Source: Allostella sp. ATCC 35155 (GTDB lineage Bacteria > Pseudomonadota > Alphaproteobacteria > ATCC43930 > Allostellaceae). From it: a DNA stretch of 64,000 nt. Position 1 is the stretch's first letter, and each line of letters opens with the position of its first letter. Location: the NCBI GenBank assembly GCA_006738865.1, contig AP019701.1, positions 1,112,001-1,176,000 of the forward strand, in the 5' to 3' direction. Shown piece by piece: positions 1 through 64,000 of this stretch. Under the pieces are notes generated by a model. It did no database searches, had not been told where the DNA came from, and worked only from the letters and a program-made list of their open reading frames with translations. The position numbers were made by a program, and so were the translations under genes.

Positions 1-1295
1 TCGCCCGGTTCCGCCCGGCGCGCCTGCGCGCGACCGCCGTTCCGGCGGCGATCCTGCTCGCGGTCGCCGTCTGGTCCTGGGCGGCTGCGCTCGTCCTGCT
101 GTTCGCAGCGCCCCTCATCCCGATCTTCATGGCGCTGATCGGCTGGCGCGCCGAGGCCGCGAGCCGCGCCCAGCTCGCCGGCATGGCCGGCATGAACGCC
201 TTCCTCCTCGACCGGCTGCGTGGGCTCGCGACCATTCGCGCGCTGGGTGCCGTCGACCGCACGACCGAGCGCCTGCGGCACGCGGCGGAGGATTTCCGCC
301 GCCGCTCGATGGCCGTGCTGCGCATCGCATTTCTCTCGTCCGCCGTGCTCGAGCTCTTCGCCGCGCTCGGCGTCGCCATGGTCGCGGTCTATGTCGGATT
401 CCACCTGCTGGGCCAGCTCGGATTCGGCACCTGGGGCGGCCGGCTGACCCTGGCCGAAGGCCTCTTCGTGCTGCTGCTCGCCCCGGCCTTCTTCGAGCCG
501 CTGCGCGATCTCGCCGCGGCCTGGCACGACCGTGCGGCCGGCGAGGCCGCGATCGCCGCCCTCGACCGGCTGGCCGAGACCGGCAAAGGGCTGCCGGGCG
601 GGCCGGAAGCGGAGTCGATCGCGCCGCGTCTGCCGGCGCCCGCGGTCGCGATCGAGGGGCTGCGCTTCCGGCACGGACCGGACTCGCCGTGGGTGTTCGA
701 CGGTTTCGCGCTGCATGTCGCCCCGGGCGAGCGCGTGGCGCTGCTGGCGCCGAGCGGCTGCGGCAAGTCGACCCTGCTCGCGCTGCTGGCCGGCCTGGTA
801 GAGCCCGAGGCGGGCACGATCCGGATCGGGGGCGAGCGTCTGTCGGCCGGCAGCGCGGCCCGGCTGCGCCGGGGCATGGCGTGGATCGGCCAGCGCCCGC
901 ACATCTTCGCCGGCACCCTCGCCGACAATGTCGCGCTCGGCCGGCCCGGCCTCGATCGCGCAACGGTCGACGTGGCCCTGCACGCAGCCGGTCTCGCCGA
1001 GGTGGCCGCCGGCCGTGGCACGGCGCCGATCGGCGAGGGCGGATCGGGCCTTTCGGGCGGCGAGGCCTCGCGCCTCGCGCTCGCCCGCGTCGCCGCCGCG
1101 CCGGAGGCGGGGCTGATCCTCGCCGACGAGCCGACCGCCCATCTCGACGGGCCGACGGCGCGCGACATCGCCGCCGCCCTGCTGATGATCGCCCGCGGCC
1201 GCACCCTGGTCGTCGCGACCCACGATCCGGTGCTTGCGGCCCGCATGGACCGGATCGTGCGGCTGGCGCCCACGGCCGAGCGGGTGGCGGCATGA
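1..1295 (+). CDS. cydD: Thiol reductant ABC exporter subunit CydD (5' partial)
   Basis: The reading frame is open from base 3, so the start lies left of the window; about 430 residues are visible. The visible part has the last membrane helices of an exporter-type permease, then a fused nucleotide-binding domain with Walker A (LAPSGCGKST), signature (LSGGEASRLALAR) and Walker B (LILADEPTAHLD). With CydC it forms the inner-membrane heterodimer that exports cysteine or glutathione and is needed for assembly of cytochrome bd. The stop overlaps the cydC start (ATGA), and cydABX follows, which fixes the assignment to CydD rather than a generic exporter. Confidence 0.9.
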   Translation, partial: ARFRPARLRATAVPAAILLAVAVWSWAAALVLLFAAPLIPIFMALIGWRAEAASRAQLAGMAGMNAFLLDRLRGLATIRALGAVDRTTERLRHAAEDFRRRSMAVLRIAFLSSAVLELFAALGVAMVAVYVGFHLLGQLGFGTWGGRLTLAEGLFVLLLAPAFFEPLRDLAAAWHDRAAGEAAIAALDRLAETGKGLPGGPEAESIAPRLPAPAVAIEGLRFRHGPDSPWVFDGFALHVAPGERVALLAPSGCGKSTLLALLAGLVEPEAGTIRIGGERLSAGSAARLRRGMAWIGQRPHIFAGTLADNVALGRPGLDRATVDVALHAAGLAEVAAGRGTAPIGEGGSGLSGGEASRLALARVAAAPEAGLILADEPTAHLDGPTARDIAAALLMIARGRTLVVATHDPVLAARMDRIVRLAPTAERVAA

Positions 1296-2989
1296 GCCGG
1301 CGCACGAACAGCCTCCGCGGCGCGGCCGGGTTGCTGTCGGCCGCCGACTGTCGCCGGCTCTTCGGCGGCGTCGTGCTGGCGGCGCTGACGGCGCTGGCCG
1401 GGCTTGCGCTGCTCGGCCTCTCGGGCTGGTTCATCGCCGCGACGGCCATCGCCGGGCTGACGGCAGCCACGGCCATTGCGTTCGACGTCTTCGCGCCGGC
1501 GGCCGGCATCCGTCTGCTGGCGTTGACCCGGACGGCCGGGCGCTATGGCGAGCGTCTCGCGACGCACGACGCGACCCTCGCATTGCTGGCCGGGCTCCGG
1601 GCGCGCCTGTTCCGCGGCTGGGCCGGCGCCGGCGCGGCCCGCGATCTGGCGCGGCGGCCGGCGCGCCTTCTCTTCCGCCTGACGCTCGACGTCGATGCCC
1701 TCGATTCGCTCTATCTGCGGGTGCTGGTGCCCCTGGGCGCTGCGCTCGCTGCGGCCCTTGCCGCAGGTGTCGCCTTCGGCGTCTTGCAGCCGATGCTGGG
1801 CCTCGCCGTCGGGGCTTTCCTCGCGGTGGTCGGCCTCGGCATTCCGATGGTTGCGGCCCGGGCGGCGGCGCGCGGGGCGGCGGTCCGCGCGCGTGGGCTG
1901 GAGCGGCTGCGGGCCGGCACGGTCGACCTCGTCAGCGGCCAGACCGAATGGCTGATGGCCGGGCGTCTCGCGGCGCGGCTGGCGGGCATCGGCGACGACG
2001 ACCGCGCGCTCGCCGCGACCGACGACAGGCTGAACCGGATCGAGAGCCGCACCGGCCTCGCCTTCGGGGCCGCCGGCGCGGCGCTCCTGGCCGCGGTCCT
2101 GCTGGCGATGGCCGCCCTTGCGGAGGCGGGGACGATCGGTGCCGCGGTCGCCGCCCTCGGCGTGCTGCTGGCGACGGCGGTGCTGGAGCCGTTCGGGGCG
2201 CTGCGTCGGGGGGCGACGGAACTCGGCCGGACGCTCTTCGCGCTGCGCCGGATCGCCGGCCGGCTGGCGCCGGCGGCCGCGCACGGTCCCGCTGCGATCT
2301 CCCCGCCGGGCGCCGGAACGGCCGTCCGCCTGGAGCGGGCGACGGTTCGCCACGCCGCGGCGTCGGCACCCTCGCTGCACGCTGCCGACCTCGTCGTTCG
2401 CGACGGCGAACGGGTTGCCCTGATCGGACCGAGCGGTGCCGGCAAGTCGACGCTGCTGTCCCTGATTGCCGGAGAGGTCTCGGCGGACCATGGCCGCGTG
2501 ACCGCTCGGCCGGTCACGCTGCTGACGCAGCGCACGGAACTGTTCCAGGATTCGATCCGCGACAACCTCCGCCTCGCCGATCCCGGCGCCGACGATCGCC
2601 GCCTGATGCTGGCGTTCGATGCCGCGGGGCTGCGGGCCGATGTCGAGGCCATGCCGCGTGGCCTCGATACGCGCCTCGGCGAGGGCGGGCAGGGCCTGTC
2701 GGGCGGCCAGTCCCGCCGCCTCGCGCTCGCTCGCCTCTTCCTGCACGACCGGCCGGTCTGGCTGCTCGACGAACCGACCGACGGCCTCGACGGCGCGACC
2801 GCGCGCGACGTCCTGGCTCGCCTCGCCGCCCGGGCCGATGGGCGGGCGGTCGTCGTCGCGACCCATCTGCGGCGGGAAGCCGAAGCGGCCGACCGCCTGG
2901 TCCGGCTCGACCGCGGACGCATCCTCGCCGTCCTCGAACGTGGACAGCCCGGCTTCGCCGCCGCGCTGGCCGAATTGCGGCCCGACTGA
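1292..2989 (+). CDS. cydC: Thiol reductant ABC exporter subunit CydC
   Basis: This 565-residue half-exporter has six predicted helices in the first 300 residues, then an ATPase domain with Walker A (GPSGAGKST), signature (LSGGQSRRLALAR) and Walker B (WLLDEPTDGLD). It partners CydD in exporting reduced thiols to the periplasm, which supports haem insertion into cytochrome bd. The start is the ATG inside the ATGA overlap with cydD; an upstream extension of the open frame would lie inside cydD and is not credible. Length is normal for CydC. An 80-base gap separates it from cydA. Confidence 0.92.
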   Translation: MSRRTNSLRGAAGLLSAADCRRLFGGVVLAALTALAGLALLGLSGWFIAATAIAGLTAATAIAFDVFAPAAGIRLLALTRTAGRYGERLATHDATLALLAGLRARLFRGWAGAGAARDLARRPARLLFRLTLDVDALDSLYLRVLVPLGAALAAALAAGVAFGVLQPMLGLAVGAFLAVVGLGIPMVAARAAARGAAVRARGLERLRAGTVDLVSGQTEWLMAGRLAARLAGIGDDDRALAATDDRLNRIESRTGLAFGAAGAALLAAVLLAMAALAEAGTIGAAVAALGVLLATAVLEPFGALRRGATELGRTLFALRRIAGRLAPAAAHGPAAISPPGAGTAVRLERATVRHAAASAPSLHAADLVVRDGERVALIGPSGAGKSTLLSLIAGEVSADHGRVTARPVTLLTQRTELFQDSIRDNLRLADPGADDRRLMLAFDAAGLRADVEAMPRGLDTRLGEGGQGLSGGQSRRLALARLFLHDRPVWLLDEPTDGLDGATARDVLARLAARADGRAVVVATHLRREAEAADRLVRLDRGRILAVLERGQPGFAAALAELRPD

Positions 2990-3069
2990 CCGCTAGTTTG
3001 CGCAATCGCGCGCCGCCGGTCGGGGCGGCGCCACACTGACGGGAGCCGGTTTCGACCGGACGCAGTGCC

Positions 3070-4644
3070 ATGGAACTCGATGTCGTGGATCTCTCGCGCC
3101 TGCAGTTCGCGATCACGGCGCTCTACCACTTCCTATTCGTGCCGCTGACGCTCGGCCTCTCGGTCCTGCTGGCGATCATGGAGACGGTCTATGTCATGAC
3201 CGGCCGGCCGATCTGGCGCCAGATGACGAAATTCTGGGGCACGCTCTTCGGCATCAACTTCGTGCTGGGCGTCGCCACCGGCATCGTCATGGAGTTCCAG
3301 TTCGGCATGAACTGGAGCTACTACAGCCATTATGTCGGCGACATCTTCGGCGCGCCGCTGGCGATCGAGGGCCTGATGGCCTTTTTCCTCGAGGCGACCT
3401 TCGTCGGCCTGTTCTTCTTCGGCTGGGACAAGCTCTCGAAGGTCGGCCACCTCATGGCGACCTGGGCGGTGGCGCTCGGCTCCAACTTCTCGGCCCTGTG
3501 GATCCTGATCGCCAACGGCTGGATGCAGAATCCGGTCGGATCGGTCTTCAATCCCGAGACCATGCGGATGGAGATCACCGACTTCTTCGCCGTCCTCTTC
3601 AACCCGGTCGCCCAGGCGAAGTTCGTCCACACGGTCTCGGCCGGCTACGTCACCGCCTCGGTCTTCGTCCTCGGCGTCTCGGCCTGGTACGTCCTGAAGG
3701 GCCGGCATATCGACCTGGCGAAGCGATCGATGACGGTCGCAGCTTCCTTCGGGCTGGCGGCCTCCCTGTCGGTGGTCGTGCTCGGCGACGAGAGCGGCTA
3801 CCTCTCGACCGAGCACCAGAAGATGAAGCTGGCCGCGATCGAGGGCATGTGGGAGACCGAGCCCGCGCCGGCTGCCTTCACCGTCTTCGGCCTGCCCGAC
3901 CAGGCGGCGCGCGAGACCCACTATGCGGTCCGCATTCCCTGGGTCATGGGGCTGATCGGCACCCGCTCGCTGACGACCGAGATCCCCGGCATCACGGAAC
4001 TGGTCGAGCATGCCGAGGGGCGCATCCGCAACGGCATCCTTGCCTTCGACGCCTTGCAGAAGATCCGCGCCGCCGGGGCCTCCGGCGCGCCGGCCGAGGT
4101 CCGGCAGGCGTTCGAGGAGCATGGCGGCGACCTCGGCTACGCCCTGCTGCTGAAGCGCCATGTCGACGATCCGCGGCAGGCGACCGACGAACAGATCGCG
4201 CGCGCCGCCTGGGACACGGTGCCGAACGTGCCGTCGCTCTTCTGGTCGTTCCGCATCATGGTCGGCCTCGGCTTCTTCTTCATCCTGCTGACGGCGACCT
4301 TCTTCTATCTCTCGGCGCGGCGGCGGCTCGACCGCTATCCGCTGCTGCTGCGCGTCGCCGTCCTCGCGATCCCGCTGCCCTGGCTCGCGGCCGAACTCGG
4401 CTGGATCGTGGCGGAATTCGGCCGCCAGCCCTGGATCATCGAGGGCGTGCTGCCGACGGCGGCCGCGGTCTCCAACCTCGGCGCCACGACGGTCCTGCTG
4501 ACGATCATCGGCTTCGTGATCGTCTACACGGCGCTGTTCATCGTCGAGATGGCCCTGATGCTGCGGGCGATCCGCAAGGGCCCCGAACCGGATGACGAGC
4601 CCGAGGCCGAACTCGTTCCGCCCGCGCTCGTCGCCGCACAGTGA
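3070..4644 (+). CDS. cydA: Cytochrome bd ubiquinol oxidase subunit I
   Basis: This 524-residue integral membrane protein is close to E. coli CydA over its whole length, including the long Q-loop. Visible family features are the His in ALYHF (residue 20, haem ligand), the conserved acidic stretch [13 protein letters not shown], the His of KFVHTV (second haem ligand), the Met of FRIMVG (haem b558 ligand) and the GRQPW motif before the last helices. It oxidises quinol and reduces oxygen to water without pumping protons, at high oxygen affinity. It overlaps cydB by GTGA. Confidence 0.97.
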
Positions 4645-5810
4645 GACTGGCCATGATCCTGCATCAACTCGTCGATTACGAGACCCTGCGCGTCGTCTGG
4701 TGGCTGCTGCTGGGCGTGCTTCTCATCGCCTTCGCCGTCATGGACGGCTTCGACCTCGGCACCGCGACCCTGCTGCCGCTGGTCGCCGACACCGACCTGG
4801 AACGGCGCGTGGTCATCAACTCGGTCGGTCCGGTCTGGGAGGGCAATCAGGTCTGGCTGATCCTCGGCGGCGGCGCCATCTTCGCCGCCTGGCCGCCGCT
4901 CTATGCGGTGTCCTTCTCGGGCTTCTATCTCGCGATGTTCGCGATCCTGCTCGCCCTCATCCTGCGTCCGGTCGCCTTCAAGTACCGCTCCAAGCGCGAG
5001 GGGCGGCGGTGGCGGGCGACCTGGGACTGGGCGCTCTTCGTCGGCGGGGTCGTTCCGTCGCTGATCTTCGGCGTCGCCGTCGGCAATGTGCTGCAGGGCG
5101 TGCCTTTCCGCTTCGACGGGGATCTGCGGGTGTTCTACGAGGGCACGACGCTGTTCGAGCTGCTGAACCCGTTCGCGCTGCTCTGCGGCATCCTGTCGGT
5201 GACCATGCTGACGATGCACGGCGCGGCATGGCTGGTCCTCAAGACGGACGGTACCGTCGCCGCACGCGCCCGGCGCTGGGGCATGCTCGCGGCGGCCGCG
5301 ACGATCGTCCTCTTCGCCCTGGGCGGCCTCTGGCTCTGGCTGGGTGTCGACGGCTACCGGTTCACCAGCATCGTCAACACCGTCGGGCCGTCCAATCCGC
5401 TCGGCAAGACCGCGGAGCGGGCGGCAGGGGCCTGGTTCACCAACTATGGCAGCCATCCCTGGATGATGGCGGCGCCGGCCCTCGGCTTCGTCGGCGCGCT
5501 CGGCGCCCTGGCGCTGATGCGGGCCGGCCGGGAGGGTGCGACCTGGCTCGCCAGCGCCGTTGCCATCGTCGGGATCATCGCCACGGTCGGCTTGGCGATG
5601 TTTCCTTTCATCCTGCCGTCCTCGATCGATCCCAAGTCCAGCCTGACGGTGTGGGATGCCTCGTCGAGCCATCTCACCCTGTTCATCATGCTCGTCGTGA
5701 CGGTCGTCTTCGTGCCGCTCATCGTCGCCTACACGGCCTGGGTCTACCGCGTCCTCTGGGGCAAGGTGGACGCCAAGGCGATCGGCGACGGCAGCGGCCA
5801 CGCCTACTGA
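4641..5810 (+). CDS. cydB: Cytochrome bd ubiquinol oxidase subunit II
   Basis: The product has 389 residues and about nine membrane segments. The N-terminus has the CydB block [17 protein letters not shown] followed by MDGFDLG and the [10 protein letters not shown] motif, all diagnostic. CydB pairs with CydA and stabilises the three-haem core. The GTG at the GTGA overlap with cydA is used here; an in-frame ATG at 4653 would remove only four residues and cannot be excluded. CydX follows after 25 bases. Confidence 0.96.
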
Positions 5811-5835
5811 CCGCAAGAAGGGAAGGAGAAACGCG

Positions 5836-5955
5836 ATGTGGTATTTCGCCTGGTTGCTCGGCCTGCCGCTGGCTGCGGCCTTCGCCGTGCTCAACGCCAT
5901 GTGGTACGAGCTGATGGACGACGCGGCCAAGCAGGCACCGCGCGGGCGGCGGTGA
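5836..5955 (+). CDS. cydX: Cytochrome bd small subunit CydX (YbgT)
   Basis: This 39-residue single-helix protein starts MWYFAWLLG, the hallmark of CydX/YbgT, and continues with one hydrophobic helix and a basic tail. In E. coli the homologue binds CydA and stabilises the haems. A strong ribosome site (GGAAGGAG) lies 7 bases before the ATG. The stop codon overlaps the GTG start of the next gene (GTGA), so the oxidase operon seems to run directly into the thiol-synthesis-like genes. Confidence 0.93.
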   Translation: MWYFAWLLGLPLAAAFAVLNAMWYELMDDAAKQAPRGRR

Positions 5956-7109
5956 CCGCAAGCGCCGGCAGTCCTTCTGAAGTCGACCCCGCTGCCGCGC
6001 GCATCCTGATCCTTTGCCATGGCGGCGGCGGGGGCAGCACGCGGGCGGCCATGAACCTGGCGGCCGCCCACGCGGCGCGCGGCCGCGACGTCGCGCTGGC
6101 GACTCTGGGCCGCCCGCGCTGGCGCCCCGCGACACGATTGATCGTGCTCGACCGGCCGGCGACGATGCCCGCGCGCCTCGACCGGAGATGGGATGCGGCG
6201 GCGGTGGAAGCCGTCGCCCGGCAGCTCGTCGAGACGTGCCGGCGGGAGCGGCCGGACCTGCTGCATTTTCACTATGTCCGGCCCTTCGCCGCCGCAGCCG
6301 CGCGCCTGGGCGAACTGCTGGGGCCGGGCGCACCCGTGGCGGTCGGCACCATCCACGGCACCGACCTCACCGAGGTGACGCCCGAATGCCTGCGCAGCGT
6401 GCTCGCGGGCACCGCCCACCTCACGGCCGTCTCCACGGCCTATGCGCGGCTCGCGGAGGAGGTCCTGGGCCGGCGGCCGGCGGTGGTCGCGAACTTCGCC
6501 CGGCCCGGTCCGCCGACGGTGCCGGCCCGCCATGGGCGTGGGCAGCTGCCGATCATCGCGCATGTGTCGAGCTTCCGCCCGGTCAAGGCGGCGGATGCGG
6601 CGGCTCGGGCCTTCCTCAGCGTCCGCCGGCAGGCGCGCTGCCGCCTCTGGCTGATCGGGGACGGCCCGGATGCACCGGCCCTGCGCCGTGCCCTGCGCCC
6701 GGGCCGCGCCGATATCGCCTGGCTCGGCTTCCGGCACGATGTTGCCGCACTCCTGCAGCGGGCCACCCTGCTGCTGGTGACGAGCCGCGCGGAGAGCTTC
6801 GGGCTGGCGGCGCTGGAGGCGATGGCGGGCGGCGTTCCGGTGGTGGCGCCGCGCATCGGTGGCCTGCCGGAGGTCGTGGGTGACGGGGTGGGCGGCGACG
6901 GGGCGGGCGGCCTGCTGTTCCATCCCGGCCGGTCGGCGGACGCCGCCGCCAAGGTGTTGACACTGCTGCGGCGCGAACCGCTGCGGCGTGCCCTCGCGCG
7001 CGGCGCCCGCCGGCGCGCCCGCCTCTTCGGCGAGGACGCCGCGATTGCCGGCTACGACTGCGTCTATCGCCAGGCCCTGGCGGCTCGTCCGGTGCCGGTC
7101 GGTCCATGA
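5952..7109 (+). CDS. bshA: BshA-like family 4 glycosyltransferase
   Basis: This 385-residue GT-B enzyme has a basic/Gly-rich N-terminal loop (CHGGGGGSTRAAMNL), then LLHFHYVRP, TIHGTDLTEVTP, HVSSFRPVKA, LIGDGPDAPAL and the sugar-nucleotide block ESFGLAALEAMAGGVPVVAP. This order and wording is that of BshA, which joins GlcNAc to L-malate in bacillithiol synthesis; substrates here are inferred. The start is GTG at 5952, overlapping cydX; an upstream GTG would lie inside cydX. The next gene overlaps by ATGA. The BshC-like and BshB1-like neighbours support BshA over a generic GT4. Confidence 0.7.
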   Translation: MTASAGSPSEVDPAAARILILCHGGGGGSTRAAMNLAAAHAARGRDVALATLGRPRWRPATRLIVLDRPATMPARLDRRWDAAAVEAVARQLVETCRRERPDLLHFHYVRPFAAAAARLGELLGPGAPVAVGTIHGTDLTEVTPECLRSVLAGTAHLTAVSTAYARLAEEVLGRRPAVVANFARPGPPTVPARHGRGQLPIIAHVSSFRPVKAADAAARAFLSVRRQARCRLWLIGDGPDAPALRRALRPGRADIAWLGFRHDVAALLQRATLLLVTSRAESFGLAALEAMAGGVPVVAPRIGGLPEVVGDGVGGDGAGGLLFHPGRSADAAAKVLTLLRREPLRRALARGARRRARLFGEDAAIAGYDCVYRQALAARPVPVGP

Positions 7110-8209
7110 AGGGGCTGCGGGATTTGCTGGGTTGCCCGGAAGGACGGGCGCAGCTCGCCCGGGCGGGGCTGTTCGACGAGGCGGACCCCTTCCTGGCCGC
7201 GCTGCCGCAGGACCGCCCGGCGCGCATCTATGTGCATCAGCAGCCCGCGGCCGATCCGCGGCGGTCCGTCATGGCCAAGCTCGATGCGCTGGCGGACCTC
7301 TGGCGGCGCCGGCCGGAGCGGGTCGAGCCCGCCTTCCTGCGCATCGACACGGATCGGGCGGCCTCGAGCCGGACGGCGGTGCGGATCGCCTGGGACGGGG
7401 TGGCGGGCCGCCGCCACCTCAAGCTGACGCCGCCCGGCAGCGACCGGGTCGAATCGCGCCACCTGTGGCTCGATCCGGTCGCCCTGGCCGAGGTCGCGCG
7501 CCGGCTCGAAGCCTACATCCGGCAGGAACCGGTCGAGGCGCGGGAAGCCCTGGTGCGGCTGGAGCGCATCCGGCCGCTGCTGGCGCCGACGGAGCCGCTG
7601 TCGCACGCCCGCCATGCCGCGCAGCTGGGCGACTTCCTGATGGCCGAGCGCTACGGGACGCCGTTGCCCGCGATCTTCGTCTCGGGCCTTGCCGGCGATG
7701 GCACGCTGGCGCCTGTCCTGGCGCGGCTGCTGGCGGGCCGCGAGCGGTTCATCCTCGCCTTCAACCAGGCGGTCCGCGCCCAGCAGGCAGCCGGCATCGA
7801 GACCGCCGTGGCGGCTCTGCCCGCGGACTATCTGCCGCTCTTCCTCTCCTGTCCCGTCGACGGCGAGCGGCTTCGATTGCGCTGTGAGTCGGACGGACGG
7901 CGGGAACTGGCCGTCTGCACCAGCGCGGCCGGGCGCCGCTATGCCTTTCCGCTCGATGACGGGCGCGGCCTGCCGGACGAACTCCTCGCCACCGGCCGCT
8001 GGAGCCCCGACGTCACCCTGCCGATCCTCCTCGCCGGCCGCTTCGACGGGGTCGTCGCCGGCCGCAGTTCGGCTCTCTACCTCATGGTCTTCGCGGCGGC
8101 CATGCGGGACTCCCTGGCCCTGGAGCCGGTCCCGGTCCTGGTGCCCGGCGGACTGGCCGACCTGCCGACGGGGCCGGACGGGCTGCTCCAGCGCTGGCTG
8201 ATGGGGTAG
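7106..8209 (+). CDS. bshC: Short BshC-like protein (putative cysteine-adding enzyme)
   Basis: The 367-residue product is soluble. Near residue 40 it has IYVHQQPAADP followed by SVMAKLDAL and EPAFLRIDTD; this matches the layout of the BshC nucleotide fold (GQQ..GP, K..., PxFW..EDHD). The C-terminal part has LPLFL, a GERLRLR strand, then DELLATGRWSPDVTLPILL and VVAGRSSALYL, which parallels the BshC SPNV..RPL..PT and GP.E.AYW segment. Known BshC proteins are about 540 residues and end in a coiled coil; here that part is missing. BshC adds cysteine to glucosaminyl-malate. The position between BshA-like and BshB1-like genes is the main support; sequence identity looks low. Confidence 0.5.
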   Translation: MKGLRDLLGCPEGRAQLARAGLFDEADPFLAALPQDRPARIYVHQQPAADPRRSVMAKLDALADLWRRRPERVEPAFLRIDTDRAASSRTAVRIAWDGVAGRRHLKLTPPGSDRVESRHLWLDPVALAEVARRLEAYIRQEPVEAREALVRLERIRPLLAPTEPLSHARHAAQLGDFLMAERYGTPLPAIFVSGLAGDGTLAPVLARLLAGRERFILAFNQAVRAQQAAGIETAVAALPADYLPLFLSCPVDGERLRLRCESDGRRELAVCTSAAGRRYAFPLDDGRGLPDELLATGRWSPDVTLPILLAGRFDGVVAGRSSALYLMVFAAAMRDSLALEPVPVLVPGGLADLPTGPDGLLQRWLMG

Positions 8210-8221
8210 CGTGCAGGGACC

Positions 8222-8953
8222 ATGACCCCGGTTGCGATCCTCGCCTTCTCCACCCATCCCGACGATGTCGAACTCGCCTGCGGCGGCACGCTCATCCTCG
8301 CCGCCCGGGCCGGCCTCGGCGTCGGCATCGCGGATCTTACGGCCGGGGAGGCGGCGACCCGCGGCACGCCCGAACTCCGGCGGATGGAGGCGGAGGAGGC
8401 GGGCCGGCGGCTCGGCGTCGCCTGGCGCACCTGCCTCGGCCTGCCGGACGGGCGGGTCGGCGAGACCCCGGACCAGGCGGACGCGATTGTCCGCATCATC
8501 CGCGCGGCGCGGCCGCGGATCCTGCTGCTGCCCTATCCCCGGGACCGCCATCCCGATCATGCCGCGGCCGCCCGGCTGATCGAGCGGGCAGCCTTCCTCG
8601 CCCGCCTGCGCGGCCAGCCGGGCGAGGCGCCGCACGCGGTCGGCCGGCTGCTGCATTATTGCGGGCACCATCCGTTCGCGCCGTCGGTCGTGGTCGATGT
8701 CAGCGCCGTATGGGCCGAACGCATGGACGCGCTGGCCGCCCATGCCAGCCAGTTCGGAGCCGAGGGCGGGGCGCCGACGGCCCTCAGCGGCGGCGACTTC
8801 CTGCGCTATGTCGAGGCGCGCGCGGTGTGCCATGGCGCCATGATCGGGGCCGCCCATGGCGAGGGCTTCGCGATGGCGGGGCCGGTCGGGCTGTCGGGCC
8901 TCGACGCGCTGCTGCCGCCCGCGGCGCCGGCCGGCTACCGCAACTTCCTCTGA
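8222..8953 (+). CDS. bshB1: BshB1-like PIG-L/LmbE-family zinc deacetylase
   Basis: This 243-residue protein has the metal motif THPDDVE (His12, Asp14, Asp15) and RHPDH (His110, His113). The block DLTAGE..TRGTPELR..EA followed by LGLPDG is characteristic of BshB1, the enzyme that deacetylates GlcNAc-malate, rather than of other LmbE proteins. It lies 12 bases after the BshC-like gene and would act on the product of the BshA-like enzyme. Its stop faces the ATP-grasp gene with 9 bases between. Confidence 0.78.
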   Translation: MTPVAILAFSTHPDDVELACGGTLILAARAGLGVGIADLTAGEAATRGTPELRRMEAEEAGRRLGVAWRTCLGLPDGRVGETPDQADAIVRIIRAARPRILLLPYPRDRHPDHAAAARLIERAAFLARLRGQPGEAPHAVGRLLHYCGHHPFAPSVVVDVSAVWAERMDALAAHASQFGAEGGAPTALSGGDFLRYVEARAVCHGAMIGAAHGEGFAMAGPVGLSGLDALLPPAAPAGYRNFL

Positions 8954-8962
8954 CGGCACCGC

Positions 8963-10063
8963 TCATGGCCGCCAGAGGCGGCGGACCAGGATGTCCATCT
9001 TCGGCACGTCGTACTGGCAGAGCATCTCGATCGCCGGCGGCACCGGCAGGCCCGCCTGCGTCAGATGAAGCCGGGCCATGGCGCCGTAGCAGAGATGGAC
9101 GGCGAGGTCGCGAAATCGCAGCTCCGGATCGGGCTTGCCGAAGCGGATGAAGGGATAGGGGTTCGCCTCCCACACCACCGTCCCGCCGTCGGGGTGGCGG
9201 CCATAGTCGAAGGCGGCGATGTCGAGCCCCAGGGCCGCCTGGGCACGGCGGAATTCGCCGGCACCGTCGGGCGACTCAGCGATGAAGGCGGCTTCCTCCT
9301 CGAGGAGGTCGGCGGTCGTCACCTTGTTGCCGCCGCGCACCTCCCATTCGCGCGCGGCGATGAGGTGGCCGGCGATGGCGCGGTCACCCAGCATCAGGCA
9401 GCGTCGCTTGCGGATCAGGCCGTCGGGACCGCGTGTGTCGACGAACTCGACGGCGATCGGCCGGCGATAGGCGGCGAGCATCGACGGGTCGATGGCCCGG
9501 TCCGGCGGCACCAGCAGGGAGGGGCGGCGATGCCCGCCATCCTCGCGGATCAGGATCGGGCCGGGCAGTGCGGCGCGCACCGACGCAGCCGACTGAGCGT
9601 CGACCGGCAGCATGCGCGGCGTCCGGATGCCGGCCGCGGCGAGGCGCCGGGCGGTGGCGAGGCGGCTGGTGCGGGCCAGCAGCGACGGATGATTGACGGT
9701 CGGAATGCCGCGCGCCGCGCAACGCTCGACGAGCGCGACGGCGCGCGCCAGCCCGCCCGGCGACCAGTCCGCGACCGGATCCTGCAGCCAGGTCACGACC
9801 AAGCGGACGCCGTCGAGGTCGATCGCCGGGCAGGGCAGCAGCGCGAGGCGGAAGCGGCGCCGGATCGAGGCGAAGTTGCGCTCCAGCCATGTCAGGTATT
9901 CGTCGTGAAACCCGGCCTGGCATATCGGGTGGCGCACCGCCAGGATCGTTCCTTCCGCCGTCGCCCAGGCGGCGTTGCGCTCCCGATCGGCGCGGGCGAT
10001 CCGGCGATAGCGGGCGAGCGGCGGGCCGAGGCCGGCGTGGCGGGGCGATCGGGGTCGGCTCAT
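8963..10063 (-). CDS. ATP-grasp domain protein of unknown substrate
   Basis: This 366-residue protein has a pre-ATP-grasp N-terminal half, a segment RTSRLATARRLAAAGIRTPR typical of ATP-grasp ligases, and a C-terminal half with GLDIAAFDYGRHPDGG and EANPYP, the usual Mg/ATP-binding strand. Such enzymes join a carboxylate to an amine or thiol via acyl phosphate. No family name could be assigned. It converges on the bshB1-like gene and is divergent from the antiporter gene, so its link to thiol synthesis is positional only. Confidence 0.6.
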   Translation of the reverse strand: MSRPRSPRHAGLGPPLARYRRIARADRERNAAWATAEGTILAVRHPICQAGFHDEYLTWLERNFASIRRRFRLALLPCPAIDLDGVRLVVTWLQDPVADWSPGGLARAVALVERCAARGIPTVNHPSLLARTSRLATARRLAAAGIRTPRMLPVDAQSAASVRAALPGPILIREDGGHRRPSLLVPPDRAIDPSMLAAYRRPIAVEFVDTRGPDGLIRKRRCLMLGDRAIAGHLIAAREWEVRGGNKVTTADLLEEEAAFIAESPDGAGEFRRAQAALGLDIAAFDYGRHPDGGTVVWEANPYPFIRFGKPDPELRFRDLAVHLCYGAMARLHLTQAGLPVPPAIEMLCQYDVPKMDILVRRLWRP

Positions 10064-10172
10064 GCGCCGCAGCCTCTACGGTCACGCTCGATCGGGCAAT
10101 GGCCCCACCGTTGCGAGCCGTCCGCGCCGGGATCGGTTAGATTGCGGTCATACGGATCGAGGAGAGGGCAGC

Positions 10173-12020
10173 TTGGCGGTCGAAGGACAGGGTAGCGATC
10201 TCGTCCAGGTGGTGGCGCTGCTGGGCGCGGCGGTCGTGGCGGTGCCGATATTCCGGCGGCTCCGGCTCGGCTCGGTGCTGGGCTATCTCACGGCCGGGCT
10301 GGCGATCGGGCCGTTCGGCCTCCGCCTCTTCGCGGACGCGCAGGCGATCCTGCATGTCGCCGAACTCGGCGTGGTGATGTTCCTGTTCGTGATCGGGTTG
10401 GAGATGCAGCCCTCGCGCCTGTGGAACCTCAGGCGCGCCATCTTCGGCCTCGGCATCGCCCAGGTCGGGGTCTGCGGCGCGCTGCTGACCGGGCTCGGGA
10501 TCCTGGCGGGATGGCCGCCGGCCGTCGCCTTCGTCGCTGCGATGGGCTTCGTGCTGACCTCGACCGCGATCGTCATGCAGCTGCTGGACGAACGCGGCGA
10601 CGCCGCCACCCCCGCCGGGCAGAAGATCGTCTCGGTCCTGCTGCTGGAGGATCTGGCGATCGTGCCGCTGCTCGCCGCCGTCGCCTTCCTCGCGCCGCAG
10701 CCTTCGGCGGGCGGCTGGACGGAGCGCCTGACGGCGATCGGCCTGGCGGTCGCTGCGATCGTCGGCCTGCTGGTGGCCGGGCGATGGCTGCTCAACCCGA
10801 TGTTCCGGCTGCTCGCGGCGGCGCGCGCGAGAGAGATCATGACCGCGGCCGCGCTGCTGGTGGTGCTCGGCTCGGCCCTGCTCATGCAGCTGGGCGGGCT
10901 GTCGATGGCGATGGGGGCGTTCCTGGCCGGCGTGCTGCTGTCCGAATCGAGCTTCCGGCACCAGCTCGAGGCCGACATCGAGCCGTTCCGCGGCATCCTG
11001 CTCGGGCTCTTCTTCCTGGCCGTCGGCATGTCGCTCGACTTCCGGGTGATCGCGGAGGCGTGGCCCACCATCCTGGCCGCCGTCGGCGGCTACATGGCGG
11101 TCAAGACGTTCGGCATCTACGTCGTCGCCCGCGCACTCCGGACGGACCATCGCGAGGCCATGGAGCGGGCGGTGCTGATGGCGCAGGGGGGCGAATTCGC
11201 CTTCGTCCTCTATTCCGCCGCGGCGGCCGTCGGGCTCTTCGACGCACGGATCAACGCCGTGCTGACGGCGACCGTGATCGTCTCGATGGCGCTGACGCCG
11301 CTGCTGACCATCCTGCTGGCGCGGCTGATGCCGCCGCGGGCCCCGGACATGACGGACGTCGATGCGCCCGACGAGCTCGATGGCCACGTCCTGATGATCG
11401 GCTTCGGCCGCTTCGGCCAGGTGGCCAGCCAGGGACTGCTGGCACGCGGCTTCGACGTCTCGATCCTGGAGAACGACGCCGAGATGATCCGCAGCGCGGC
11501 CGATTTCGGCTTCAAGGTCTATTACGGCGACGGCACTCGCCTCGACATCCTGAAGACCTCCGGCGCGGGGCGGGTCAGGGCGGTGCTGATCTGCATCGAC
11601 GATGCGGCGGCCGCCAACCGGATCGTCGAGCTGATGCGGTCGGAATTCCCGCTGACCGCGCTCTTCGTCCGCGCCTTCGACCGCGAGCACGCCCTGCACC
11701 TGATCGCCGAAGGCGTCGACTACCACATCCGCGAGACCTTCGAGTCGGCGATGACGTTCGGCGAGGCGGCGCTGGTCCATCTCGGCGTGCCCGAGGAGGA
11801 GGCGGCCGAGATCACGCTCGATGTGCGCCGGCGCGACCAGGAGCGGCTGGAACTGCAGGCGACGGGCGGCATCTATGCCGGCACCGACCTGATGCGGGGC
11901 AACGCTCCCAAGCCCGGCCCGTTGACGCGGCCCAAGCGCCGCGGCCAGGTCATCAGCGGGGAGACGGCAGCGCCCATCGACGCCGAAAGCCTGCCGGACG
12001 GTTCGACGGCCGGTACATAA
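10173..12020 (+). CDS. KefB/KefC-type CPA2 cation:proton antiporter with TrkA-N domain
   Basis: The product has 615 residues. Residues 1-390 form 12-13 membrane helices of the CPA2 family. Residues about 400-520 are a Rossmann TrkA-N (RCK) domain beginning [15 protein letters not shown]. In E. coli KefB/KefC this architecture gives K+ efflux gated by glutathione (closed) and glutathione adducts (open), protecting against electrophiles. Start is TTG at 10173, chosen because GGAGAG lies 6 bases upstream and the membrane domain begins directly after. Its presence next to thiol genes suggests a shared role in electrophile stress, which is inference. Confidence 0.85.
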
Positions 12021-12150
12021 TCGCTGCAATCGTTCCGTCACTCACCACCGAGGGGAAACAATCCGTTTCGCCTCGGGCGGCTGGTGCATGGGGGAGCCTC
12101 GGCCTCATATCGCCGTTCACAGAATGACGGCATCGAAGGAGGCTACCCCC

Positions 12151-12750
12151 GTGACCAAGGTTCTCGTCCTCTACTATTCCAGCTACGGCCATATCGAGAC
12201 GATGGCGGAAGCCGTCGCCGAGGGCGCGCGCGAAGCCGGCGCCACCGTCGACATCAGGCGCGTGCCGGAACTGGTGCCGGAGGAGGTCGCGCGGAAAAGC
12301 GGCTTCAAGCTCGACCAGAAGGCGCCGGTCGCGACGGTCGACGAGCTGGCGAACTACGACGCCGTCATTGTCGGCACCGGTACCCGCTTCGGCCGGATGA
12401 CCTCGCAGATGGCGAATTTCTGGGACCAGACCGGCGGGCTGTGGGCCAAGGGCGCCCTCGTCGGCAAGGTCGGCGCCGCCTTCGCCTCGACGGCGACCCA
12501 GCATGGCGGGCAGGAGACGACCTTGTTCTCCATCATCACCAACCTGCTGCACCACGGCATGGTTGTGGCCGGCCTGCCCTATTCGTTCCAGGGCCAGATG
12601 CGGGTCGACGAGGTCGTCGGCGGCTCGCCCTACGGGCCGACCACCATTGCGGCGGGCGACGGCTCGCGCCAGCCGAGTGCCACCGAACTCGACGGCGCCC
12701 GCTTCCTCGGGCGCCATGTGGCGGGCATCGCCGGCAAGCTCGCGAAATAG
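12151..12750 (+). CDS. wrbA: NAD(P)H:quinone oxidoreductase WrbA
   Basis: This 199-residue flavodoxin-like protein starts [18 protein letters not shown] (FMN phosphate loop), and has [23 protein letters not shown] and [10 protein letters not shown], all WrbA signatures. WrbA is a tetrameric FMN enzyme that reduces quinones by two electrons and avoids semiquinone formation. GTG at 12151 is chosen because AAGGAGG ends 8 bases before it; upstream ATGs at 12088 and 12124 add residues absent from the family. Confidence 0.95.
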
Positions 12751-12769
12751 CCGATCGGCCGGGGTGGGA

Positions 12770-14062
12770 TCAGCGCTCCGCCCCGGCCATCTTCCGCTCC
12801 TTGCGCGCGATGACGTGGTAGCCGATGCGGCGGAACGGCTCCGGCGCGATCCAGCTGGGCTCACCGATGGCCTCGACGAGGCCGCCATGCTCGCCGCTGC
12901 CGGTCATCAGTTCGGCCAGCCGCTTGCCGAGCAGGGTGCCCTTGGTGATGCCGGCGCCGTTGCAGCCGCCGGCCGAATAGAGTCCCTCGTCGAACTTCCC
13001 CCACCAGGGCGCGCCGTTCATCGTGAAGGCGGTGGCGCCGCCCCAGACATGCTCCAGACGGACATGGGCGAGGTGCGGCCAGCGGGCCCGGAAGATGTCG
13101 GTCAGGCCGGCCTTGACCACGTCCGGGCGCAGCTCGCCCTCGTAGGAGGCGAGGCTGCGGACCATCAGGCGGTTCTGGCCGACGCGGCGGCAGGTCGTGC
13201 CCATCTTGTGCGGCGGCAGGATGCCCCAATGTTCCATCGACCCGCAGCGGGCCGCGTCCTCCGGCGTCATCGCCTCGGTGATGCCGGCATAGGTGTAGGT
13301 CGCGACCGTGCGATCGACGAGATAGCCGAAATGCTTGACGTAGGCGTTGGTGGCGAGGACCACGAAGTCGGCTTCGACCGCTGCGCCGTCGAGTTCCAGG
13401 CGCCAGGTTCCCGACCGCGAGAGCTTGCGCACCATCGAGCGTTCGTGGACCTGGATCGCCTTCGGCAGGCTGTCGACGAGGCCGCGGATCAGGGCAGCCG
13501 GCTGCAGCAGGTAGGAATCCGTGACCAGCAGGCCGCAGCGGTAATAGCGGGTGGCGACGCGCTCGTTCATCTCCTCGCGGGTCAGAATCTGATGCTCGTA
13601 GCCGAGTTCGTCGAGGACCTTGCCCGCGGTGCGGATGCGGCTTTCACCGAGATCCGTCGCGGCGCCGCGGATGACGCCCGCGCGCACCAGGCCGCACTCG
13701 ATCGCGTGGCGCTCGACGATGTCCTTCAGCCAGTAGAAGCCTTCCTCGTAGTAGGGCTTGATCTTGCCGACCCGGCCCGCGTTGGCGCGGGTCAGCTCCA
13801 TCGGGAACTCCAGCGGCCGCGTGAAGCCCGAGTTGCGGCCCGACGAGCCCTCGCCGACGGTGCCGGCATCCAGCAGCACGATGTCGCCGGCGGGGTCGAG
13901 TTCGTGCAGCCGGCGCGCGGCGGCCGCGCCGGTATAGCCGGCGCCGACGACGGCGTACTTGACGCGGTGCGTGCCGGCGATCGGCGGGTTCGGCCGCCGC
14001 GGCGGCAGCATCGCATTCCAGCCGGACGGGGCATTGAAGTCGTGCACTTTGGAGCGGGTCAT
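12770..14062 (-). CDS. DAO-family FAD-dependent oxidoreductase
   Basis: This 430-residue protein has the dinucleotide motif VVGAGYTGAAAARRLHE after an N-terminal extension of about 30 residues, the GEGSSGRNSGF segment and a C-terminal GGCNGAGITKGTLLG FAD-binding loop. This layout is that of glycine/sarcosine/gamma-glutamylputrescine oxidases (PuuB-like), which oxidise amines or D-amino acids. The substrate is unknown. It reads opposite to wrbA and ends 19 bases from it. The minus-strand genes to its right could be a loose catabolic group. Confidence 0.8.
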   Translation of the reverse strand: MTRSKVHDFNAPSGWNAMLPPRRPNPPIAGTHRVKYAVVGAGYTGAAAARRLHELDPAGDIVLLDAGTVGEGSSGRNSGFTRPLEFPMELTRANAGRVGKIKPYYEEGFYWLKDIVERHAIECGLVRAGVIRGAATDLGESRIRTAGKVLDELGYEHQILTREEMNERVATRYYRCGLLVTDSYLLQPAALIRGLVDSLPKAIQVHERSMVRKLSRSGTWRLELDGAAVEADFVVLATNAYVKHFGYLVDRTVATYTYAGITEAMTPEDAARCGSMEHWGILPPHKMGTTCRRVGQNRLMVRSLASYEGELRPDVVKAGLTDIFRARWPHLAHVRLEHVWGGATAFTMNGAPWWGKFDEGLYSAGGCNGAGITKGTLLGKRLAELMTGSGEHGGLVEAIGEPSWIAPEPFRRIGYHVIARKERKMAGAER

Positions 14063-14155
14063 GGCGCCGGATCGCTGATGGGATGGAGCAGTTGATCAAT
14101 CATGCGCCGACGGGCGGCCGCGGTCGACCGGAAAGCGCCCGGCGGCCGCTGGCCG

Positions 14156-14839
14156 TCATGCGGCCAGGAGCAGCAGCTCGGCGAGCGCCGCAGGAGCGGT
14201 GATGTTGGGGCTGTGGCTGGCGTCGAGGGCTTGGAAGGTCCAGTCGGGGTCGCTGCGGTAGCGATCGGCGAACTGGGCGAAAATGTCGAAGCCGGCCTTC
14301 TTGGTGCAGTGGATGTAGGTGCGCGGGAAGGGCGGGCGCGGATGGGCGACCCGCAGCTTCTGCACGAAGCAGGCGCCCGGATGATGGCGTCGCCGCGGCA
14401 TCGTCCAGGCGAGATCCTCCGGCGTCACGTCGGGCGCGGACGGGCGCGGCGGCACGAGCCAGCCGTCGACAGGCTCGGCGACCTCGCCGGGGCCCGCAAA
14501 GTCGGAGAGCGACTGCCCGTCGCCCGGCACGAAGGCGTCGAGATAGACGAGGCGGCGCACCCGGTCGGGCATCCGGTCGGCGACGCCGGTCGCAACCATG
14601 CCGCCGTAGCTGTGGCCGACCAGGATCAGGTCGCGCAATTCCTCGTAGTGGATGACGTTGGCGATGTCGCGGATGTGCGTCTCGAGGTCGACCGCCGGGC
14701 TGGCGAGGTGGGCGCGCTCGCCGAGGCCGGTATAGGTCGGCGTCAGGATCGCGTGGCCGGCCCGCTCGATGAGCGGCCGGACCTTCGCCCAGGACCAGCC
14801 GCCGGACCAGGCGCCGTGACAGACGAGATATTGGGCCAT
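14156..14839 (-). CDS. Alpha/beta fold hydrolase (EstC-like)
   Basis: The 227-residue protein begins MAQYLVCHGAWSGGWSW (oxyanion loop), has the nucleophile elbow VGHSYGG and a C-terminal DASHSPN that supplies the catalytic His. This resembles EstC/salicylate-methylesterase-like hydrolases. The ATG at 14839 is preceded by AGGGGAG about 9 bases upstream; the longer open frame reads through a low-complexity direct repeat and is unlikely to be translated. Substrate unknown. It follows the Dabb gene after 46 bases, probably in the same transcript. Confidence 0.8.
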   Translation of the reverse strand: MAQYLVCHGAWSGGWSWAKVRPLIERAGHAILTPTYTGLGERAHLASPAVDLETHIRDIANVIHYEELRDLILVGHSYGGMVATGVADRMPDRVRRLVYLDAFVPGDGQSLSDFAGPGEVAEPVDGWLVPPRPSAPDVTPEDLAWTMPRRRHHPGACFVQKLRVAHPRPPFPRTYIHCTKKAGFDIFAQFADRYRSDPDWTFQALDASHSPNITAPAALAELLLLAA

Positions 14840-14885
14840 CCTGCGGAACTCCCCTGGCGGTTGGTAGTCAGTAGTCGGCCGGTGG

Positions 14886-15197
14886 TCAGTAGTCGGCGAC
14901 GACCGTATCGGCGACGAAGCCGTCCATAAAGGCGGCCAGCGCGTCGTGCAGCGGCGTGCGGACATAGGCCGCGATCGCGGTGCGCGAGGCGAAGACGCTG
15001 TCCAGCACCAGCGTATAGCCCTGGGACTTGCGGGCGCCGTTGTCGACGAAGCGGTATTCGAGGATGGCCGGATCGGCGGCGCGCAGTTCCGCGGTGTAGC
15101 GTTCGAGTTCGGCCCGGTCCGCCTCGGTCAGCGGCCGCTTCAGCTTGAAGAGGCAAACGTGGCGGACTGGAGCAGCGTCCGCTGGCGGTCGGTCCAT
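14886..15197 (-). CDS. Dabb (stress-responsive A/B barrel) domain protein
   Basis: The 103-residue product has the dimeric alpha-beta barrel pattern: VRHVCLFKLK strand, then LRAADPAILEYRF, GYTLVLDSVFASRTAIAAY and an ending at about 100 residues. Dabb proteins are small dimeric barrels of mostly unknown function, some acting as cyclases. ATG at 15197 has AGGAG 8 bases upstream; it lies inside the 3' end of the amidase gene, giving a 58-base overlap in another frame. No internal start allows a full domain without overlap. Confidence 0.75.
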   Translation of the reverse strand: MDRPPADAAPVRHVCLFKLKRPLTEADRAELERYTAELRAADPAILEYRFVDNGARKSQGYTLVLDSVFASRTAIAAYVRTPLHDALAAFMDGFVADTVVADY

Positions 15198-16591
15198 CGG
15201 GTCATCTCCTGAAGCTGGCCGGCGATCGCGAAGAGCGCGCGCTCGTTGCCGAGACGGGTGGCGAACTGGGCCCCGACCGGCAGGCCGGCCGCGTTCCAGT
15301 GGACGGGCACCGAGCAGGCGGGGCAGCCGGTCGAGTTGTGGATCGAGGTGAACTCGCTGAGGCTGCGCAGCCTGGCATAGTAGGTGTCGAAATCCGGCTC
15401 GCGCACGTCGACGGTGTCGATCGGCGGCGCCGGGACTGCGAAGGTCGGCGTCAGCAGCAGGTCCCAATTCTCGAAGAAGGCGCCGAGCGTGCGCCCGATG
15501 CCGTGGATCGTCAGCACGGCCGCGACATAGTCGTCGGCGGAGAGGCGTCCGGCCTCCTCGGCCCAGGCGATGGTCGAGGGCTCCAGGTCGTCGGCCGTCC
15601 AGGGCCGCCCCAGTTCGCGCGACCGCCGCAGCAGGGCGCCGCGGGCATTGGCGCCGACCAGCGTGCGCGTCGCGCGCTTCAGCGCCTCCATGTCGACGAC
15701 CGGCCGGGCCGGTTCGACATGATGGCCGGCCTCGGCGGCGAGGCGCGCCGCCAGCTCGACGGCCGCGACGCAGTCGGGATCGACCGCGCGGCCGTCATAG
15801 GTCTCGGTCAGCATGGCGATGCGATAGCGCTTCCCGGGCCGCCCGACGGCGCTGGCGAACCCCTCGGGCACCGCCGGCGCGGCATAGGGATCGCCCGGCG
15901 CCGGCCCGTGGACGAGGTCGAGCAGCAGCGCGCTGTCCGCCACGTCGCGCGCGATGACGTGATGGGCCGACAGCCCGTTCCAGCCCTCGCCCAGCAACGG
16001 GCCGAACGGCGTCCGGCCGCGGCTCGGCTTGAGGCCGAAGACGCCGCAGCAATGGGAGGGAATGCGGATCGAGCCGCCGCCGTCGGTGGCATGGGCCGCC
16101 GGCACGATGCCGGCGGCAACCGCCGCCGCCGCACCGCCGGACGAGCCGCCGCTCGACCGTGCGAGGTTCCAGGGGTTGCGGGTCGGGCCGAAGGCGGTGG
16201 GCGCGGTCTCGCAGGCGAGGCCGAGTTCCGAGCTGTTGGTCTGGCCGAACGGGATCAGGCCGGCGGCGAGGTAGCGCTGCGAAATCTCGCTGTGGGCGGG
16301 CGATACCGCACCCCGCCAAAAGCGGCTGCCGGCCGACATCGGCTGCCCGCCATAGGCGATGCTGAGATCCTTGTAGAGGAAGGGCACCCCGCCCAGCGCG
16401 CCCTGTGGCCGCTCGCCGGCCCGCCGCGCCGCCTCGCCGTACCAGGTCCGGACGACGGCGTTGATCTCGGGGTCGACCTGCTCGGTCCGGGCGCGGGCAC
16501 AGGCGAGAAGCTCGGCGGCGCTGGCTTCGCCCGAGCGCACGGTCTCGGCGAGGGCGATGGCCGAACGGGAGAGATAGTCGGCGAGATGCAT
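15140..16591 (-). CDS. Amidase signature family hydrolase
   Basis: This 483-residue enzyme has the Ser-cisSer-Lys set of amidases: Lys74 in FLYKDLS, the SSGGSSGG loop at about 147-153 and Ser174 in DGGGSIRIPS. It resembles GatA-like amidases (AtzF, 6-aminohexanoate hydrolase group), but no GatB/GatC is nearby, so it is a free-standing amidase. ATG at 16591 begins MHLADYLSRSA; the frame upstream lacks family similarity. A 47-base copy of residues about 39-54 lies at 19079-19125. Confidence 0.88.
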   Translation of the reverse strand: MHLADYLSRSAIALAETVRSGEASAAELLACARARTEQVDPEINAVVRTWYGEAARRAGERPQGALGGVPFLYKDLSIAYGGQPMSAGSRFWRGAVSPAHSEISQRYLAAGLIPFGQTNSSELGLACETAPTAFGPTRNPWNLARSSGGSSGGAAAAVAAGIVPAAHATDGGGSIRIPSHCCGVFGLKPSRGRTPFGPLLGEGWNGLSAHHVIARDVADSALLLDLVHGPAPGDPYAAPAVPEGFASAVGRPGKRYRIAMLTETYDGRAVDPDCVAAVELAARLAAEAGHHVEPARPVVDMEALKRATRTLVGANARGALLRRSRELGRPWTADDLEPSTIAWAEEAGRLSADDYVAAVLTIHGIGRTLGAFFENWDLLLTPTFAVPAPPIDTVDVREPDFDTYYARLRSLSEFTSIHNSTGCPACSVPVHWNAAGLPVGAQFATRLGNERALFAIAGQLQEMTRWTDRQRTLLQSATFASSS

Positions 16592-16674
16592 GGGGCTCCG
16601 GAATCCGCGACGGAACGCAGGACGCCCGTCCAACCTAGCCGAGCGGCGCCGCGGCCGCACGCGCGGAGCGTCCA

Positions 16675-18222
16675 TCAGGCGATGGCGGCAACCATATCGG
16701 CGAAGGCGCGGGCCTGGCCTGCGCCGTCCACCAGCGAGCTGGTGGCGACCTGGGCGCGGAGGATCGGCCGGAGCGCCCGCAGCGGCGCCGGATCGAGGGC
16801 CAGGGCGACAGCCTGGCGGACGTAGTCGTCCTGGTCGCGCGCGACGAAACCATCCAGGCCGGCGCGGCGCAGGTGGCTGGCGCTGTGCCGGCCGGCGATG
16901 CGGTCGCCGCGGAACGTCAGCGTCGGCACGCCCATCCAGAGGGCCTCCAGCGTCGTCAGCCCGCCGCCGTAGGGGAAGCTGTCGAGGTGGAGGTCGATCG
17001 CGCCATAGCGCTCCAGCATGCCCGCCCGGTCGATGCGCCCCAGCAGTTCGATCCGGGCCGGATCGACGCCGGCCGCGGCGAGGCCACCGAGCGCGCGATC
17101 GCGGGCGGGGAGGTGGTCGATCGCGCCGGTCGAGATCAGGAGCCGGCTGTCGGGCGCCTGCCGCAGGATTTCGGCCCAGGTGGCGAGCGTGCCGGGACCG
17201 ACCTTCTCCAGCGCGTTGAAGCTGCCGAACGTGAATGGCCCGGGGCGCCGCCGCGGCTCCGGTGCGTCGGCCGGAGGATCGAAGCAGAAGGTGCCCGGCG
17301 CGAGCCGCAGCGGCCGCTCGACATGCCGGTCGTTCTCGCCGGGAGGGACGTGGTCGCCGTCGGTCAGGAGCCAGTCGATCTGCGCGAGACCGGTCGAGTG
17401 GACATAGTCGAGCCAGGTCGCCTGGACGGGTGCCGGCCGGCGGGCGAAGACACCGAGACGATTGCCGGCGGTGTGCCCGTTGAGGTCGATCAGCAGATCG
17501 ATCCCGTCTGCCGACACGCGCGCCGCCAGCGCGTCGTCATCGAGCGGAACGGCGTCGACCCAGCGGTCGGCGAGGCTGCGGAAGAGGGCGGTGCCGGCGT
17601 CCGTCTGGCGAACCGCGGAATAGAGGCTGACCTGGATCCGGTCGCGGTCGAGCGCGCGCAGCAGGGGCGGCAGGAAGGACAGCGTCGCGTGGCGGCGGAA
17701 ATCGGCCGAGACGAAGCCGACCCGAATCGGCCCGGACGCCCGTGGTCGCCGGGACGGGCGCGGGGTCCGGTCCGGGAACAGCGCGCCGGCCGCGCGATGC
17801 GCGTCGGCGAGTTCGGCCGCCCTGACCGAGGCGCAGTAGTGCATGGCGACCAGCATGCCCTGGCGCGCCCCGATCTTCGTCGGTGCGGCGGCGACGGCGG
17901 CGCGATAGACGGACAAGGCGCCCTCGGCATCGCCGAAGCGCATCCGCAGCGCGCCGAGATCCTGGAGCGCCGGCAGGAATCGCGGATCGATGCGGAGGGC
18001 GGCATCGAGATGGTACGCCGCCGGCGACCATTGCGACGTCCTTCGGCAGACGGCGGCGAGCACCCAGTGGGCCGTCGCATCCTCGCCCTGCTCGGCGATG
18101 CTCCGTCGCGCCGCCCGCTCGGCATCGGCGAGGCGCCCGGAGCGCAGCGCCCGCATCGCTTCCCCGATCATGGCGGTGCGATCATGGCGCGGGGGCAGAC
18201 TCTCCGGGGAGGGCGTATGCAC
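16675..18222 (-). CDS. TPR repeat and GT41 (SPINDLY/OGT-like) glycosyltransferase
   Basis: The 515-residue protein has three or four TPR-like helix pairs (residues about 20-130) followed by a GT41 catalytic domain: GFVSADFRRHA, IDLLIDLNGHT, VQATWLDYVHSTGL, FGSFNALEKVGPGTL and DSFPYGGGLTTLEALWMGVP. Bacterial members transfer sugars, often to proteins or surface glycans. Start is uncertain: GTG at 18222 overlaps the sulfotransferase by 41 bases, while ATG at 18171 would give 498 residues and lies 10 bases after its stop. Coupling to a sulfotransferase suggests decoration of an extracellular glycan or glycoprotein. Confidence 0.85.
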   Translation of the reverse strand: MHTPSPESLPPRHDRTAMIGEAMRALRSGRLADAERAARRSIAEQGEDATAHWVLAAVCRRTSQWSPAAYHLDAALRIDPRFLPALQDLGALRMRFGDAEGALSVYRAAVAAAPTKIGARQGMLVAMHYCASVRAAELADAHRAAGALFPDRTPRPSRRPRASGPIRVGFVSADFRRHATLSFLPPLLRALDRDRIQVSLYSAVRQTDAGTALFRSLADRWVDAVPLDDDALAARVSADGIDLLIDLNGHTAGNRLGVFARRPAPVQATWLDYVHSTGLAQIDWLLTDGDHVPPGENDRHVERPLRLAPGTFCFDPPADAPEPRRRPGPFTFGSFNALEKVGPGTLATWAEILRQAPDSRLLISTGAIDHLPARDRALGGLAAAGVDPARIELLGRIDRAGMLERYGAIDLHLDSFPYGGGLTTLEALWMGVPTLTFRGDRIAGRHSASHLRRAGLDGFVARDQDDYVRQAVALALDPAPLRALRPILRAQVATSSLVDGAGQARAFADMVAAIA

Positions 18223-18949
18223 CGAGATAGCTGGCCCGCCAACGCGCGTTCAGTTCGGTGCGTTGTCGGCCGACCGGCGCGTCCGGTAGGGAGAAGTTCG
18301 GCGGATCGGCCAAACCGGCATGGCGGGCGGCCGCTCCGGCGACGGCCTCGCAGTCGGCGACCATATCCTCGTAGTCGACCCGGTGCGCCGTCAGGCCATT
18401 GGCCTCGAACAGCATCTGCCATTCCCGATCCTCGTCGAGCAGCGCGCCGACCCGCCGCGCGACGGATGTGTGCGACCAGGTGAGCGGGACGGGCTCGTCG
18501 ACGCGATCAAGGGCACGGTTCCACCGTCCGGTGCGCTCGGCGATCTCCAGCGAGATCGCCTGCATCAGCACGTCCCGTCGCCGGATCCAGATCAGCCGGG
18601 AGGTCCGCAGCAGCGTTCCCACCGAGCTCAGCTGCAGCAGCGGCCGCAAGTCCTGGAAATGGATCTTCACGCCGAATATCCCGTTCGGGGACGTCCGCCA
18701 GCGGAACAGGCCGCGCAGGTAGGCGGCGAGGTCGAGCATTCCCTCCGGAGAAATCGCCCCCAACCGTCGTGCCATCCTCGGCATCAGGCTGGCTTTGTTG
18801 AGGTATTCCGCGGGAGACCCGAGCCGCCCCGTGGCCCGGAAGAGTTCTGACAGCAGCGTGCTGCCGGACCGTGGTGTCGAGCAGATCACGTAGGTCCGGG
18901 CCGGGCCCGACCACTCTGCGCAATCATATTCCTGCCGGAACAGGGGCAT
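18182..18949 (-). CDS. Stf0-like sulfotransferase
   Basis: The 255-residue protein has the PAPS 5'-phosphosulfate loop YVICSTPRSGSTLLSELF, followed by TGRLGSPAEYLN as in Stf0 (trehalose 2-sulfotransferase), and IWIRRRDVLMQAISLEIA as the 3'-phosphate motif. It would move sulfate from PAPS to a carbohydrate hydroxyl. ATG at 18949 is preceded by GAGGGGA at good spacing. The neighbouring GT41 gene is likely its partner. The acceptor is unknown. Confidence 0.8.
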   Translation of the reverse strand: MPLFRQEYDCAEWSGPARTYVICSTPRSGSTLLSELFRATGRLGSPAEYLNKASLMPRMARRLGAISPEGMLDLAAYLRGLFRWRTSPNGIFGVKIHFQDLRPLLQLSSVGTLLRTSRLIWIRRRDVLMQAISLEIAERTGRWNRALDRVDEPVPLTWSHTSVARRVGALLDEDREWQMLFEANGLTAHRVDYEDMVADCEAVAGAAARHAGLADPPNFSLPDAPVGRQRTELNARWRASYLGAYALPGESAPAP

Positions 18950-19078
18950 GTCGCGTCCCCTCGGTCGCCCGATGGGATCGACTGGCCGACTCCCCTCTTG
19001 CATCGCGGCAGACTCCAGGACTGTACCCCTTGAGAACTATGACGGTTGCGCGACTGTCGGCAACCCTGCCGGCCCGCT

Positions 19079-19125
19079 TCGCCGTACCAGGTCCGGACGA
19101 CTGCGTTGATCTCGGGGTCGACCTG
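19079..19125 (-). pseudogene. Amidase gene fragment
   Basis: These 47 bases match 16434-16480 of the amidase gene with one mismatch, in the same orientation. Read on the minus strand they encode VDPEINAVVRTWYGEA, amidase residues about 40-55. Similarity stops sharply on both sides. A relic of a second amidase copy or of a local duplication is the simplest reading. Confidence 0.7.
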
Positions 19126-19152
19126 GACACTAGACCGACCGGCGGACCGGCG

Positions 19153-19305
19153 TCACGTTTGTGCCGCCGATTGTGCCCGGTCCGGGACCGGATCCCGGTA
19201 CCGCTCGAGGAAGCAGGCCCACGTCTGCTGGATCAAAGTGCGGAACGTGTCCCCGGCGACAAGACAGTCCCGATCGTAGACCGATGCCGAAGAGCCATGA
19301 CTCAT
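19153..19305 (-). pseudogene. Orphan 50-residue frame, possible gene remnant
   Basis: The minus-strand frame starts MSHGSSASVYDRDC and ends in RDPVPDRAQSAAQT before TGA. Its composition (Trp, Tyr, Cys, Phe spread through the chain) is more protein-like than the shadow frames around it, but no family was recognised. The ATG lies just inside the palindromic repeat, with no ribosome site, so it may be the 3' end of a gene whose front was lost. It may also be chance. Confidence 0.3.
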
Positions 19306-19322
19306 GGCGGCGGCCGCGACCG

Positions 19323-19408
19323 CGCGTCCCTCGACTTCGCTCGGGATAAGGTATGCCTTTGTTCGGGTTGAAGAATTCCTCTCATCCTGAGCGAAGTCGA
19401 GGGACGCG
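19323..19408. repeat. Palindromic repeat, copy 1
   Basis: Two 24-base arms (19323-19346 and 19385-19408) are inverted copies apart from one mismatch near the loop end, separated by a 38-base A+T-richer loop. The arm core CCTCGACTTCGCTCGGGA is the same as in the copy at 29441-29527. Similar palindromes are scattered through many unrelated high-G+C genomes. No ORF is inside, so it is a REP- or MITE-like element. Confidence 0.8.
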
Positions 19409-19470
19409 ACGGCGTCGATGGCGGGTCGTTCCGCATCTACCGGCTTTGGTATTGGCGCGTTCGCAGCCGC

Positions 19471-20013
19471 CTATCGTGCGATTCGCCACAGCCAGTGCCG
19501 GCGCAGTGCGTGGCCCACGGGCAGGAGCGGATGATCGAAGTCGCCGTCCGGGTCGCGGACCATGCCGATGCGCTCCATCACGCGCCAGGAACGTCGGTTG
19601 GCGGGCACGGTGAAGGAGACGACCTCCGCCAGTCCGGCCTCGTCGAAGGCGAAGTCGAGGACCCGGCGCGCGCCCTCGCTGGCATAACCCTGTCCCCAAT
19701 GCTCGCGCGCGAGTCGCCAGCCGATCTCGACCGCCGGCGTGAAGGGGGCGTCGAAGCGCGGCACCGCCAGGCCGACATATCCCGCGAACGGCGTCACCCC
19801 CGGGACTTCGAGCGCCCACAGGCCCCAGCCGTGACCGTCGAAATGCGCGGCGATGCGCTCGGCCAGGGCGTCGGAGGCCGGGCGGTCGAGCGTCGCCGGG
19901 AAATGCTCCATCACCAGCGGGTCGGCGTTGAGGGCGGCGAAGGGCCGGCGATCCTCCTCGCGCCAGGGCCGCAGCAGCAGGCGGTCGCTCCGCAGGGTCG
20001 GGTGCCGGGTCAT
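19471..20013 (-). CDS. GNAT family N-acetyltransferase (RimJ/RimL type)
   Basis: The 180-residue protein starts with TLRSDRLLLRPWREEDRRPF and has EIGWRLAREHWGQGYASEG, the acetyl-CoA pyrophosphate loop of the RimJ/RimL group, then VPANRRSWRVMERIGM. Such enzymes acetylate N-terminal amines or small molecules; the substrate is unknown. ATG at 20013 is preceded by GGAAGGCGAG. It is divergent from the aminotransferase with 93 bases between them. Confidence 0.88.
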   Translation of the reverse strand: MTRHPTLRSDRLLLRPWREEDRRPFAALNADPLVMEHFPATLDRPASDALAERIAAHFDGHGWGLWALEVPGVTPFAGYVGLAVPRFDAPFTPAVEIGWRLAREHWGQGYASEGARRVLDFAFDEAGLAEVVSFTVPANRRSWRVMERIGMVRDPDGDFDHPLLPVGHALRRHWLWRIAR

Positions 20014-20106
20014 CTCGCCTTCCTGGATCTCTGCGCGCTCGACACTGGCGGTCGCGGCCGGGCTGGCCGAGAATGGCCGCTTGGCCCCGCCCGGAGACTT
20101 GCCCCG

Positions 20107-21495
20107 ATGGACGATTTCGCGACCCCGACCCCGCCGCCACGCTCGGATGCCGGCATCCAGTCCTTCTTCCTGCCGCCGGGCACGCCGGGGCGGCCGCGGA
20201 TCGCGCGGGCCGAAGGCATATGGCTGGAGGACACGGCCGGCAACCGCTATCTCGACGCCTCGTCGGGGCCGGTCGCGAGCAATCTCGGACACGGCAATCC
20301 GCGCGTCATCGCCGCCCTGGAGAAGCAGGCGCGCGCCGCCGCCTTCGCCTTTCCCATGCAGTTCGAGAGCGAGGCCAACCTGGAACTGGGCGAGCGGCTG
20401 GCGCGGCTCTGCGGCCCCGGCCTCGACCGCGCCTTCCTCGTTTCCGGCGGCTCGGAGGCGACCGAGACGGCGATCAAATTCTGCCGCCAGCACGCGGTCG
20501 TGACCGGGCAGGGCAGCCGCTGGAAGGTGCTGTCGCGCGAGCCCGGCTATCACGGCAACACGCTGGGCGCGCTCGCCGTCTCCGGCGACGCCCATGCGCA
20601 CGAGGTCTTCGGGCCGCTGCTGCGCGCGGTCGACCGCGTGCCGGCGCCCTTCACCTACCGGCTGCCGGCCAACCATACGCCCGAGAGCCATGCCCGAGCC
20701 TGCGCGGCGGCCCTGGAGGAGGCGATCCTGCGCGAGGGGCCGGAGACGGTGCTCGCCTTCATCTTCGAGCCGGTGGGCGGGCTCGCGACCGGCGCCCTGA
20801 TCGCGCCCGACATCTACTACCGGATGGTGCGCGACATCTGCACCCGCCACGGCGTCATCCTGATCTATGACGAGGTCATGAGCGGCGCCGGCCGCACCGG
20901 CCGCTTCCTCGCCGCCGACCACTGGCCCGACGCCCGGCCCGACCTCGTCACCCTGGCCAAGGGGGTGACCGCCGGCTACACGCCGATGGGCGTGATGATG
21001 GCGCCGGCGGCCATGGCCGACACGCTGGCCCGGGCCGGCGGCTTCATGCAGGGCTTCACCTACTTCGCCAACCCGCTCTCCTGCGCCGTCGGCTGCGCCG
21101 TCCTGGCGGAGATGGAGGAGCGCGATCTGCCGGGCAATGCCGAGCGCATGGGCCGGCACCTGCGCGCCCGGCTGGAGGCGCTGCACGCCCGCAGCCCGAT
21201 CGTCGGCGACGTGCGCGGACTCGGCCTGCTGATGGCGATCGAGATGGTCGCCGACAAGGAATCCAAGGCGATGATCCCGCTGGAGCGCATGGCCCCCTAC
21301 CGCCTGCAGGCGCTGGGCCTGAAGCACGGTCTCGCGCTCTACTGCCGGCGCACCAACCGCGGCACCTATGGCGACTGGGTCATGGTGTCGCCGCCGCTCA
21401 CCGTCACCGCCGAGGAGGTCGACCTGCTGGCCGACCGGCTCGATGCGGTGATCGCCGACTATGCCGACGAACTCGCCGCCGACGGCGTGATCTGA
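20107..21495 (+). CDS. Class III PLP-dependent aminotransferase
   Basis: The 462-residue enzyme has the class III layout: SGGSEATETAIKF (PLP phosphate loop), GYHGNTLGALAVSG, FIFEPVGG, IYDEVMSGAGRTG (PLP ring aspartate) and LAKGVTAGYTPMG with the Schiff-base Lys. It moves an amino group from an omega-amine or beta-amino acid to an oxo acid. ATG at 20107 fits the family N-terminus. The dimethylformamidase-like gene starts 23 bases downstream, probably in one transcript, which hints at a pathway handling amides and amines. Confidence 0.9.
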   Translation: MDDFATPTPPPRSDAGIQSFFLPPGTPGRPRIARAEGIWLEDTAGNRYLDASSGPVASNLGHGNPRVIAALEKQARAAAFAFPMQFESEANLELGERLARLCGPGLDRAFLVSGGSEATETAIKFCRQHAVVTGQGSRWKVLSREPGYHGNTLGALAVSGDAHAHEVFGPLLRAVDRVPAPFTYRLPANHTPESHARACAAALEEAILREGPETVLAFIFEPVGGLATGALIAPDIYYRMVRDICTRHGVILIYDEVMSGAGRTGRFLAADHWPDARPDLVTLAKGVTAGYTPMGVMMAPAAMADTLARAGGFMQGFTYFANPLSCAVGCAVLAEMEERDLPGNAERMGRHLRARLEALHARSPIVGDVRGLGLLMAIEMVADKESKAMIPLERMAPYRLQALGLKHGLALYCRRTNRGTYGDWVMVSPPLTVTAEEVDLLADRLDAVIADYADELAADGVI

Positions 21496-21518
21496 CCTTC
21501 TGGGGGACGAAGACAGCG

Positions 21519-23693
21519 ATGACGGTTCCTTTCATCGGCTATGCCGACCGCTTCTCGACGCGCCCGGGCGGTCGCATCGCGGTCAAGGTGTCGAGCGCGC
21601 TCGGCGGCAGCTACGAGGCGGACCTCGTCCGCGTCCGCCACGGCGACCCCAATCCCGCCGGTCCCGGCATCCGCTATGTCCCGGTGCCGTCGAACTTCGC
21701 GGGCACCTATCCCGGGCGCTTCCAGCCGACCCATCTCGGCTCCTATGCCCGGATCGCCGCGCCGGGGCTCGACACCGGCGATGCCTTCACCTTCGTCGCG
21801 CGGGTGCAGCCCTGGCTGCTGTCGGACCAGCCGCGCACGGTGGCCGCCCGGGTCGACGCCGCCGGAAACGGCTGGCGCCTCACGATGAAGGCGACCGGCG
21901 CCCGCCTCTCGGTGCGCCTCGGCGGGCGCGCGGCTTCGATCGCGGTCGACGCGCCGCCGGTGACCCGGCGCTGGTACGAGCTGACGGCGTCGATCGGCGG
22001 CGGCCGGCTGTCGCTGGAGCAGCGGGCGCTGGCCGTGACCTGGGGGGCGAAGGACAGCGGGGCGGTGTCGCAGGCCTCGGACCTGGTTCCGCCCGGCGCC
22101 TCCGGGGCACCGGTCACGATCGGAGCGGCACTGGCGGGCGATGTCGGCACCGACGGATTCGACGGCCGGATCGAGGATCCGCGCCTCTATCGCGGGCAGC
22201 ATGCGGCCGGCGGCGCGCCGGACGCGGGCGATCCCGATCTCCTCGCCTGGTGGGACTTCTCGCGCGGGATCAGCACGCAGGCGGTCGAGGATGCCGGCCC
22301 GTCGGGGTTCGCGGGCGAACTCGTCAACCTGCCGACGCGCGCCGTCTGCGGCTCGCTATGGACGGGGGAGGAGCATTGCTGGCGCCACAACCCGCGCCAC
22401 TACGCCGCCATCCATTTCCATTCCGACGATCTCGGCGACGCCGGCTGGGAGACGGACTTCACGGTCGAGGTTCCGGCCGACATGAAGACCGGCGCCTACG
22501 GCGTCCGGTTGCGCGCGCCGGGCTACGAGGACGTCATTCCGTTCTACGTCGTGCCGCCGAAGGGGCGCACGACGGCGCCGGTCGCCTTCCTCGCCTCGAC
22601 CTTCACGTTCCAGGTCTATGCCAACTACATGCGCTTCAACTGCGACGATGCCTACAAGGCCCGCCGCAAGGCCTGGAACGCCTATCCCTACCACCCCGAC
22701 GAGCATCACGATTTCGGCCACAGCACCTACAATTTCCATCCCGACGGCAGCGGCATCAGCCTGTCGTCGCGGCTGCGCCCGATCATCAACTTCCGGCCGG
22801 GCTATCTCTCCTACGAGGATCTGCGCGGGTCGGGGCTGCGCCACTATCCGGCCGACACCCACCTCCTCGACTGGCTGGAGGAGAAGGGGATCGCCTTCGA
22901 CGTCATCACCGACGAGGAACTGGACGAGGAGGGGCTGGAACTGCTGCGGCCCTACAAGGTGCTGGTGACGGGGACGCACCCCGAATACCACACGCCGCGC
23001 ACCCTCGACGCCATCCAGGACTATGTCGGCCAGGGCGGGCGGCTGATCTATCTCGGCGGCAACGGCTTCTACTGGAAGGTGGCGCGCCACCCGGAGCTGC
23101 CGCATGTCGTCGAGATCCGCCGCGGCGAGGGCGGCATCCGGGCCTGGGCGGCCGAATCCGGCGAATACTACAACCAGCTCGACGGCACCTATGGCGGCCT
23201 GTGGCGGCGCAACGGGCGGCCGCCGCAGAAGCTGGCCGGCGTCGGTTTCTCCGGTCAGGGGAAGTTCGAGGGCTCGTACTACCGCCGCCTGCCGGCATCG
23301 CACGACCCTGCCGTCGCCTGGATCTTCGCCGGGGTCGAGGGCGAGACGATCGGCGATTTCGGCCTGTCGGGCGGCGGCGCCGCCGGCTTCGAGCTGGATC
23401 GCGCCGACCCGGTGCTGGGCACGCCGCCCAACGCCCATGTCCTCGCCCGCTCCGAGGGCCACCAGGACCACTTCGTCACGGTGCCGGAGGAGCTGCTGAC
23501 CCATCTGACGACGGTGACGGGCGAGAAGCCGGAGGATCTGATCCGCGCCGAGCTGGTCTATTTCGAGACTGCGAAGGGCGGGGCGGTGTTCTCGACCGGC
23601 TCGATCACCTTCTGCGGCAGCCTCTCCCACGCCGGCTACGACAACAACGTCTCCCAAATGCTGGAGAACGTCGTGCGGCGCTTCATGGCCTGA
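21519..23693 (+). CDS. N,N-dimethylformamidase large-subunit-like protein
   Basis: The 724-residue protein has an N-terminal region, a LamG-like beta-sandwich at about 80-230 ending in IEDPRLYRG, and a large C-terminal domain starting near LAWWDFSRG with Tyr- and His-rich runs (YPYHPDEHHDFGH, HPEYHTPRTLDAI). This is the DmfA2 arrangement; in DMFase a mononuclear iron held by two Tyr and one Glu hydrolyses the amide. The true substrate here is unknown, and no gene for the small DmfA1 subunit is adjacent. It follows the aminotransferase closely and ends 7 bases from nrsF, which converges. Confidence 0.72.
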   Translation: MTVPFIGYADRFSTRPGGRIAVKVSSALGGSYEADLVRVRHGDPNPAGPGIRYVPVPSNFAGTYPGRFQPTHLGSYARIAAPGLDTGDAFTFVARVQPWLLSDQPRTVAARVDAAGNGWRLTMKATGARLSVRLGGRAASIAVDAPPVTRRWYELTASIGGGRLSLEQRALAVTWGAKDSGAVSQASDLVPPGASGAPVTIGAALAGDVGTDGFDGRIEDPRLYRGQHAAGGAPDAGDPDLLAWWDFSRGISTQAVEDAGPSGFAGELVNLPTRAVCGSLWTGEEHCWRHNPRHYAAIHFHSDDLGDAGWETDFTVEVPADMKTGAYGVRLRAPGYEDVIPFYVVPPKGRTTAPVAFLASTFTFQVYANYMRFNCDDAYKARRKAWNAYPYHPDEHHDFGHSTYNFHPDGSGISLSSRLRPIINFRPGYLSYEDLRGSGLRHYPADTHLLDWLEEKGIAFDVITDEELDEEGLELLRPYKVLVTGTHPEYHTPRTLDAIQDYVGQGGRLIYLGGNGFYWKVARHPELPHVVEIRRGEGGIRAWAAESGEYYNQLDGTYGGLWRRNGRPPQKLAGVGFSGQGKFEGSYYRRLPASHDPAVAWIFAGVEGETIGDFGLSGGGAAGFELDRADPVLGTPPNAHVLARSEGHQDHFVTVPEELLTHLTTVTGEKPEDLIRAELVYFETAKGGAVFSTGSITFCGSLSHAGYDNNVSQMLENVVRRFMA

Positions 23694-23700
23694 GGCGTCT

Positions 23701-24330
23701 TCACCAGCGCAGCCACCGGCGGCCGGCGAGGCCGCCGGTGGCGGTGGTCAGGGCGATGGCGAGGCCGAACCAGGTGACGACGAAGAGCGGCGAATCGTCG
23801 GGGCAGTGGATGGCGTAGAGGGTGCCCGCCAAGGCGCCGGAGAGCAGACCGGCTGCGGCCCCGAGGAGCGCCGGCCGGGCCGGCGCCGCCCGGCGCAGCG
23901 CCAGGAGCAGCGCCGCCAGCGGCCCAGCCGCCATGGCCGGGATCGCGACCATGCAGACCAGGGCGTTGCTGCCGACGAGGCGCGTCGACCACTCGCCGGG
24001 CGGCGCTGTCGCCAGCTCGCCCGCGACCGCGATGCCGACCAGGACGAGGCCCGGCAGCAGCGGCGCGAGCCCCCGCGTTCCCTCGGGCCGGGCGAGGCGC
24101 AGCACGATCAGCCAGGCGCCAGCCGCCAGCAGCAGTGTCTCGGCCGGCTTGAGCAGGAAGCGCACGGTCCCGAGCGCGTCGCCGATGTCGCCGCGCACGC
24201 CGAGGCCGGTCGCGAAGAGGAGGGCAGCGATCGCGATTCCCCCGGCCATGGCGGCGGCAAGGCTGCCGGCGACCGGCGGTGCCGGGTGGTGGTCGGCGGC
24301 GATCGCGCGGATCAGGTCTTCAGTCTTCAT
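23701..24330 (-). CDS. nrsF: NrsF family anti-sigma factor (DUF1109)
   Basis: The 209-residue protein has a short cytoplasmic N-terminus (MKTEDLIRAIAADH) and six hydrophobic helices, the NrsF/DUF1109 pattern. NrsF-type proteins hold the cognate ECF sigma factor at the membrane and release it on metal or oxidative stress. It overlaps the sigma gene by 4 bases. A Cys lies in IHCPDDS near the C-terminus and another in LVCMVA; Cys pairs were reported to matter in Caulobacter NrsF. Confidence 0.85.
   Translation of the reverse strand: MKTEDLIRAIAADHHPAPPVAGSLAAAMAGGIAIAALLFATGLGVRGDIGDALGTVRFLLKPAETLLLAAGAWLIVLRLARPEGTRGLAPLLPGLVLVGIAVAGELATAPPGEWSTRLVGSNALVCMVAIPAMAAGPLAALLLALRRAAPARPALLGAAAGLLSGALAGTLYAIHCPDDSPLFVVTWFGLAIALTTATGGLAGRRWLRW
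23713..23741. terminator. Perfect 12-bp hairpin at converging gene ends
   Basis: CCACCGGCGGCC and its exact complement flank the 5-base loop GGCGA. It lies in the last codons of nrsF, 20 bases after the stop of the dimethylformamidase-like gene. No T-run follows, so termination is inferred from position only. Confidence 0.35.
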
Positions 24331-24899
24331 TCACTGCTTTCCGCAAAGCGGCGGGCGAGCGCCTTGAGGCCGCGATGGAGGGCGACACGGACCGCGCCTT
24401 CGGAGATGCAGAGGCGCCGGGCGGTGTCGCCGATGCCGGCGCCGTCCAGGGATACGGCGCGCACGACCTCGTGCGTCCGTCCCGACAGCGCCGCGAGCGC
24501 GCGCTCGGCATCACGGCGCGCCAGCCCGTCGGCCGCTTCGGCCGCCGGCAGGGACTCCACGACCCCGTCGATCGGCTGTTCCGCCCGGCGTCCGCGGCGG
24601 CGCAGCGCATCGACCGTCTTGTAGCGGGCGATGGCGTTGATCCATGGTCCGATCGGCGCGGTGCGATCCCAGGTCGCCCGCTTCAGGTGCAGGGCGAGCA
24701 AGGTTTCCTGCACCACGTCCTCGGCATCGGCGGTGCCGGCGCCGGCGCGGGTCAGGGCGCGCAGCACCACGCCCCGCACGGCCGGTGCCAGGGCCTCCAG
24801 AAGGCGGCGATAGGCCATCTCGTCGCCGGCGTCGGCCGCTCGCATCCATGCCGCCCATTGGGCTTCCCGGTCATCCACCGCTTGTCGCTCGCTCTCCAT
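24327..24899 (-). CDS. sigF: ECF sigma factor, SigF type
   Basis: This 190-residue sigma-70 family protein has region 2 (DAGDEMAYRRLLEAL, DAEDVVQETLLALHLKR, WINAIARYKTVDALRRRGRR) and region 4 (SGRTHEVVRAVSLDGAGIGDTARRL with a helix-turn-helix). The TWDR..PIGPW block and the paired NrsF gene place it with Caulobacter SigF. It is divergent from bufA, whose upstream region has a matching promoter, so it probably drives the bufferin operon. Confidence 0.88.
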   Translation of the reverse strand: MESERQAVDDREAQWAAWMRAADAGDEMAYRRLLEALAPAVRGVVLRALTRAGAGTADAEDVVQETLLALHLKRATWDRTAPIGPWINAIARYKTVDALRRRGRRAEQPIDGVVESLPAAEAADGLARRDAERALAALSGRTHEVVRAVSLDGAGIGDTARRLCISEGAVRVALHRGLKALARRFAESSE

Positions 24900-24978
24900 A
24901 CGTCGTGGGCGGCGGCAATGTTACGCCGATCGCGCCGACGATTCCGAGCGGCCTTTCCGGACACGAAGCCGTGATGGG

Positions 24979-25004
24979 GTAACGGCCCGGCCAACCCGCG
25001 CGAA
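24979..25004 (+). promoter_or_regulatory. SigF-type promoter of the bufferin operon
   Basis: GTAACG at 24979-24984 and CGAA at 25001-25004 are separated by exactly 16 bases. The consensus I recall for Caulobacter SigF is GTAACC-N16-CGAA. The site lies 53 bases before the bufA ATG, and a start point near 25011 would leave a normal leader with GGAGG before the ATG. Confidence 0.65.
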
Positions 25005-25057
25005 AGGGGGCATAGAGGGCCGCCCGGCGGCCCCGCAACCCGCAGGAGGAATGCTCG

Positions 25058-25342
25058 ATGAATCGCCGAAACGTCGCCCTCGCCCTCGCCGGCTCCTTTG
25101 CCGGAATGCTGGCCGCCGGCGCGCTGCCGGCTGCCGCCCAGAGCGACGCCAAGGAGAAGTGCTACGGCGTGTCCCTGAAGGGGCAGAACGACTGCGCGGC
25201 CGGGCCGGGCACGACCTGCGCCGGCACGTCCAAGGTCGACTATCAGGGCAATGCCTGGAAGCTGGTGCCCAAGGGAACCTGCGTCACCATGCAGACGCCG
25301 CACGGGCCGGGCTCGCTCAAGGAGATCAAGCGCCCCGCGTGA
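25058..25342 (+). CDS. bufA1: Bufferin precursor peptide BufA1 (DUF2282)
   Basis: The 94-residue product has a signal peptide (basic MNRR, hydrophobic core, cleavage after PAAAQ) and a mature part of about 66 residues with four Cys (35, 46, 54, 75) in the settings EKCYGV, NDCAAG, TCAGT and GTCV. This is the BUF_1/DUF2282 bufferin family, ribosomal peptides whose Cys are modified by the MNIO enzyme to bind copper in the periplasm. Ribosome site AGGAGG lies 7-8 bases upstream. It is first in bufA-B-C-D. Confidence 0.9.
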
Positions 25343-25404
25343 CCGCCGGGGCCGGGGCCGCCGGCAAGCGGCCCCGGCCGCCGCCCGGAGGGAGCGATCC
25401 GCCG

Positions 25405-26268
25405 ATGCCGTTGCCGATCCAGCCGACCGCCGCGGGCGTCGCCTTCAAGCCGGAGCATGGCGCCGACGCGCTCGCGGACCCGCGTCCGTGCGGCTTCCTC
25501 GAGGTCCATGCCGAGAACTACATGGGGGCGGGCGGGCCGCCGCACGCCCTGCTGGAGCGGCTCGCGGAGCGATACCCGCTGTCGGTCCATGGCGTCGGCC
25601 TGTCGCTGGCCGGGCCCGACCGGCTGAGCCGCAGCCACCTGGCGCGGCTGTCGGCGGTCTGCCGGCGCTACGCCCCCGCCCTGGTGTCCGAGCATCTCGC
25701 CTGGTCGGGGATCGCCGGGGCGCATCTGGCCGACCTCCTGCCGACGCCCTACACGCGGCCGATGCTGCGGCGCGTCGCCGATCGCGTCGATGCGGTGCAG
25801 CAGGCGCTCGGCCGGGCGATCCTGATCGAGAATCCCGCGTCCTATGTCGCATGGGAGACGAGCCGGATCGACGAGGCGGAATTCCTTTCCGAACTGGCCC
25901 GCCGCAGCGGTTGCGGCCTTCTGCTCGACGTCAACAACCTCCACGTCTCCGCCGTCAATCTCGGCCTCGCGCCGGGCCCCTATCTCGATCGCCTCGATCC
26001 CGCCCGGGTGGGCGAGATCCATCTGGCCGGCCATGCGGCGACGCAGGACGAGCGCGGCCATCCGTTGCTCCTCGATACGCACGGCGCCCCGGTCGACGCG
26101 GCGGTCTGGCGGCTCTACCGGGCGGCCCTGGACCGCTTCGGGCCGGTGCCGACGCTCCTCGAGCGCGACCGCGACGTGCCCCCCTGGGCGGAATTGCGGC
26201 GGGAGGTCGATCGCGCCGCCGGCATGCTGGAAGACGCCGCGCGCCGGCGCCTCGGGCGGGCGGCGTGA
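25405..26268 (+). CDS. bufB: MNIO family peptide-modifying enzyme BufB (DUF692)
   Basis: This 287-residue TIM-barrel enzyme has the multinuclear-iron ligand set: VHAENYM (His35, Glu37), VHGVGLSL (His62), SEHLAW (Glu96, His97), IENPASY (Glu142), [10 protein letters not shown] (Asp175, His180), GEIHLAGH (Glu204, His206). MNIO enzymes such as MbnB and BufB oxidise Cys side chains of precursor peptides. The start at 25405 has GGAGGGAG upstream; longer frames overlap bufA. The bufC start overlaps its stop (GTGA). Confidence 0.92.
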
Positions 26269-27047
26269 ACCGGCCGCGCGCCACGGCGGCCGCGGCCCAG
26301 CGGACGTTCGCGGCCGCCCTGGTCGATCCCGATGCCGCGCTGCCGCCCGGCATCGCCGCGCCGACGGGGGCGGACCTCGCCCGCCGCTTCGCGGTGCATC
26401 GCAACAATGTCCTCTCGGGCCTGGTCGAGGCGCTCGGCCAGCGCTTCCCGGCGGTGGCCGCGATCGTCGGCGACCCCTTCTTCGCCGCGGCGGCGACGGA
26501 ATATGCCCGCATCCTGCCGCCGCTCCATCCCGTGCTGGCGGACTTCGGCGACCGGTTTCCGGAGTTCCTTGCCGCCTTCCCTCCGGCGGCCGGCGTCCCC
26601 TATCTCGCCGACGTGGCGCGGATCGAGGTCGCGCGGACCCGCCTCTTTCACGGCGCCGACGCGCTGGCGCCCGAACCGGTGCCCGCCGCGGCGGGCGCCG
26701 TCATGCGGGTCGTGCCGGCTGCGGACGTCGCGATCGTCCGCTCGCGGTATCCGGTCGTGACGATCTGGGAGATGAACGCCGGTCTGCGTCCGCCGGCCGC
26801 CATCGCCGACTGGTCGCCGGAATGGGCGATGCTGCTGCGCCGCCAGGAGCGCGTTCCGGTGTTGCGCGTCGGGCCGGCCGCGGCGGCGCTGGTGCAGGCG
26901 TCGCGACGACGGCGCTCCCTCGCGGCGGCCTTTGCCGCAGCCCTGGCGGCCGAGCCCGGATGCGATCCCGTCGCGGCCCTGACCACCCTGATCGAAGCCG
27001 GCGCGGTGGCCGTCGATGCACCATTCCAGCCTGGGAGGAACCAATGA
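26265..27047 (+). CDS. bufC: BufC partner protein (DUF2063)
   Basis: The 260-residue protein has the DUF2063 N-terminus: [53 protein letters not shown] and FPEFLAAF. In bufferin and methanobactin-like pathways this protein binds the precursor and pairs with the MNIO enzyme. It overlaps bufB and bufD by 4 bases each. GTG start at 26265. Confidence 0.9.
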
Positions 27048-27544
27048 ACAGACCGTCCGCCACCCCGTCGTCCCGCATCGCCGAGGGCGTGCAGTCGCTG
27101 GTCGCCGCATTCGACCGTATTCCCCATACGGTGATCGCCGCGGCGGCGCGGGTCTTTCCCGCGGCCGTCTTCTGGTACTCCGGGCGCACCAAGGTCGAGG
27201 GCTGGTCGGTATCCGACAGCGCGATCTTCCTCTTCCGCGAGGAGTATGCGCTGCCCTTCGTCGACCCGGTGCTCGCCGCCTGGGGCGCGACCATCGCCGA
27301 GCATCTGCTGCCGGTGCTGCTGGTCCTCGGCCTCGCCAGCCGCTTCGCGGCCCTGGGTCTCCTCGTCATGACCGCCGTCATCCAGATCTTCGTCTATCCC
27401 GGCGCCTGGCCGACCCATGGCGTGTGGGCCGCCTGCCTGCTGGTCGTCCTGGCACGCGGACCCGGCACCTGGTCGCTCGACCATCTCATCGCGCAGCGCT
27501 TCGGCGGTGGCACTTCGGTTGATCGGCGGGCCGCCCTGGGTTAA
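27044..27544 (+). CDS. bufD: DoxX family membrane protein BufD
   Basis: The 166-residue protein has four membrane helices and the DoxX pattern [12 protein letters not shown], then [23 protein letters not shown] and [11 protein letters not shown] DoxX gene closes most bufferin operons; it may supply redox equivalents or help handle the peptide at the membrane. GGAGG lies 7-8 bases before the ATG. A pair of hairpins follows its stop. Confidence 0.88.
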
Positions 27545-27572
27545 CCCGGGCCTCCCGCCGCCGTCCGGCGGG
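27536..27572 (+). terminator. Two adjacent hairpins after bufD
   Basis: CCTGGG-TTAA-CCCGGG straddles the bufD stop, and CCCGCCG-CCGTC-CGGCGGG lies at 27554-27572. Both could fold. No T-run follows, so this may be a terminator, an mRNA end-protecting structure or an attenuator before the ABC-F gene. Confidence 0.4.
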
Positions 27573-27586
27573 TCGCACAGGAGCCC

Positions 27587-29395
27587 ATGGCAGCGCCGCT
27601 TCTCGTTCTCCAGGACATCCAACTCTCCTTCGGCGGCCGGCCGCTCATCGAGGGCGCCGAACTGTCGGTCGCGGAGGGCGAGCGGCTCTGCCTCGTCGGG
27701 CGCAACGGCTCGGGCAAGTCGACCCTGCTCAAGATCGCGGCGGGGCTGATCGAGGCCGACCGGGGAACCCGGGTCGTCCACCAGGGGGCGGTCATCCGCT
27801 ACCTGCCGCAGGAGCCGGACCTCGCCGGCTATCCGACCACGCTCGCCTATGCCGAGGGCGACATCGCCCCCGACGGCGACCGCCACCGGGCCCGCCTGCT
27901 GCTGGAGGCGCTGGGCCTGACGGGGCAGGAGGAGCCCGCCCGACTGTCGGGCGGCGAGGCGCGGCGCGCGGCGCTCGCCCGCGTGCTGGCGCCGCAGCCC
28001 GACGTGCTGCTGCTGGACGAGCCGACCAACCATCTAGACCTGCCGGCGATCGAATGGCTGGAGGCGGAACTGGGGAGCCTGCGCTCGGCCATCGTCCTCA
28101 TCAGCCACGACCGGCGCTTCCTGCAGTCGCTGTCGCGCAGCACGCTCTGGCTCGACCGCGGCCGCACGCGCCACCTCGACCAGGGGTTCTCGGGCTTCGA
28201 GGAGTGGCGCGACCGCGTGCTCGAGGAGGAGGAACTCGATCGCCACAAGCTCGACCGCAAGATCGTCGCCGAGCAGGACTGGCTGCGCTACGGCGTCACC
28301 GCCCGGCGCAAGCGCAACCAGGGCCGCCTGCGCGCCCTGATGGGCCTGCGCACCGAGCGGCGCGAGCAGCGGCGCGCCGTCGGCGACGTCCGCATGACGC
28401 TGTCCGAGGGGGAAACGTCCGGACGCCTGGTGGCTGAGATGGAAGGCGTCTCGAAGGGGTTCGGCGACCGGGTCATCGTGCGCGACCTGTCGCTCAAGCT
28501 CCGGCGCGGCGACCGGCTGGCGATCGTCGGCCCGAACGGCGCCGGCAAGACGACGCTGCTGTCGCTGCTGACCGGCGAACTCGCGCCGGATGCCGGCAGC
28601 GTCCGCCTCGGCGCCAACGTCCAGATGGTGACGCTCGACCAGCGGCGGCAGTCGCTCGACCCCGCGACGACGCTGAAGGACGCGCTGACGGGGGGCGGCG
28701 GCGACATGGTCACGGTCGGCGGCCGGGCGCGGCATTTCGCCGGCTACATGCAGGATTTCCTCTTCCAGCCCGAGCAGGCGCGCACGCCGGTCTCCTCGCT
28801 GTCGGGCGGCGAGCGCGGGCGATTGCTGCTGGCGCGGGCGCTGGCGCTGCCGTCCAACCTGCTCGTGCTCGACGAGCCGACCAACGACCTCGACCTCGAG
28901 ACGCTCGACCTGTTGCAGGAGATGCTGGGGGACTATCCGGGTACGGTCCTGCTGGTCAGCCATGACCGCGATTTCCTCGACCGGGTCGCGACCTCGATCC
29001 TCGCCTACGAGGGGCCGGGCCAGTGGACCGAGTATGCGGGCGGCTATTCCGACATGGTCAGCCAGCGCGGCAGCGGCGTCGAGGCGCGCAAGCCCGAGCG
29101 GACGGAGAAGCCCAGGCCGGCGGCGAAGGTGGAGCCGGCCGAGCCGAGGGCGCGCAAGCCGCGCCTCGGCTTCGCCGAACGGCGGGCGCTGGAGACGCTG
29201 CCGAAGCGGATGGCCGAACTGGAGGCCGCCATCGCCCGCCACCAGGCGGCGCTGGCCGACCCCGGCCTCTATGCCCGCGACCGCGCCCGCTTCGACGCCG
29301 CCACCGCCGGCATCGGCACGGCCCAGGCCGAACTGGCCGCCGCCGAGGAGGAGTGGCTGCGGCTGGAGATGCTGCGCGAGGAGATCGAAGGCTGA
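27587..29395 (+). CDS. ABC-F family ATPase (Uup-like)
   Basis: The 602-residue soluble protein has two ATPase domains and no membrane segments. Domain 1: GRNGSGKST, LSGGEARRAALAR, LLLDEPTNHLD; domain 2: GPNGAGKTT, LSGGERGRLLLAR, LVLDEPTNDLD. The linker is charged, and a C-terminal coiled coil (FAERRALETLPKRMAELEAAI) is typical of Uup, which binds branched DNA or ribosomes. It follows bufD by 42 bases, with hairpins between, so it is probably separately transcribed. Confidence 0.9.
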   Translation: MAAPLLVLQDIQLSFGGRPLIEGAELSVAEGERLCLVGRNGSGKSTLLKIAAGLIEADRGTRVVHQGAVIRYLPQEPDLAGYPTTLAYAEGDIAPDGDRHRARLLLEALGLTGQEEPARLSGGEARRAALARVLAPQPDVLLLDEPTNHLDLPAIEWLEAELGSLRSAIVLISHDRRFLQSLSRSTLWLDRGRTRHLDQGFSGFEEWRDRVLEEEELDRHKLDRKIVAEQDWLRYGVTARRKRNQGRLRALMGLRTERREQRRAVGDVRMTLSEGETSGRLVAEMEGVSKGFGDRVIVRDLSLKLRRGDRLAIVGPNGAGKTTLLSLLTGELAPDAGSVRLGANVQMVTLDQRRQSLDPATTLKDALTGGGGDMVTVGGRARHFAGYMQDFLFQPEQARTPVSSLSGGERGRLLLARALALPSNLLVLDEPTNDLDLETLDLLQEMLGDYPGTVLLVSHDRDFLDRVATSILAYEGPGQWTEYAGGYSDMVSQRGSGVEARKPERTEKPRPAAKVEPAEPRARKPRLGFAERRALETLPKRMAELEAAIARHQAALADPGLYARDRARFDAATAGIGTAQAELAAAEEEWLRLEMLREEIEG

Positions 29396-29440
29396 TGCCA
29401 GATCGAGTCAAATACGACTCAAGGGGCGGGCCAGCCACCG

Positions 29441-29527
29441 TGCGTCCCTCGACTTCGCTCGGGATGAGTTAATGTTTTGGTAGAACCAACGATTATTTCA
29501 TCATCCCGAGCGAAGTCGAGGGACGCA
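29441..29527. repeat. Palindromic repeat, copy 2
   Basis: Perfect 27-base inverted arms (29441-29467 and 29501-29527) flank a 33-base A+T-rich loop. The arms are nearly identical to the copy at 19323-19408, and the flanking bases after the right arm (AACGGCATTGATGGGC against GACGGCGTCGATGGCG) are also alike. It sits between two converging genes, where the large hairpin could also stop transcription. Confidence 0.85.
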
Positions 29528-29574
29528 ACGGCATTGATGGGCTGCCGTTCCACCTTAACCGAACTTGGTATGGG

Positions 29575-31185
29575 CTATTCGAGGCGGGCGACGAAGCGGC
29601 CATAGGGCGGCAGGTCGACCCAGCCGTCGGCGACCGGATGCCGGCGCCCGTCCGGTTCGGCCAGTACGGCCGCCGTCGGCCCCGGCACGGGCAGGCGTGC
29701 GGGCCGGCCGGCCAGTTCGACGGCGACCAGCACCCGCTCGTCGCCCAGCGTGCGCAGGATGGCGGCCGTCCCGTCCGGTGCGTCGAGGAAGCGGATGTCG
29801 CCCTTGCACAGGGCGACCTGGTCGCGCCGCCAACGCAGCAGCGCGCGCGTGTAATTCAGCACCGAGCCGGGGTCGACCTGCTGGGCGCCGGCGCTGCGGC
29901 GCAGATGGACGTTCGGCGTCGGCAGCCAGGCGTCGCGTTCCGAGAAGCCGCCGTGGCGGTCGGAATCGTCCCAGGGCATCGGTGTCCGGCAGCCGTCCCG
30001 GCCGGGAAAGTCGGGGAAGAAGGCGAGGCCGAACGGATCGCGGATCTGGGCGAAGGGGACGTCGGCATCCGGCAGGCCGAGTTCCTCGCCCTGGTAGAGG
30101 AAGATCGTCCCGCGCAGCGCCGACAGCAGCGCGATCAGCGCCTTGGCCAGCTCCGGCGGCGCGTCGCGGCCGCCCCAGCGCGAGGCGACGCGCTCGACGT
30201 CGTGGTTGCTGAAGGCCCAGGCGGGCCAGCCGTGCCGCTGGCCGTTGTGGAACGTCTCGAGGGTCTGGCGGAGGAAGTCGAGATCGAGCCGCGGACCCAG
30301 CAGGGCAAAGGAGTAGGCGGTGTGCAGCGGCGCCTGCGGCCCGGCATACTCCTCGGCGACCCGCAGACCGTCATCGTCGGCGATTTCGGCGACCAGCATG
30401 GCGTCGCCGTAGAGGTCGACGAGGTCGCGGAGGCGGCGCAGGAAGGTGAGGGTCTCGGGCTGGGACTTGTCGAAGCGGTGAATCTGGCGGTTGTAGGGGC
30501 TGCCCGGCGGCACGCCTTCGGTCGGCGCCATGTCGGCGGGGCGCGGCGGGTTGTCCCGCAGCAGCCGGTCGTGGGTGAAGCAGTTGCAGGCATCCAGCCG
30601 GAACCCGTCGACGCCGCGCTCGAGCCAGAAGCGGCACTCCTCCAGCAGCGCGTCCTGCACGGCCGGGTTGGCGACGTCGAGGTCGGGCTGGGCGGCCAGG
30701 AAGTGATGCAGGTAGTACTGCCGGCGGCGCGGCTCCCAGGACCAGGCGGGGCCGCCGAACATCGACAGCCAGTTGTTGGGCGGAGTGCCGTCCGGCTTGG
30801 CGTCGGCCCAGACGTACCAGTCGGAGCGGGGATTGTCGTGCGAGCGCCGCGACTCCTGGAACCAGGGGTGACGGTGCGAGGTGTGGCTCAGCACCATGTC
30901 GACGACGACCTTCAGGCCGAGGCGATGCGCCTCGGCCAGCAGCCGGTCGAAGTCGGCGTCGCTGCCGAACAGCGGATCGACCTTGCGGTAATCCTCGACG
31001 TCGTAGCCGAAATCCTCCATCGGCGACTTGACGAAGGGGGAGATCCAGACGGCGTCGACCCCCAGTTCGGCGATGTAGGGCAGGCGCCGGAGCAGGCCAG
31101 GGAGATCGCCGATCCCGTTGCCGTCGCTGTCCTGAAAGCTCCGCGGGTACACCTGATAGATCACCGCGCCGCGCCACCAACTCAT
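29575..31185 (-). CDS. GH13 alpha-glucosidase (oligo-1,6-glucosidase/maltase type)
   Basis: The 536-residue enzyme starts WWRGAVIYQVYPRSFQDSDGNGIGD and has the GH13 regions: DMVLSHTSHRHPW, GFRLDACN (nucleophile Asp), LVAEIADD (acid/base Glu) and FSNHDVERV. It cleaves alpha-linked glucose from short sugars and lacks a signal peptide, so it acts in the cytoplasm. It is divergent from the glucosylglycerol operon and could degrade imported glucosylglycerol or other alpha-glucosides; that link is inference. Confidence 0.88.
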   Translation of the reverse strand: MSWWRGAVIYQVYPRSFQDSDGNGIGDLPGLLRRLPYIAELGVDAVWISPFVKSPMEDFGYDVEDYRKVDPLFGSDADFDRLLAEAHRLGLKVVVDMVLSHTSHRHPWFQESRRSHDNPRSDWYVWADAKPDGTPPNNWLSMFGGPAWSWEPRRRQYYLHHFLAAQPDLDVANPAVQDALLEECRFWLERGVDGFRLDACNCFTHDRLLRDNPPRPADMAPTEGVPPGSPYNRQIHRFDKSQPETLTFLRRLRDLVDLYGDAMLVAEIADDDGLRVAEEYAGPQAPLHTAYSFALLGPRLDLDFLRQTLETFHNGQRHGWPAWAFSNHDVERVASRWGGRDAPPELAKALIALLSALRGTIFLYQGEELGLPDADVPFAQIRDPFGLAFFPDFPGRDGCRTPMPWDDSDRHGGFSERDAWLPTPNVHLRRSAGAQQVDPGSVLNYTRALLRWRRDQVALCKGDIRFLDAPDGTAAILRTLGDERVLVAVELAGRPARLPVPGPTAAVLAEPDGRRHPVADGWVDLPPYGRFVARLE

Positions 31186-31282
31186 GCAGCCTCCTCGCTT
31201 GAACCGCTCGGCCTACTTGGCCATATCCTACCGAAAAACAAGGAACTTTCTGCCTGCGGACAGAATTTGGCGGCGCCGAGGG

Positions 31283-31312
31283 TAGACAAGACACCGCCTT
31301 TTCGGATATACG
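31283..31312 (+). promoter_or_regulatory. Possible sigma-70 promoter of the glucosylglycerol operon
   Basis: TAGACA (31283-31288) and TATACG (31307-31312) are 18 bases apart in the A+T-rich divergent region, 55 bases before the gpsA start. This is a moderate match to TTGACA/TATAAT. Confidence 0.35.
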
Positions 31313-31367
31313 ATTAAGAATAGTTCATCAACAGACGGCCCTTTGGGGCCAGAGGGGAGCCAAGACC

Positions 31368-32522
31368 GTGCCACAATACGGTACAGCTTCCCGGGATATT
31401 CATGACGTTGTTCCAGAGCCTTTCGACGATGTTTGTGTCATCGGTGGTGGGGCCTGGGGGACTGCTCTTGCGCTGATCGCGCATCGGGCCGGTCGCGGCG
31501 TGCGTCTATGGATCCGGGAACCCGAGGCGGCCGCCGCCGCACAGCATACACGCCGCAATCCGTTCCTGCCCGACCATGCGCTCGACGACGCGATCCGGGT
31601 GACTGCTGACATGGACGCCGCGCTTGCCGGGGCCGGCCTCGTGCTGCTCGTGGTGCCGTCGCAGTTCCTGCGCCGCGTGGCGAAGGACGTCCAGTCGCGG
31701 CTCGCCGCGGGCGTGCCGGTGCTGGTCTGCAGCAAGGGTGTCGAGGTCGAGACGGGCTGCCTCATGACCGAGGTCGTCGCCGCCGAGATGCCGGGACGGC
31801 CGTTCGCCATCCTGTCCGGCCCGAGCTTCGCCGGCGAGGCCGCAGAGGGCCAGCCGACGGCGGTCACCATCGCCGCCGGCAGCCGCGAGACCATTCTCGA
31901 TCCGCTGGCGGCGCGCGTCGCCGTCACGCTCGGCACGTCGACCTTCCGCCCGTATCTCTCGGACGATCCGACCGGCGTCGAGGTCGGCGGCGCGGTCAAG
32001 AACGTGCTCGCCATCGCCTGCGGCATGGCGGCCGGGCGCGGCCTCGGCTCCAATCCGCGGGCCGCCCTCATCGCCCGCGGCCTGGCCGAGATGAAGCGCC
32101 TCGCCGAGGCCCTCGGCGGCCAGCGCGAAACCGTCACCGGCCTGTCCGGGGTCGGTGACCTGACGCTCACCTGCTCCAGCGAGCAGTCGCGCAACTTCTC
32201 GTTCGGCAAGGCGCTCGGCGCCGGGATGACGGCCGAAGAGGCGCTCTCCGGCAAGTCGGCGGTGGTCGAGGGCGTGGTCAATGCCCGCTCGGTCACCGCG
32301 CTCGCCCGTCGCCTGGGCATCGAGATGCCGATCTGCGAGGCCGTGCAGGCGACGCTGGACGGCGTGCTCTCGCTCGACGAGGCGATCCACGGCCTGCTGA
32401 CGCGACCGCTGACGGCCGAGCCGCGCGCGCTGGAGCCGGTCGTCAAGGTGCCGCACCCGGCGGCCGATACCGCGCCGCCCACGATCCTCGACGGCATCCC
32501 CGCCGATCGCCCGGCGGCATGA
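31368..32522 (+). CDS. gpsA: NAD(P)H-dependent glycerol-3-phosphate dehydrogenase
   Basis: The 384-residue protein has the Rossmann motif VIGGGAWGTALA, the CSKGVE and SGPSFAGE blocks, the catalytic GAVKNVLAIACG and GLSGVGDLTLTCSS. It reduces dihydroxyacetone phosphate to sn-glycerol-3-phosphate. Here it is the first gene of the ggpS operon, so it probably supplies the acceptor for glucosylglycerol rather than lipid synthesis. GTG at 31368 has AGGGGAG upstream; the N-terminus is about 20 residues longer than usual and the C-terminus also carries an extra tail. Its stop overlaps the HAD gene (ATGA). Confidence 0.93.
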   Translation: MPQYGTASRDIHDVVPEPFDDVCVIGGGAWGTALALIAHRAGRGVRLWIREPEAAAAAQHTRRNPFLPDHALDDAIRVTADMDAALAGAGLVLLVVPSQFLRRVAKDVQSRLAAGVPVLVCSKGVEVETGCLMTEVVAAEMPGRPFAILSGPSFAGEAAEGQPTAVTIAAGSRETILDPLAARVAVTLGTSTFRPYLSDDPTGVEVGGAVKNVLAIACGMAAGRGLGSNPRAALIARGLAEMKRLAEALGGQRETVTGLSGVGDLTLTCSSEQSRNFSFGKALGAGMTAEEALSGKSAVVEGVVNARSVTALARRLGIEMPICEAVQATLDGVLSLDEAIHGLLTRPLTAEPRALEPVVKVPHPAADTAPPTILDGIPADRPAA

Positions 32523-33241
32523 GGGATCCCGGACTCGTCCTGGCCACCGATCTCGACGGTACCTTCCTCGGCGGATCGCACGGCCAGCGCCACGCCCTCT
32601 ACGACCATCTCCGCGCGCGGGACGACGCGGTCCTGATATTCGTGACGGGCCGCGATCTCGACTTCATCCGCGAGCTGATCGCCACGCCCGGCATGCCCCG
32701 GCCCGACTGGATCGTCGGCGATGTCGGGACGACGGTGGTGGATGGCCGCGACTTCCGCCCCGTCGCGGAGATCGACGGCGCGATCGCCCGCATCTGGAAC
32801 GATGCCGGCGAGCGCGTGCGCGCCCTGCTCGCCGGCGAGCCCGGCCTGCGGCTGCAGGACACGCCGTTCCGCCATCGCGTCAGCTACGACTACGACCCGG
32901 CCGTCCTGTCGCCCGATGTCGTCGCCCGCGTCGAGGCGGAGGGCTTCGACTGCCTGCTTTCCGCCGAGCGCTTTCTCGACGTGCTGCCGCGCGGCGTCGC
33001 CAAGGGGCCGACCCTGTTGCGGCTGGTGGAGTGGCTCGAGCTGCCCGCCGACCGCGTCCTCGTGGCGGGGGACACGCTCAACGATCTCTCGCTCTTTCAA
33101 ACCCGACTGAAGGGGGTGGCCGTCGGCAATTCCGAGCCGAAGCTCCTGAACGCGATCGCCGAATTCGATTGGGTGCACCGCAGCGCCGAACCGGGCGCCG
33201 CCGGCATCGCCGACGCGCTCCGCCATTTCGGTCTCCAGTAG
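32519..33241 (+). CDS. HAD phosphatase, probable glucosylglycerol-phosphate phosphatase
   Basis: The 240-residue protein has HAD motif I (TDLDGTFLGG, Asp11 and Asp13), a C2 cap of the sucrose-phosphatase type, Lys in GVAKGPTLL and motif IV GDTLNDLSLF. It would remove phosphate from a sugar phosphate. Its place between gpsA and ggpS makes glucosylglycerol 3-phosphate the likely substrate; in some bacteria such a domain is fused to GgpS. The cyanobacterial GgpP is of a different type, so no symbol is given. Confidence 0.78.
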   Translation: MRDPGLVLATDLDGTFLGGSHGQRHALYDHLRARDDAVLIFVTGRDLDFIRELIATPGMPRPDWIVGDVGTTVVDGRDFRPVAEIDGAIARIWNDAGERVRALLAGEPGLRLQDTPFRHRVSYDYDPAVLSPDVVARVEAEGFDCLLSAERFLDVLPRGVAKGPTLLRLVEWLELPADRVLVAGDTLNDLSLFQTRLKGVAVGNSEPKLLNAIAEFDWVHRSAEPGAAGIADALRHFGLQ

Positions 33242-33251
33242 GAGAAGACCC

Positions 33252-34772
33252 ATGGAAAAATCTTCGCTCGTCATCGTCTACCATCGCCAGCCCTACGAGG
33301 AAGTGGTGGAGAACGGCCGGACGACCTACCGCGAGAACCGCAGCCCGAACGGCATCGTGCCGACGCTGAAGGGCTTCTTCGGCCGCATCGATCCCGGCCG
33401 GGGCGCCTGGGTCGCCTGGAAGCAGCAGTCGCCGCGCCGCAAAGAGACGTTCGAGCGCGTCATCCGCATCGAGGACAGCTTCGGCAGCTACGCGGTCTCG
33501 CGCCTGCCGCTGACGGCCGAACAGGTCCGCAGCTTCTACCATGTGACCTCGAAGGAGGCGCTCTGGCCGATCCTGCACTCCTTCCCCTCGCTCTTCCGCT
33601 ACGACAATGTCGACTGGCCGACCTTCCGCGAGGTGAACCGCCTGTTTGCCGAGGCGGCGGCCGCCCAGGCCGAGGACGGCGCGCTCGTCTGGATCCACGA
33701 CTACAATCTCTGGCTGGTGCCGAAGTACCTGCGCGAACTCAACCCGACGCTGCGCATTGCCTTCTTCCACCACACGCCGTTCCCGGCGCCGGACATCTTC
33801 AGCGTCCTGCCCTGGCGCGAGGAGATCGTCGAAAGCCTGCTCGACTGCGACCTCGTCGGGTTTCATGTGCCGCGCTACGCCAAGAACTTCGCCGATGTGG
33901 CGCGGGCACTGTGCGGCGCGGATATCGAGCGCCGGGTGGCGGTCGAGGCCGGCATGTCGCCGACCGGATTCGCCCTGTCGGAGCCGGAGGTTCCGACGCT
34001 GCTCGGCCATCGCGGCCGCAAGGTGGCGCTGGACGCCTTCCCGGTGGGCACCAACCCGGAACTCATCGCCGAACTGCTGGAGGGGACACCGCGGCAGGTC
34101 ATGGAGGCGTCGATCCGGGAGGAGCTCGGCGACCAGCGCCTCATCGTCGCCGTCGGCCGCACCGACTACACCAAGGGGACGATAGAGGTGCTGCGTGCGT
34201 TCGAGCGGTTGCTCGAGCGCCGGCCGGAGCTGCATCGCACGGTCAAGCTGATGGTGACCTCGGTCCGCTCCGCCGACGGCATGGACATCTACCGCGAGAC
34301 GCAGCGGAACATCGAGGCGCTGGTGGGCCGCATCAACGGCCGCTTCTCCGACCTGCGCTGGACGCCCATCCTGCTCTTCACCAACGCCGTGCCGTTCGAT
34401 CGGCTGATATCCTACTACCGCGTCGCCGACGTCTGCCTGACGACGCCGCTGCGCGACGGCCTGAACCTGGTGGCCAAGGAGTATGTCGCCGCCCGTGCGG
34501 GTGCCGGCGGCGCGCTCGTGCTGTCCGAGTTCGCGGGATGCGCGATCGAATTCCCCGAGGCGTTCCTGACCAACCCCTATTCCACCCGCTCGATGGACGC
34601 GGCGCTCGATGCCGCCCTCGACATGCCGGAGGAGGAGGGGCGCCGGCGCATGGACGCGATGCTGCGCACGGTGCGGCACTACGACGTCGCCCACTGGGCG
34701 GCCCATACGCTGGAACGCTTCGGCGAGATCGGCGTCACCGCGGAGCCGATGCCGCGTCGCGCGGCCGGCTGA
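33252..34772 (+). CDS. ggpS: Glucosylglycerol-phosphate synthase (GT20)
   Basis: The 506-residue protein begins [18 protein letters not shown] and contains [58 protein letters not shown] and [13 protein letters not shown], matching cyanobacterial GgpS along its length. GgpS joins ADP-glucose and glycerol-3-phosphate. Trehalose-phosphate synthase (OtsA) shares the GT20 fold, but the YHRQPY start, the [14 protein letters not shown] block and the gpsA neighbour favour GgpS. It starts 10 bases after the HAD gene. Confidence 0.9.
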
Positions 34773-34791
34773 CCACCGGGTGGGTTGCCGG

Positions 34792-36126
34792 ATGGGGTGG
34801 TGGACCCGGGCCGCGGCGCGGCTCGGGATCGTGACAGGCGCCCGTGTCGGGCCGGGGGGCGTCGCCGCCGCGGCGCTGCTGGCGGCCGTGGCTGTCGCCC
34901 GGCCGGCGCAGTCGGTCGAGCTCGCGATCTCCTGTGGTGCGCTCGGCATCGAGCTGCGGCTCTGCACCGACGGCGTGCGCGCCTGGGAGCGCAAGACCGG
35001 CAACCGCGTCGAGGTGGTGTCGACGCCGAATTCCTCGAACGAGCGGCTGGCGCTCTACCAGCAGCTTCTCAGCGCGCAGGCGGACGACATCGACGTGCTG
35101 CAGATCGATGTCGTTTGGCCGGGTGTCCTGGCATCCCATCTGGTCGACCTGTCGCCCTATCTCGCGGACGCGGCCGGTCAGCATTTCGCGACGATCATTG
35201 CCAACAACACGGTCGACGGGCGGCTGCTCGCCATGCCCTGGTGGACCGACGCCGGCCTGCTCTTCTATCGCAGCGACCTCTTGGAGAAGTACGGCCGCGC
35301 CCCGCCGGAGAGCTGGCCGGAACTGGCAGAGACCGCCCGCCTCGTCCAGGAGGGCGAGCGCGCGGCCGGACATCCGCGCATCTGGGGCTTCGTGTGGCAG
35401 GGACGGGCCTACGAGGGCCTCTTCTGCAATGCGCTGGAATGGCTCGTGGGCTTCGGCGGCGGCACGGTGATCGACGCCGAGGGGCATCCGACGATCGCCA
35501 ATCCCGGTGCCGAGGCGGCGTTCGCCGCCGCGCGCAGCTGGGTCGGCACGATCTCGCCGCGCGGCGTACTCAACTACGACGAGGAGGCGGCGCGCGGCGT
35601 CTTTCAGGCGGGCCATGCCGTCTTCATGCGCAACTGGCCCTATGCCTGGGCGCTCGCGCAGGGCGAGGACAGTCCTGTCCGGAATAAGGTGGGGGTGGCG
35701 CCGCTGCCGCCGGCCGAGCCGGGCGGAGTGGGGGCCGGCACGCTCGGCGGCTGGAACCTCGCCGTCTCACGCTATTCCCGCCATCCGGCGGCGGCAGCCG
35801 ACCTCGTCCGGCATCTCACCGGCGCGGCCGAGCAGAAGCGGCGCGCCGTCACGGCCGCCTACAATCCGACCATCCCGGCCCTCTACGAGGATGCCGACAT
35901 CCTGCGGGCCAATCCCTTCTATGCGCAGCTGCGCCCGATCCTGGCGGAGGCGGTGGCACGGCCCTCGCGGATCGCCGGCCGGCGCTATGCCCGGCTGTCG
36001 AGCCTGGTCTGGCGCGCCACCCACGACATCGTCGCGCGCGGCGTCGATCCGGGCCCGCGCCTGGAGCGTCTGGCGGCCGAGATCCGCCGGCTCGCGCGCC
36101 GCTCGGGCTGGGGGGCGGTCCAATGA
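34792..36126 (+). CDS. Sugar ABC transporter substrate-binding protein
   Basis: The 444-residue protein has a signal peptide within about 45 residues (hydrophobic AAAALLAAVAVA, then a cleavage region near QSVELA) and the extracellular solute-binding family 1 fold: LLSAQADDIDVLQIDVVWPG, PWWTDAGLLFYRSDLLEKYG, GGWNLAVSRYSRHP. It would capture the sugar for the two permeases that follow. Position after ggpS suggests glucosylglycerol (GgtB-like) or a related alpha-glucoside. It overlaps the next gene by ATGA. Start ATG 34792 lacks a strong ribosome site. Confidence 0.88.
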   Translation: MGWWTRAAARLGIVTGARVGPGGVAAAALLAAVAVARPAQSVELAISCGALGIELRLCTDGVRAWERKTGNRVEVVSTPNSSNERLALYQQLLSAQADDIDVLQIDVVWPGVLASHLVDLSPYLADAAGQHFATIIANNTVDGRLLAMPWWTDAGLLFYRSDLLEKYGRAPPESWPELAETARLVQEGERAAGHPRIWGFVWQGRAYEGLFCNALEWLVGFGGGTVIDAEGHPTIANPGAEAAFAAARSWVGTISPRGVLNYDEEAARGVFQAGHAVFMRNWPYAWALAQGEDSPVRNKVGVAPLPPAEPGGVGAGTLGGWNLAVSRYSRHPAAAADLVRHLTGAAEQKRRAVTAAYNPTIPALYEDADILRANPFYAQLRPILAEAVARPSRIAGRRYARLSSLVWRATHDIVARGVDPGPRLERLAAEIRRLARRSGWGAVQ

Positions 36127-37052
36127 CGGCGGCGCCGCAATCGGCCCTCGAACGGTCGCGCCGCCGCGGCGCCTGGCTCTGCCTCGCCCCCATGCTCCTG
36201 GTGCTGCTGGCGACGGCCGGCTGGCCCCTGGCGCGCACGGCCTTCTTCAGCCTCACCGACGCCGGCCTCTCCGACACCGGCGGCTGGAACCTGATCGGGT
36301 GGGAGAACTATCTCCTCTACGAGGACGGCTACTGGTACGGCGTCCTGGCCGACCCGCTGTGGTGGCGGTCGGTCGCCAACACCGTCTTCTTCGCGGTCGT
36401 CTCGGTGTCGCTGGAGATGGTGCTGGGCATCGCCATCGCGCTCGTCATCGATGCCAAGGTGCCGGGCCGCGGCCTGATGCGGGCCGCCGTGCTGATCCCC
36501 TGGGCGATCCCGACCGTGGTCTCGGCCAAGATGTGGTCCTGGCTGCTGCACGACCAATTCGGGATGGTCAACGACCTGCTCCTCCGGCTGGGCCTCGTCG
36601 CGCAGCCGGTGGCCTGGCTGGCCGATCCCGACCTCGCGCTCTGGTCGGTGGTCGCGGTCGACGTGTGGAAGACGACGCCCTTCGTGGCGCTGCTGGTGCT
36701 GGCGGCGCTGCAGATGCTGCCGCGCGACTGCTACGAGGCGGCGCGCGTCGACGGCATCCATCCCGTGCGGGTATTCTTCCAGGTGACGCTGCCGCTGATC
36801 CGGCCGGCGATCGCGGTCGCGCTGGTGTTCCGGCTGCTCGACGCCATGCGCATCTTCGATCTCGCCTACGTCATGGTCGGCGGCGGCGATTCCGCCATCA
36901 CCATGTCGGCCTATACGCGCCAGCAGCTCGTCGACTTCCAGGATGCGGGCATGGGCTCGGCGGCGGCGGTCCTGCTCGCCGCCACCGTCGCGCTGATGGC
37001 GGCGGTCGCGCTGACGGCCGCCCGTCTCGACCTCGGGGGGAAGCAGCGATGA
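36123..37052 (+). CDS. Sugar ABC transporter permease 1 (GgtC/MalF type)
   Basis: The 309-residue protein has six membrane helices and the binding-protein-dependent EAA loop YEAARVDGIHPVRVFFQVTLPLIRP that contacts the ATPase. It starts with a short basic cytoplasmic tail (SRRRGAWLCLAPMLL). It pairs with the next permease; their genes overlap by ATGA. Confidence 0.92.
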   Translation: MTAAPQSALERSRRRGAWLCLAPMLLVLLATAGWPLARTAFFSLTDAGLSDTGGWNLIGWENYLLYEDGYWYGVLADPLWWRSVANTVFFAVVSVSLEMVLGIAIALVIDAKVPGRGLMRAAVLIPWAIPTVVSAKMWSWLLHDQFGMVNDLLLRLGLVAQPVAWLADPDLALWSVVAVDVWKTTPFVALLVLAALQMLPRDCYEAARVDGIHPVRVFFQVTLPLIRPAIAVALVFRLLDAMRIFDLAYVMVGGGDSAITMSAYTRQQLVDFQDAGMGSAAAVLLAATVALMAAVALTAARLDLGGKQR

Positions 37053-37864
37053 AGCGCGCCGGCTACTGGGCGCTCGTCGCGGTGCTCGCCGTCTACCTGC
37101 TGTTTCCCTTCTATTACGCCGTGCTGACCTCGATGAAGAGCGGCAGCGCGATCTTCGCGGTCGACTACTGGCCCGCCGCGTTCGACTTCTCGAATTACCG
37201 CCGGATCTTCGAGGCGCAGCCCTTTGCCCGCAACATCCTGAACTCGCTGGTGGTCGCGGGCGCGTCCGTCGCGCTGGCAATGGCGCTGGGGGTGGCGGCC
37301 GCATATGCCCTGGGACGCGTGCGGTTCCGCGGGCGCAGCGGCCTGCTTCTCACCATCCTCGCCGTCTCGATGTTCCCGCAGGTCGCCGTGCTGACGGGCA
37401 TGTTCGAGCTGGTCCGCGGCCTCGGCCTCTATGGCGGGCTGGCGGGGCTCGTCCTCTCCTACATGGTGATCACCCTGCCGTTCGCCGTCTGGGTGCTGAC
37501 CGCCTTCATCCGCGATCTCCCGATCGAGATCGAGGAGGCCGCGATCATGGACGGCGCGCGCACCTGGACCCTGCTGACCCGCATCTTCCTGCCGCTGCTG
37601 TGGCCGGCCCTGGTCTCGACGGGGCTGCTCACCTTCATCGTCGCCTGGAACGAGTTCCTCTTCGCGCTGACCTTCACGCTGGCCGACCGCCAGCGGACGG
37701 TTCCCGTCGCCATCGCCCTGATGACCGGCGCCAGCGAGTTCGAACTGCCCTGGGGCGACATCATGGCGGGGTCGGTGGTGGTGACGGTGCCGCTGATCCT
37801 GCTCGTCCTCGTCTTTCAGCGCCGCCTCGTCTCCGGACTGACGGCCGGCGCCATCAAGGGGTAG
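37049..37864 (+). CDS. Sugar ABC transporter permease 2 (GgtD/MalG type)
   Basis: The 271-residue protein has six helices, the EAA loop IEEAAIMDGARTWTLLTRIFLPLLWP and a MalG-like C-terminus with FQRRLVSGLTAGAIKG, the tail that contacts the nucleotide-binding subunit. The ATG lies in the ATGA overlap; the longer open frame covers the preceding genes and is spurious. Confidence 0.92.
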   Translation: MKRAGYWALVAVLAVYLLFPFYYAVLTSMKSGSAIFAVDYWPAAFDFSNYRRIFEAQPFARNILNSLVVAGASVALAMALGVAAAYALGRVRFRGRSGLLLTILAVSMFPQVAVLTGMFELVRGLGLYGGLAGLVLSYMVITLPFAVWVLTAFIRDLPIEIEEAAIMDGARTWTLLTRIFLPLLWPALVSTGLLTFIVAWNEFLFALTFTLADRQRTVPVAIALMTGASEFELPWGDIMAGSVVVTVPLILLVLVFQRRLVSGLTAGAIKG

Positions 37865-37869
37865 AGCGG

Positions 37870-38892
<1,023 letters not shown>

Positions 38893-38938
38893 TGGCATTC
38901 CGCCACCGGCGCAATAGAATGACGGGACCGATCGGCGT

Positions 38939-38957
38939 CCGGGACTGCTTGTCCCGG
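38939..38957 (+). terminator. Hairpin after the glucosylglycerol operon
   Basis: CCGGGAC and GTCCCGG flank the loop TGCTT in the gap between the ATPase gene and the next small gene. The stem is perfect, but no T-run follows. Confidence 0.35.
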
Positions 38958-39022
38958 CGCAGGCCGCGAACGTACGGTTGACCGGCCATTTCGCCGGCAA
39001 CGCAGAGCGGAGGGTCACAGCC

Positions 39023-39334
39023 ATGGCGGATGGACGGCACACCACCGAGGGCAAGGCGGCCCGAGAGGCCGCCAGGGCGAAGGCGGCGCAGGAGGCCCGC
39101 GAGGCCGAGGCACGCACGCGCCTGCTGGCTCGTCTGCCGCAGCTTCCGGAAGAGGATCTGAAGACGCTGAGCATGAACGCCGAGCGGCTGGAGCGCTCGG
39201 GCACCGCCGGGCAGAAGGCTCAGGCGGCGGCGATGCTGCCGGCGATCCGCGCGGCGCTGGCAGAGCGGGAAGCCGCCCGTCCGCCGGCCAAGCCGCGCGC
39301 CGTGCGCAAGGCCCCGGCTGCCGCTGTGGGGTGA
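39023..39334 (+). CDS. Small charged Ala-rich protein of unknown function
   Basis: The 103-residue product is soluble and strongly charged. Residues about 9-40 (GKAAREAARAKAAQEAREAE) should form a helix or coiled coil; the middle has LLARLPQLPEEDLKTL, and the C-terminus is Lys/Arg/Pro/Ala-rich. No family was recognised. ATG at 39023 has GGAGGG 8 bases upstream; the ATG-like start 45 bases earlier has none. Its stop overlaps the GTG of the ATP-grasp gene (GTGA), so the two are translated together. Confidence 0.7.
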   Translation: MADGRHTTEGKAAREAARAKAAQEAREAEARTRLLARLPQLPEEDLKTLSMNAERLERSGTAGQKAQAAAMLPAIRAALAEREAARPPAKPRAVRKAPAAAVG

Positions 39335-41244
39335 GCGCGTCGGTTCTGCGGCAGCCGGACGCGGAGGCTGCTGCGACGCTCGAACTGCTCGGCATCCGGT
39401 TCGCCTGGGGTCTCAACGGGTTCGCCGAGCATCCGGCCGCGATTGCCCGCCTCGCATGCCGGCCGGCGCTCCGGGCCCCGCCGCCCGTGTCCGCGCGTGA
39501 GGCGGCGCGGATCGCCGCGCATCTCGGCCGGGCCGGACTTGCGCCGGTCCTGGCCGACAATCTCGTCGGACTGGTCGCGGGCATCGCCGATGCCGTGCTC
39601 GCGCGGGTCGGTGCCCCCACCGCGTCGACGGCCCGAGCGCGCGCCGCGGCCGTAGGTCCGTGGGACATCGTCGTCCCGCTCCACCATGCGGAGACCGTCG
39701 AGGAGGCGCTGCGCCTGGCGGCCGGGCTCGCCGCCGCCGCCGCTGCCGATCCCCAGGAGGTCGATCGCGCGATCGCGCGACGGCTGGCGGCGATCGAGCG
39801 CGGCTGGTCGCTGTGGCGGCCGGATGTCGAGCGGGCCGAGGTGATCGCCGCCTGCGAGCGCCGCGGGGTGCGCTGGCGCCGCCTGTCCTACTATCCGGAC
39901 TGTATCCAGCTGGGCGAAGGGCGGCGGCAGAAGCGGCTCTATGCCACGGTGTCGGGCGACACCGGCTACATCGCCATCCGTATCGCCAACGACAAGTCGC
40001 TGACCCATCTGCGGCTGGCGCAGCAGGGCGTGCCGGTGCCGCGTCATCGCATCGTGCAGACGGCCGACGAGGCCGCCAGGGCCGCGCGGGAGTACGGCTT
40101 TCCGATCGTGATCAAGCCGCGCGACGGCAAATGGAACCGCGGGGTCGCCATCGTCTATGCGCCGGAGGAGGTGGTCGAGGCGTTTGCCGACGCCCGCGGC
40201 AGCGGCGGTGGCGGCGTGGTCGTCGAATCCTGGCTGCCGGGCCGGGAGTTCCGCATCCTCGTCGCCGCCGGGGCGGTCTGCGGGGCGCATGAGCGCGAGC
40301 CGCCGACCGTCGTCGGCGATGGGGTGTCGAGCGTCGCCGCCCTGATCGAGCAGGCCAATGCGGACCCCGCCAGGACCGACCCGCCGGACGCTTGGTCCGG
40401 CCCGATCGCATTCCTGCCGCTGGTCGAGCGGTGCCTCGCCTGGCAGGGGCTCTCGCTCGACGGGGTGCCGGAGGCGGGCCGCCGTGTGCTGGTCAACCCG
40501 CTGCCGTTCCGCAAGTACGGCGCGACCTATCGCGACGTCAGCGACGCGGTGCATCCGGCGAATGCGGCGCTGGCGGTCCGCATCGCACGACTGCTGGAAC
40601 TCGACATCGCCGGCATCGACATCCGGCTGCCCGACATCCGTCGCCCCTGGACCGAGGGGCCGGCCGGGGTATGCGAGGTCAATGGCGGGCCGGGCATCGA
40701 CAACATCGCGGTGACCGGTCGCAAGCGCGGTGTCGACATCTCGGGCCGGATGATCGACCGCATTTTTCCGGCCGAACTCCGCCGACCGCTGCCGTTCGTC
40801 CTCTACGCCGTCACCGCCGACCAGGAGGCCGCCGCGCTTGCCCGGGCCGCGCAGCTGGCGGGCGAGATGCGGACCCGCCTCGGCTGGTCGGTCGCGCTCG
40901 GCGATCGGTCGGGCGTGACGATCGCCGGAAACCGCCTGCACCCCGTCCGCGAGCACGGGATGCGCGGCTGGGTGCAACTGATCGTCGAATCGCCCGAGGC
41001 CGACGCCGCGATCCTGGTCATGCCGCAGGAGGTGCTGGTTGCCCACGGGCTGGGCCATGACCGCATCGACGTCGCGACCGTCGCCGACGGACCGTGGCGC
41101 CAACTGCTGGCGGGAATTCTGGCCGAGGCCGGAACGCGGATCGTTCCGTTCGACGATCCGATCGGTCCCGTTCTGGATCACCTGACACGAGTCGACTTGA
41201 GCGTGGAAAATGATCGCGAGTCGCTCTCATCCAGTTCGGTCTAG
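39331..41244 (+). CDS. Cyanophycin-synthetase-like ATP-grasp protein lacking the Mur ligase domain
   Basis: The 637-residue protein has an N-terminal domain, then the ATP-grasp part of cyanophycin synthetase: GYIAIRIANDKSLTHLRLA, VPVPRHRIV, FPIVIKPRDGKWNRGVAIVY, VESWLPGREFRILVAAGAV, PPTVVGDGVSSVAALIEQAN and a late EVNGGPGIDNIAVTG. CphA1 (about 870 residues) carries a C-terminal Mur-ligase-like domain that adds Arg; it is absent here, replaced by a shorter tail. The protein probably ligates an amino acid to a carboxylate. It overlaps the small charged gene, a possible partner or substrate. Confidence 0.72.
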   Translation: MSASVLRQPDAEAAATLELLGIRFAWGLNGFAEHPAAIARLACRPALRAPPPVSAREAARIAAHLGRAGLAPVLADNLVGLVAGIADAVLARVGAPTASTARARAAAVGPWDIVVPLHHAETVEEALRLAAGLAAAAAADPQEVDRAIARRLAAIERGWSLWRPDVERAEVIAACERRGVRWRRLSYYPDCIQLGEGRRQKRLYATVSGDTGYIAIRIANDKSLTHLRLAQQGVPVPRHRIVQTADEAARAAREYGFPIVIKPRDGKWNRGVAIVYAPEEVVEAFADARGSGGGGVVVESWLPGREFRILVAAGAVCGAHEREPPTVVGDGVSSVAALIEQANADPARTDPPDAWSGPIAFLPLVERCLAWQGLSLDGVPEAGRRVLVNPLPFRKYGATYRDVSDAVHPANAALAVRIARLLELDIAGIDIRLPDIRRPWTEGPAGVCEVNGGPGIDNIAVTGRKRGVDISGRMIDRIFPAELRRPLPFVLYAVTADQEAAALARAAQLAGEMRTRLGWSVALGDRSGVTIAGNRLHPVREHGMRGWVQLIVESPEADAAILVMPQEVLVAHGLGHDRIDVATVADGPWRQLLAGILAEAGTRIVPFDDPIGPVLDHLTRVDLSVENDRESLSSSSV

Positions 41245-41366
41245 ACTCGTCAATCCTATTCAATCCATAGTTCCGCCAATTCGTCCGATACTGTGCCATC
41301 CACTGGGTGGCATTCGCGCGTCGCTGCCGCATGTCATGGCAGCTGTACGGAAAGGGGGCGAGGGTC

Positions 41367-42992
41367 ATGGCGGAAATCGTGGAGCTGGACTGGTCCGGCA
41401 CGGTCGACATCGATTTTTCCACGGGGCTCGGACTGCCCGACGGCGCCGTCTTCAACCCGGCGACCAGCCTGTTGCGCGTCGGCGGCGGCTTCTCCGCCCA
41501 GCAGTTCGACGTCTATGGCGCGGGGGCCGACATGGCACTCGTCCGGGTGCGCGGCGCCGACGGCAGCGAGATCGCGCCGGCAGTGACGAACTACTTCTAC
41601 ATTCCGGGCATGGTTCCCGGCCAACTGGCGGTCTTCGGTGACGCCGGCGGCCGCAACCTCCAGTTCGCGGACGGCTCGCACCTCGTCATCGGCGACGGTG
41701 CGCTGGGAACGGCCGGCGACGATCTCGGAAACGACATCAACCTCGCGTCCCTAGGCGCGGCCGCCGACTTCCTGTTCCTGCGTGGTGGCGACGATACCGC
41801 CAGAGCCGGGGGCGGCAACGATCGCGTCCTGCTCAACCAGGGCAACGATCTGGCCTATGGCGGCGACGGCGACGATTCGATCTATGGCGGGCAGGGGAAC
41901 GATTCCGTCTATGGCGAAGGCGGGAACGACCTGCTGTTCGGCGATCTCGGCGACGACTATGTCTCCGCCGGCTTCGGCAACAACGTGCTGTTCGGCGGCG
42001 CCGGCAAGGACCGGTTCGCGGCCCAGGACGGCAACGATACGATCTATGGCGGCGGCGACGACGACTATCTCGAGTTCAGCGGCGTCGGTGGCGACAAGTA
42101 TCTCTACGGTGACCGCGGCTCGGACGAGTTCGCGCTCGACGGCACCTTCGGCATGTGGCGCCTCTACGGCGGCGACGGCGAGAACCAGTTCGATATCCGC
42201 GCCCACCAGGGCGACCTATTCATCGAGGCCGGGACCGGCGGCAGCTTGGCCGACATCGAGGATGTGCTGGGCAAGCTGGAACTCCACGGTGGCGCCGATC
42301 GCGATCTCTGGAGCATCGTGCCATCGACCGGATTCAACCATGTGCTGGACGCCCGCGAAGGCGATGATGTGCTGTCGGTCTTCGGCGGCGGCAACCTCCA
42401 GAGTTTCGAGATGGTCGATCTCGGCGACGGGAACGATCGGCTGGATCTCTCCGGCTACGCCGGAAGCGACCGGCAGAACTGGTATCTCGGGACCGGCTCC
42501 GACACCGTAATGGCCGGCAGCGGCGGCATCTTCCATGTCGAAGGCGGGACGGATTTCATCGCCGTCGGCAGCGGCCGCGTCGAGGCCGTGCTGGGCAATC
42601 TCAGCTCCGTCGACTACGCGCTGGAATTCGAGGGCTACCGGCCGGGATTCGACCGTGTGCGCGTCGTCGACGACATCGGCCTGTCGGGCCTCGTCATCCA
42701 CAAGGGCGACGGCCTGAGCGGGACGACGGCGGAGACGAACTGGCTCATCGCGACCGACGCCTCCTACTCGATCGACACGTTCGACAGTTTCCTCTCGGCG
42801 ACGGAGGCGGACACGGCCAAGCCCGGCTTCTTCACGTTCCTCGACGGGCACGTCCAGACTTGGTTCACCTACGACATGAGTTCGACGGCCGGCGCCATGA
42901 AGGTCGTCGACTATCTCGACCTGACGTCGCTGCAGCAGCTCGACCTGTTCCACATCGGCGGCGGCGATCTCGACCTGATCGGCGGCGACTGA
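41367..42992 (+). CDS. RTX-type calcium-binding repeat protein, probably secreted
   Basis: The 541-residue acidic protein has a beta-rich N-terminal domain and, from about residue 135 to 260, a run of GGxGxD-type nonapeptides (YGGDGDDSI, YGGQGNDSV, FGDLGDDYV, YGGGDDDYL). Such repeats bind Ca2+ and fold outside the cell after type I secretion. No signal peptide, enzyme domain or secretion gene is nearby. ATG at 41367 has GGGGGCGAGGG upstream, better than the ATG at 41331. Confidence 0.82.
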   Translation: MAEIVELDWSGTVDIDFSTGLGLPDGAVFNPATSLLRVGGGFSAQQFDVYGAGADMALVRVRGADGSEIAPAVTNYFYIPGMVPGQLAVFGDAGGRNLQFADGSHLVIGDGALGTAGDDLGNDINLASLGAAADFLFLRGGDDTARAGGGNDRVLLNQGNDLAYGGDGDDSIYGGQGNDSVYGEGGNDLLFGDLGDDYVSAGFGNNVLFGGAGKDRFAAQDGNDTIYGGGDDDYLEFSGVGGDKYLYGDRGSDEFALDGTFGMWRLYGGDGENQFDIRAHQGDLFIEAGTGGSLADIEDVLGKLELHGGADRDLWSIVPSTGFNHVLDAREGDDVLSVFGGGNLQSFEMVDLGDGNDRLDLSGYAGSDRQNWYLGTGSDTVMAGSGGIFHVEGGTDFIAVGSGRVEAVLGNLSSVDYALEFEGYRPGFDRVRVVDDIGLSGLVIHKGDGLSGTTAETNWLIATDASYSIDTFDSFLSATEADTAKPGFFTFLDGHVQTWFTYDMSSTAGAMKVVDYLDLTSLQQLDLFHIGGGDLDLIGGD

Positions 42993-43001
42993 CCGGGATC
43001 G

Positions 43002-43904
43002 TCAGCGGTCGCCCAGCTCGGCGGCCATCGTCAGCACCAGATCGGCGAACTCGCGCACCACCTTCGCCGGCGGCCGGTGCGCCGGGTAGACGATCGAGAA
43101 GTCGGTCGGGATCGCCGGCTCGAACGGCCGGGTGACGATGCCCGGCTCGTGCAGGAACGGCACGGTGTAGGGGTCGACGACCGCAACGCCGAGCCCGCGT
43201 GAGACGAGCGCGCAGACGCTGGCCGACAGCGAGGTCTCGAAGGGGCGTTCGCACGCGATCCCTTCGGACTGCAGCAGCGCTTCGAGGCGCAGGCGGATCG
43301 GGCTGGTCGGGCCCATCCCGATCACCTTCTCCCCCGCGAGGTCGCGCGGGCGCACGCAGCGGCGCTCCGCGAGGCGATGCCCGGCGGGGACGACGCAGAC
43401 CGCGGGCAGCCGCGGCAGCGGCACCTGGCGCAGGGCCGGGTCTTCGCGGCCGGTGCTGATCAGGCCGATATCGATCTGGTCGAGCCGTGCCATCGCCTCG
43501 ATGTTGAGCGAGGTGTCGTTGTGGACGGAGATCGCGACCTCGCCGCGGTCGCGGACGAAGCGCTCGATGGCGGCATTGACGAGGCCGATGGTGAAGGCGG
43601 TGATCGCCGCCACGCGTACGCCGCCCGCCTTGCCGGTGCGGATGGCGTCGGCCGCCTCGGCGATCCGGTCGAGGCCGATGAAGTAGCGCGCGATCTCGTG
43701 GTGCAGCAGCACTGCCTCCGGCGTCGGTGCCAGATGGCTGCCGACGCGATCGAACAGCGGCAGCCGCAGGGCGTGCTCGAGGTCGCGGATCAGGCGGCTG
43801 ACCGCCGGTTGCGAGATGGCCAGGGTTTCGGCGGCCGCGGTCATGCTGCCGGTCGTCATGACGGCCCGGAACGCCTCGATCTGGCGCGGGTGCAGGGAGT
43901 TCAC
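43002..43904 (-). CDS. LysR family regulator (OccR/NocR-like)
   Basis: The 300-residue protein has the N-terminal winged helix (LHPRQIEAFRAVMTTGSMTAAAETLAISQPAVSRLIRDLE) in the form typical of OccR/NocR opine regulators, then a periplasmic-binding-like effector domain. It is divergent from the dehydrogenase operon with a 212-base gap, the usual LysR arrangement, so it probably controls those genes in response to their substrate. Confidence 0.85.
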   Translation of the reverse strand: MNSLHPRQIEAFRAVMTTGSMTAAAETLAISQPAVSRLIRDLEHALRLPLFDRVGSHLAPTPEAVLLHHEIARYFIGLDRIAEAADAIRTGKAGGVRVAAITAFTIGLVNAAIERFVRDRGEVAISVHNDTSLNIEAMARLDQIDIGLISTGREDPALRQVPLPRLPAVCVVPAGHRLAERRCVRPRDLAGEKVIGMGPTSPIRLRLEALLQSEGIACERPFETSLSASVCALVSRGLGVAVVDPYTVPFLHEPGIVTRPFEPAIPTDFSIVYPAHRPPAKVVREFADLVLTMAAELGDR

Positions 43905-44116
43905 GTCGGGCGGGCGATCGGAGGGCAGGCCGATAACATTCCGTCATCGTGCCCCAAACGCGTGTGCCTTGAAAGTGGGCAGCAGAATCCGCGTGATGCG
44001 GGTGTTGGGACAGCCGGCCCCGCGTCGCCGCCGTCACAGTCCGGTAGCGGCGCCGGTCGGCACGCGCGTAGCATGTCAGTCGGGCGGTTGGGCGGACGAG
44101 CGGGCGGAGAGGGGTG

Positions 44117-45247
44117 ATGGCCGAGGGCAGTTACGATTTCGTCGTGGTCGGCGGGGGCGTCGTGGGGTCCGCGATCGGATTCGGGCTCGCCGGGCGCGGC
44201 GCCCGTGTGGCGATCCTCGACCAGGGGGACGCGGCGCTGCGCTCCTCGCGCGTCAATTTCGGGCTCGTCTGGCTGCAGTCGAAGGGCGACGGGATGCCCG
44301 ACTACGGCCGCTGGACCCGGCGGTCGGCCGATCTCTGGGCCGCCTTCGCCGGCGAGATCCAGGACCTGTCGGGGATCGACCCCGAGCACCAGCAGCAGGG
44401 CGGTGTCTCCTTCTGCCTCGGCGAGGCCGAGTTCGAGCAGCGCCGGACCACGATCCTGCGCATGCACAACCAGGTCGAGCCCTGGGTCTACGAAACCCGC
44501 ATGATCGACCGGCGCGAGGTCGAGGCGCTCTTTCCCGGCGTCCGCTTCGGGCCGGAGGTGGTGGGAGCGTCCTTAGGTCCGCACGACGGCGTCTCCAACC
44601 CGCTGCGCCTTCTGCAGTCGCTGCACGGCGCGCTGAAGCGGACCGGCGTCGCCTATCGGCCGGACGCGCCGGCGCTGGCGATCCGCCGCGACGGCGGCGG
44701 CTTTGCGATCGACACGCCGGCGGGCGAGTTCCGCGCCGGCAAGGTCGTGATCGCGGCCGGCCATGGCACGACGAAGCTGGCGGCGACGCTGGGGCTGGAG
44801 GCGCCGATCGTGCCCGAGCGCGGCCAGCTCGTCGTCACCGAGCGGGTGGCGCCGATCCTGCCGATCCCGGCGAGCGGCATCCGCCAGACCCGCGACGGCA
44901 CCATCATGATCGGCACCACGCACGAGCATGCGCCCGACCTGACGACGCGGGCGACGACGGCCAATGCCGTCGACATCGCCGCACGCGCGGTGCAGGTCAT
45001 TCCCGACCTGGCGCGGCTGCGCATCGTGCGGTCGTGGCTGGGCCTGCGCGTGCTCTCGCCGGACGGCTTCCCCGTCTATCACGAGTCCGAGACGCACCCC
45101 GGCGCCTATGTCGCGATCTGCCATTCCGGCAACACTCTGGCGGCGGTCCATGCCAACGATCTGGCCGAGGCGTTCCTCGCCCATCGCCTGCCCGACACGC
45201 TCGCTTCCTTTCATCCGAGACGGTTCCATGTTCCGAAAGCTGCCTGA
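44117..45247 (+). CDS. DAO-family FAD oxidoreductase subunit 1
   Basis: The 376-residue protein has FVVVGGGVVGSAIGFGLAGRG at the N-terminus and a C-terminal HSGNTLAAVHANDLAE FAD loop. It resembles the beta subunits of opine oxidase (OoxB/NoxB) and D-hydroxyproline dehydrogenase. ATG at 44117 has GAGAGGGG just upstream. The next gene starts 20 bases before its stop. With the 2Fe-2S and NAD/FAD subunits it would oxidise an N-alkylated or cyclic amino acid. Confidence 0.82.
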   Translation: MAEGSYDFVVVGGGVVGSAIGFGLAGRGARVAILDQGDAALRSSRVNFGLVWLQSKGDGMPDYGRWTRRSADLWAAFAGEIQDLSGIDPEHQQQGGVSFCLGEAEFEQRRTTILRMHNQVEPWVYETRMIDRREVEALFPGVRFGPEVVGASLGPHDGVSNPLRLLQSLHGALKRTGVAYRPDAPALAIRRDGGGFAIDTPAGEFRAGKVVIAAGHGTTKLAATLGLEAPIVPERGQLVVTERVAPILPIPASGIRQTRDGTIMIGTTHEHAPDLTTRATTANAVDIAARAVQVIPDLARLRIVRSWLGLRVLSPDGFPVYHESETHPGAYVAICHSGNTLAAVHANDLAEAFLAHRLPDTLASFHPRRFHVPKAA

Positions 45248-45551
45248 CCCTGCCGCGCCGACCGTGACCGTCACCGTCGACGGCCGGCCGTTCAGCGTCG
45301 CCGCCCACGAGACGGCCGCGTCTGCCGCCCTCCTGGCCGGCATGACCGCCACCCGCAACTCGCCGGTGACCGGCGAGCCGCGCGCGCCCTTCTGCATGAT
45401 GGGCGTCTGTTACGAGTGCCTGATGGTCATCGACGGGGTCGCCTCGCGCCAGGCCTGCCTCGTCCCAGTCGCGGAGGGCATGCGGATCGAGCGGCAGCCC
45501 GGCGCCCGCTCGCTCGCCGGCCTCGACATCGAGGAGCCGGCCCATGTCTGA
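45228..45551 (+). CDS. (2Fe-2S)-binding small subunit of the dehydrogenase
   Basis: The 107-residue protein has a ferredoxin-like fold with the Fer2_4 motif PFCMMGVCYECLMVIDG and a fourth Cys in RQACLVPV, giving the 2Fe-2S ligands. Such subunits (HcnA/OoxA N-terminal type) pass electrons from the oxidising flavin to the partner flavoprotein. It overlaps both neighbours. Confidence 0.88.
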   Translation: MFRKLPDPAAPTVTVTVDGRPFSVAAHETAASAALLAGMTATRNSPVTGEPRAPFCMMGVCYECLMVIDGVASRQACLVPVAEGMRIERQPGARSLAGLDIEEPAHV

Positions 45552-46935
45552 GACATGGGATCTGGTCGTCGTCGGCGCCGGTCCCGCCGGCCTTGCCGCG
45601 GCGACCCAGGCTGCCGCGCTCGGCCTTTCGGCCGTGGTGGTCGACGAGCAGCCGGCGCCGGGCGGCCAGATCTATCGCGCGGTCGAGCGCGCGGCGGTCG
45701 GGCCGGCGGCAGCCGCGCTCGGCCCCGACTATGCCCATGGAAGCAGCCTCGTCGCGGCGTTCCGCGCCAGCGGCGCCGCCTATCGCCCCGGCCTGCAGGT
45801 CTGGCAGATCGAACAGTCGGGCGAGGTGCTGGCGAGCGACGGCGCGCGCTCCGCGTCGTTTTCCGCGCGCCGGACGCTGATCGCGGTCGGCGCCACCGAG
45901 CGCCCGGTGCCGATCCCGGGCTGGACGCTGCCCGGCGTGATGACCGTCGGCGCCGGGCAGATCCTGCTGAAATCGTCCGCCATGCTGCCCGACGGCGAGA
46001 CCTGGATCGCCGGGGCCGGACCGCTGCCGCTGCTCTACCTCTCCCAGGTGATCGCGGCCGGGGGCCGGATCGCCGGCTATGTCGACACGACGGCACCGGG
46101 CAACCTGATGGCGGCCGCGCCCCATGCGCTGGGTGCCCTGCGCAACCTGCCCTACATCCGCAAGGGGCTGGCGCTGCGCGGGATGCTGCGCCGGTCGGGA
46201 ATTCCGGTCCATCGGGCCGATGCGGTCGAGGCGGCGGGCGACGGGCGGATCGAGCGCCTGCGCTTCCGCGTCGGCGGCAGCTGGGTCGAGCAGCCCTGCG
46301 ACACGCTGCTGCTGCACGAGGGCGTGGTGCCCAACGTCCACGTCACGATGGCGGTCGGCTGCGCCCATGACTGGGACGACCGCCAGGGCTGCTTCCGGCC
46401 GCGGCTCGACGAATGGGGCCGCACCGACCTGCCTGCCATCCTCGTCGCCGGCGACTGCGGCGGCATCGAGGGTGCGCGGGCCGCCGAGGCACGGGGCCGG
46501 CTGACGGCGCTGGCGGCGGCGGCCGATCTCGGGCGCATCACCGAGGCCGAGCGCGACCGCCTGGCGCGCCCGCAGCGCCGCGAACTCGACCGCCACCTGC
46601 CGATCCGCGCCTTCCTCGACACGCTCTACCGGCCGCGGGCGGCCATCACCTGCCCGGCCGATGCCGTCATCGCCTGCCGCTGCGAGTCGGTGACCGCCGG
46701 CCAGGTGCGGGAGACGGTGCGGATCGGCGCCGTCGGCCCGAACCAGGCCAAGTCCTTCATCCGCTGCGGCATGGGCCCCTGCCAGGGCCGCTTCTGCGGC
46801 CTTGCCGTCACGGGAATCATCGCCGAGGCCACCGGCCGACCCCCAGGCGAGGTCGGTTTCTTCCGCATCCGCCCGCCGCTGAAGCCGCTCACGCTGGGCG
46901 AACTCGCAGCCCTCGCGGAGGAACCGGCGGCGTGA
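45544..46935 (+). CDS. NAD(P)/FAD-dependent oxidoreductase with BFD-like 2Fe-2S domain
   Basis: The 463-residue protein has an FAD motif VVVGAGPAGLAAATQAA, GGQIYRAVE, a second nucleotide site near WIAGAGPLPLLY and, at residues about 375-425, a BFD-type cluster site (CRCESVTAGQ then IRCGMGPCQGRFC). It matches the alpha subunit of opine oxidase/hydroxyproline dehydrogenase (OoxA/NoxA-like). It overlaps the small subunit by 8 bases and the next DAO gene by GTGA. Confidence 0.88.
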   Translation: MSETWDLVVVGAGPAGLAAATQAAALGLSAVVVDEQPAPGGQIYRAVERAAVGPAAAALGPDYAHGSSLVAAFRASGAAYRPGLQVWQIEQSGEVLASDGARSASFSARRTLIAVGATERPVPIPGWTLPGVMTVGAGQILLKSSAMLPDGETWIAGAGPLPLLYLSQVIAAGGRIAGYVDTTAPGNLMAAAPHALGALRNLPYIRKGLALRGMLRRSGIPVHRADAVEAAGDGRIERLRFRVGGSWVEQPCDTLLLHEGVVPNVHVTMAVGCAHDWDDRQGCFRPRLDEWGRTDLPAILVAGDCGGIEGARAAEARGRLTALAAAADLGRITEAERDRLARPQRRELDRHLPIRAFLDTLYRPRAAITCPADAVIACRCESVTAGQVRETVRIGAVGPNQAKSFIRCGMGPCQGRFCGLAVTGIIAEATGRPPGEVGFFRIRPPLKPLTLGELAALAEEPAA

Positions 46936-48083
46936 CCGTCGAAGCCGACGTCATCATCGTCGGCGGCGGCCTGCATGGCTGCTCGTCGGCCCTCCATCTC
47001 GCCCAGCGCGGGCAGCGGGTGGTGCTGCTGGAGCGACGGCATGTCGGGCGCCACTCGTCGGGCATCAATGCCGGCGGCGTGCGCACGCTCAACCGCGATC
47101 CGGCCGAGATCGGCCTCTCGGTCGCCGGCATGGAGCTGTGGCGGCGCATCGAGGAGCTGGTCGGCGACGATTGCGCCTTTCACGCCCATGGCCAGATCCG
47201 CATCTGCGAGACCGAGGCCGACATGGAGAAGTCGGCGCGGCGCGTGGCGCTGGTTCGCGGCATGGGCTTCCAGCACGAGGAACTGATCGGCCGCGACGAG
47301 CTGCGGCGGCTGGTGCCGGCGATCGCGCCCCATTGCGTCGGCGGGCATATCGTCCGCGACGACGGCGCGGCCGACCCGTACCGGACGACGCTCGCCTTTG
47401 CCCGCCGCGCGCGCTCGCTGGGCGTCGATCTTCGCGAGGGCGAGGGGCTGGCGCGGCTCGATCGCGCGGGCGGCGACTGGCTGGTGGTCGCGGAGAGCGG
47501 CCGGCGCTACCGGGCGCCCGTCGTCGTCAATGCCGCGGGCGCCTGGGCGGGCGATATCGCGGCGATGGTCGGCGACCGGGTCGACCTCCGGGTCCGGGCG
47601 TCCATGATGATGGCGACGGAGCGGATGCCGCGCTTCCTCGACCCGGTGATCAGCGCCGTCAGCCGCAAGCTCTCCTTCAAGCAGAGCGACGCCGGCACGC
47701 TGGTGATCGGCGGCGGCCAGCAGGGGGTGGCCGACCGCACCACCGAGCGCACCCGCATCAACTTCGCCAACCTCGCGCGCAGCGCCGAGGCGGCGATCGC
47801 GCTATTCCCGCTGATGCAGGGCGTTCGCCTGGTACGCAGCTGGTGCGGCATAGAGGCGGAAACCGTCGACCATGTGCCGGTCCTGGGCCGCTCGATCGCC
47901 GCGGAAGGCATCGTCCACAGCTTCGGCTACTCGGGTCACGGCTTCCAGCTGGGGCCGATCTGCGGGGCGGTCGTCGCCGACCTGATCACCCGCGGGGGCA
48001 CGAATTTGCCCGTTGCGGGACTGTCCCTCGATCGCTTCCAGCCGCGGCCCGCCGAGGATGTGCCCGTGGCCGCGGCTCACTAG
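46932..48083 (+). CDS. DAO-family FAD oxidoreductase subunit 2
   Basis: The 383-residue protein starts ADVIIVGGGLHGCSSALHLA, has RHSSGINAGGVRTL and ends with a FGYSGHGFQLGPICGAVVADLI FAD loop, as in sarcosine oxidase beta and D-hydroxyproline dehydrogenase. It is a second and different DAO subunit in the same operon, so the complex may use two alternative catalytic subunits or two steps of one pathway. GTG start at 46932. Confidence 0.85.
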   Translation: MTVEADVIIVGGGLHGCSSALHLAQRGQRVVLLERRHVGRHSSGINAGGVRTLNRDPAEIGLSVAGMELWRRIEELVGDDCAFHAHGQIRICETEADMEKSARRVALVRGMGFQHEELIGRDELRRLVPAIAPHCVGGHIVRDDGAADPYRTTLAFARRARSLGVDLREGEGLARLDRAGGDWLVVAESGRRYRAPVVVNAAGAWAGDIAAMVGDRVDLRVRASMMMATERMPRFLDPVISAVSRKLSFKQSDAGTLVIGGGQQGVADRTTERTRINFANLARSAEAAIALFPLMQGVRLVRSWCGIEAETVDHVPVLGRSIAAEGIVHSFGYSGHGFQLGPICGAVVADLITRGGTNLPVAGLSLDRFQPRPAEDVPVAAAH

Positions 48084-48230
48084 CGCATCCCAGGCCGAAA
48101 CGGCCCCGATCAGGATCAGGCCGCCGCCGACCAGTCGCACGGGGGCCGCCTTGCCGGCCATCAGGAAGCCGGCTCCGGCCAGACCCGAAACCCCGCCGAG
48201 AAGCAACTGGACCGCGTCGAACGCGTGCAT
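47802..48230 (-). CDS. Doubtful small membrane protein
   Basis: The frame starts MHAFDAVQLLLGGVSGLAG and has two short hydrophobic helices in about 45 residues. The rest runs antisense through the end of the DAO gene and looks like a shadow. Only the first third is protein-like. A ribosome site is weak (GGGAT). It may be a real gene with a lost stop, or chance. Confidence 0.25.
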   Translation of the reverse strand: MHAFDAVQLLLGGVSGLAGAGFLMAGKAAPVRLVGGGLILIGAVSAWDALVSRGHGHILGGPRLEAIEGQSRNGQIRAPAGDQVGDDRPADRPQLEAVTRVAEAVDDAFRGDRAAQDRHMVDGFRLYAAPAAYQANALHQRE

Positions 48231-48459
48231 GCCAAATCCCGAGCCGCGGAACCCCGAGCGAGATAGCCGGGTTGCCGAGGATTGTAAATCGCCCGTTCGC
48301 CTCAACTTGACCGGCTGGTCGCCCCGCCCGCGAGAGCCGCACCATATCGGAGGTTATAGCTGGTCCGAGGGGTGCCCCGATGCTGGCATCCTGACGGCGG
48401 GCAGCCTAGGTTTCGGATGGTCGAACCCCTCAGGAAACGGTCCATCGCGGTCGCAACCG
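48084..48459. other. 376-base region upstream of the LuxO-like gene
   Basis: Apart from the doubtful minus-strand frame, nothing coding was seen. The right half has TTGACC at 48308-48313 and several A+T-richer patches, so it likely carries the promoter of the regulator. No clear -24/-12 site (GG-N10-GC with TGGC) was found. Confidence 0.4.
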
Positions 48460-49902
48460 ATGTCGGAATCCCGCCCCCTCGTCCTCCTCATTGAGGACAC
48501 GCCCTCGCTGGCGGCCCTCTACGTCGAGTATCTGCGGCGGGAGCCGGTGCGCGTGGCCGTGGCATCGACCGGCCAGGAGGGGGTTGAAACGATTCGCCGC
48601 CAGGCGCCTTCGGCGGTCCTGCTCGATCTCAACCTGCCGGACATGCCCGGCATGGACATCCTGAAGGAGGTGACGGCCAGCGGCTATGGCTGCCCTGTCA
48701 TCGTCATCACCGCCCACGGCTCGATCAACACCGCCGTCGAGGCGATGCGCAGCGGCGCCCACGACTTCCTGATGAAGCCGTTCGATCCGGACCGGTTGAA
48801 GGTGACGCTGCGCAACGCGCTGTCGCACCAGAAGCTGCTGTCGATGGTCGAGACCTACCGGGAAACCTACGACCGCCAGGGGCTGGCCGGGCTGATCGGC
48901 ACCTCGCTGCCGATGCAGCAGGTCTACCGCATCATCGAGAGCGCCGCTCCAAGCCGGGCCACCGTCTTCGTGACGGGCGAGAGCGGCACCGGCAAGGAAC
49001 TTTGCGCGGCCGCCATCCACAAGCTCAGCCCGCGCCGGAACGGCCCCTATGTCGCGCTGAACTGCGCGGCGATCTCGCGCGAGCTGATCGAGAGCGAGAT
49101 CTTCGGCCATGTGAAGGGCGCCTTCACCGGCGCGACCACGGACCGCGACGGCGCGGCCAGCCGGGCCGGCGGCGGCACGCTGTTCCTCGACGAGCTGTGC
49201 GAGATGGACCTGTCGCTGCAGAGCAAGCTGCTGCGTTTCCTCCAGACATCCAGCTTCCTGCGCGTCGGCGGCAATCACGAGGAGACGGCCGACCTGCGCT
49301 TCGTCTGTGCCACCAACCGCGATCCGCTGGCCGAGGTCGCGGCCGGACGCCTGCGCGAGGATCTCTTCTATCGCCTGCACGTCGTGCCAATCCACATGCC
49401 GCCCCTGCGCGAGCGCGGCGAGGACGTGCTGCTGCTCGCCAACCACATGCTGACCCGCTTCGCGAAGGAGGAGGGCAAGCGCTTCGCCCGCTTCTCGCCC
49501 GAGGTCGAGGCGACGCTGATCGGCTATGACTGGCCGGGCAACGTCCGCCAGCTTCAGAACGTCGTCCGCAACATCGTCGTGCTCAACGACGGCGAGACGG
49601 TGACCCCGCCGATGCTGCCGCCCGCGCTCGGCGTGGCGGGCGGCGCCCGCATCGTTTCGCTGCCGACCCGGACCATGATGCTGGCAGCCGGCAATCCGGC
49701 CGCGGAGGCCGGGCCGGTGGTCGAGGTCGCCGACGCGATCCGGCCGCTTGCCGACGTCGAGCGGGAGACGATCGAGCGTGCGATCCAGCTCTGTGCCGGC
49801 AACATCCCCCGGGCCGCCGAACTGCTCGACATCAGCCCCTCCACCATCTACCGCAAGCGCCAGCGCTGGATCGACGAGGGCCTGGTCGCGGTGGCGGGCT
49901 GA
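48460..49902 (+). CDS. Sigma-54-dependent response regulator, LuxO-like
   Basis: The 480-residue protein has a receiver domain (IEDTPSLAALYVEYLR, phospho-acceptor Asp56 in LLDLNLPDMPG), an AAA+ domain with GESGTGKE, the sigma-54 contact loop GAFTGA and VCATNRDPLAEV, and a Fis-type helix-turn-helix (IPRAAELLDISPSTIYRKRQ). Wording of the AAA+ part matches LuxO. No histidine kinase or phosphotransferase gene is adjacent. ATG at 48460 fits the receiver start. Confidence 0.9.
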   Translation: MSESRPLVLLIEDTPSLAALYVEYLRREPVRVAVASTGQEGVETIRRQAPSAVLLDLNLPDMPGMDILKEVTASGYGCPVIVITAHGSINTAVEAMRSGAHDFLMKPFDPDRLKVTLRNALSHQKLLSMVETYRETYDRQGLAGLIGTSLPMQQVYRIIESAAPSRATVFVTGESGTGKELCAAAIHKLSPRRNGPYVALNCAAISRELIESEIFGHVKGAFTGATTDRDGAASRAGGGTLFLDELCEMDLSLQSKLLRFLQTSSFLRVGGNHEETADLRFVCATNRDPLAEVAAGRLREDLFYRLHVVPIHMPPLRERGEDVLLLANHMLTRFAKEEGKRFARFSPEVEATLIGYDWPGNVRQLQNVVRNIVVLNDGETVTPPMLPPALGVAGGARIVSLPTRTMMLAAGNPAAEAGPVVEVADAIRPLADVERETIERAIQLCAGNIPRAAELLDISPSTIYRKRQRWIDEGLVAVAG

Positions 49903-49931
49903 TCGTAAGGATAGTTTCACAATTGTACGAT
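49902..49931 (+). promoter_or_regulatory. Possible ArsR operator before the ars operon
   Basis: ATCGTA at 49902-49907 and TACGAT at 49926-49931 form a spaced inverted repeat in the A+T-rich gap upstream of the arsR-arsC fusion. The spacing of 18 bases is wide for ArsR, so this is weak. Confidence 0.25.
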
Positions 49932-49966
49932 ACTTCTCGAAGCGTCGAATCTGATAGATTTGCGCG

Positions 49967-50773
49967 ATGGATCATCGTGCAGCGGCGGCGGCATTCGCCG
50001 CCTTGTCCCAGGAACGCCGCGTCGCGCTCGTCGAACGTCTGGTAGCGGCCGGGGCCGCCGGCCTCGCCGCCGGCGAGATCGCGCAGGCGCTGGACATCCG
50101 GCCGTCGACGCTCTCCTTTCACCTGGCTGCGCTCGAAGCGGCCGATCTGGTCGTCGCCCGGCGCGAAGGGCGCCGCCTGATCTATGCCGCCCGGCAGAGC
50201 GGGCTGGCGGAACTGGCGCGCCATGCCGCCGCCCTCTGTCCCGGCGGCGCGATCGACACGGTTGCCGTGCCCGATCGCGGGTTGCAGCCGGCCTTCGACG
50301 TCCTCTTCCTCTGCCGCCACAATTCCGCGCGCTCGATCATGGCCGAGGCGGTGCTGGAAGCGGTCGGCCGGGGCCGCTTCCGCGCCCATTCGGCGGGACC
50401 GACGCCAGCCGATGCGCCGCTGCCGCCGGTGATGGAACTGCTGCGCGCCCAGGGTCATGCGGTCGAGGGCCTGCGCAGCAAGTCATGGTCGGAGTTCGCG
50501 GGCGCGCGGATGGATCTCGTCCTCACCCTCTGCGACATGGCAGAGGCGCCGCCGCCGCCGGGGCGGCTGGGCGAGGGCGTGCAGGGGCTCTGGCTGCTGC
50601 CCGATCCGGCCGCGTTCGGCGGCACGGGTCCGGAGCGGCTGGCGCTGCTCCGGGAACTCTATCGCGGGCTGCGCGCCCGTCTCGAGCGGCTCTGCCGATT
50701 GCCGCTGGCGGGAATGGATCGGGCGGCGATCGCAGCCCGCCTGGACGAAATCGGCGATCCGGCAGCGGCCTGA
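49967..50773 (+). CDS. ArsR regulator fused to LMW-phosphatase-type arsenate reductase
   Basis: The 268-residue protein has an ArsR winged helix (residues 1-95, [20 protein letters not shown]) and an ArsC domain of the low-molecular-weight phosphatase fold (110-260). The P-loop CRHNSAR gives Cys116 and Arg122, and DPA at 213 supplies the acid. The first resolving Cys is present (TLCDMAE, Cys189) but the usual second one (CP a few residues later) is replaced by APPPP. The ArsR part has no Cys pair in its DNA-binding helix. It heads the six-gene ars locus. Confidence 0.85.
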
Positions 50774-50805
50774 GCCCGATCGGGCGGCCGGGCGAGGGAG
50801 GTATC

Positions 50806-51849
50806 ATGGGTATCGGGATCAACGGCATGGGCCGGATCGGCCGGCTGGCGCTACGGGCCGGGCTGGGGGGTGTCGCGCGGGCCGAGGGCGACCCGCGGGC
50901 GGGTAACCGGCTCGACGTCCGCCACGTCAACGAGATCAAGGGCGGTGCGCTGGCGACGGCGCACCTGCTGGAGTTCGACAGCACGCATGGCCGCTGGCGG
51001 ACCGCGATCGCGCCGGACGGCGACGAGGCCATCCACGTCGACGGTCGCCGCATCGGTTTCTCGGCGGCGGCCGCGCCCGGGGACGTGCCGTGGGGCGACC
51101 TCGGCTGCGACATCGTCTTCGAATGCACCGGCCGGTTCCTGAAGCCGGAGCAGCTGCAGGGCTATTTCGACCGCGGGGCGAAGCGCGTGATCGTCGCGGC
51201 CCCGGTCAAGGATGCGGCGGCGCTGAACATCGTCGTCGGCGTCAACGACCAGCTCTACGATCCCGCCCGGCACCGCCTGCTGACGGCCGCGTCCTGCACC
51301 ACCAACTGCCTCGCGCCGGTGGTGAAGGTGGTGCACGGCGCGATCGGCATCCGCCATGGCCAGATCACCACGATCCACGATCCGACCAACACCAACGTCG
51401 TCGTCGATTCGCCGCACAAGGATCTGCGGCGCGCGCGCTCGGCGATGAACTCGCTGCAGCCGACGACGACGGGCAGCGCGACCGCGATCGGGCTGATCTA
51501 TCCCGAACTCAAGGGCCGGCTCGACGGCCACGCCGTCCGTGCGCCGGTGCTGAACGCCAGTCTCACTGACTGCGTCTTCGAACTCGACCGGGCGACGACG
51601 GCGGGGGAGGTGAACGACCTCTTCGCGGCGGCGGCGGCGGGTGACCTCGCCGGCATCCTCGGGATCGAGACCCGTCCGCTCGTCTCGGTCGACTATGCCG
51701 ACGACAGCCGCAGCGCGATCGTCGATGCGCCGAGCACGCTCGTCACCGACGGCACGCTCCTCAAGGTCTATGCCTGGTACGACAACGAGATGGGCTATGC
51801 CTGCCGCATGGTCGATCTGGCCGAGATCGTGCGGGCGGCCGGCGCATGA
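50806..51849 (+). CDS. gap: ArsJ-associated glyceraldehyde-3-phosphate dehydrogenase
   Basis: The 347-residue protein has [15 protein letters not shown], the catalytic Cys in [15 protein letters not shown], the [21 protein letters not shown] segment and [17 protein letters not shown] copies next to arsJ convert glyceraldehyde-3-phosphate and arsenate to 1-arseno-3-phosphoglycerate, which ArsJ exports. GAGGGAGG lies 5 bases before the ATG. It overlaps arsJ by ATGA, which supports this dedicated role. Confidence 0.93.
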
Positions 51850-53087
51850 TGACCGGGATGCGCAACTACCTCGTCGTGACGGCGGCCTACTGGGGCTTCA
51901 CGCTGACCGACGGCGCGTTGCGCATGCTGGTGCTGCTGCATTTCTATCGCCTCGGCTACAGCCCCTTCACCCTCGCGTTCCTCTTCCTGCTCTACGAGGC
52001 AGCGGGCATCTTCGCCAATCTCGGCGGCGGCTGGCTGGCATCGCGCTTCGGCATCCCGCGGATGCTGGCGGTCGGGCTGGCGCTCCAGTCGGCCGGACTC
52101 CTGATGCTGTCCGCCCTCGATCCGGGCTGGAGTGCGACGATGTCCGTCGCCTGGGTCGTCGCTGCCCAGGGCGTCGCCGGCGTTGCCAAGGATCTGACGA
52201 AGACGGCGTCAAAGTCGGCGATCAAGGCGACCTCGGAGGGCGGCGCCGGGCGCCTCTTCCGCTGGGTCGCCTGGTTCACCGGCTCCAAGAACGCCATGAA
52301 GGGCGTCGGCTTCTTCCTCGGCGGCCTGCTGCTGGACGGCGTCGGCTTTGCGCTGTCGCTGCAGCTCATGGCGGCCGGGCTGTGGCTGATCCTGGTGGCG
52401 GCGACGCTGCTGCTGCCGCCGGGGCTCGGGCGCGCGCCGGCCTCGCGCAGCATGCGGGAACTCTTCGCCAAGAGCAGCGATGTCAACCTGCTGGCGGCCG
52501 CCCGCATCTTCCTGTTCGGATCCCGCGACGTCTGGTTCGTCGTCGGGCTGCCGGTCTTCCTCTATTCCACGGGCTGGAGCTTCCTCGAAGTCGGCGGCTT
52601 CCTCGCCGCCTGGACGATCGCCTATGGCGCGGTGCAGGCGGCCACGCCCCGGCTGGTGCGCCGCAGCCCGGACGGGCTGAGCCGGGAGGTGCCCGCGGCC
52701 CGGATCTGGGCGGGGGTGCTGACGGCGCTGCCGGTCGCCATCGCGGCGGCGCTGCTGGTGGGGGGCATGCCGCGCCCGGATCTCGTGGTGGTCATAGGGC
52801 TGGCGCTCTTCGGCGTGGCGTTCGCGGTCAACTCCTCGCTCCACTCCTATCTCATCCTCGCCTATGCCGGCTCCAAGAAGGCGGCGGAGGATATCGGCTT
52901 CTACTACGCCGCCAATGCGGCCGGCCGCTTCGCCGGCACCCTGGCCTCGGGCCTGCTCTTCCAGGTCGGCGGCCTGCCCGCCTGTCTCGCGGGGTCGGCC
53001 GCGATGCTCGCCGTCTGCTGGGCGCTGACCCTGGCGCTGCATTCGCGGCCGGTCGCCGCTCCGGCGCCCGCCGCACACGGGGCTTGA
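51846..53087 (+). CDS. arsJ: Organoarsenical efflux MFS transporter ArsJ
   Basis: The 413-residue protein has 10-12 helices and the ArsJ pattern [45 protein letters not shown] and [17 protein letters not shown]. ArsJ expels 1-arseno-3-phosphoglycerate, which then breaks down to arsenate outside. With the GAPDH it gives resistance to arsenate without reduction. Confidence 0.95.
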
Positions 53088-53117
53088 CTCATCTCCATAT
53101 TTCCATAATTATGGAGA
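53084..53117 (+). promoter_or_regulatory. Promoter/operator of the second arsR
   Basis: TTGACT (53084-53089) overlaps the arsJ stop, and a -10-like TAATTA lies at 53106-53111. The 8-base arms TCTCCATA (53092) and TATGGAGA (53110) form an inverted repeat spanning the -10, a good position for ArsR repression. The start point would fall close to the ATG at 53119. Confidence 0.5.
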
Positions 53118-53118
53118 C

Positions 53119-53463
53119 ATGGAGAAAGAAACGATCATCGCCGCGCTCGGCGCACTGGCGCAGGAAACGCGGCTCGACATCTTCCGGCTGCTCGTGCAGG
53201 CCGGGGGCGGGGGCCTTGCGGTCGGACAGATCGGCGACCGCCTCGGGCTGCCGTCGGCCACGCTTTCCTTTCACCTGACCCAGCTCCGCCAGGCCGGCCT
53301 CGTGACCTTCCGCCGCGAGGGCCGGTCGCTGATCTATGCGGCCGAGTATGCCGCCATGAACGATCTCGTCGCCTTCCTCACCGAAAACTGCTGCGGCGTC
53401 GGGCCGGATGCGTGCCGGCCGCCGACCGTCAGCAGGCCCAGCGCAGGAAAGTCCGCGTCATGA
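53119..53463 (+). CDS. arsR: ArsR family arsenic-responsive repressor
   Basis: The 114-residue winged-helix protein has ALAQETRLDIFRLLVQAG and LPSATLSFHLTQLRQAGLV. The metalloid site is probably the C-terminal ENCCGVGPDAC (Cys91, Cys92, Cys99) rather than the classic helix-3 pair. It would repress itself and the downstream flavoprotein and ACR3 genes. There is no ribosome site at normal spacing, and the promoter suggests a leaderless mRNA. Its stop overlaps the next gene (ATGA). Confidence 0.9.
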   Translation: MEKETIIAALGALAQETRLDIFRLLVQAGGGGLAVGQIGDRLGLPSATLSFHLTQLRQAGLVTFRREGRSLIYAAEYAAMNDLVAFLTENCCGVGPDACRPPTVSRPSAGKSAS

Positions 53464-54896
53464 CAACGTCCGAGCTTCCCGTCGCCGTCATCGGCGCCGG
53501 TCCGGTGGGGCTGGCCGCCGCCGCCCACCTGCTGTCGCAGGGGCTGACCCCCATCGTCTTCGAGGCCGGACCGCAGGTCGGCCACGCCATCCGGCAGTGG
53601 GGGCATGTCCGCATGTTCACGCCCTGGGAGTACTGCGTCGACGCCGAGGCCGGCCGCCTGCTGCATTCGCATGGCTGGGAGCAACCGCCGGCGGAGCATA
53701 TCCCGACCGGCTCCGAGCTGGTCGCCTCCTACCTCGAGCCGCTGGCACGCCTGCCCGAACTGGCGCCGCACATCCACCTCGATGCCCGCGTCGTCGGGGT
53801 GACCCGGCGCGGTGCCGACAAGGTACGGACCGCCGGCCGCGAGGACCTGCCCTTCGTGGTGCGCGTCGTGGGCCGGGACGGCAGCCAGCGCCGCCATGAG
53901 GTGCGGGCCGTGATCGACGCGTCCGGGACCTGGGGCAGCCCCAACCCGGCCGGCGCCGACGGCCTGCCGGCGATCGGCGAGGAGGCCTTCGCCGGCCATG
54001 TCTCGACCGGCATCCCCGACATCCTGGGGCGGGCGCGGGCCCGCCATGCCGGCCGCGTCACCGCCGTCGTCGGCGGCGGCCATTCCGCCCTCAACGTGCT
54101 GATCGAGCTGGCGGAGCTGCGCCGGTCGGCGCCCGGCACGCGCATCCTCTGGGTCATGCGCAAGGCCAGCCCGGAGGCCGCCTATGGCGGCGAGGCGCTG
54201 GATGGGCTGCCGGCCCGCGGCGCGCTCGGCAGCCAGGCCCGCACGCTGGTCGAAAGCGGCGCGGTCGAGGTGCTGACGCCGTTCCGCATCGCCGAAATCC
54301 GCGCCGGCGACGAGACCGCGCTGCGCATCGTCGGGGACCATGACGGCCGGCCCGCCTCGTTCCAGGCGGACGAGCTGGTGGTGACCACCGGCTTCCGTCC
54401 GGACCTCGGCATGCTGCGGGAGATCCGGCTGTCGCTGGACCCGTGGCTCGAATGTGCCGCCGGCATCGGACCCCTGATCGACCCCAACCTGCACAGCTGC
54501 GGCACCGTGCGGCCGCACGGCGCGGCCGAACTCGCCCATGCCGAGCGGGATTTCTACATCGCCGGCATGAAGAGCTATGGCCGGGCCCCGACCTTCCTGC
54601 TGGCGACCGGCCACGAGCAGGTGCGCTCGATCGCGGCGGCCCTGGCGGGCGACGCGGCCGCGGCCGCCCGGGTCGAACTCGTCCTGCCGGAAACCGGCGT
54701 CTGCAACAGCCGCCCGGCCGAACCGGCCGCCAAAGGGTCGGGCTGCTGCGGCCCGGCGGCCGCCGAGCCGGTGCTGAATCCGGTCGAGCCGGAGCCGGTA
54801 GCGGCAGCGGCCGCCTGCTGCGGCGCCGCGGCTGCCAAGTCCGAGCCCGCCCCGGTCGCTGCCGGCTGCTGCACGCCCGCGGACCGCGCGGCATGA
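53460..54896 (+). CDS. Ars-operon NAD(P)-binding flavoprotein with Cys-Cys tail
   Basis: The 478-residue protein has VAVIGAGPVGLAAAAHL, a mid-chain VVGGGHSALNVLIELAEL nucleotide site and VTTGFRPDLGML, the flavin monooxygenase/thioredoxin-reductase-like layout seen for ArsO-type proteins. The last 68 residues are Ala/Pro/Glu-rich and carry three Cys pairs (429-430, 453-454, 470-471), likely metalloid ligands. It lies between arsR and acr3, with 4-base overlaps on both sides. The reaction is unknown. Confidence 0.8.
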   Translation: MTTSELPVAVIGAGPVGLAAAAHLLSQGLTPIVFEAGPQVGHAIRQWGHVRMFTPWEYCVDAEAGRLLHSHGWEQPPAEHIPTGSELVASYLEPLARLPELAPHIHLDARVVGVTRRGADKVRTAGREDLPFVVRVVGRDGSQRRHEVRAVIDASGTWGSPNPAGADGLPAIGEEAFAGHVSTGIPDILGRARARHAGRVTAVVGGGHSALNVLIELAELRRSAPGTRILWVMRKASPEAAYGGEALDGLPARGALGSQARTLVESGAVEVLTPFRIAEIRAGDETALRIVGDHDGRPASFQADELVVTTGFRPDLGMLREIRLSLDPWLECAAGIGPLIDPNLHSCGTVRPHGAAELAHAERDFYIAGMKSYGRAPTFLLATGHEQVRSIAAALAGDAAAAARVELVLPETGVCNSRPAEPAAKGSGCCGPAAAEPVLNPVEPEPVAAAAACCGAAAAKSEPAPVAAGCCTPADRAA

Positions 54897-55975
54897 GCGA
54901 GACGACCCTGCCGGCCGGCGCCGCCAAGGCGCCGGTCATGGGCCTGTTCGAGCGTTGGCTGACCCTCTGGGTGGCCTTGTGCATCGTCGCGGGCATCGCG
55001 CTGGGACAGGCACTGCCCGGATTCTTCCACGCACTGGGCACCGCGACGGTGGCCGAGGTCAACCTGCCGGTCGCGATCCTGGTCTGGCTGATGATCGTGC
55101 CGATGCTGCTCAAGATCGACCTCGGCGCGCTGGGCCAGGTCGGGGCGCACTGGCGCGGCATCGCCACCACCGTCGGCGTCAACTGGCTGGTCAAGCCCTT
55201 CTCCATGGCGCTGCTCGGCTGGCTGTTCATCGCCCATCTGTTCCGCCCCTGGCTGCCCGCCGACCAGATCGACAGCTACATCGCCGGGCTGATCCTGCTG
55301 GCCGCCGCGCCCTGCACGGCCATGGTCTTCGTCTGGTCGAACCTCGTCGATGGCGAGCCCCACTTCACGCTGGGCCAGGTGGCGCTCAACGACGTCATCA
55401 TGATCTTCGCCTTCGCGCCGGTGGTGGGGCTGCTGCTCGGCCTCTCGGCGATCACGGTGCCGTGGGACACGCTGCTGCTCTCGGTCGTGCTCTACATCGT
55501 GATCCCCGTCCTGGTCGCGCAGCTCTGGCGCAGCCGCCTGCTCGCCACAGGCGGCCGGCCGCGGCTCGACCGGGTGCTGGCGTGGCTGGCGCCATGGTCG
55601 CTGACGGCGCTGCTGGCGACGCTGGTCCTGCTGTTCGGCCTCCAGGGCGAGCAGATCGTGCGCCAGCCGCTGGTCATCCTGCTGCTGGCGGTGCCGATCC
55701 TGATCCAGGTCTATTTCAACGCCGGCCTCGCCTACTGGCTGAACCGCCGGCTCGGGGTCGCCTGGTGCGTCGCCGGTCCGTCGGCGCTGATCGGCGCCTC
55801 CAACTTCTTCGAGCTCGCCGTCGCGGCGGCCATCGCCCTCTTCGGCTTCCAGTCGGGGGCGGCGCTGGCGACCGTCGTCGGGGTTCTGATCGAGGTGCCG
55901 GTGATGCTGTCGGTCGTCCAGATCGTCCGCCGCTCGCGCGGCTGGTACGAGCGCGGGGGAGCGGGCGCCGCCTGA
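54893..55975 (+). CDS. acr3: Arsenite efflux transporter ACR3
   Basis: The 360-residue protein has ten helices and the ACR3 signatures: PVAILVWLMIVPMLLKID, AAAPCTAMVFVWSNLVDGEP (with the conserved Cys), and GASNFFELAVAAAIALFG. It exports As(III) using the proton gradient. It is last in the ars operon. It would remove arsenite formed by the arsenate reductase domain of the fused gene. Confidence 0.95.
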   Translation: MSETTLPAGAAKAPVMGLFERWLTLWVALCIVAGIALGQALPGFFHALGTATVAEVNLPVAILVWLMIVPMLLKIDLGALGQVGAHWRGIATTVGVNWLVKPFSMALLGWLFIAHLFRPWLPADQIDSYIAGLILLAAAPCTAMVFVWSNLVDGEPHFTLGQVALNDVIMIFAFAPVVGLLLGLSAITVPWDTLLLSVVLYIVIPVLVAQLWRSRLLATGGRPRLDRVLAWLAPWSLTALLATLVLLFGLQGEQIVRQPLVILLLAVPILIQVYFNAGLAYWLNRRLGVAWCVAGPSALIGASNFFELAVAAAIALFGFQSGAALATVVGVLIEVPVMLSVVQIVRRSRGWYERGGAGAA

Positions 55976-55982
55976 CCGGGCG

Positions 55983-58364
55983 TCAGCCCTCCCGCCGCCA
56001 GATCGCCAGGCCGGGCATCGGCTCGGGGAAATCCTCGCGCATCCAGCCCGGCATGGCGGCGGGCATCACCTCGCGCAGGCCCGTCTCGACCTGCCAGACG
56101 GCGTTCTCCCACAGCCGCGTGTTCGACACGACAAACGTCCCGCCCGGCCGCACCGCTGCCACCACGGCCGGCCAGAGGCGGCGCCAGACCTCCGGGCCGT
56201 TGCCGTGGACGTCGGCGAAGACGAAGTCGAACCGCTCGCCGGACGCTTCGAGGAAGCCCGCGCCGTCCTCGACAAGAACGCGGACGCCGAGCCCGTCGAG
56301 GTTGGTGGCGGTTCCGCGATCGACCAGATCGACGGTCGTCACCCGGCAGCCCCCGTCGGCGAGTATGGCCGCGACCCGCCCGCGCGAGGTGCCGATGTCG
56401 AGTGCATCGCCGCCGGCATGGCGGGCCGCGGCGGCCAGCACGCGGGCGAGGTTCGGTTCGGCCAGCGACCAGCCGGGATCGCCCCACTGGCCGCGATTCA
56501 CCAGCCAGCGGCTGCGCGCGGCCGGGGATCGGCCCGGGTCGGGGCCGGGCAGGACGCCGGCCGCGACCATGCGCTCGAAATGCCGGTTGGCGCGACGGAA
56601 CGCCTGTCCGAAGTGATAGCCCCAGGCCCGGCCGTGATCGCCGCCCGGGCCGAAGTCGATGCGATCCTCGCTCGCGCGGGCGAACGGGAACTCCGACAGT
56701 GGGATCGGTTGCGCGCCGAGGCGCTGGAACGCCACTGCGGCGACACCCTGCTCGTCGTCGTCCCGCCGTCCGTCATGGCCAGGCCGTAGCGGCCGCTCGT
56801 CCAGCAGCGCCTCGAAGTCGGCGCGATAGGACAGGCCAGGCGGCAGCGAGACGAGGCCGGAATAGAGCAGGAGCCGGCGGTCGACGAGATCGCCATACGC
56901 ACCATAGGCCGCGTGCCGCAGCCAGCGGCCGTCCTGGGCGACCCGCAGCGGGTCGCGTCCCGAGCACCAGTCCTCGAACCAGGGCGGCGCATCGATCACC
57001 ACCTGGTCGCCGTCCAGGATCCACTCGGGCGCGTCGGGCCGCACCCGCTCCGGGAACCATTTCCACCAGTAGCCGAATGCGTCCGGCCCGCAGCCGGCCG
57101 TCCGGAGGCGGCGCGCCAGCCAGGGATTGTCCTCCGGCCCGACCGGGCGAAGCTCGACCGGCTGGTCGGCGCCGGCCAGCAGGGCGCGCGCCCGCGCCCC
57201 GGCGATGCCGCTGGTGCAGAGGCAGTAGTCGACGCGATTGCCGAACAGCCGCGTCGCCAGCGCGATGGCGCTGGCCGTCACCGCGTCGTCGAGCCCGTCG
57301 CCCTTGATCCAGCGGATGACCGGCCGGCTTCCCTGGGAGAAGGGGTGCGGCGCCAGCGCCGAATCGGCCAACGCCATCCGCCGGGACAGCGGTTCCTCAG
57401 TTGCCGGCGCACGGTCTTTGGCGGTGCGTTCCTCCGCCTGGACCGCCGCCGGCGGCCGTTCCCGGCGGGACCAGCGGCTGGCCGGCCGCCGCGGCAGGCG
57501 CGGGTCGAGGACGACCGGGACTGCGGTCACTCCCGGCGGCTGCGCCGTCGCCGGCCTGGGCGCGTCGAGGTGCCAGGGCGCGTCGAGGTGCCAGGGCGCG
57601 TCGAGGTGGAAGAGGGCGAGTTCCAGCCACATCGGCTCGGCCGTCGGCGGTGCCGGGACCGCCAGCGGCATCCAGAAGCGCTCGCCGGGCCGCAGCGCCA
57701 CGGGCGGCGGGCGCCGCTGGGCGGCGATCATCCGGCCGCTGTCGGCCGCGAGCCAGCGCAGGCCGAGGGCCGCCGGGTCGGCACCGGCCATGGACCAGCG
57801 CCGGGTGCCGTCGTTCGCGATCTGCAGCTGCAGTTGGACCAGCTCCCCCGGCCGGCATTCCCGGGTATGGGAGAGCACGACCACGGTTCCGATCGGCTGG
57901 AACCGGTGCTTTCCGTGGTGTGCGAGGTGATGGGCCAGCGGGTTGATCCGGCCATCTTCCAGTTCGGGATGCATGGCGAAGTAGCGTGCCATCGGAAATG
58001 CCGGACCGGGATCCCGGCGCTCCCGGCCGCCGAAGCGCCAATAGTGCAGGGCCGGGTCGGCCCGGCTGCGGGCGATGTCCGGATAGCGCTCGACATACCA
58101 TCGCGGGTCGAACAGCGGGTGTGGGGTGCGGTCCCACCGGTCGCGCGCCAGATAGTGGGCCAGCGGGTCGCCGTCGCCGAGCTCGGGGTGCTCGGCGCGA
58201 TACCAGGCCGTGTGGAACATCGGGTGGGGCGGCACGCCGCGCCGGACGCCATGCTCGCGATAGTGCCGGAACGCCGCGCCGCCATCGGGAAACCGGCCGC
58301 CGACCGCCGTCGCATAGAATGCCGGGTCGAAGAATGGCGGCACGCTGCGATCGTCCGCCGTCAT
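55983..58364 (-). CDS. Multidomain glycosyltransferase-associated protein with C-terminal methyltransferase
   Basis: The 793-residue protein has, in order, repeated motifs of the type FDPxxY...HYREHG (residues about 10-150, common at the front of rhamnan-type glycosyltransferases), an Ig-like beta-sandwich near 160-280, a unique middle region, and a class I methyltransferase near 630-750 (ALDIGTSRGRVAAILA, VTTVDLV, FDFVFADVHGNGPEVW). The HLDAPW motif is repeated three times at about 260-275, from an 18-base tandem repeat. Earlier frame extension to 58598 lacks similarity. Function probably lies in surface polysaccharide synthesis. Confidence 0.65.
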   Translation of the reverse strand: MTADDRSVPPFFDPAFYATAVGGRFPDGGAAFRHYREHGVRRGVPPHPMFHTAWYRAEHPELGDGDPLAHYLARDRWDRTPHPLFDPRWYVERYPDIARSRADPALHYWRFGGRERRDPGPAFPMARYFAMHPELEDGRINPLAHHLAHHGKHRFQPIGTVVVLSHTRECRPGELVQLQLQIANDGTRRWSMAGADPAALGLRWLAADSGRMIAAQRRPPPVALRPGERFWMPLAVPAPPTAEPMWLELALFHLDAPWHLDAPWHLDAPRPATAQPPGVTAVPVVLDPRLPRRPASRWSRRERPPAAVQAEERTAKDRAPATEEPLSRRMALADSALAPHPFSQGSRPVIRWIKGDGLDDAVTASAIALATRLFGNRVDYCLCTSGIAGARARALLAGADQPVELRPVGPEDNPWLARRLRTAGCGPDAFGYWWKWFPERVRPDAPEWILDGDQVVIDAPPWFEDWCSGRDPLRVAQDGRWLRHAAYGAYGDLVDRRLLLYSGLVSLPPGLSYRADFEALLDERPLRPGHDGRRDDDEQGVAAVAFQRLGAQPIPLSEFPFARASEDRIDFGPGGDHGRAWGYHFGQAFRRANRHFERMVAAGVLPGPDPGRSPAARSRWLVNRGQWGDPGWSLAEPNLARVLAAAARHAGGDALDIGTSRGRVAAILADGGCRVTTVDLVDRGTATNLDGLGVRVLVEDGAGFLEASGERFDFVFADVHGNGPEVWRRLWPAVVAAVRPGGTFVVSNTRLWENAVWQVETGLREVMPAAMPGWMREDFPEPMPGLAIWRREG
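57558..57607. repeat. 18-base tandem repeat, three copies
   Basis: GGCGCGTCGAGGTGCCA-type units repeat in frame within the multidomain gene and encode HLDAPW three times. The last copy differs at its end. The unit is a multiple of three, so copy number can change without a frameshift. Confidence 0.8.
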
Positions 58365-58506
58365 CGCAGGTCGAGCACCGGGAGCACCGGCCGGGCCGCT
58401 ACCGCCGTCGGCGCGGCACTTCCCTCGCCGAGGTGACGAAGGCCCATCTTCATGGCAGGAATCGACCCTGGGATTGTGTGCGCCAAGAATAGGCAAGGAC
58501 GGGGGA

Positions 58507-59547
58507 ATGGACAATCCGGCGGCGAGCCGGCCGCTGGCGGCGGTGGCGCTTTTCCTGCACGAGCGGGCGGCGGCGACGCGCGCCGTCTTCGCCGCCATTC
58601 GCGCGGCGCAGCCGTCGTGCCTGTTCCTGATCGCCGACGGACCGACCGGCCGGCCGGGCTCGGAGGAGCGGGCGGCGGCGGCCCGTGCCGAGGTCGCGAT
58701 CGTCGACTGGCCCTGCCGGGTCGAGCGCCTCTATGCCGAGACGAACCTGGGGTGCCGTATGCGGCAGTTCACCGGCATCGAGGCGGTGTTCTCGGCGGTC
58801 GATGCCGCGATCTTCCTCGAGGATGATTGCCTGCCGCAGCCGGGCGCCATCCGGTGGATGTCGCGGATGCTGGTGCGGTGGCGCGACGAAGCCCGGATCA
58901 TGATGGTGACGGCCGCCAATCCGCTCGAGGAATGGCGCGCCGACGACCGGACTTGGCATCTCGCGCGATACGGGACCGCCTGGGGCTGGGGCACCTGGCG
59001 CCGGGACTGGGCCGGCTTCACGGCCGTAGCCCCGGACCCCGCGGATGCGGCAATGCGGACGCAACTGGCCGCAATCCTGCCCGAGCCGTCCCAGCGGACC
59101 CGCCATCTGGCCGGCCTTGCGGCCGTCGCCGACGGGAGCTGGGACGCGCTCGACGTGCTCTGGGAGCATCGGCGGCTGCTGCGCGACGGGCTGGCGATCG
59201 TGCCGGCGCGCAACATGATCGACAATCTCGGCCTCGGCGCGGGCGCGACCCACACTGGCCGCGCGACCCCGATCGAACGGCTGCGCCGGGCATGGCCGGC
59301 GTCCGACATCGACCGCGACCCGGCGGACCTGGCGCCCGACGATGCCTTCGACCGCCTGGTCTGGGAACTGCGCAGCGGCCGGCATTCGGCCGGCAGCCTC
59401 GCGATGTGGGCCGGACGCATGATCGCGCGCGGCCGCGCCGTCCAGGCGATGGCGCTGCTCCATGGCGGCCGGCGGCAATTCCCGGACGATCCGGCGCTCA
59501 CCGACCTGGCCGGCCGGGCCGTGGCCGCGCTCGGGCGCCGGAGCTAG
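58507..59547 (+). CDS. Glycosyltransferase of the GT-A superfamily
   Basis: The 346-residue protein has AVALFLHERAAATRAVFAAI, CLFLIADGP, ETNLGCRMRQFTGIEAVF and FLEDDCLPQPGAIRW, where EDD supplies the metal-binding acids. This form is common in polysaccharide loci. ATG at 58507 follows a GGGGGA ribosome site. It converges with the next GT gene, and the two TAG stops share CTAG. Confidence 0.82.
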   Translation: MDNPAASRPLAAVALFLHERAAATRAVFAAIRAAQPSCLFLIADGPTGRPGSEERAAAARAEVAIVDWPCRVERLYAETNLGCRMRQFTGIEAVFSAVDAAIFLEDDCLPQPGAIRWMSRMLVRWRDEARIMMVTAANPLEEWRADDRTWHLARYGTAWGWGTWRRDWAGFTAVAPDPADAAMRTQLAAILPEPSQRTRHLAGLAAVADGSWDALDVLWEHRRLLRDGLAIVPARNMIDNLGLGAGATHTGRATPIERLRRAWPASDIDRDPADLAPDDAFDRLVWELRSGRHSAGSLAMWAGRMIARGRAVQAMALLHGGRRQFPDDPALTDLAGRAVAALGRRS

Positions 59548-60200
59548 CCGCGGCGCCGCTCGGCGAGGCGGCGGGCGACGACCGCGAAGGCGGCGGCGCG
59601 GTTGCGTGCGGGGTCGGCCGACAGCGCGTCCGCGCGCAGCGTCTTCTGCAGCAGCACCTGGGGGTCGGTCACCGAAGGTTCCGATGCGGCCCGGGCGAAC
59701 CAGTCCATGTCGCAGCCCATGCCGAACTCGGCGGCGAAGGGACCGACGCGGTCGAGGATCGCCCGGTGCACGAGCAGCGTGCCGGGCGTCCGGCCGAGGC
59801 GGGGGACGCCGCGCGGGCCGGGTACGGGCAGGGGGTCGGCGGCGTCGGTGACGAAGCGCAGATGGGCGATGGCGTAGGCCGGCCCGGCCATGCGGTCCAG
59901 CGCCGCCGCCTGCCGCGCCAGCTTGTCCGGCATCCAGCGATCGTCATGGTCGAGGAAGGCGAGCATGTCGCCGTGCGCGCGGGCGACGCCGAGATTGCGG
60001 GCGTCGGCCAGACCCTCGCCCTCCTGCATCACGACGCGTGCGCCCCAGCCTGCGGCGATGGCGCCGGTTCCGTCCGACGATTGCCCGTCCACGACCAGCA
60101 CCTCGTCCGGCGGCCGGGTCTGCGCCCGGATGCTGGCGAGCGCGCGCGGCAGGCGGACGGCGCCGTTGCGCACGCAGACAATGGCGGTGATCCGGGTCAC
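59544..60200 (-). CDS. Family 2 glycosyltransferase
   Basis: The 218-residue protein starts TRITAIVCVRNGAVRLPRAL and has SIRAQTRPPDEVLVVDGQS, ARNLGVARAHGDMLAFLDHDDRW with the DxD-type metal site. It transfers a sugar from a nucleotide donor. GTG start at 60200 overlaps the upstream GT2 gene (GTGA). Confidence 0.88.
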   Translation of the reverse strand: MTRITAIVCVRNGAVRLPRALASIRAQTRPPDEVLVVDGQSSDGTGAIAAGWGARVVMQEGEGLADARNLGVARAHGDMLAFLDHDDRWMPDKLARQAAALDRMAGPAYAIAHLRFVTDAADPLPVPGPRGVPRLGRTPGTLLVHRAILDRVGPFAAEFGMGCDMDWFARAASEPSVTDPQVLLQKTLRADALSADPARNRAAAFAVVARRLAERRRG

Positions 60201-60904
60201 GGCTGCGCCTCCCGGCGTCGATCGCGGGCGACCCGGGCGAGGCTGCGCATCCAGACGTCGAGATGGTCGCGTCGGCGCGCATCTCCGGTCAGGCCCTCCA
60301 TCAGGGAGCCATGCCCGCGGCGGTAATAGAGCGTGACCTCCGGAAGTGGCAGCCGGACGATGCCCGCCGCCCGCGACCGGATCCAGAAATCGACATCCTC
60401 GGAAGTGCGCAGGCGTTCGTCGAAGCCGTTCAGCCGCGCCACGGCCTCGCGGCGGAAGAGAGCGGCACCGAGATTGAAGCCCCCGGCCGCGCGGCCCAGT
60501 ACGGTGGCCGGGCCGTCGAACTCCGCCGGCGCGGCGGCGCGGAAGCGGCGCACCTGGCCATGGGCGATGCCCGCCTCGGGCGCCCGGCCGAGCGCCGCCA
60601 GCATCGTCGCCAGGGCGTGCGGCGGCCAGAGATCGTCGGCATCGAGGAAGGCGAGGTAGCGACCGCCGGCGGCGGCGATGCCGCGGTTGCGGGCGGCGGA
60701 CGGTCCCCGGTGCTCCTGACGCAGCAACCGCACCGGCACGGGCGAGGCCGACAGCCGCGCGGCCGGATCGTCCCTGGAGCCGTCGTCGACCACGATCGTC
60801 TCGATCGGCCCGACCGACTGGCGGGCGACGCTTTCCAGGGCCTCCAGCAGCAGGTCGCCGGCATCGCGGTGCGGCACGACGATGCTGACGAGGGCCGTCG
60901 CCAT
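60197..60904 (-). CDS. Family 2 glycosyltransferase
   Basis: The 235-residue protein has LVSIVVPHRDAGDLLLEAL, IETIVVDDGSRDD, AARNRGIAAAGGRYLAFLDADD and FDERLRTSEDVDFWIR, the GT2 donor, metal and acceptor motifs. It follows the PqqD-like gene by 7 bases. Confidence 0.9.
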   Translation of the reverse strand: MATALVSIVVPHRDAGDLLLEALESVARQSVGPIETIVVDDGSRDDPAARLSASPVPVRLLRQEHRGPSAARNRGIAAAGGRYLAFLDADDLWPPHALATMLAALGRAPEAGIAHGQVRRFRAAAPAEFDGPATVLGRAAGGFNLGAALFRREAVARLNGFDERLRTSEDVDFWIRSRAAGIVRLPLPEVTLYYRRGHGSLMEGLTGDARRRDHLDVWMRSLARVARDRRREAQP

Positions 60905-60911
60905 CCGCGAT

Positions 60912-61361
60912 CTATTCCAGCCGATGGGCGGCGTGTGGCCAGCCCAGGTCGTCGACCTCGTGGATCGGGTCGAGCGTCAGCAGATCCTGCATCTCGGTGA
61001 AGCGCTCCACCACCGGTGGGCTGAACGCCTCGCCGGGGGCGGCGGGAGGCACCCGGCGCTGGATCGCCGGTGCCTCCGGGGGGCCGTCGGACGGCAGCAG
61101 CACCCCGTCCGCGACGAGGCCCGCAACAAAGCCGTCCACGGCTGCGGGCGCCTCCGGGTCGGCATAGTGTCCGGCCGCCCACTGGCGCAGCTCGTCGAGC
61201 GAGCGGCCGTCCTCGATCTCGCCCCACAGCGGCACGGCGGCGCCGCGCAGGCTGTAGTAGCAGCCGCTCGTCGTGTTGATCAGGATGACCTCGCCGTCGA
61301 CGACGTCGTGGGCGATCTCGTCGCGGTTGATGCGAAAGTGCTGCGGCAGCGCGCTGTCCAT
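60912..61361 (-). CDS. PqqD-family protein
   Basis: The 149-residue protein has a PqqD fold at residues 5-85: FRINRDEIAHDVVDGEVILI, TTSGCYYSLRG, VPLWGEI and GRSLDELRQW. PqqD domains bind precursor peptides and hand them to modifying enzymes. The C-terminal 65 residues are not recognised. It lies in the GT operon, with no radical SAM gene nearby. ATG at 61361 fits the domain; the longer frame does not. Confidence 0.8.
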   Translation of the reverse strand: MDSALPQHFRINRDEIAHDVVDGEVILINTTSGCYYSLRGAAVPLWGEIEDGRSLDELRQWAAGHYADPEAPAAVDGFVAGLVADGVLLPSDGPPEAPAIQRRVPPAAPGEAFSPPVVERFTEMQDLLTLDPIHEVDDLGWPHAAHRLE

Positions 61362-61392
61362 CGGCCATGTCCCGTGCGGGCGGATTGGCCGG

Positions 61393-62802
61393 TCAGGATA
61401 GTGCGGCGCCCGCGGCGCGGCCACCGCCAAGCCGGGCGAGCCGCCGCTCCACGCGACCGGGCGCCGCCCCTGTGGCACGTGCGGTGGCGAACTCGGTCGC
61501 CGCCCGGTCGCCGCGGCCCTCGGCCTCCAGAACCAGCCCGGTCCAGTAGCGCAGCATGCCGTCGCCGGGCATCCCGTTGCGATGGTGGAAGAGACCACCT
61601 TCCGTCCGTACCCAGTCGCCCGTCAGGGCGGCGATCGCGCCGTCCGCCGCCGTGCTGCCGCGCAGGCTGTCGCGGAAGGGGGCGCCCCACTCGCCGAGCG
61701 CTTCGGCGAAGCGGCGCGCGGCGGGGAAGGGGTGATCGGGCGGGGCTGTCCGCTGGCGGCCACCCGCGGCCGCAGCGGCCTCCAGCACCGCGCCGATCCG
61801 CCGCGCCGCCGCGGCGGCGTCGAACTCCGAGCGGGCATGGGCGGCGGCGGCGCGGCTGAGGCGCCGGCGCAGCTCGGTGTCGGCGGCCAGCGCGGCGAGC
61901 GCGGCGCCATAGTCCCGCTCCGCGACGACGAGGCCGGTGACGCCGTGCTCGACCATGTCGACGATGCCGCCGTACGGCAGGATCACCGGCGGCAGGCCGG
62001 CGGCCATCGCGATCTGCAGGCTGCGGTCGCTGGAGGAGTAGGTGTCGGGCGCCAGCGGATAGCCGAAGACGTCCGCCTCGGCCAGCGCCGGCTGGAGGTC
62101 GGTGACGAAGCCGCGCATTTCGAAGCGGTGGGCCGCACCCGCGGCTGCGGCGGCGGCGAGCAATGCCGGCTCCCCGCCGCCGGTGCCGCAGACGGTGAAG
62201 CGCGCCGCCGCCGGCGCTCCGGCCAGCGAGATGGAGACGAAGTCCGGGTGGATCTTGCCGGGGCCGACGGTACCGACATAGGTGACGACGAACCCCGCGT
62301 GCGGCGCCGGTGGCAGGTCGAAGAACGGGGTGAGGTCGATGATGCCGCGCACGGTCTCGGGGTGCGCGCGCAGGGCGGGGTTGCCGGCGATGACGGCCTG
62401 CCGGGCCGTCGCCGCCGTCGTCAGCACGATCCGGTCGGCGCGCTCGACCAGGGCCGGTGGAACCAGCTGCGGTGGCGCTGCGCCGTTGACCTTGGCCCAG
62501 CCCACCGTCGGAAGGCCCGACGGCAGGCGCTCGAGGAAGGCGAGGGTCGAGGGCGTGTTCCAGAAGTGGATCAGGACGACATCGGCATCCGCCAGCGCCG
62601 CCGCCTCGCCGTCGGCCGGGATGACGGGAATGCCGGCGCGGGCCAGTTCGAGGCGCGTCAGCGGCGAGGTCGGTGCCTCCAGGGCAAGGACGCGGTGGCG
62701 CCCGGCGAGGATGCGCGCGGTCGCCGCCATCGAGCCGGCGGCGCCGCCGGCGCGCAGGTGTGGGATGACGTGGAGGACGCGAAACGTGCCGTTCGCGTTC
62801 AT
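61393..62802 (-). CDS. Family 4 glycosyltransferase
   Basis: The 469-residue GT-B protein has FRVLHVIPHLRAGGAAGSMA, YVGTVGPGKIHPDFV, FEMRGFVTDLQPALAEADVF and a donor-site region MAAGLPPVILPYGGIVDMVEHG. It carries about 110 extra C-terminal residues that resemble a helical repeat. It heads the minus-strand operon GT4-PqqD-GT2-GT2 and is divergent from the nonapeptide-repeat gene with 102 bases between. Confidence 0.85.
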   Translation of the reverse strand: MNANGTFRVLHVIPHLRAGGAAGSMAATARILAGRHRVLALEAPTSPLTRLELARAGIPVIPADGEAAALADADVVLIHFWNTPSTLAFLERLPSGLPTVGWAKVNGAAPPQLVPPALVERADRIVLTTAATARQAVIAGNPALRAHPETVRGIIDLTPFFDLPPAPHAGFVVTYVGTVGPGKIHPDFVSISLAGAPAAARFTVCGTGGGEPALLAAAAAAGAAHRFEMRGFVTDLQPALAEADVFGYPLAPDTYSSSDRSLQIAMAAGLPPVILPYGGIVDMVEHGVTGLVVAERDYGAALAALAADTELRRRLSRAAAAHARSEFDAAAAARRIGAVLEAAAAAGGRQRTAPPDHPFPAARRFAEALGEWGAPFRDSLRGSTAADGAIAALTGDWVRTEGGLFHHRNGMPGDGMLRYWTGLVLEAEGRGDRAATEFATARATGAAPGRVERRLARLGGGRAAGAALS

Positions 62803-62904
62803 CGATTTTTTGCCGGCGCGGCCAGAACCGCTTTCGTGGAGGCGGCGACCTTAGGGCAACGCCGCGGCGATGGACGTCGCCGGCACTGCAACAGGAGAAC
62901 CCGG

Positions 62905-63195
62905 ATGAACAAGATCGCTTTCTTCGCCGCCGCCTTCGCCATCGCCCTGTCGGGCCCGGCCCTCGCCAATGTCGACCAGGGCAAGTTCGGCCAGATGCTC
63001 GACGCGGGCAAGTTCGGCGCGAACATGGACGACGGCAAGTACGGCCGCAACATGGATGCCGGCAAGTTCGGCGCCAACGCCGACGAGGGCAAGAAGGGCT
63101 CGAACCTCGAAGAGGGCAAGCTCGGCGCCAACACCGACGAGGGCAAGTACGGCCGCAACCTCGACGAGGGCAAGTTCGGCGCGAACGGCTTCTGA
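62905..63195 (+). CDS. Secreted nonapeptide-repeat protein of unknown function
   Basis: The 96-residue product has a signal peptide (MNKIAFFAAAFAIALSGPALA, cleavage after residue 21) followed by NV, eight tandem 9-residue units (residues 24-95) and a final Phe. Each unit has the form D-x-G-K-(F/Y/K/L)-G-x-(N/M)-x, with G3, K4 and G6 invariant. The mature part has no Cys and no hydrophobic core. AGGAG precedes the ATG by about 8 bases. It is surrounded by glycosyltransferase genes and a PqqD-like gene. No family was recognised. Confidence 0.85.
   Translation: MNKIAFFAAAFAIALSGPALANVDQGKFGQMLDAGKFGANMDDGKYGRNMDAGKFGANADEGKKGSNLEEGKLGANTDEGKYGRNLDEGKFGANGF
62974..63189 (+). repeat. Eight tandem 27-base units within the nonapeptide gene
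   Basis: The unit encodes one D-x-G-K-x-G-x-N-x block. GGCAAGTTCGGCG or close variants recur in each unit, so the gene can gain or lose whole units in frame. Confidence 0.85.
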
Positions 63196-63265
63196 GCCGC
63201 TGCGTTGCGGAACCCGGCCCGGTGCGGCCGGCGCGTCCCGGGGGATGCGCCGGCCGCCTGCCGTT

Positions 63266-64000
63266 TCAGGACCCGGCCATGCAGCGGCCGATCCAGAAGC
63301 CGCCGCGGTCCGCGACCGTGCAGGCGTGGATCGGCACCGCCTCCAGGCACTCGTTGCGGCTTGGGCGCAGCTTGACGAAGACGGGCGGGCGGGCCGCCCG
63401 GATCGCCGCCCAGTTCCGCTCGTTGCAGCCGCCGACCCAATGGTCGGGCGCCTTGCCGATCATGAAGGCAGGGCGCTCGGCATAGAGCGCGATGTCGGCC
63501 ATCCAGTCGTTGCCGGTGACGACGATCGGTCCCGGCGGAAAATTCCCCTCGCGGATCAGCCGGGCGATCTCCAGGGCGCGCAGGGCGCCGGGATCGTAGG
63601 GCGCGTCCGGCATCAGGCGGCGGAAGAGATAGACCGGCGGCTCGCCCTCCCGCGCATGGTGCAGCGGCTGCCAGCGCAGGTCGCAATCGATCCAGATCGC
63701 GGCGATCAGCAGCGGAGCGGCTGCGGCGGCCACCCAGCGGCGCCGGCCCGCCTCGGCCAGCCAGGCGATGCCCCATGCCGCCAGGACGGCCAGAACGGGC
63801 ACGACCGCATAGGCATAGTAGTCATGCACGAAGTAGAGATTGAGGAAGGTGAGCGGCCCGAGGATGCCGGGCACCAGCCACGCCATGCGCCGCGCATCGC
63901 CGAGGGTCCACACGACGCCGGCCAGGAAGGCGAGCGCGCCCGGCAGGCCCAGGACCGTCACGCCGAGGGTGACCGCGACGGCCTTCCAGACGTCCGGCGA
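63266..64000 (-). CDS. GT39/ArnT-like membrane glycosyltransferase (5' partial)
   Basis: The frame is open to the right edge, so the N-terminus is missing; 244 residues are visible. There are several hydrophobic helices, with FVHDYYAYAVVPVLAVLAAWG typical of the last helices of GT39/PMT-type lipid-linked sugar transferases, then a soluble C-terminal domain (GPIVVTGNDWMADIALYAERP) and a Cys-containing end. It would transfer a sugar from a polyprenyl phosphate in the periplasm. The stop is 70 bases after that of the converging nonapeptide gene. Confidence 0.7.
   Translation of the reverse strand, partial: SPDVWKAVAVTLGVTVLGLPGALAFLAGVVWTLGDARRMAWLVPGILGPLTFLNLYFVHDYYAYAVVPVLAVLAAWGIAWLAEAGRRRWVAAAAAPLLIAAIWIDCDLRWQPLHHAREGEPPVYLFRRLMPDAPYDPGALRALEIARLIREGNFPPGPIVVTGNDWMADIALYAERPAFMIGKAPDHWVGGCNERNWAAIRAARPPVFVKLRPSRNECLEAVPIHACTVADRGGFWIGRCMAGS

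Follow-up and report, generated by a model that had tools for sequence, protein, structure and literature searches.

A cassette of four genes, encoding a BshA-like glycosyltransferase, a protein of no known family (here called X), a BshB1-type deacetylase and an ATP-grasp ligase, was found in the star-shaped bacterium Stella, and all four genes recur in five further genomes found. Gene content, co-occurrence and operon structure of the cassette were observed directly. The reading we favor, at slightly better than an even chance, is a bacillithiol-type pathway of four genes: X would attach an amino acid, a further group would come from the ATP-grasp enzyme, and the whole would work beside glutathione; the probabilities of the alternatives weighed below overlap with one another and with that of this reading.

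Within the window (the whole stretch analyzed, 64,000 nucleotides of Allostella sp. ATCC 35155, the Stella genome discussed here), three consecutive genes occupy 5952-8953 on the + strand: those of the BshA-like GT4 glycosyltransferase (5952..7109; 385 aa; GTG start), of X in the position of bshC (7106..8209; 367 aa) and of the BshB1-type deacetylase (8222..8953; 243 aa). The first two overlap by 4 bases (7106-7109) and a gap of 12 bases (8210-8221) precedes the third, in agreement with the original prediction, which had also correctly named an alphaproteobacterium as host and had quoted sequence blocks that are indeed present in the BshA-like translation (HGTDLTEV, SSFRPVKA and ESFGLAALEAMAGGVP) and in the BshB1 translation (DLTAGE..TRGTPELR). 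Upstream, the GTG start at 5952 shares 4 bases with the stop of cydX (5836..5955, + strand; 39 aa; TIGR02106 65.6 bits, cut-off 31.6), the last gene of cydD-cydC-cydA-cydB-cydX, mentioned for context only. On the other side, the ATP-grasp ligase gene (8963..10063, - strand; 366 aa) is convergent with the trio; it had been overlooked in the original prediction, and the unit reported here is larger. Between 5500 and 10300 no promoter pattern was found and the single terminator-like site was at chance level; neither Rfam matches nor tRNA were found within the window, and PHROGs and PADLOC searches returned no matches. The pN/pS ratio gave no information, because synonymous sites look saturated.

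The bshA-like, X and bshB1 genes keep their order in the five other genomes, X sitting between bshA and bshB in six of six loci; this recurrence, together with the family matches of BshB1 (8.9e-72) and BshA (4e-50), places the observation beyond chance. The ATP-grasp gene belongs to the cassette, so that the unit is one of four genes: it lies on the opposite strand in 4/6 loci, and in G581 and G650 all four genes share one strand, with a 4-base X/bshB overlap and a 2-base gap before the ATP-grasp gene in the former and 4-base overlaps throughout in the latter. As for the other neighbors, no ORF of at least 100 aa from positions 1-22,000 of the window had a counterpart at E 1e-15 within the flanks fetched for the other loci (1.9 to 10 kb), the cydA and cydB ORFs included (cydX fell under the 100-aa limit of that comparison). 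BshB1 and X were concordant in all 13 genomes compared (both in five, neither in eight).

Several candidate carriers were rejected: i) G005, where a 24-bit match to X lay in frame within a 404-aa ORF read as a ferredoxin-NADP-reductase-like flavoprotein; ii) the viral contig L008, with 32% over 69 residues among other ORFs read as phage genes; iii) G605 and G645, whose matches to X were partial (no ORF match in L013; 16 bits within an 863-aa ORF in L014); iv) the PIG-L genes of G046, G397, G361 and G198, as the other cassette genes were absent from the DNA fetched (3.9 kb only for G397). No X was found in plasmid records.

The identification of the third gene as BshB1 was borne out at the family level: its product scored 241.5 bits against TIGR04001 (E 8.9e-72; cut-off 182.5) and the five orthologues 236.7-256.4 bits, all six passing the cut-off. 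BshB-type structures were its best PDB matches, and the motifs HPDD (12-15) and HPDH (110-113) were invariant in 6/6, including in the alignment H12, D15 and H113, which are presumably the metal ligands. For the first gene, the predicted BshA held as to type and fell short of the family threshold: TIGR03999 (BshA) was the best family in six of six orthologues, and the BshA-like family profile found the solved BshA structures 2jjm/3mbo in PDB at about 9e-78 as against 2e-25 for MshA, but none of the six passed the cut-off of 273.7 (170.8 bits and E 4e-50 for the window's protein; top score 270.2). Moreover, Tyr108 and Thr133 align with residues of B. anthracis BshA that we take to be malate contacts. 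Judged from sequence, the 5952-7109 product is thus supported as a probable BshA-type glycosyltransferase.

Glycan loci often contain members of the GT4 and PIG-L families, and sub-cut-off matches of the BshB1 model (E <= 1e-3) occurred in 45/190 class genomes, as would suit a glycan or lipid decoration locus without any link to a thiol. We consider such a locus highly improbable, since both enzymes fit the bacillithiol equivalogs above any other family listed, BshA and BshB-type structures match best and no further gene is conserved alongside. The TIGR04001 cut-off itself was passed in one of the 190 sampled class genomes, the window's own, and two other-family carriers lie outside the sample.

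The middle gene had been predicted to encode BshC. X gave chance-level matches only against Pfam and NCBIfam, and likewise against PDB by sequence; PF10079, the Rossmann-like BshC model, had zero matches at E 10 across the genome of the window (5,339,096 bases, one contig), and at that threshold matched none of six X proteins, orthologues having been found in five further genomes. X is 367 aa long, as compared with 530-554 aa in the three BshCs fetched: hhalign placed residues 1-367 in weak resemblance collinear with about 39-416 of BshC, leaving the C-terminal quarter of BshC absent from X. The coiled-coil domain of BshC is C-terminal, and X stops before it, its end corresponding in collinear alignments to residue 411-445 of the three BshCs. 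According to a 2015 review (PMC4360819), this domain is alpha-helical, BshC activity still lacked any in vitro demonstration, and the enzyme, with its open active site, might depend on a partner. With no PF10079 or NCBIfam match, and too short for the C-terminal part, the middle gene was not upheld as BshC. The complete bacillithiol set described in the original prediction was not confirmed, with BshA below its cut-off in all six loci and X negative in every BshC family test; the proposed family HMM check of the trio yielded one protein over its cut-off, one with the best family below it and one with no match.

Profile comparisons of X with BshC varied with the procedure. Default hhalign gave a probability of 2.8%. 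When Deinococcus BshC served as master, X outscored 800/800 column shuffles as well as three real decoy families. The B. velezensis master gave 22.9 for X and 22.8 for a BshA decoy; shuffles reached 25.9 in one run and 26.6 in another, in which 7/800 scored at least 22.9. Under unfiltered HMMER with the BshC profile and 313 decoys, five X proteins ranked 2, 22, 24, 26 and 31 (the sixth was unreported), while the X profile placed the three BshCs at 38, 58 and 128, so that neither X nor BshC stood above background. Homology of X to BshC is therefore not claimed, since the hhalign result depends on the master, a BshA decoy reaches the score of X with one of them and HMMER gives no separation. Read by eye, the X/BshC alignment shows QQ and K conserved close to the N-terminus and a conserved [VI]AG...Y toward the other end, but X seems to carry substitutions at several positions that do not vary among the three BshCs. 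X makes a good candidate analogue, or very distant relative, of BshC.

Two structure models of X, both weak (pLDDT 45.9 for model 1 and 59.5 for model 2) and made without two deeper X orthologues, were searched against PDB via Foldseek. The comparison with BshC, proposed in the original prediction, differed between the models: model 1 had BshC 4wbd at rank 1 (E 0.10, TM 0.23) and class-I lysyl-tRNA synthetase (LysRS) at rank 4, and model 2 matched class-I LysRS 1irx (E 5.6e-4, probability 1.00, TM 0.42, rmsd 11.9) with BshC outside the top 50. The rank-1 match of model 1, the operon place of X and the weak collinear alignment with its QQ, K and [VI]AG...Y are what plain bacillithiol would lead one to expect, X being a fast-evolving BshC minus the C-terminal part and the ATP-grasp enzyme merely modifying or using the product; we regard this as unlikely, given the negative BshC family tests of X. 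Under the four-gene reading that we favor, operon place and predicted fold suggest that X may be a ligase resembling class-I aminoacyl-tRNA synthetases, whether as a highly diverged form of BshC or as its replacement; the predicted fold and the collinear BshC resemblance would tie it weakly to such ligases.

The ATP-grasp protein showed weak rimK/LysX matches: rimK_fam (TIGR00768) scored 17.7 bits, under the cut-off of 143.4, and was matched at E <= 0.1 in five of the six members (best 3.4e-6), while D286 and the ExN motif (E299/N301) were invariant in 6/6. ATP-grasp enzymes are common amide ligases. Such an enzyme, rather than X, might acylate the glucosamine amine with an amino acid, be it cysteine or a different one, in which case X could, e.g., carry out a second ligation or deliver substrate. 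In favor of this are the invariant acidic and ExN residues, the recurrence of the gene alongside the cassette at every locus found, the lack of a full-length orthologue in any of 189 other sampled class genomes and the want of a proven family for X. We nevertheless judge it improbable, as X holds the place between bshA and bshB in all six loci while the ATP-grasp gene is on the opposite strand in four, and as the better X model resembles class-I LysRS, of the superfamily of MshC.

Both glutathione synthesis genes are present in the Stella genome; therefore any bacillithiol-type thiol would be an addition. The same genes, together with the lack of a BshC match in X and LysRS as the nearest fold of model 2, would also suit a product that is no thiol, with X ligating a non-cysteine amino acid to a glucosaminyl acid so as to give an osmolyte, metallophore or signal. 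On the other hand, the characterized BshA/BshB and MshA/MshB pathways proceed to cysteine, according to PMC4360819, and the amino acid cannot be told from fold similarity, which leaves a non-thiol product with a minor share of the probability. In the favored bacillithiol-type pathway, the BshA-like enzyme would, as its family suggests, use UDP-GlcNAc to place GlcNAc on malate or on a hydroxy acid resembling it, and the BshB1-like enzyme, with good family support, would remove the acetyl group to leave a free glucosamine amine. Past deacetylation we infer all substrates: X, like BshC and MshC, would couple an activated amino acid to that amine, with cysteine the likeliest; the ATP-grasp enzyme may put a second acyl or amino-acid group onto the product, like the finishing step of MshD or NmbA; and the product would act beside glutathione, not instead of it.

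The cassette resembles the bacillithiol pathway (BshA, BshB1, BshC) in having a BshA-type glycosyltransferase and a BshB1-type deacetylase in one operon, but differs by the lack of a recognizable BshC, the added ATP-grasp gene and the glutathione genes in the genome. With the N-methyl-bacillithiol pathway (bshA-C plus nmbA; PMC6282198 and PMC12719100) it shares a fourth gene whose product would act on a core of bacillithiol type; in the cassette this is an adjoining ATP-grasp ligase instead of a SAM methyltransferase. The mycothiol pathway (MshA-MshD) follows the logic proposed here of glycosyltransferase, deacetylase, class-I synthetase-like cysteine ligase and final acylation; however, the cassette proteins scored far under the MshA and MshB cut-offs (61.9 bits for a cut-off of 462.5, and 32.3 bits for one of 224.35), and the MshC and MshD families matched no protein of the cassette. 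The systems covered in Aravind et al. 2010 (PMC2922099) likewise pair a synthetase-like ligase (predicted here) with an ATP-grasp enzyme, optional in theirs, but are centered on a methionyl-tRNA-synthetase paralogue with cupin and lysine monooxygenase, whereas X is not recognizable by sequence.

A search of open-licence PubMed Central found nothing joining BshC, bacillithiol and Alphaproteobacteria. It is a tentative possibility, short of an even chance, that a new thiol of the glucosaminyl-malate type is made alongside glutathione in Stella and a small number of further alphaproteobacteria, with an unrecognized ligase family replacing BshC and the ATP-grasp enzyme adding a residue to give an undescribed peptide or acyl derivative of bacillithiol. 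Such a compact cassette, with its shorter ligase and linked ATP-grasp gene, could offer a new test of the cysteine-joining step. If true, a bacillithiol-type thiol would occur in glutathione-using alphaproteobacteria and would be uncounted by surveys whose methods require a recognizable bshC of similar length (PMC6282198, PMC12719100).

Stella sp. ATCC 35155 (AP019701), an alphaproteobacterium with a star shape (PMC6687932), is represented by a single contig of 5,339,096 bases (5,832,650 bases in G001, another genome of the genus). The original prediction of a complete bacillithiol gene set at 5952-8953 was accurate in its coordinates, overlap and spacing, which match the ORF positions: a bshA-like gene (5952-7109), the gene of a 367-aa protein in the place of BshC (X; 7106-8209) and a bshB1-type gene (8222-8953), all on the forward strand. 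A fourth gene (8963-10063, reverse strand) encodes an ATP-grasp enzyme with weak RimK and LysX matches, whose acidic and ExN residues are invariant in the alignment. It is convergent with the trio here and in three other genomes of the genus. In two carriers of another family the four genes share one strand: in G581 a four-base overlap joins X to bshB, with the ATP-grasp gene starting after a two-base gap, and in G650, of the same genus, four-base overlaps run throughout all four genes. When ORFs of at least 100 aa from window positions 1-22,000 were compared at E 1e-15 with six fetched loci (five genomes besides the window, L007 and L016 covering one and the same stretch of a single genome; flanks of 1.9 to 10 kb), only these four genes, plus ORFs antisense to them, were common to the loci. 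The four genes are taken as one functional unit.

The deacetylase is supported as BshB1: it passed the NCBIfam equivalog HMM (241.5 bits; cut-off 182.5), as did all five of its orthologues. Among 190 sampled genomes of the class, the window's own was the only one over this cut-off, while 45 others held sub-cut-off matches; furthermore, among 13 genomes compared, matches over the cut-off occurred in exactly the five X carriers and in none of the remaining eight. For the glycosyltransferase BshA was the best family, as predicted, but it scored 170.8 bits against an NCBIfam cut-off of 273.7, which none of the six orthologues, itself included, passed (top score 270.2). Because its family profile reached solved BshA structures at 9e-78 versus 2e-25 for MshA, it is taken as a BshA-type enzyme. 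For the ATP-grasp enzyme, matches at E <= 1e-3 occurred in 20 of the 190 class genomes, with no full-length orthologue in the other 189 (own protein 1e-182, next 3e-27). Distant relatives of it lie elsewhere in the window's genome, at C1:3903619-3904074 and C1:2145474-2146103 (E 7e-16 and 2e-13).

Neither Pfam nor NCBIfam placed protein X in a family, and its matches to PDB sequences were all at chance level, whether it was searched singly or as a family. Its orthologues were found in three other genomes of the genus, in G581 and in G650. The samples, which overlap so that counts are not additive (own genome counted where drawn), comprised 61 relatives (five matches, four accepted), 337 class genomes (four matches, two accepted), 385 class genomes at E 1e-8 (two with X), 398 phylum genomes (one with X) and 10 genomes of the order of G581. 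In this order two genomes carry X and the other eight lack any BshB1 match, which suggests that the cassette was gained or lost there as a block. HQQ, IDTDRAAS, GRWSPDV and VAG[RK]SSALY are invariant in the alignment of all six X proteins.

Evidence on whether X is the predicted BshC was mixed, and X is not assigned there. The BshC model PF10079 was absent from the window's genome even at E 10 and from 299 genomes of the phylum, with Bacillus, Thermus and Deinobacterium controls positive in the same search. Default hhalign gave a short collinear match to BshC (probability 2.8%); at low threshold full-length X was collinear with BshC residues about 39-416, with landmark segments in the same order. 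By eye, this alignment keeps a QQ pair, lysine, aspartate, proline, glycine and tyrosine, but X differs at several positions that are invariant among the BshCs. When a Deinococcus BshC served as master, X scored 27.3, three decoy families 14.8-21.0, and none of 800 shuffles reached X; with B. velezensis BshC, X scored 22.9 versus 22.8 for a BshA decoy. In unfiltered HMMER, five X proteins ranked 2 to 31 among 313 decoys under the BshC profile (the sixth was not reported), and BshCs ranked 38, 58 and 128 under the X profile.

With an AlphaFold2 model from three sequences (pLDDT 45.9), Foldseek placed BshC 4wbd first of 350,542 chains (E 0.10, TM 0.23); a second three-sequence model led by the S. 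vacuolata protein (pLDDT 59.5) matched class-I lysyl-tRNA synthetase (E 5.6e-4, TM 0.42), with BshC not among the 50 matches listed. According to PMC2922099, MshC is a class-I synthetase paralogue that performs the corresponding step of mycothiol synthesis; therefore the two modelled matches may point the same way, which is no proof of descent.

In the window the cassette stands directly behind genes for cytochrome bd and for CydDC of the "thiol reductant exporter" type. These occupy 129-5955: a cydD truncated at the start of the window, then cydC, cydA, cydB and finally cydX (39 aa), which overlaps the bshA-like gene by four bases. At 10062-12750, adjoining the ATP-grasp gene, lie genes for a KefC-type potassium:proton antiporter (over the CPA2 cut-off; 575 of 752 bits for the KefC equivalog) and for an NAD(P)H:quinone oxidoreductase of WrbA type (over its cut-off), neighbours with a thiol/electrophile theme. 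Since the cyd, KefC-type and WrbA-type genes were unmatched in the fetched flanks of the other loci (1.9 to 10 kb), no inference is drawn from them. By ORF reading, the four genes of G581 are succeeded immediately, on the opposite strand, by a glutathione-S-transferase-like gene (10027-10632 of its locus L012), beyond which lie genes resembling ferredoxin and cytochrome P450.

The abstract of a 2018 survey lists Proteobacteria among predicted bacillithiol makers, and the section examined does not specify which (PMC6282198); thus bacillithiol genes in the phylum are not new as such. In the open-licence PubMed Central literature, no joint treatment of BshC, bacillithiol and Alphaproteobacteria was found, and Stella vacuolata with thiol matched work on nanostructures only. 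The four-gene form with X and the ATP-grasp gene was not found in the literature examined and appears new. By family, the BshA-like enzyme would join UDP-GlcNAc and malate and BshB1 would deacetylate the product; X may then ligate an amino acid onto the freed amine, and the ATP-grasp enzyme may perform a further ligation. Glutathione synthetase was present in all nine genomes searched and GCS2 in eight, the window's included (the exception being G002, a MAG of the genus). Therefore, the cassette product would be an extra beside glutathione.
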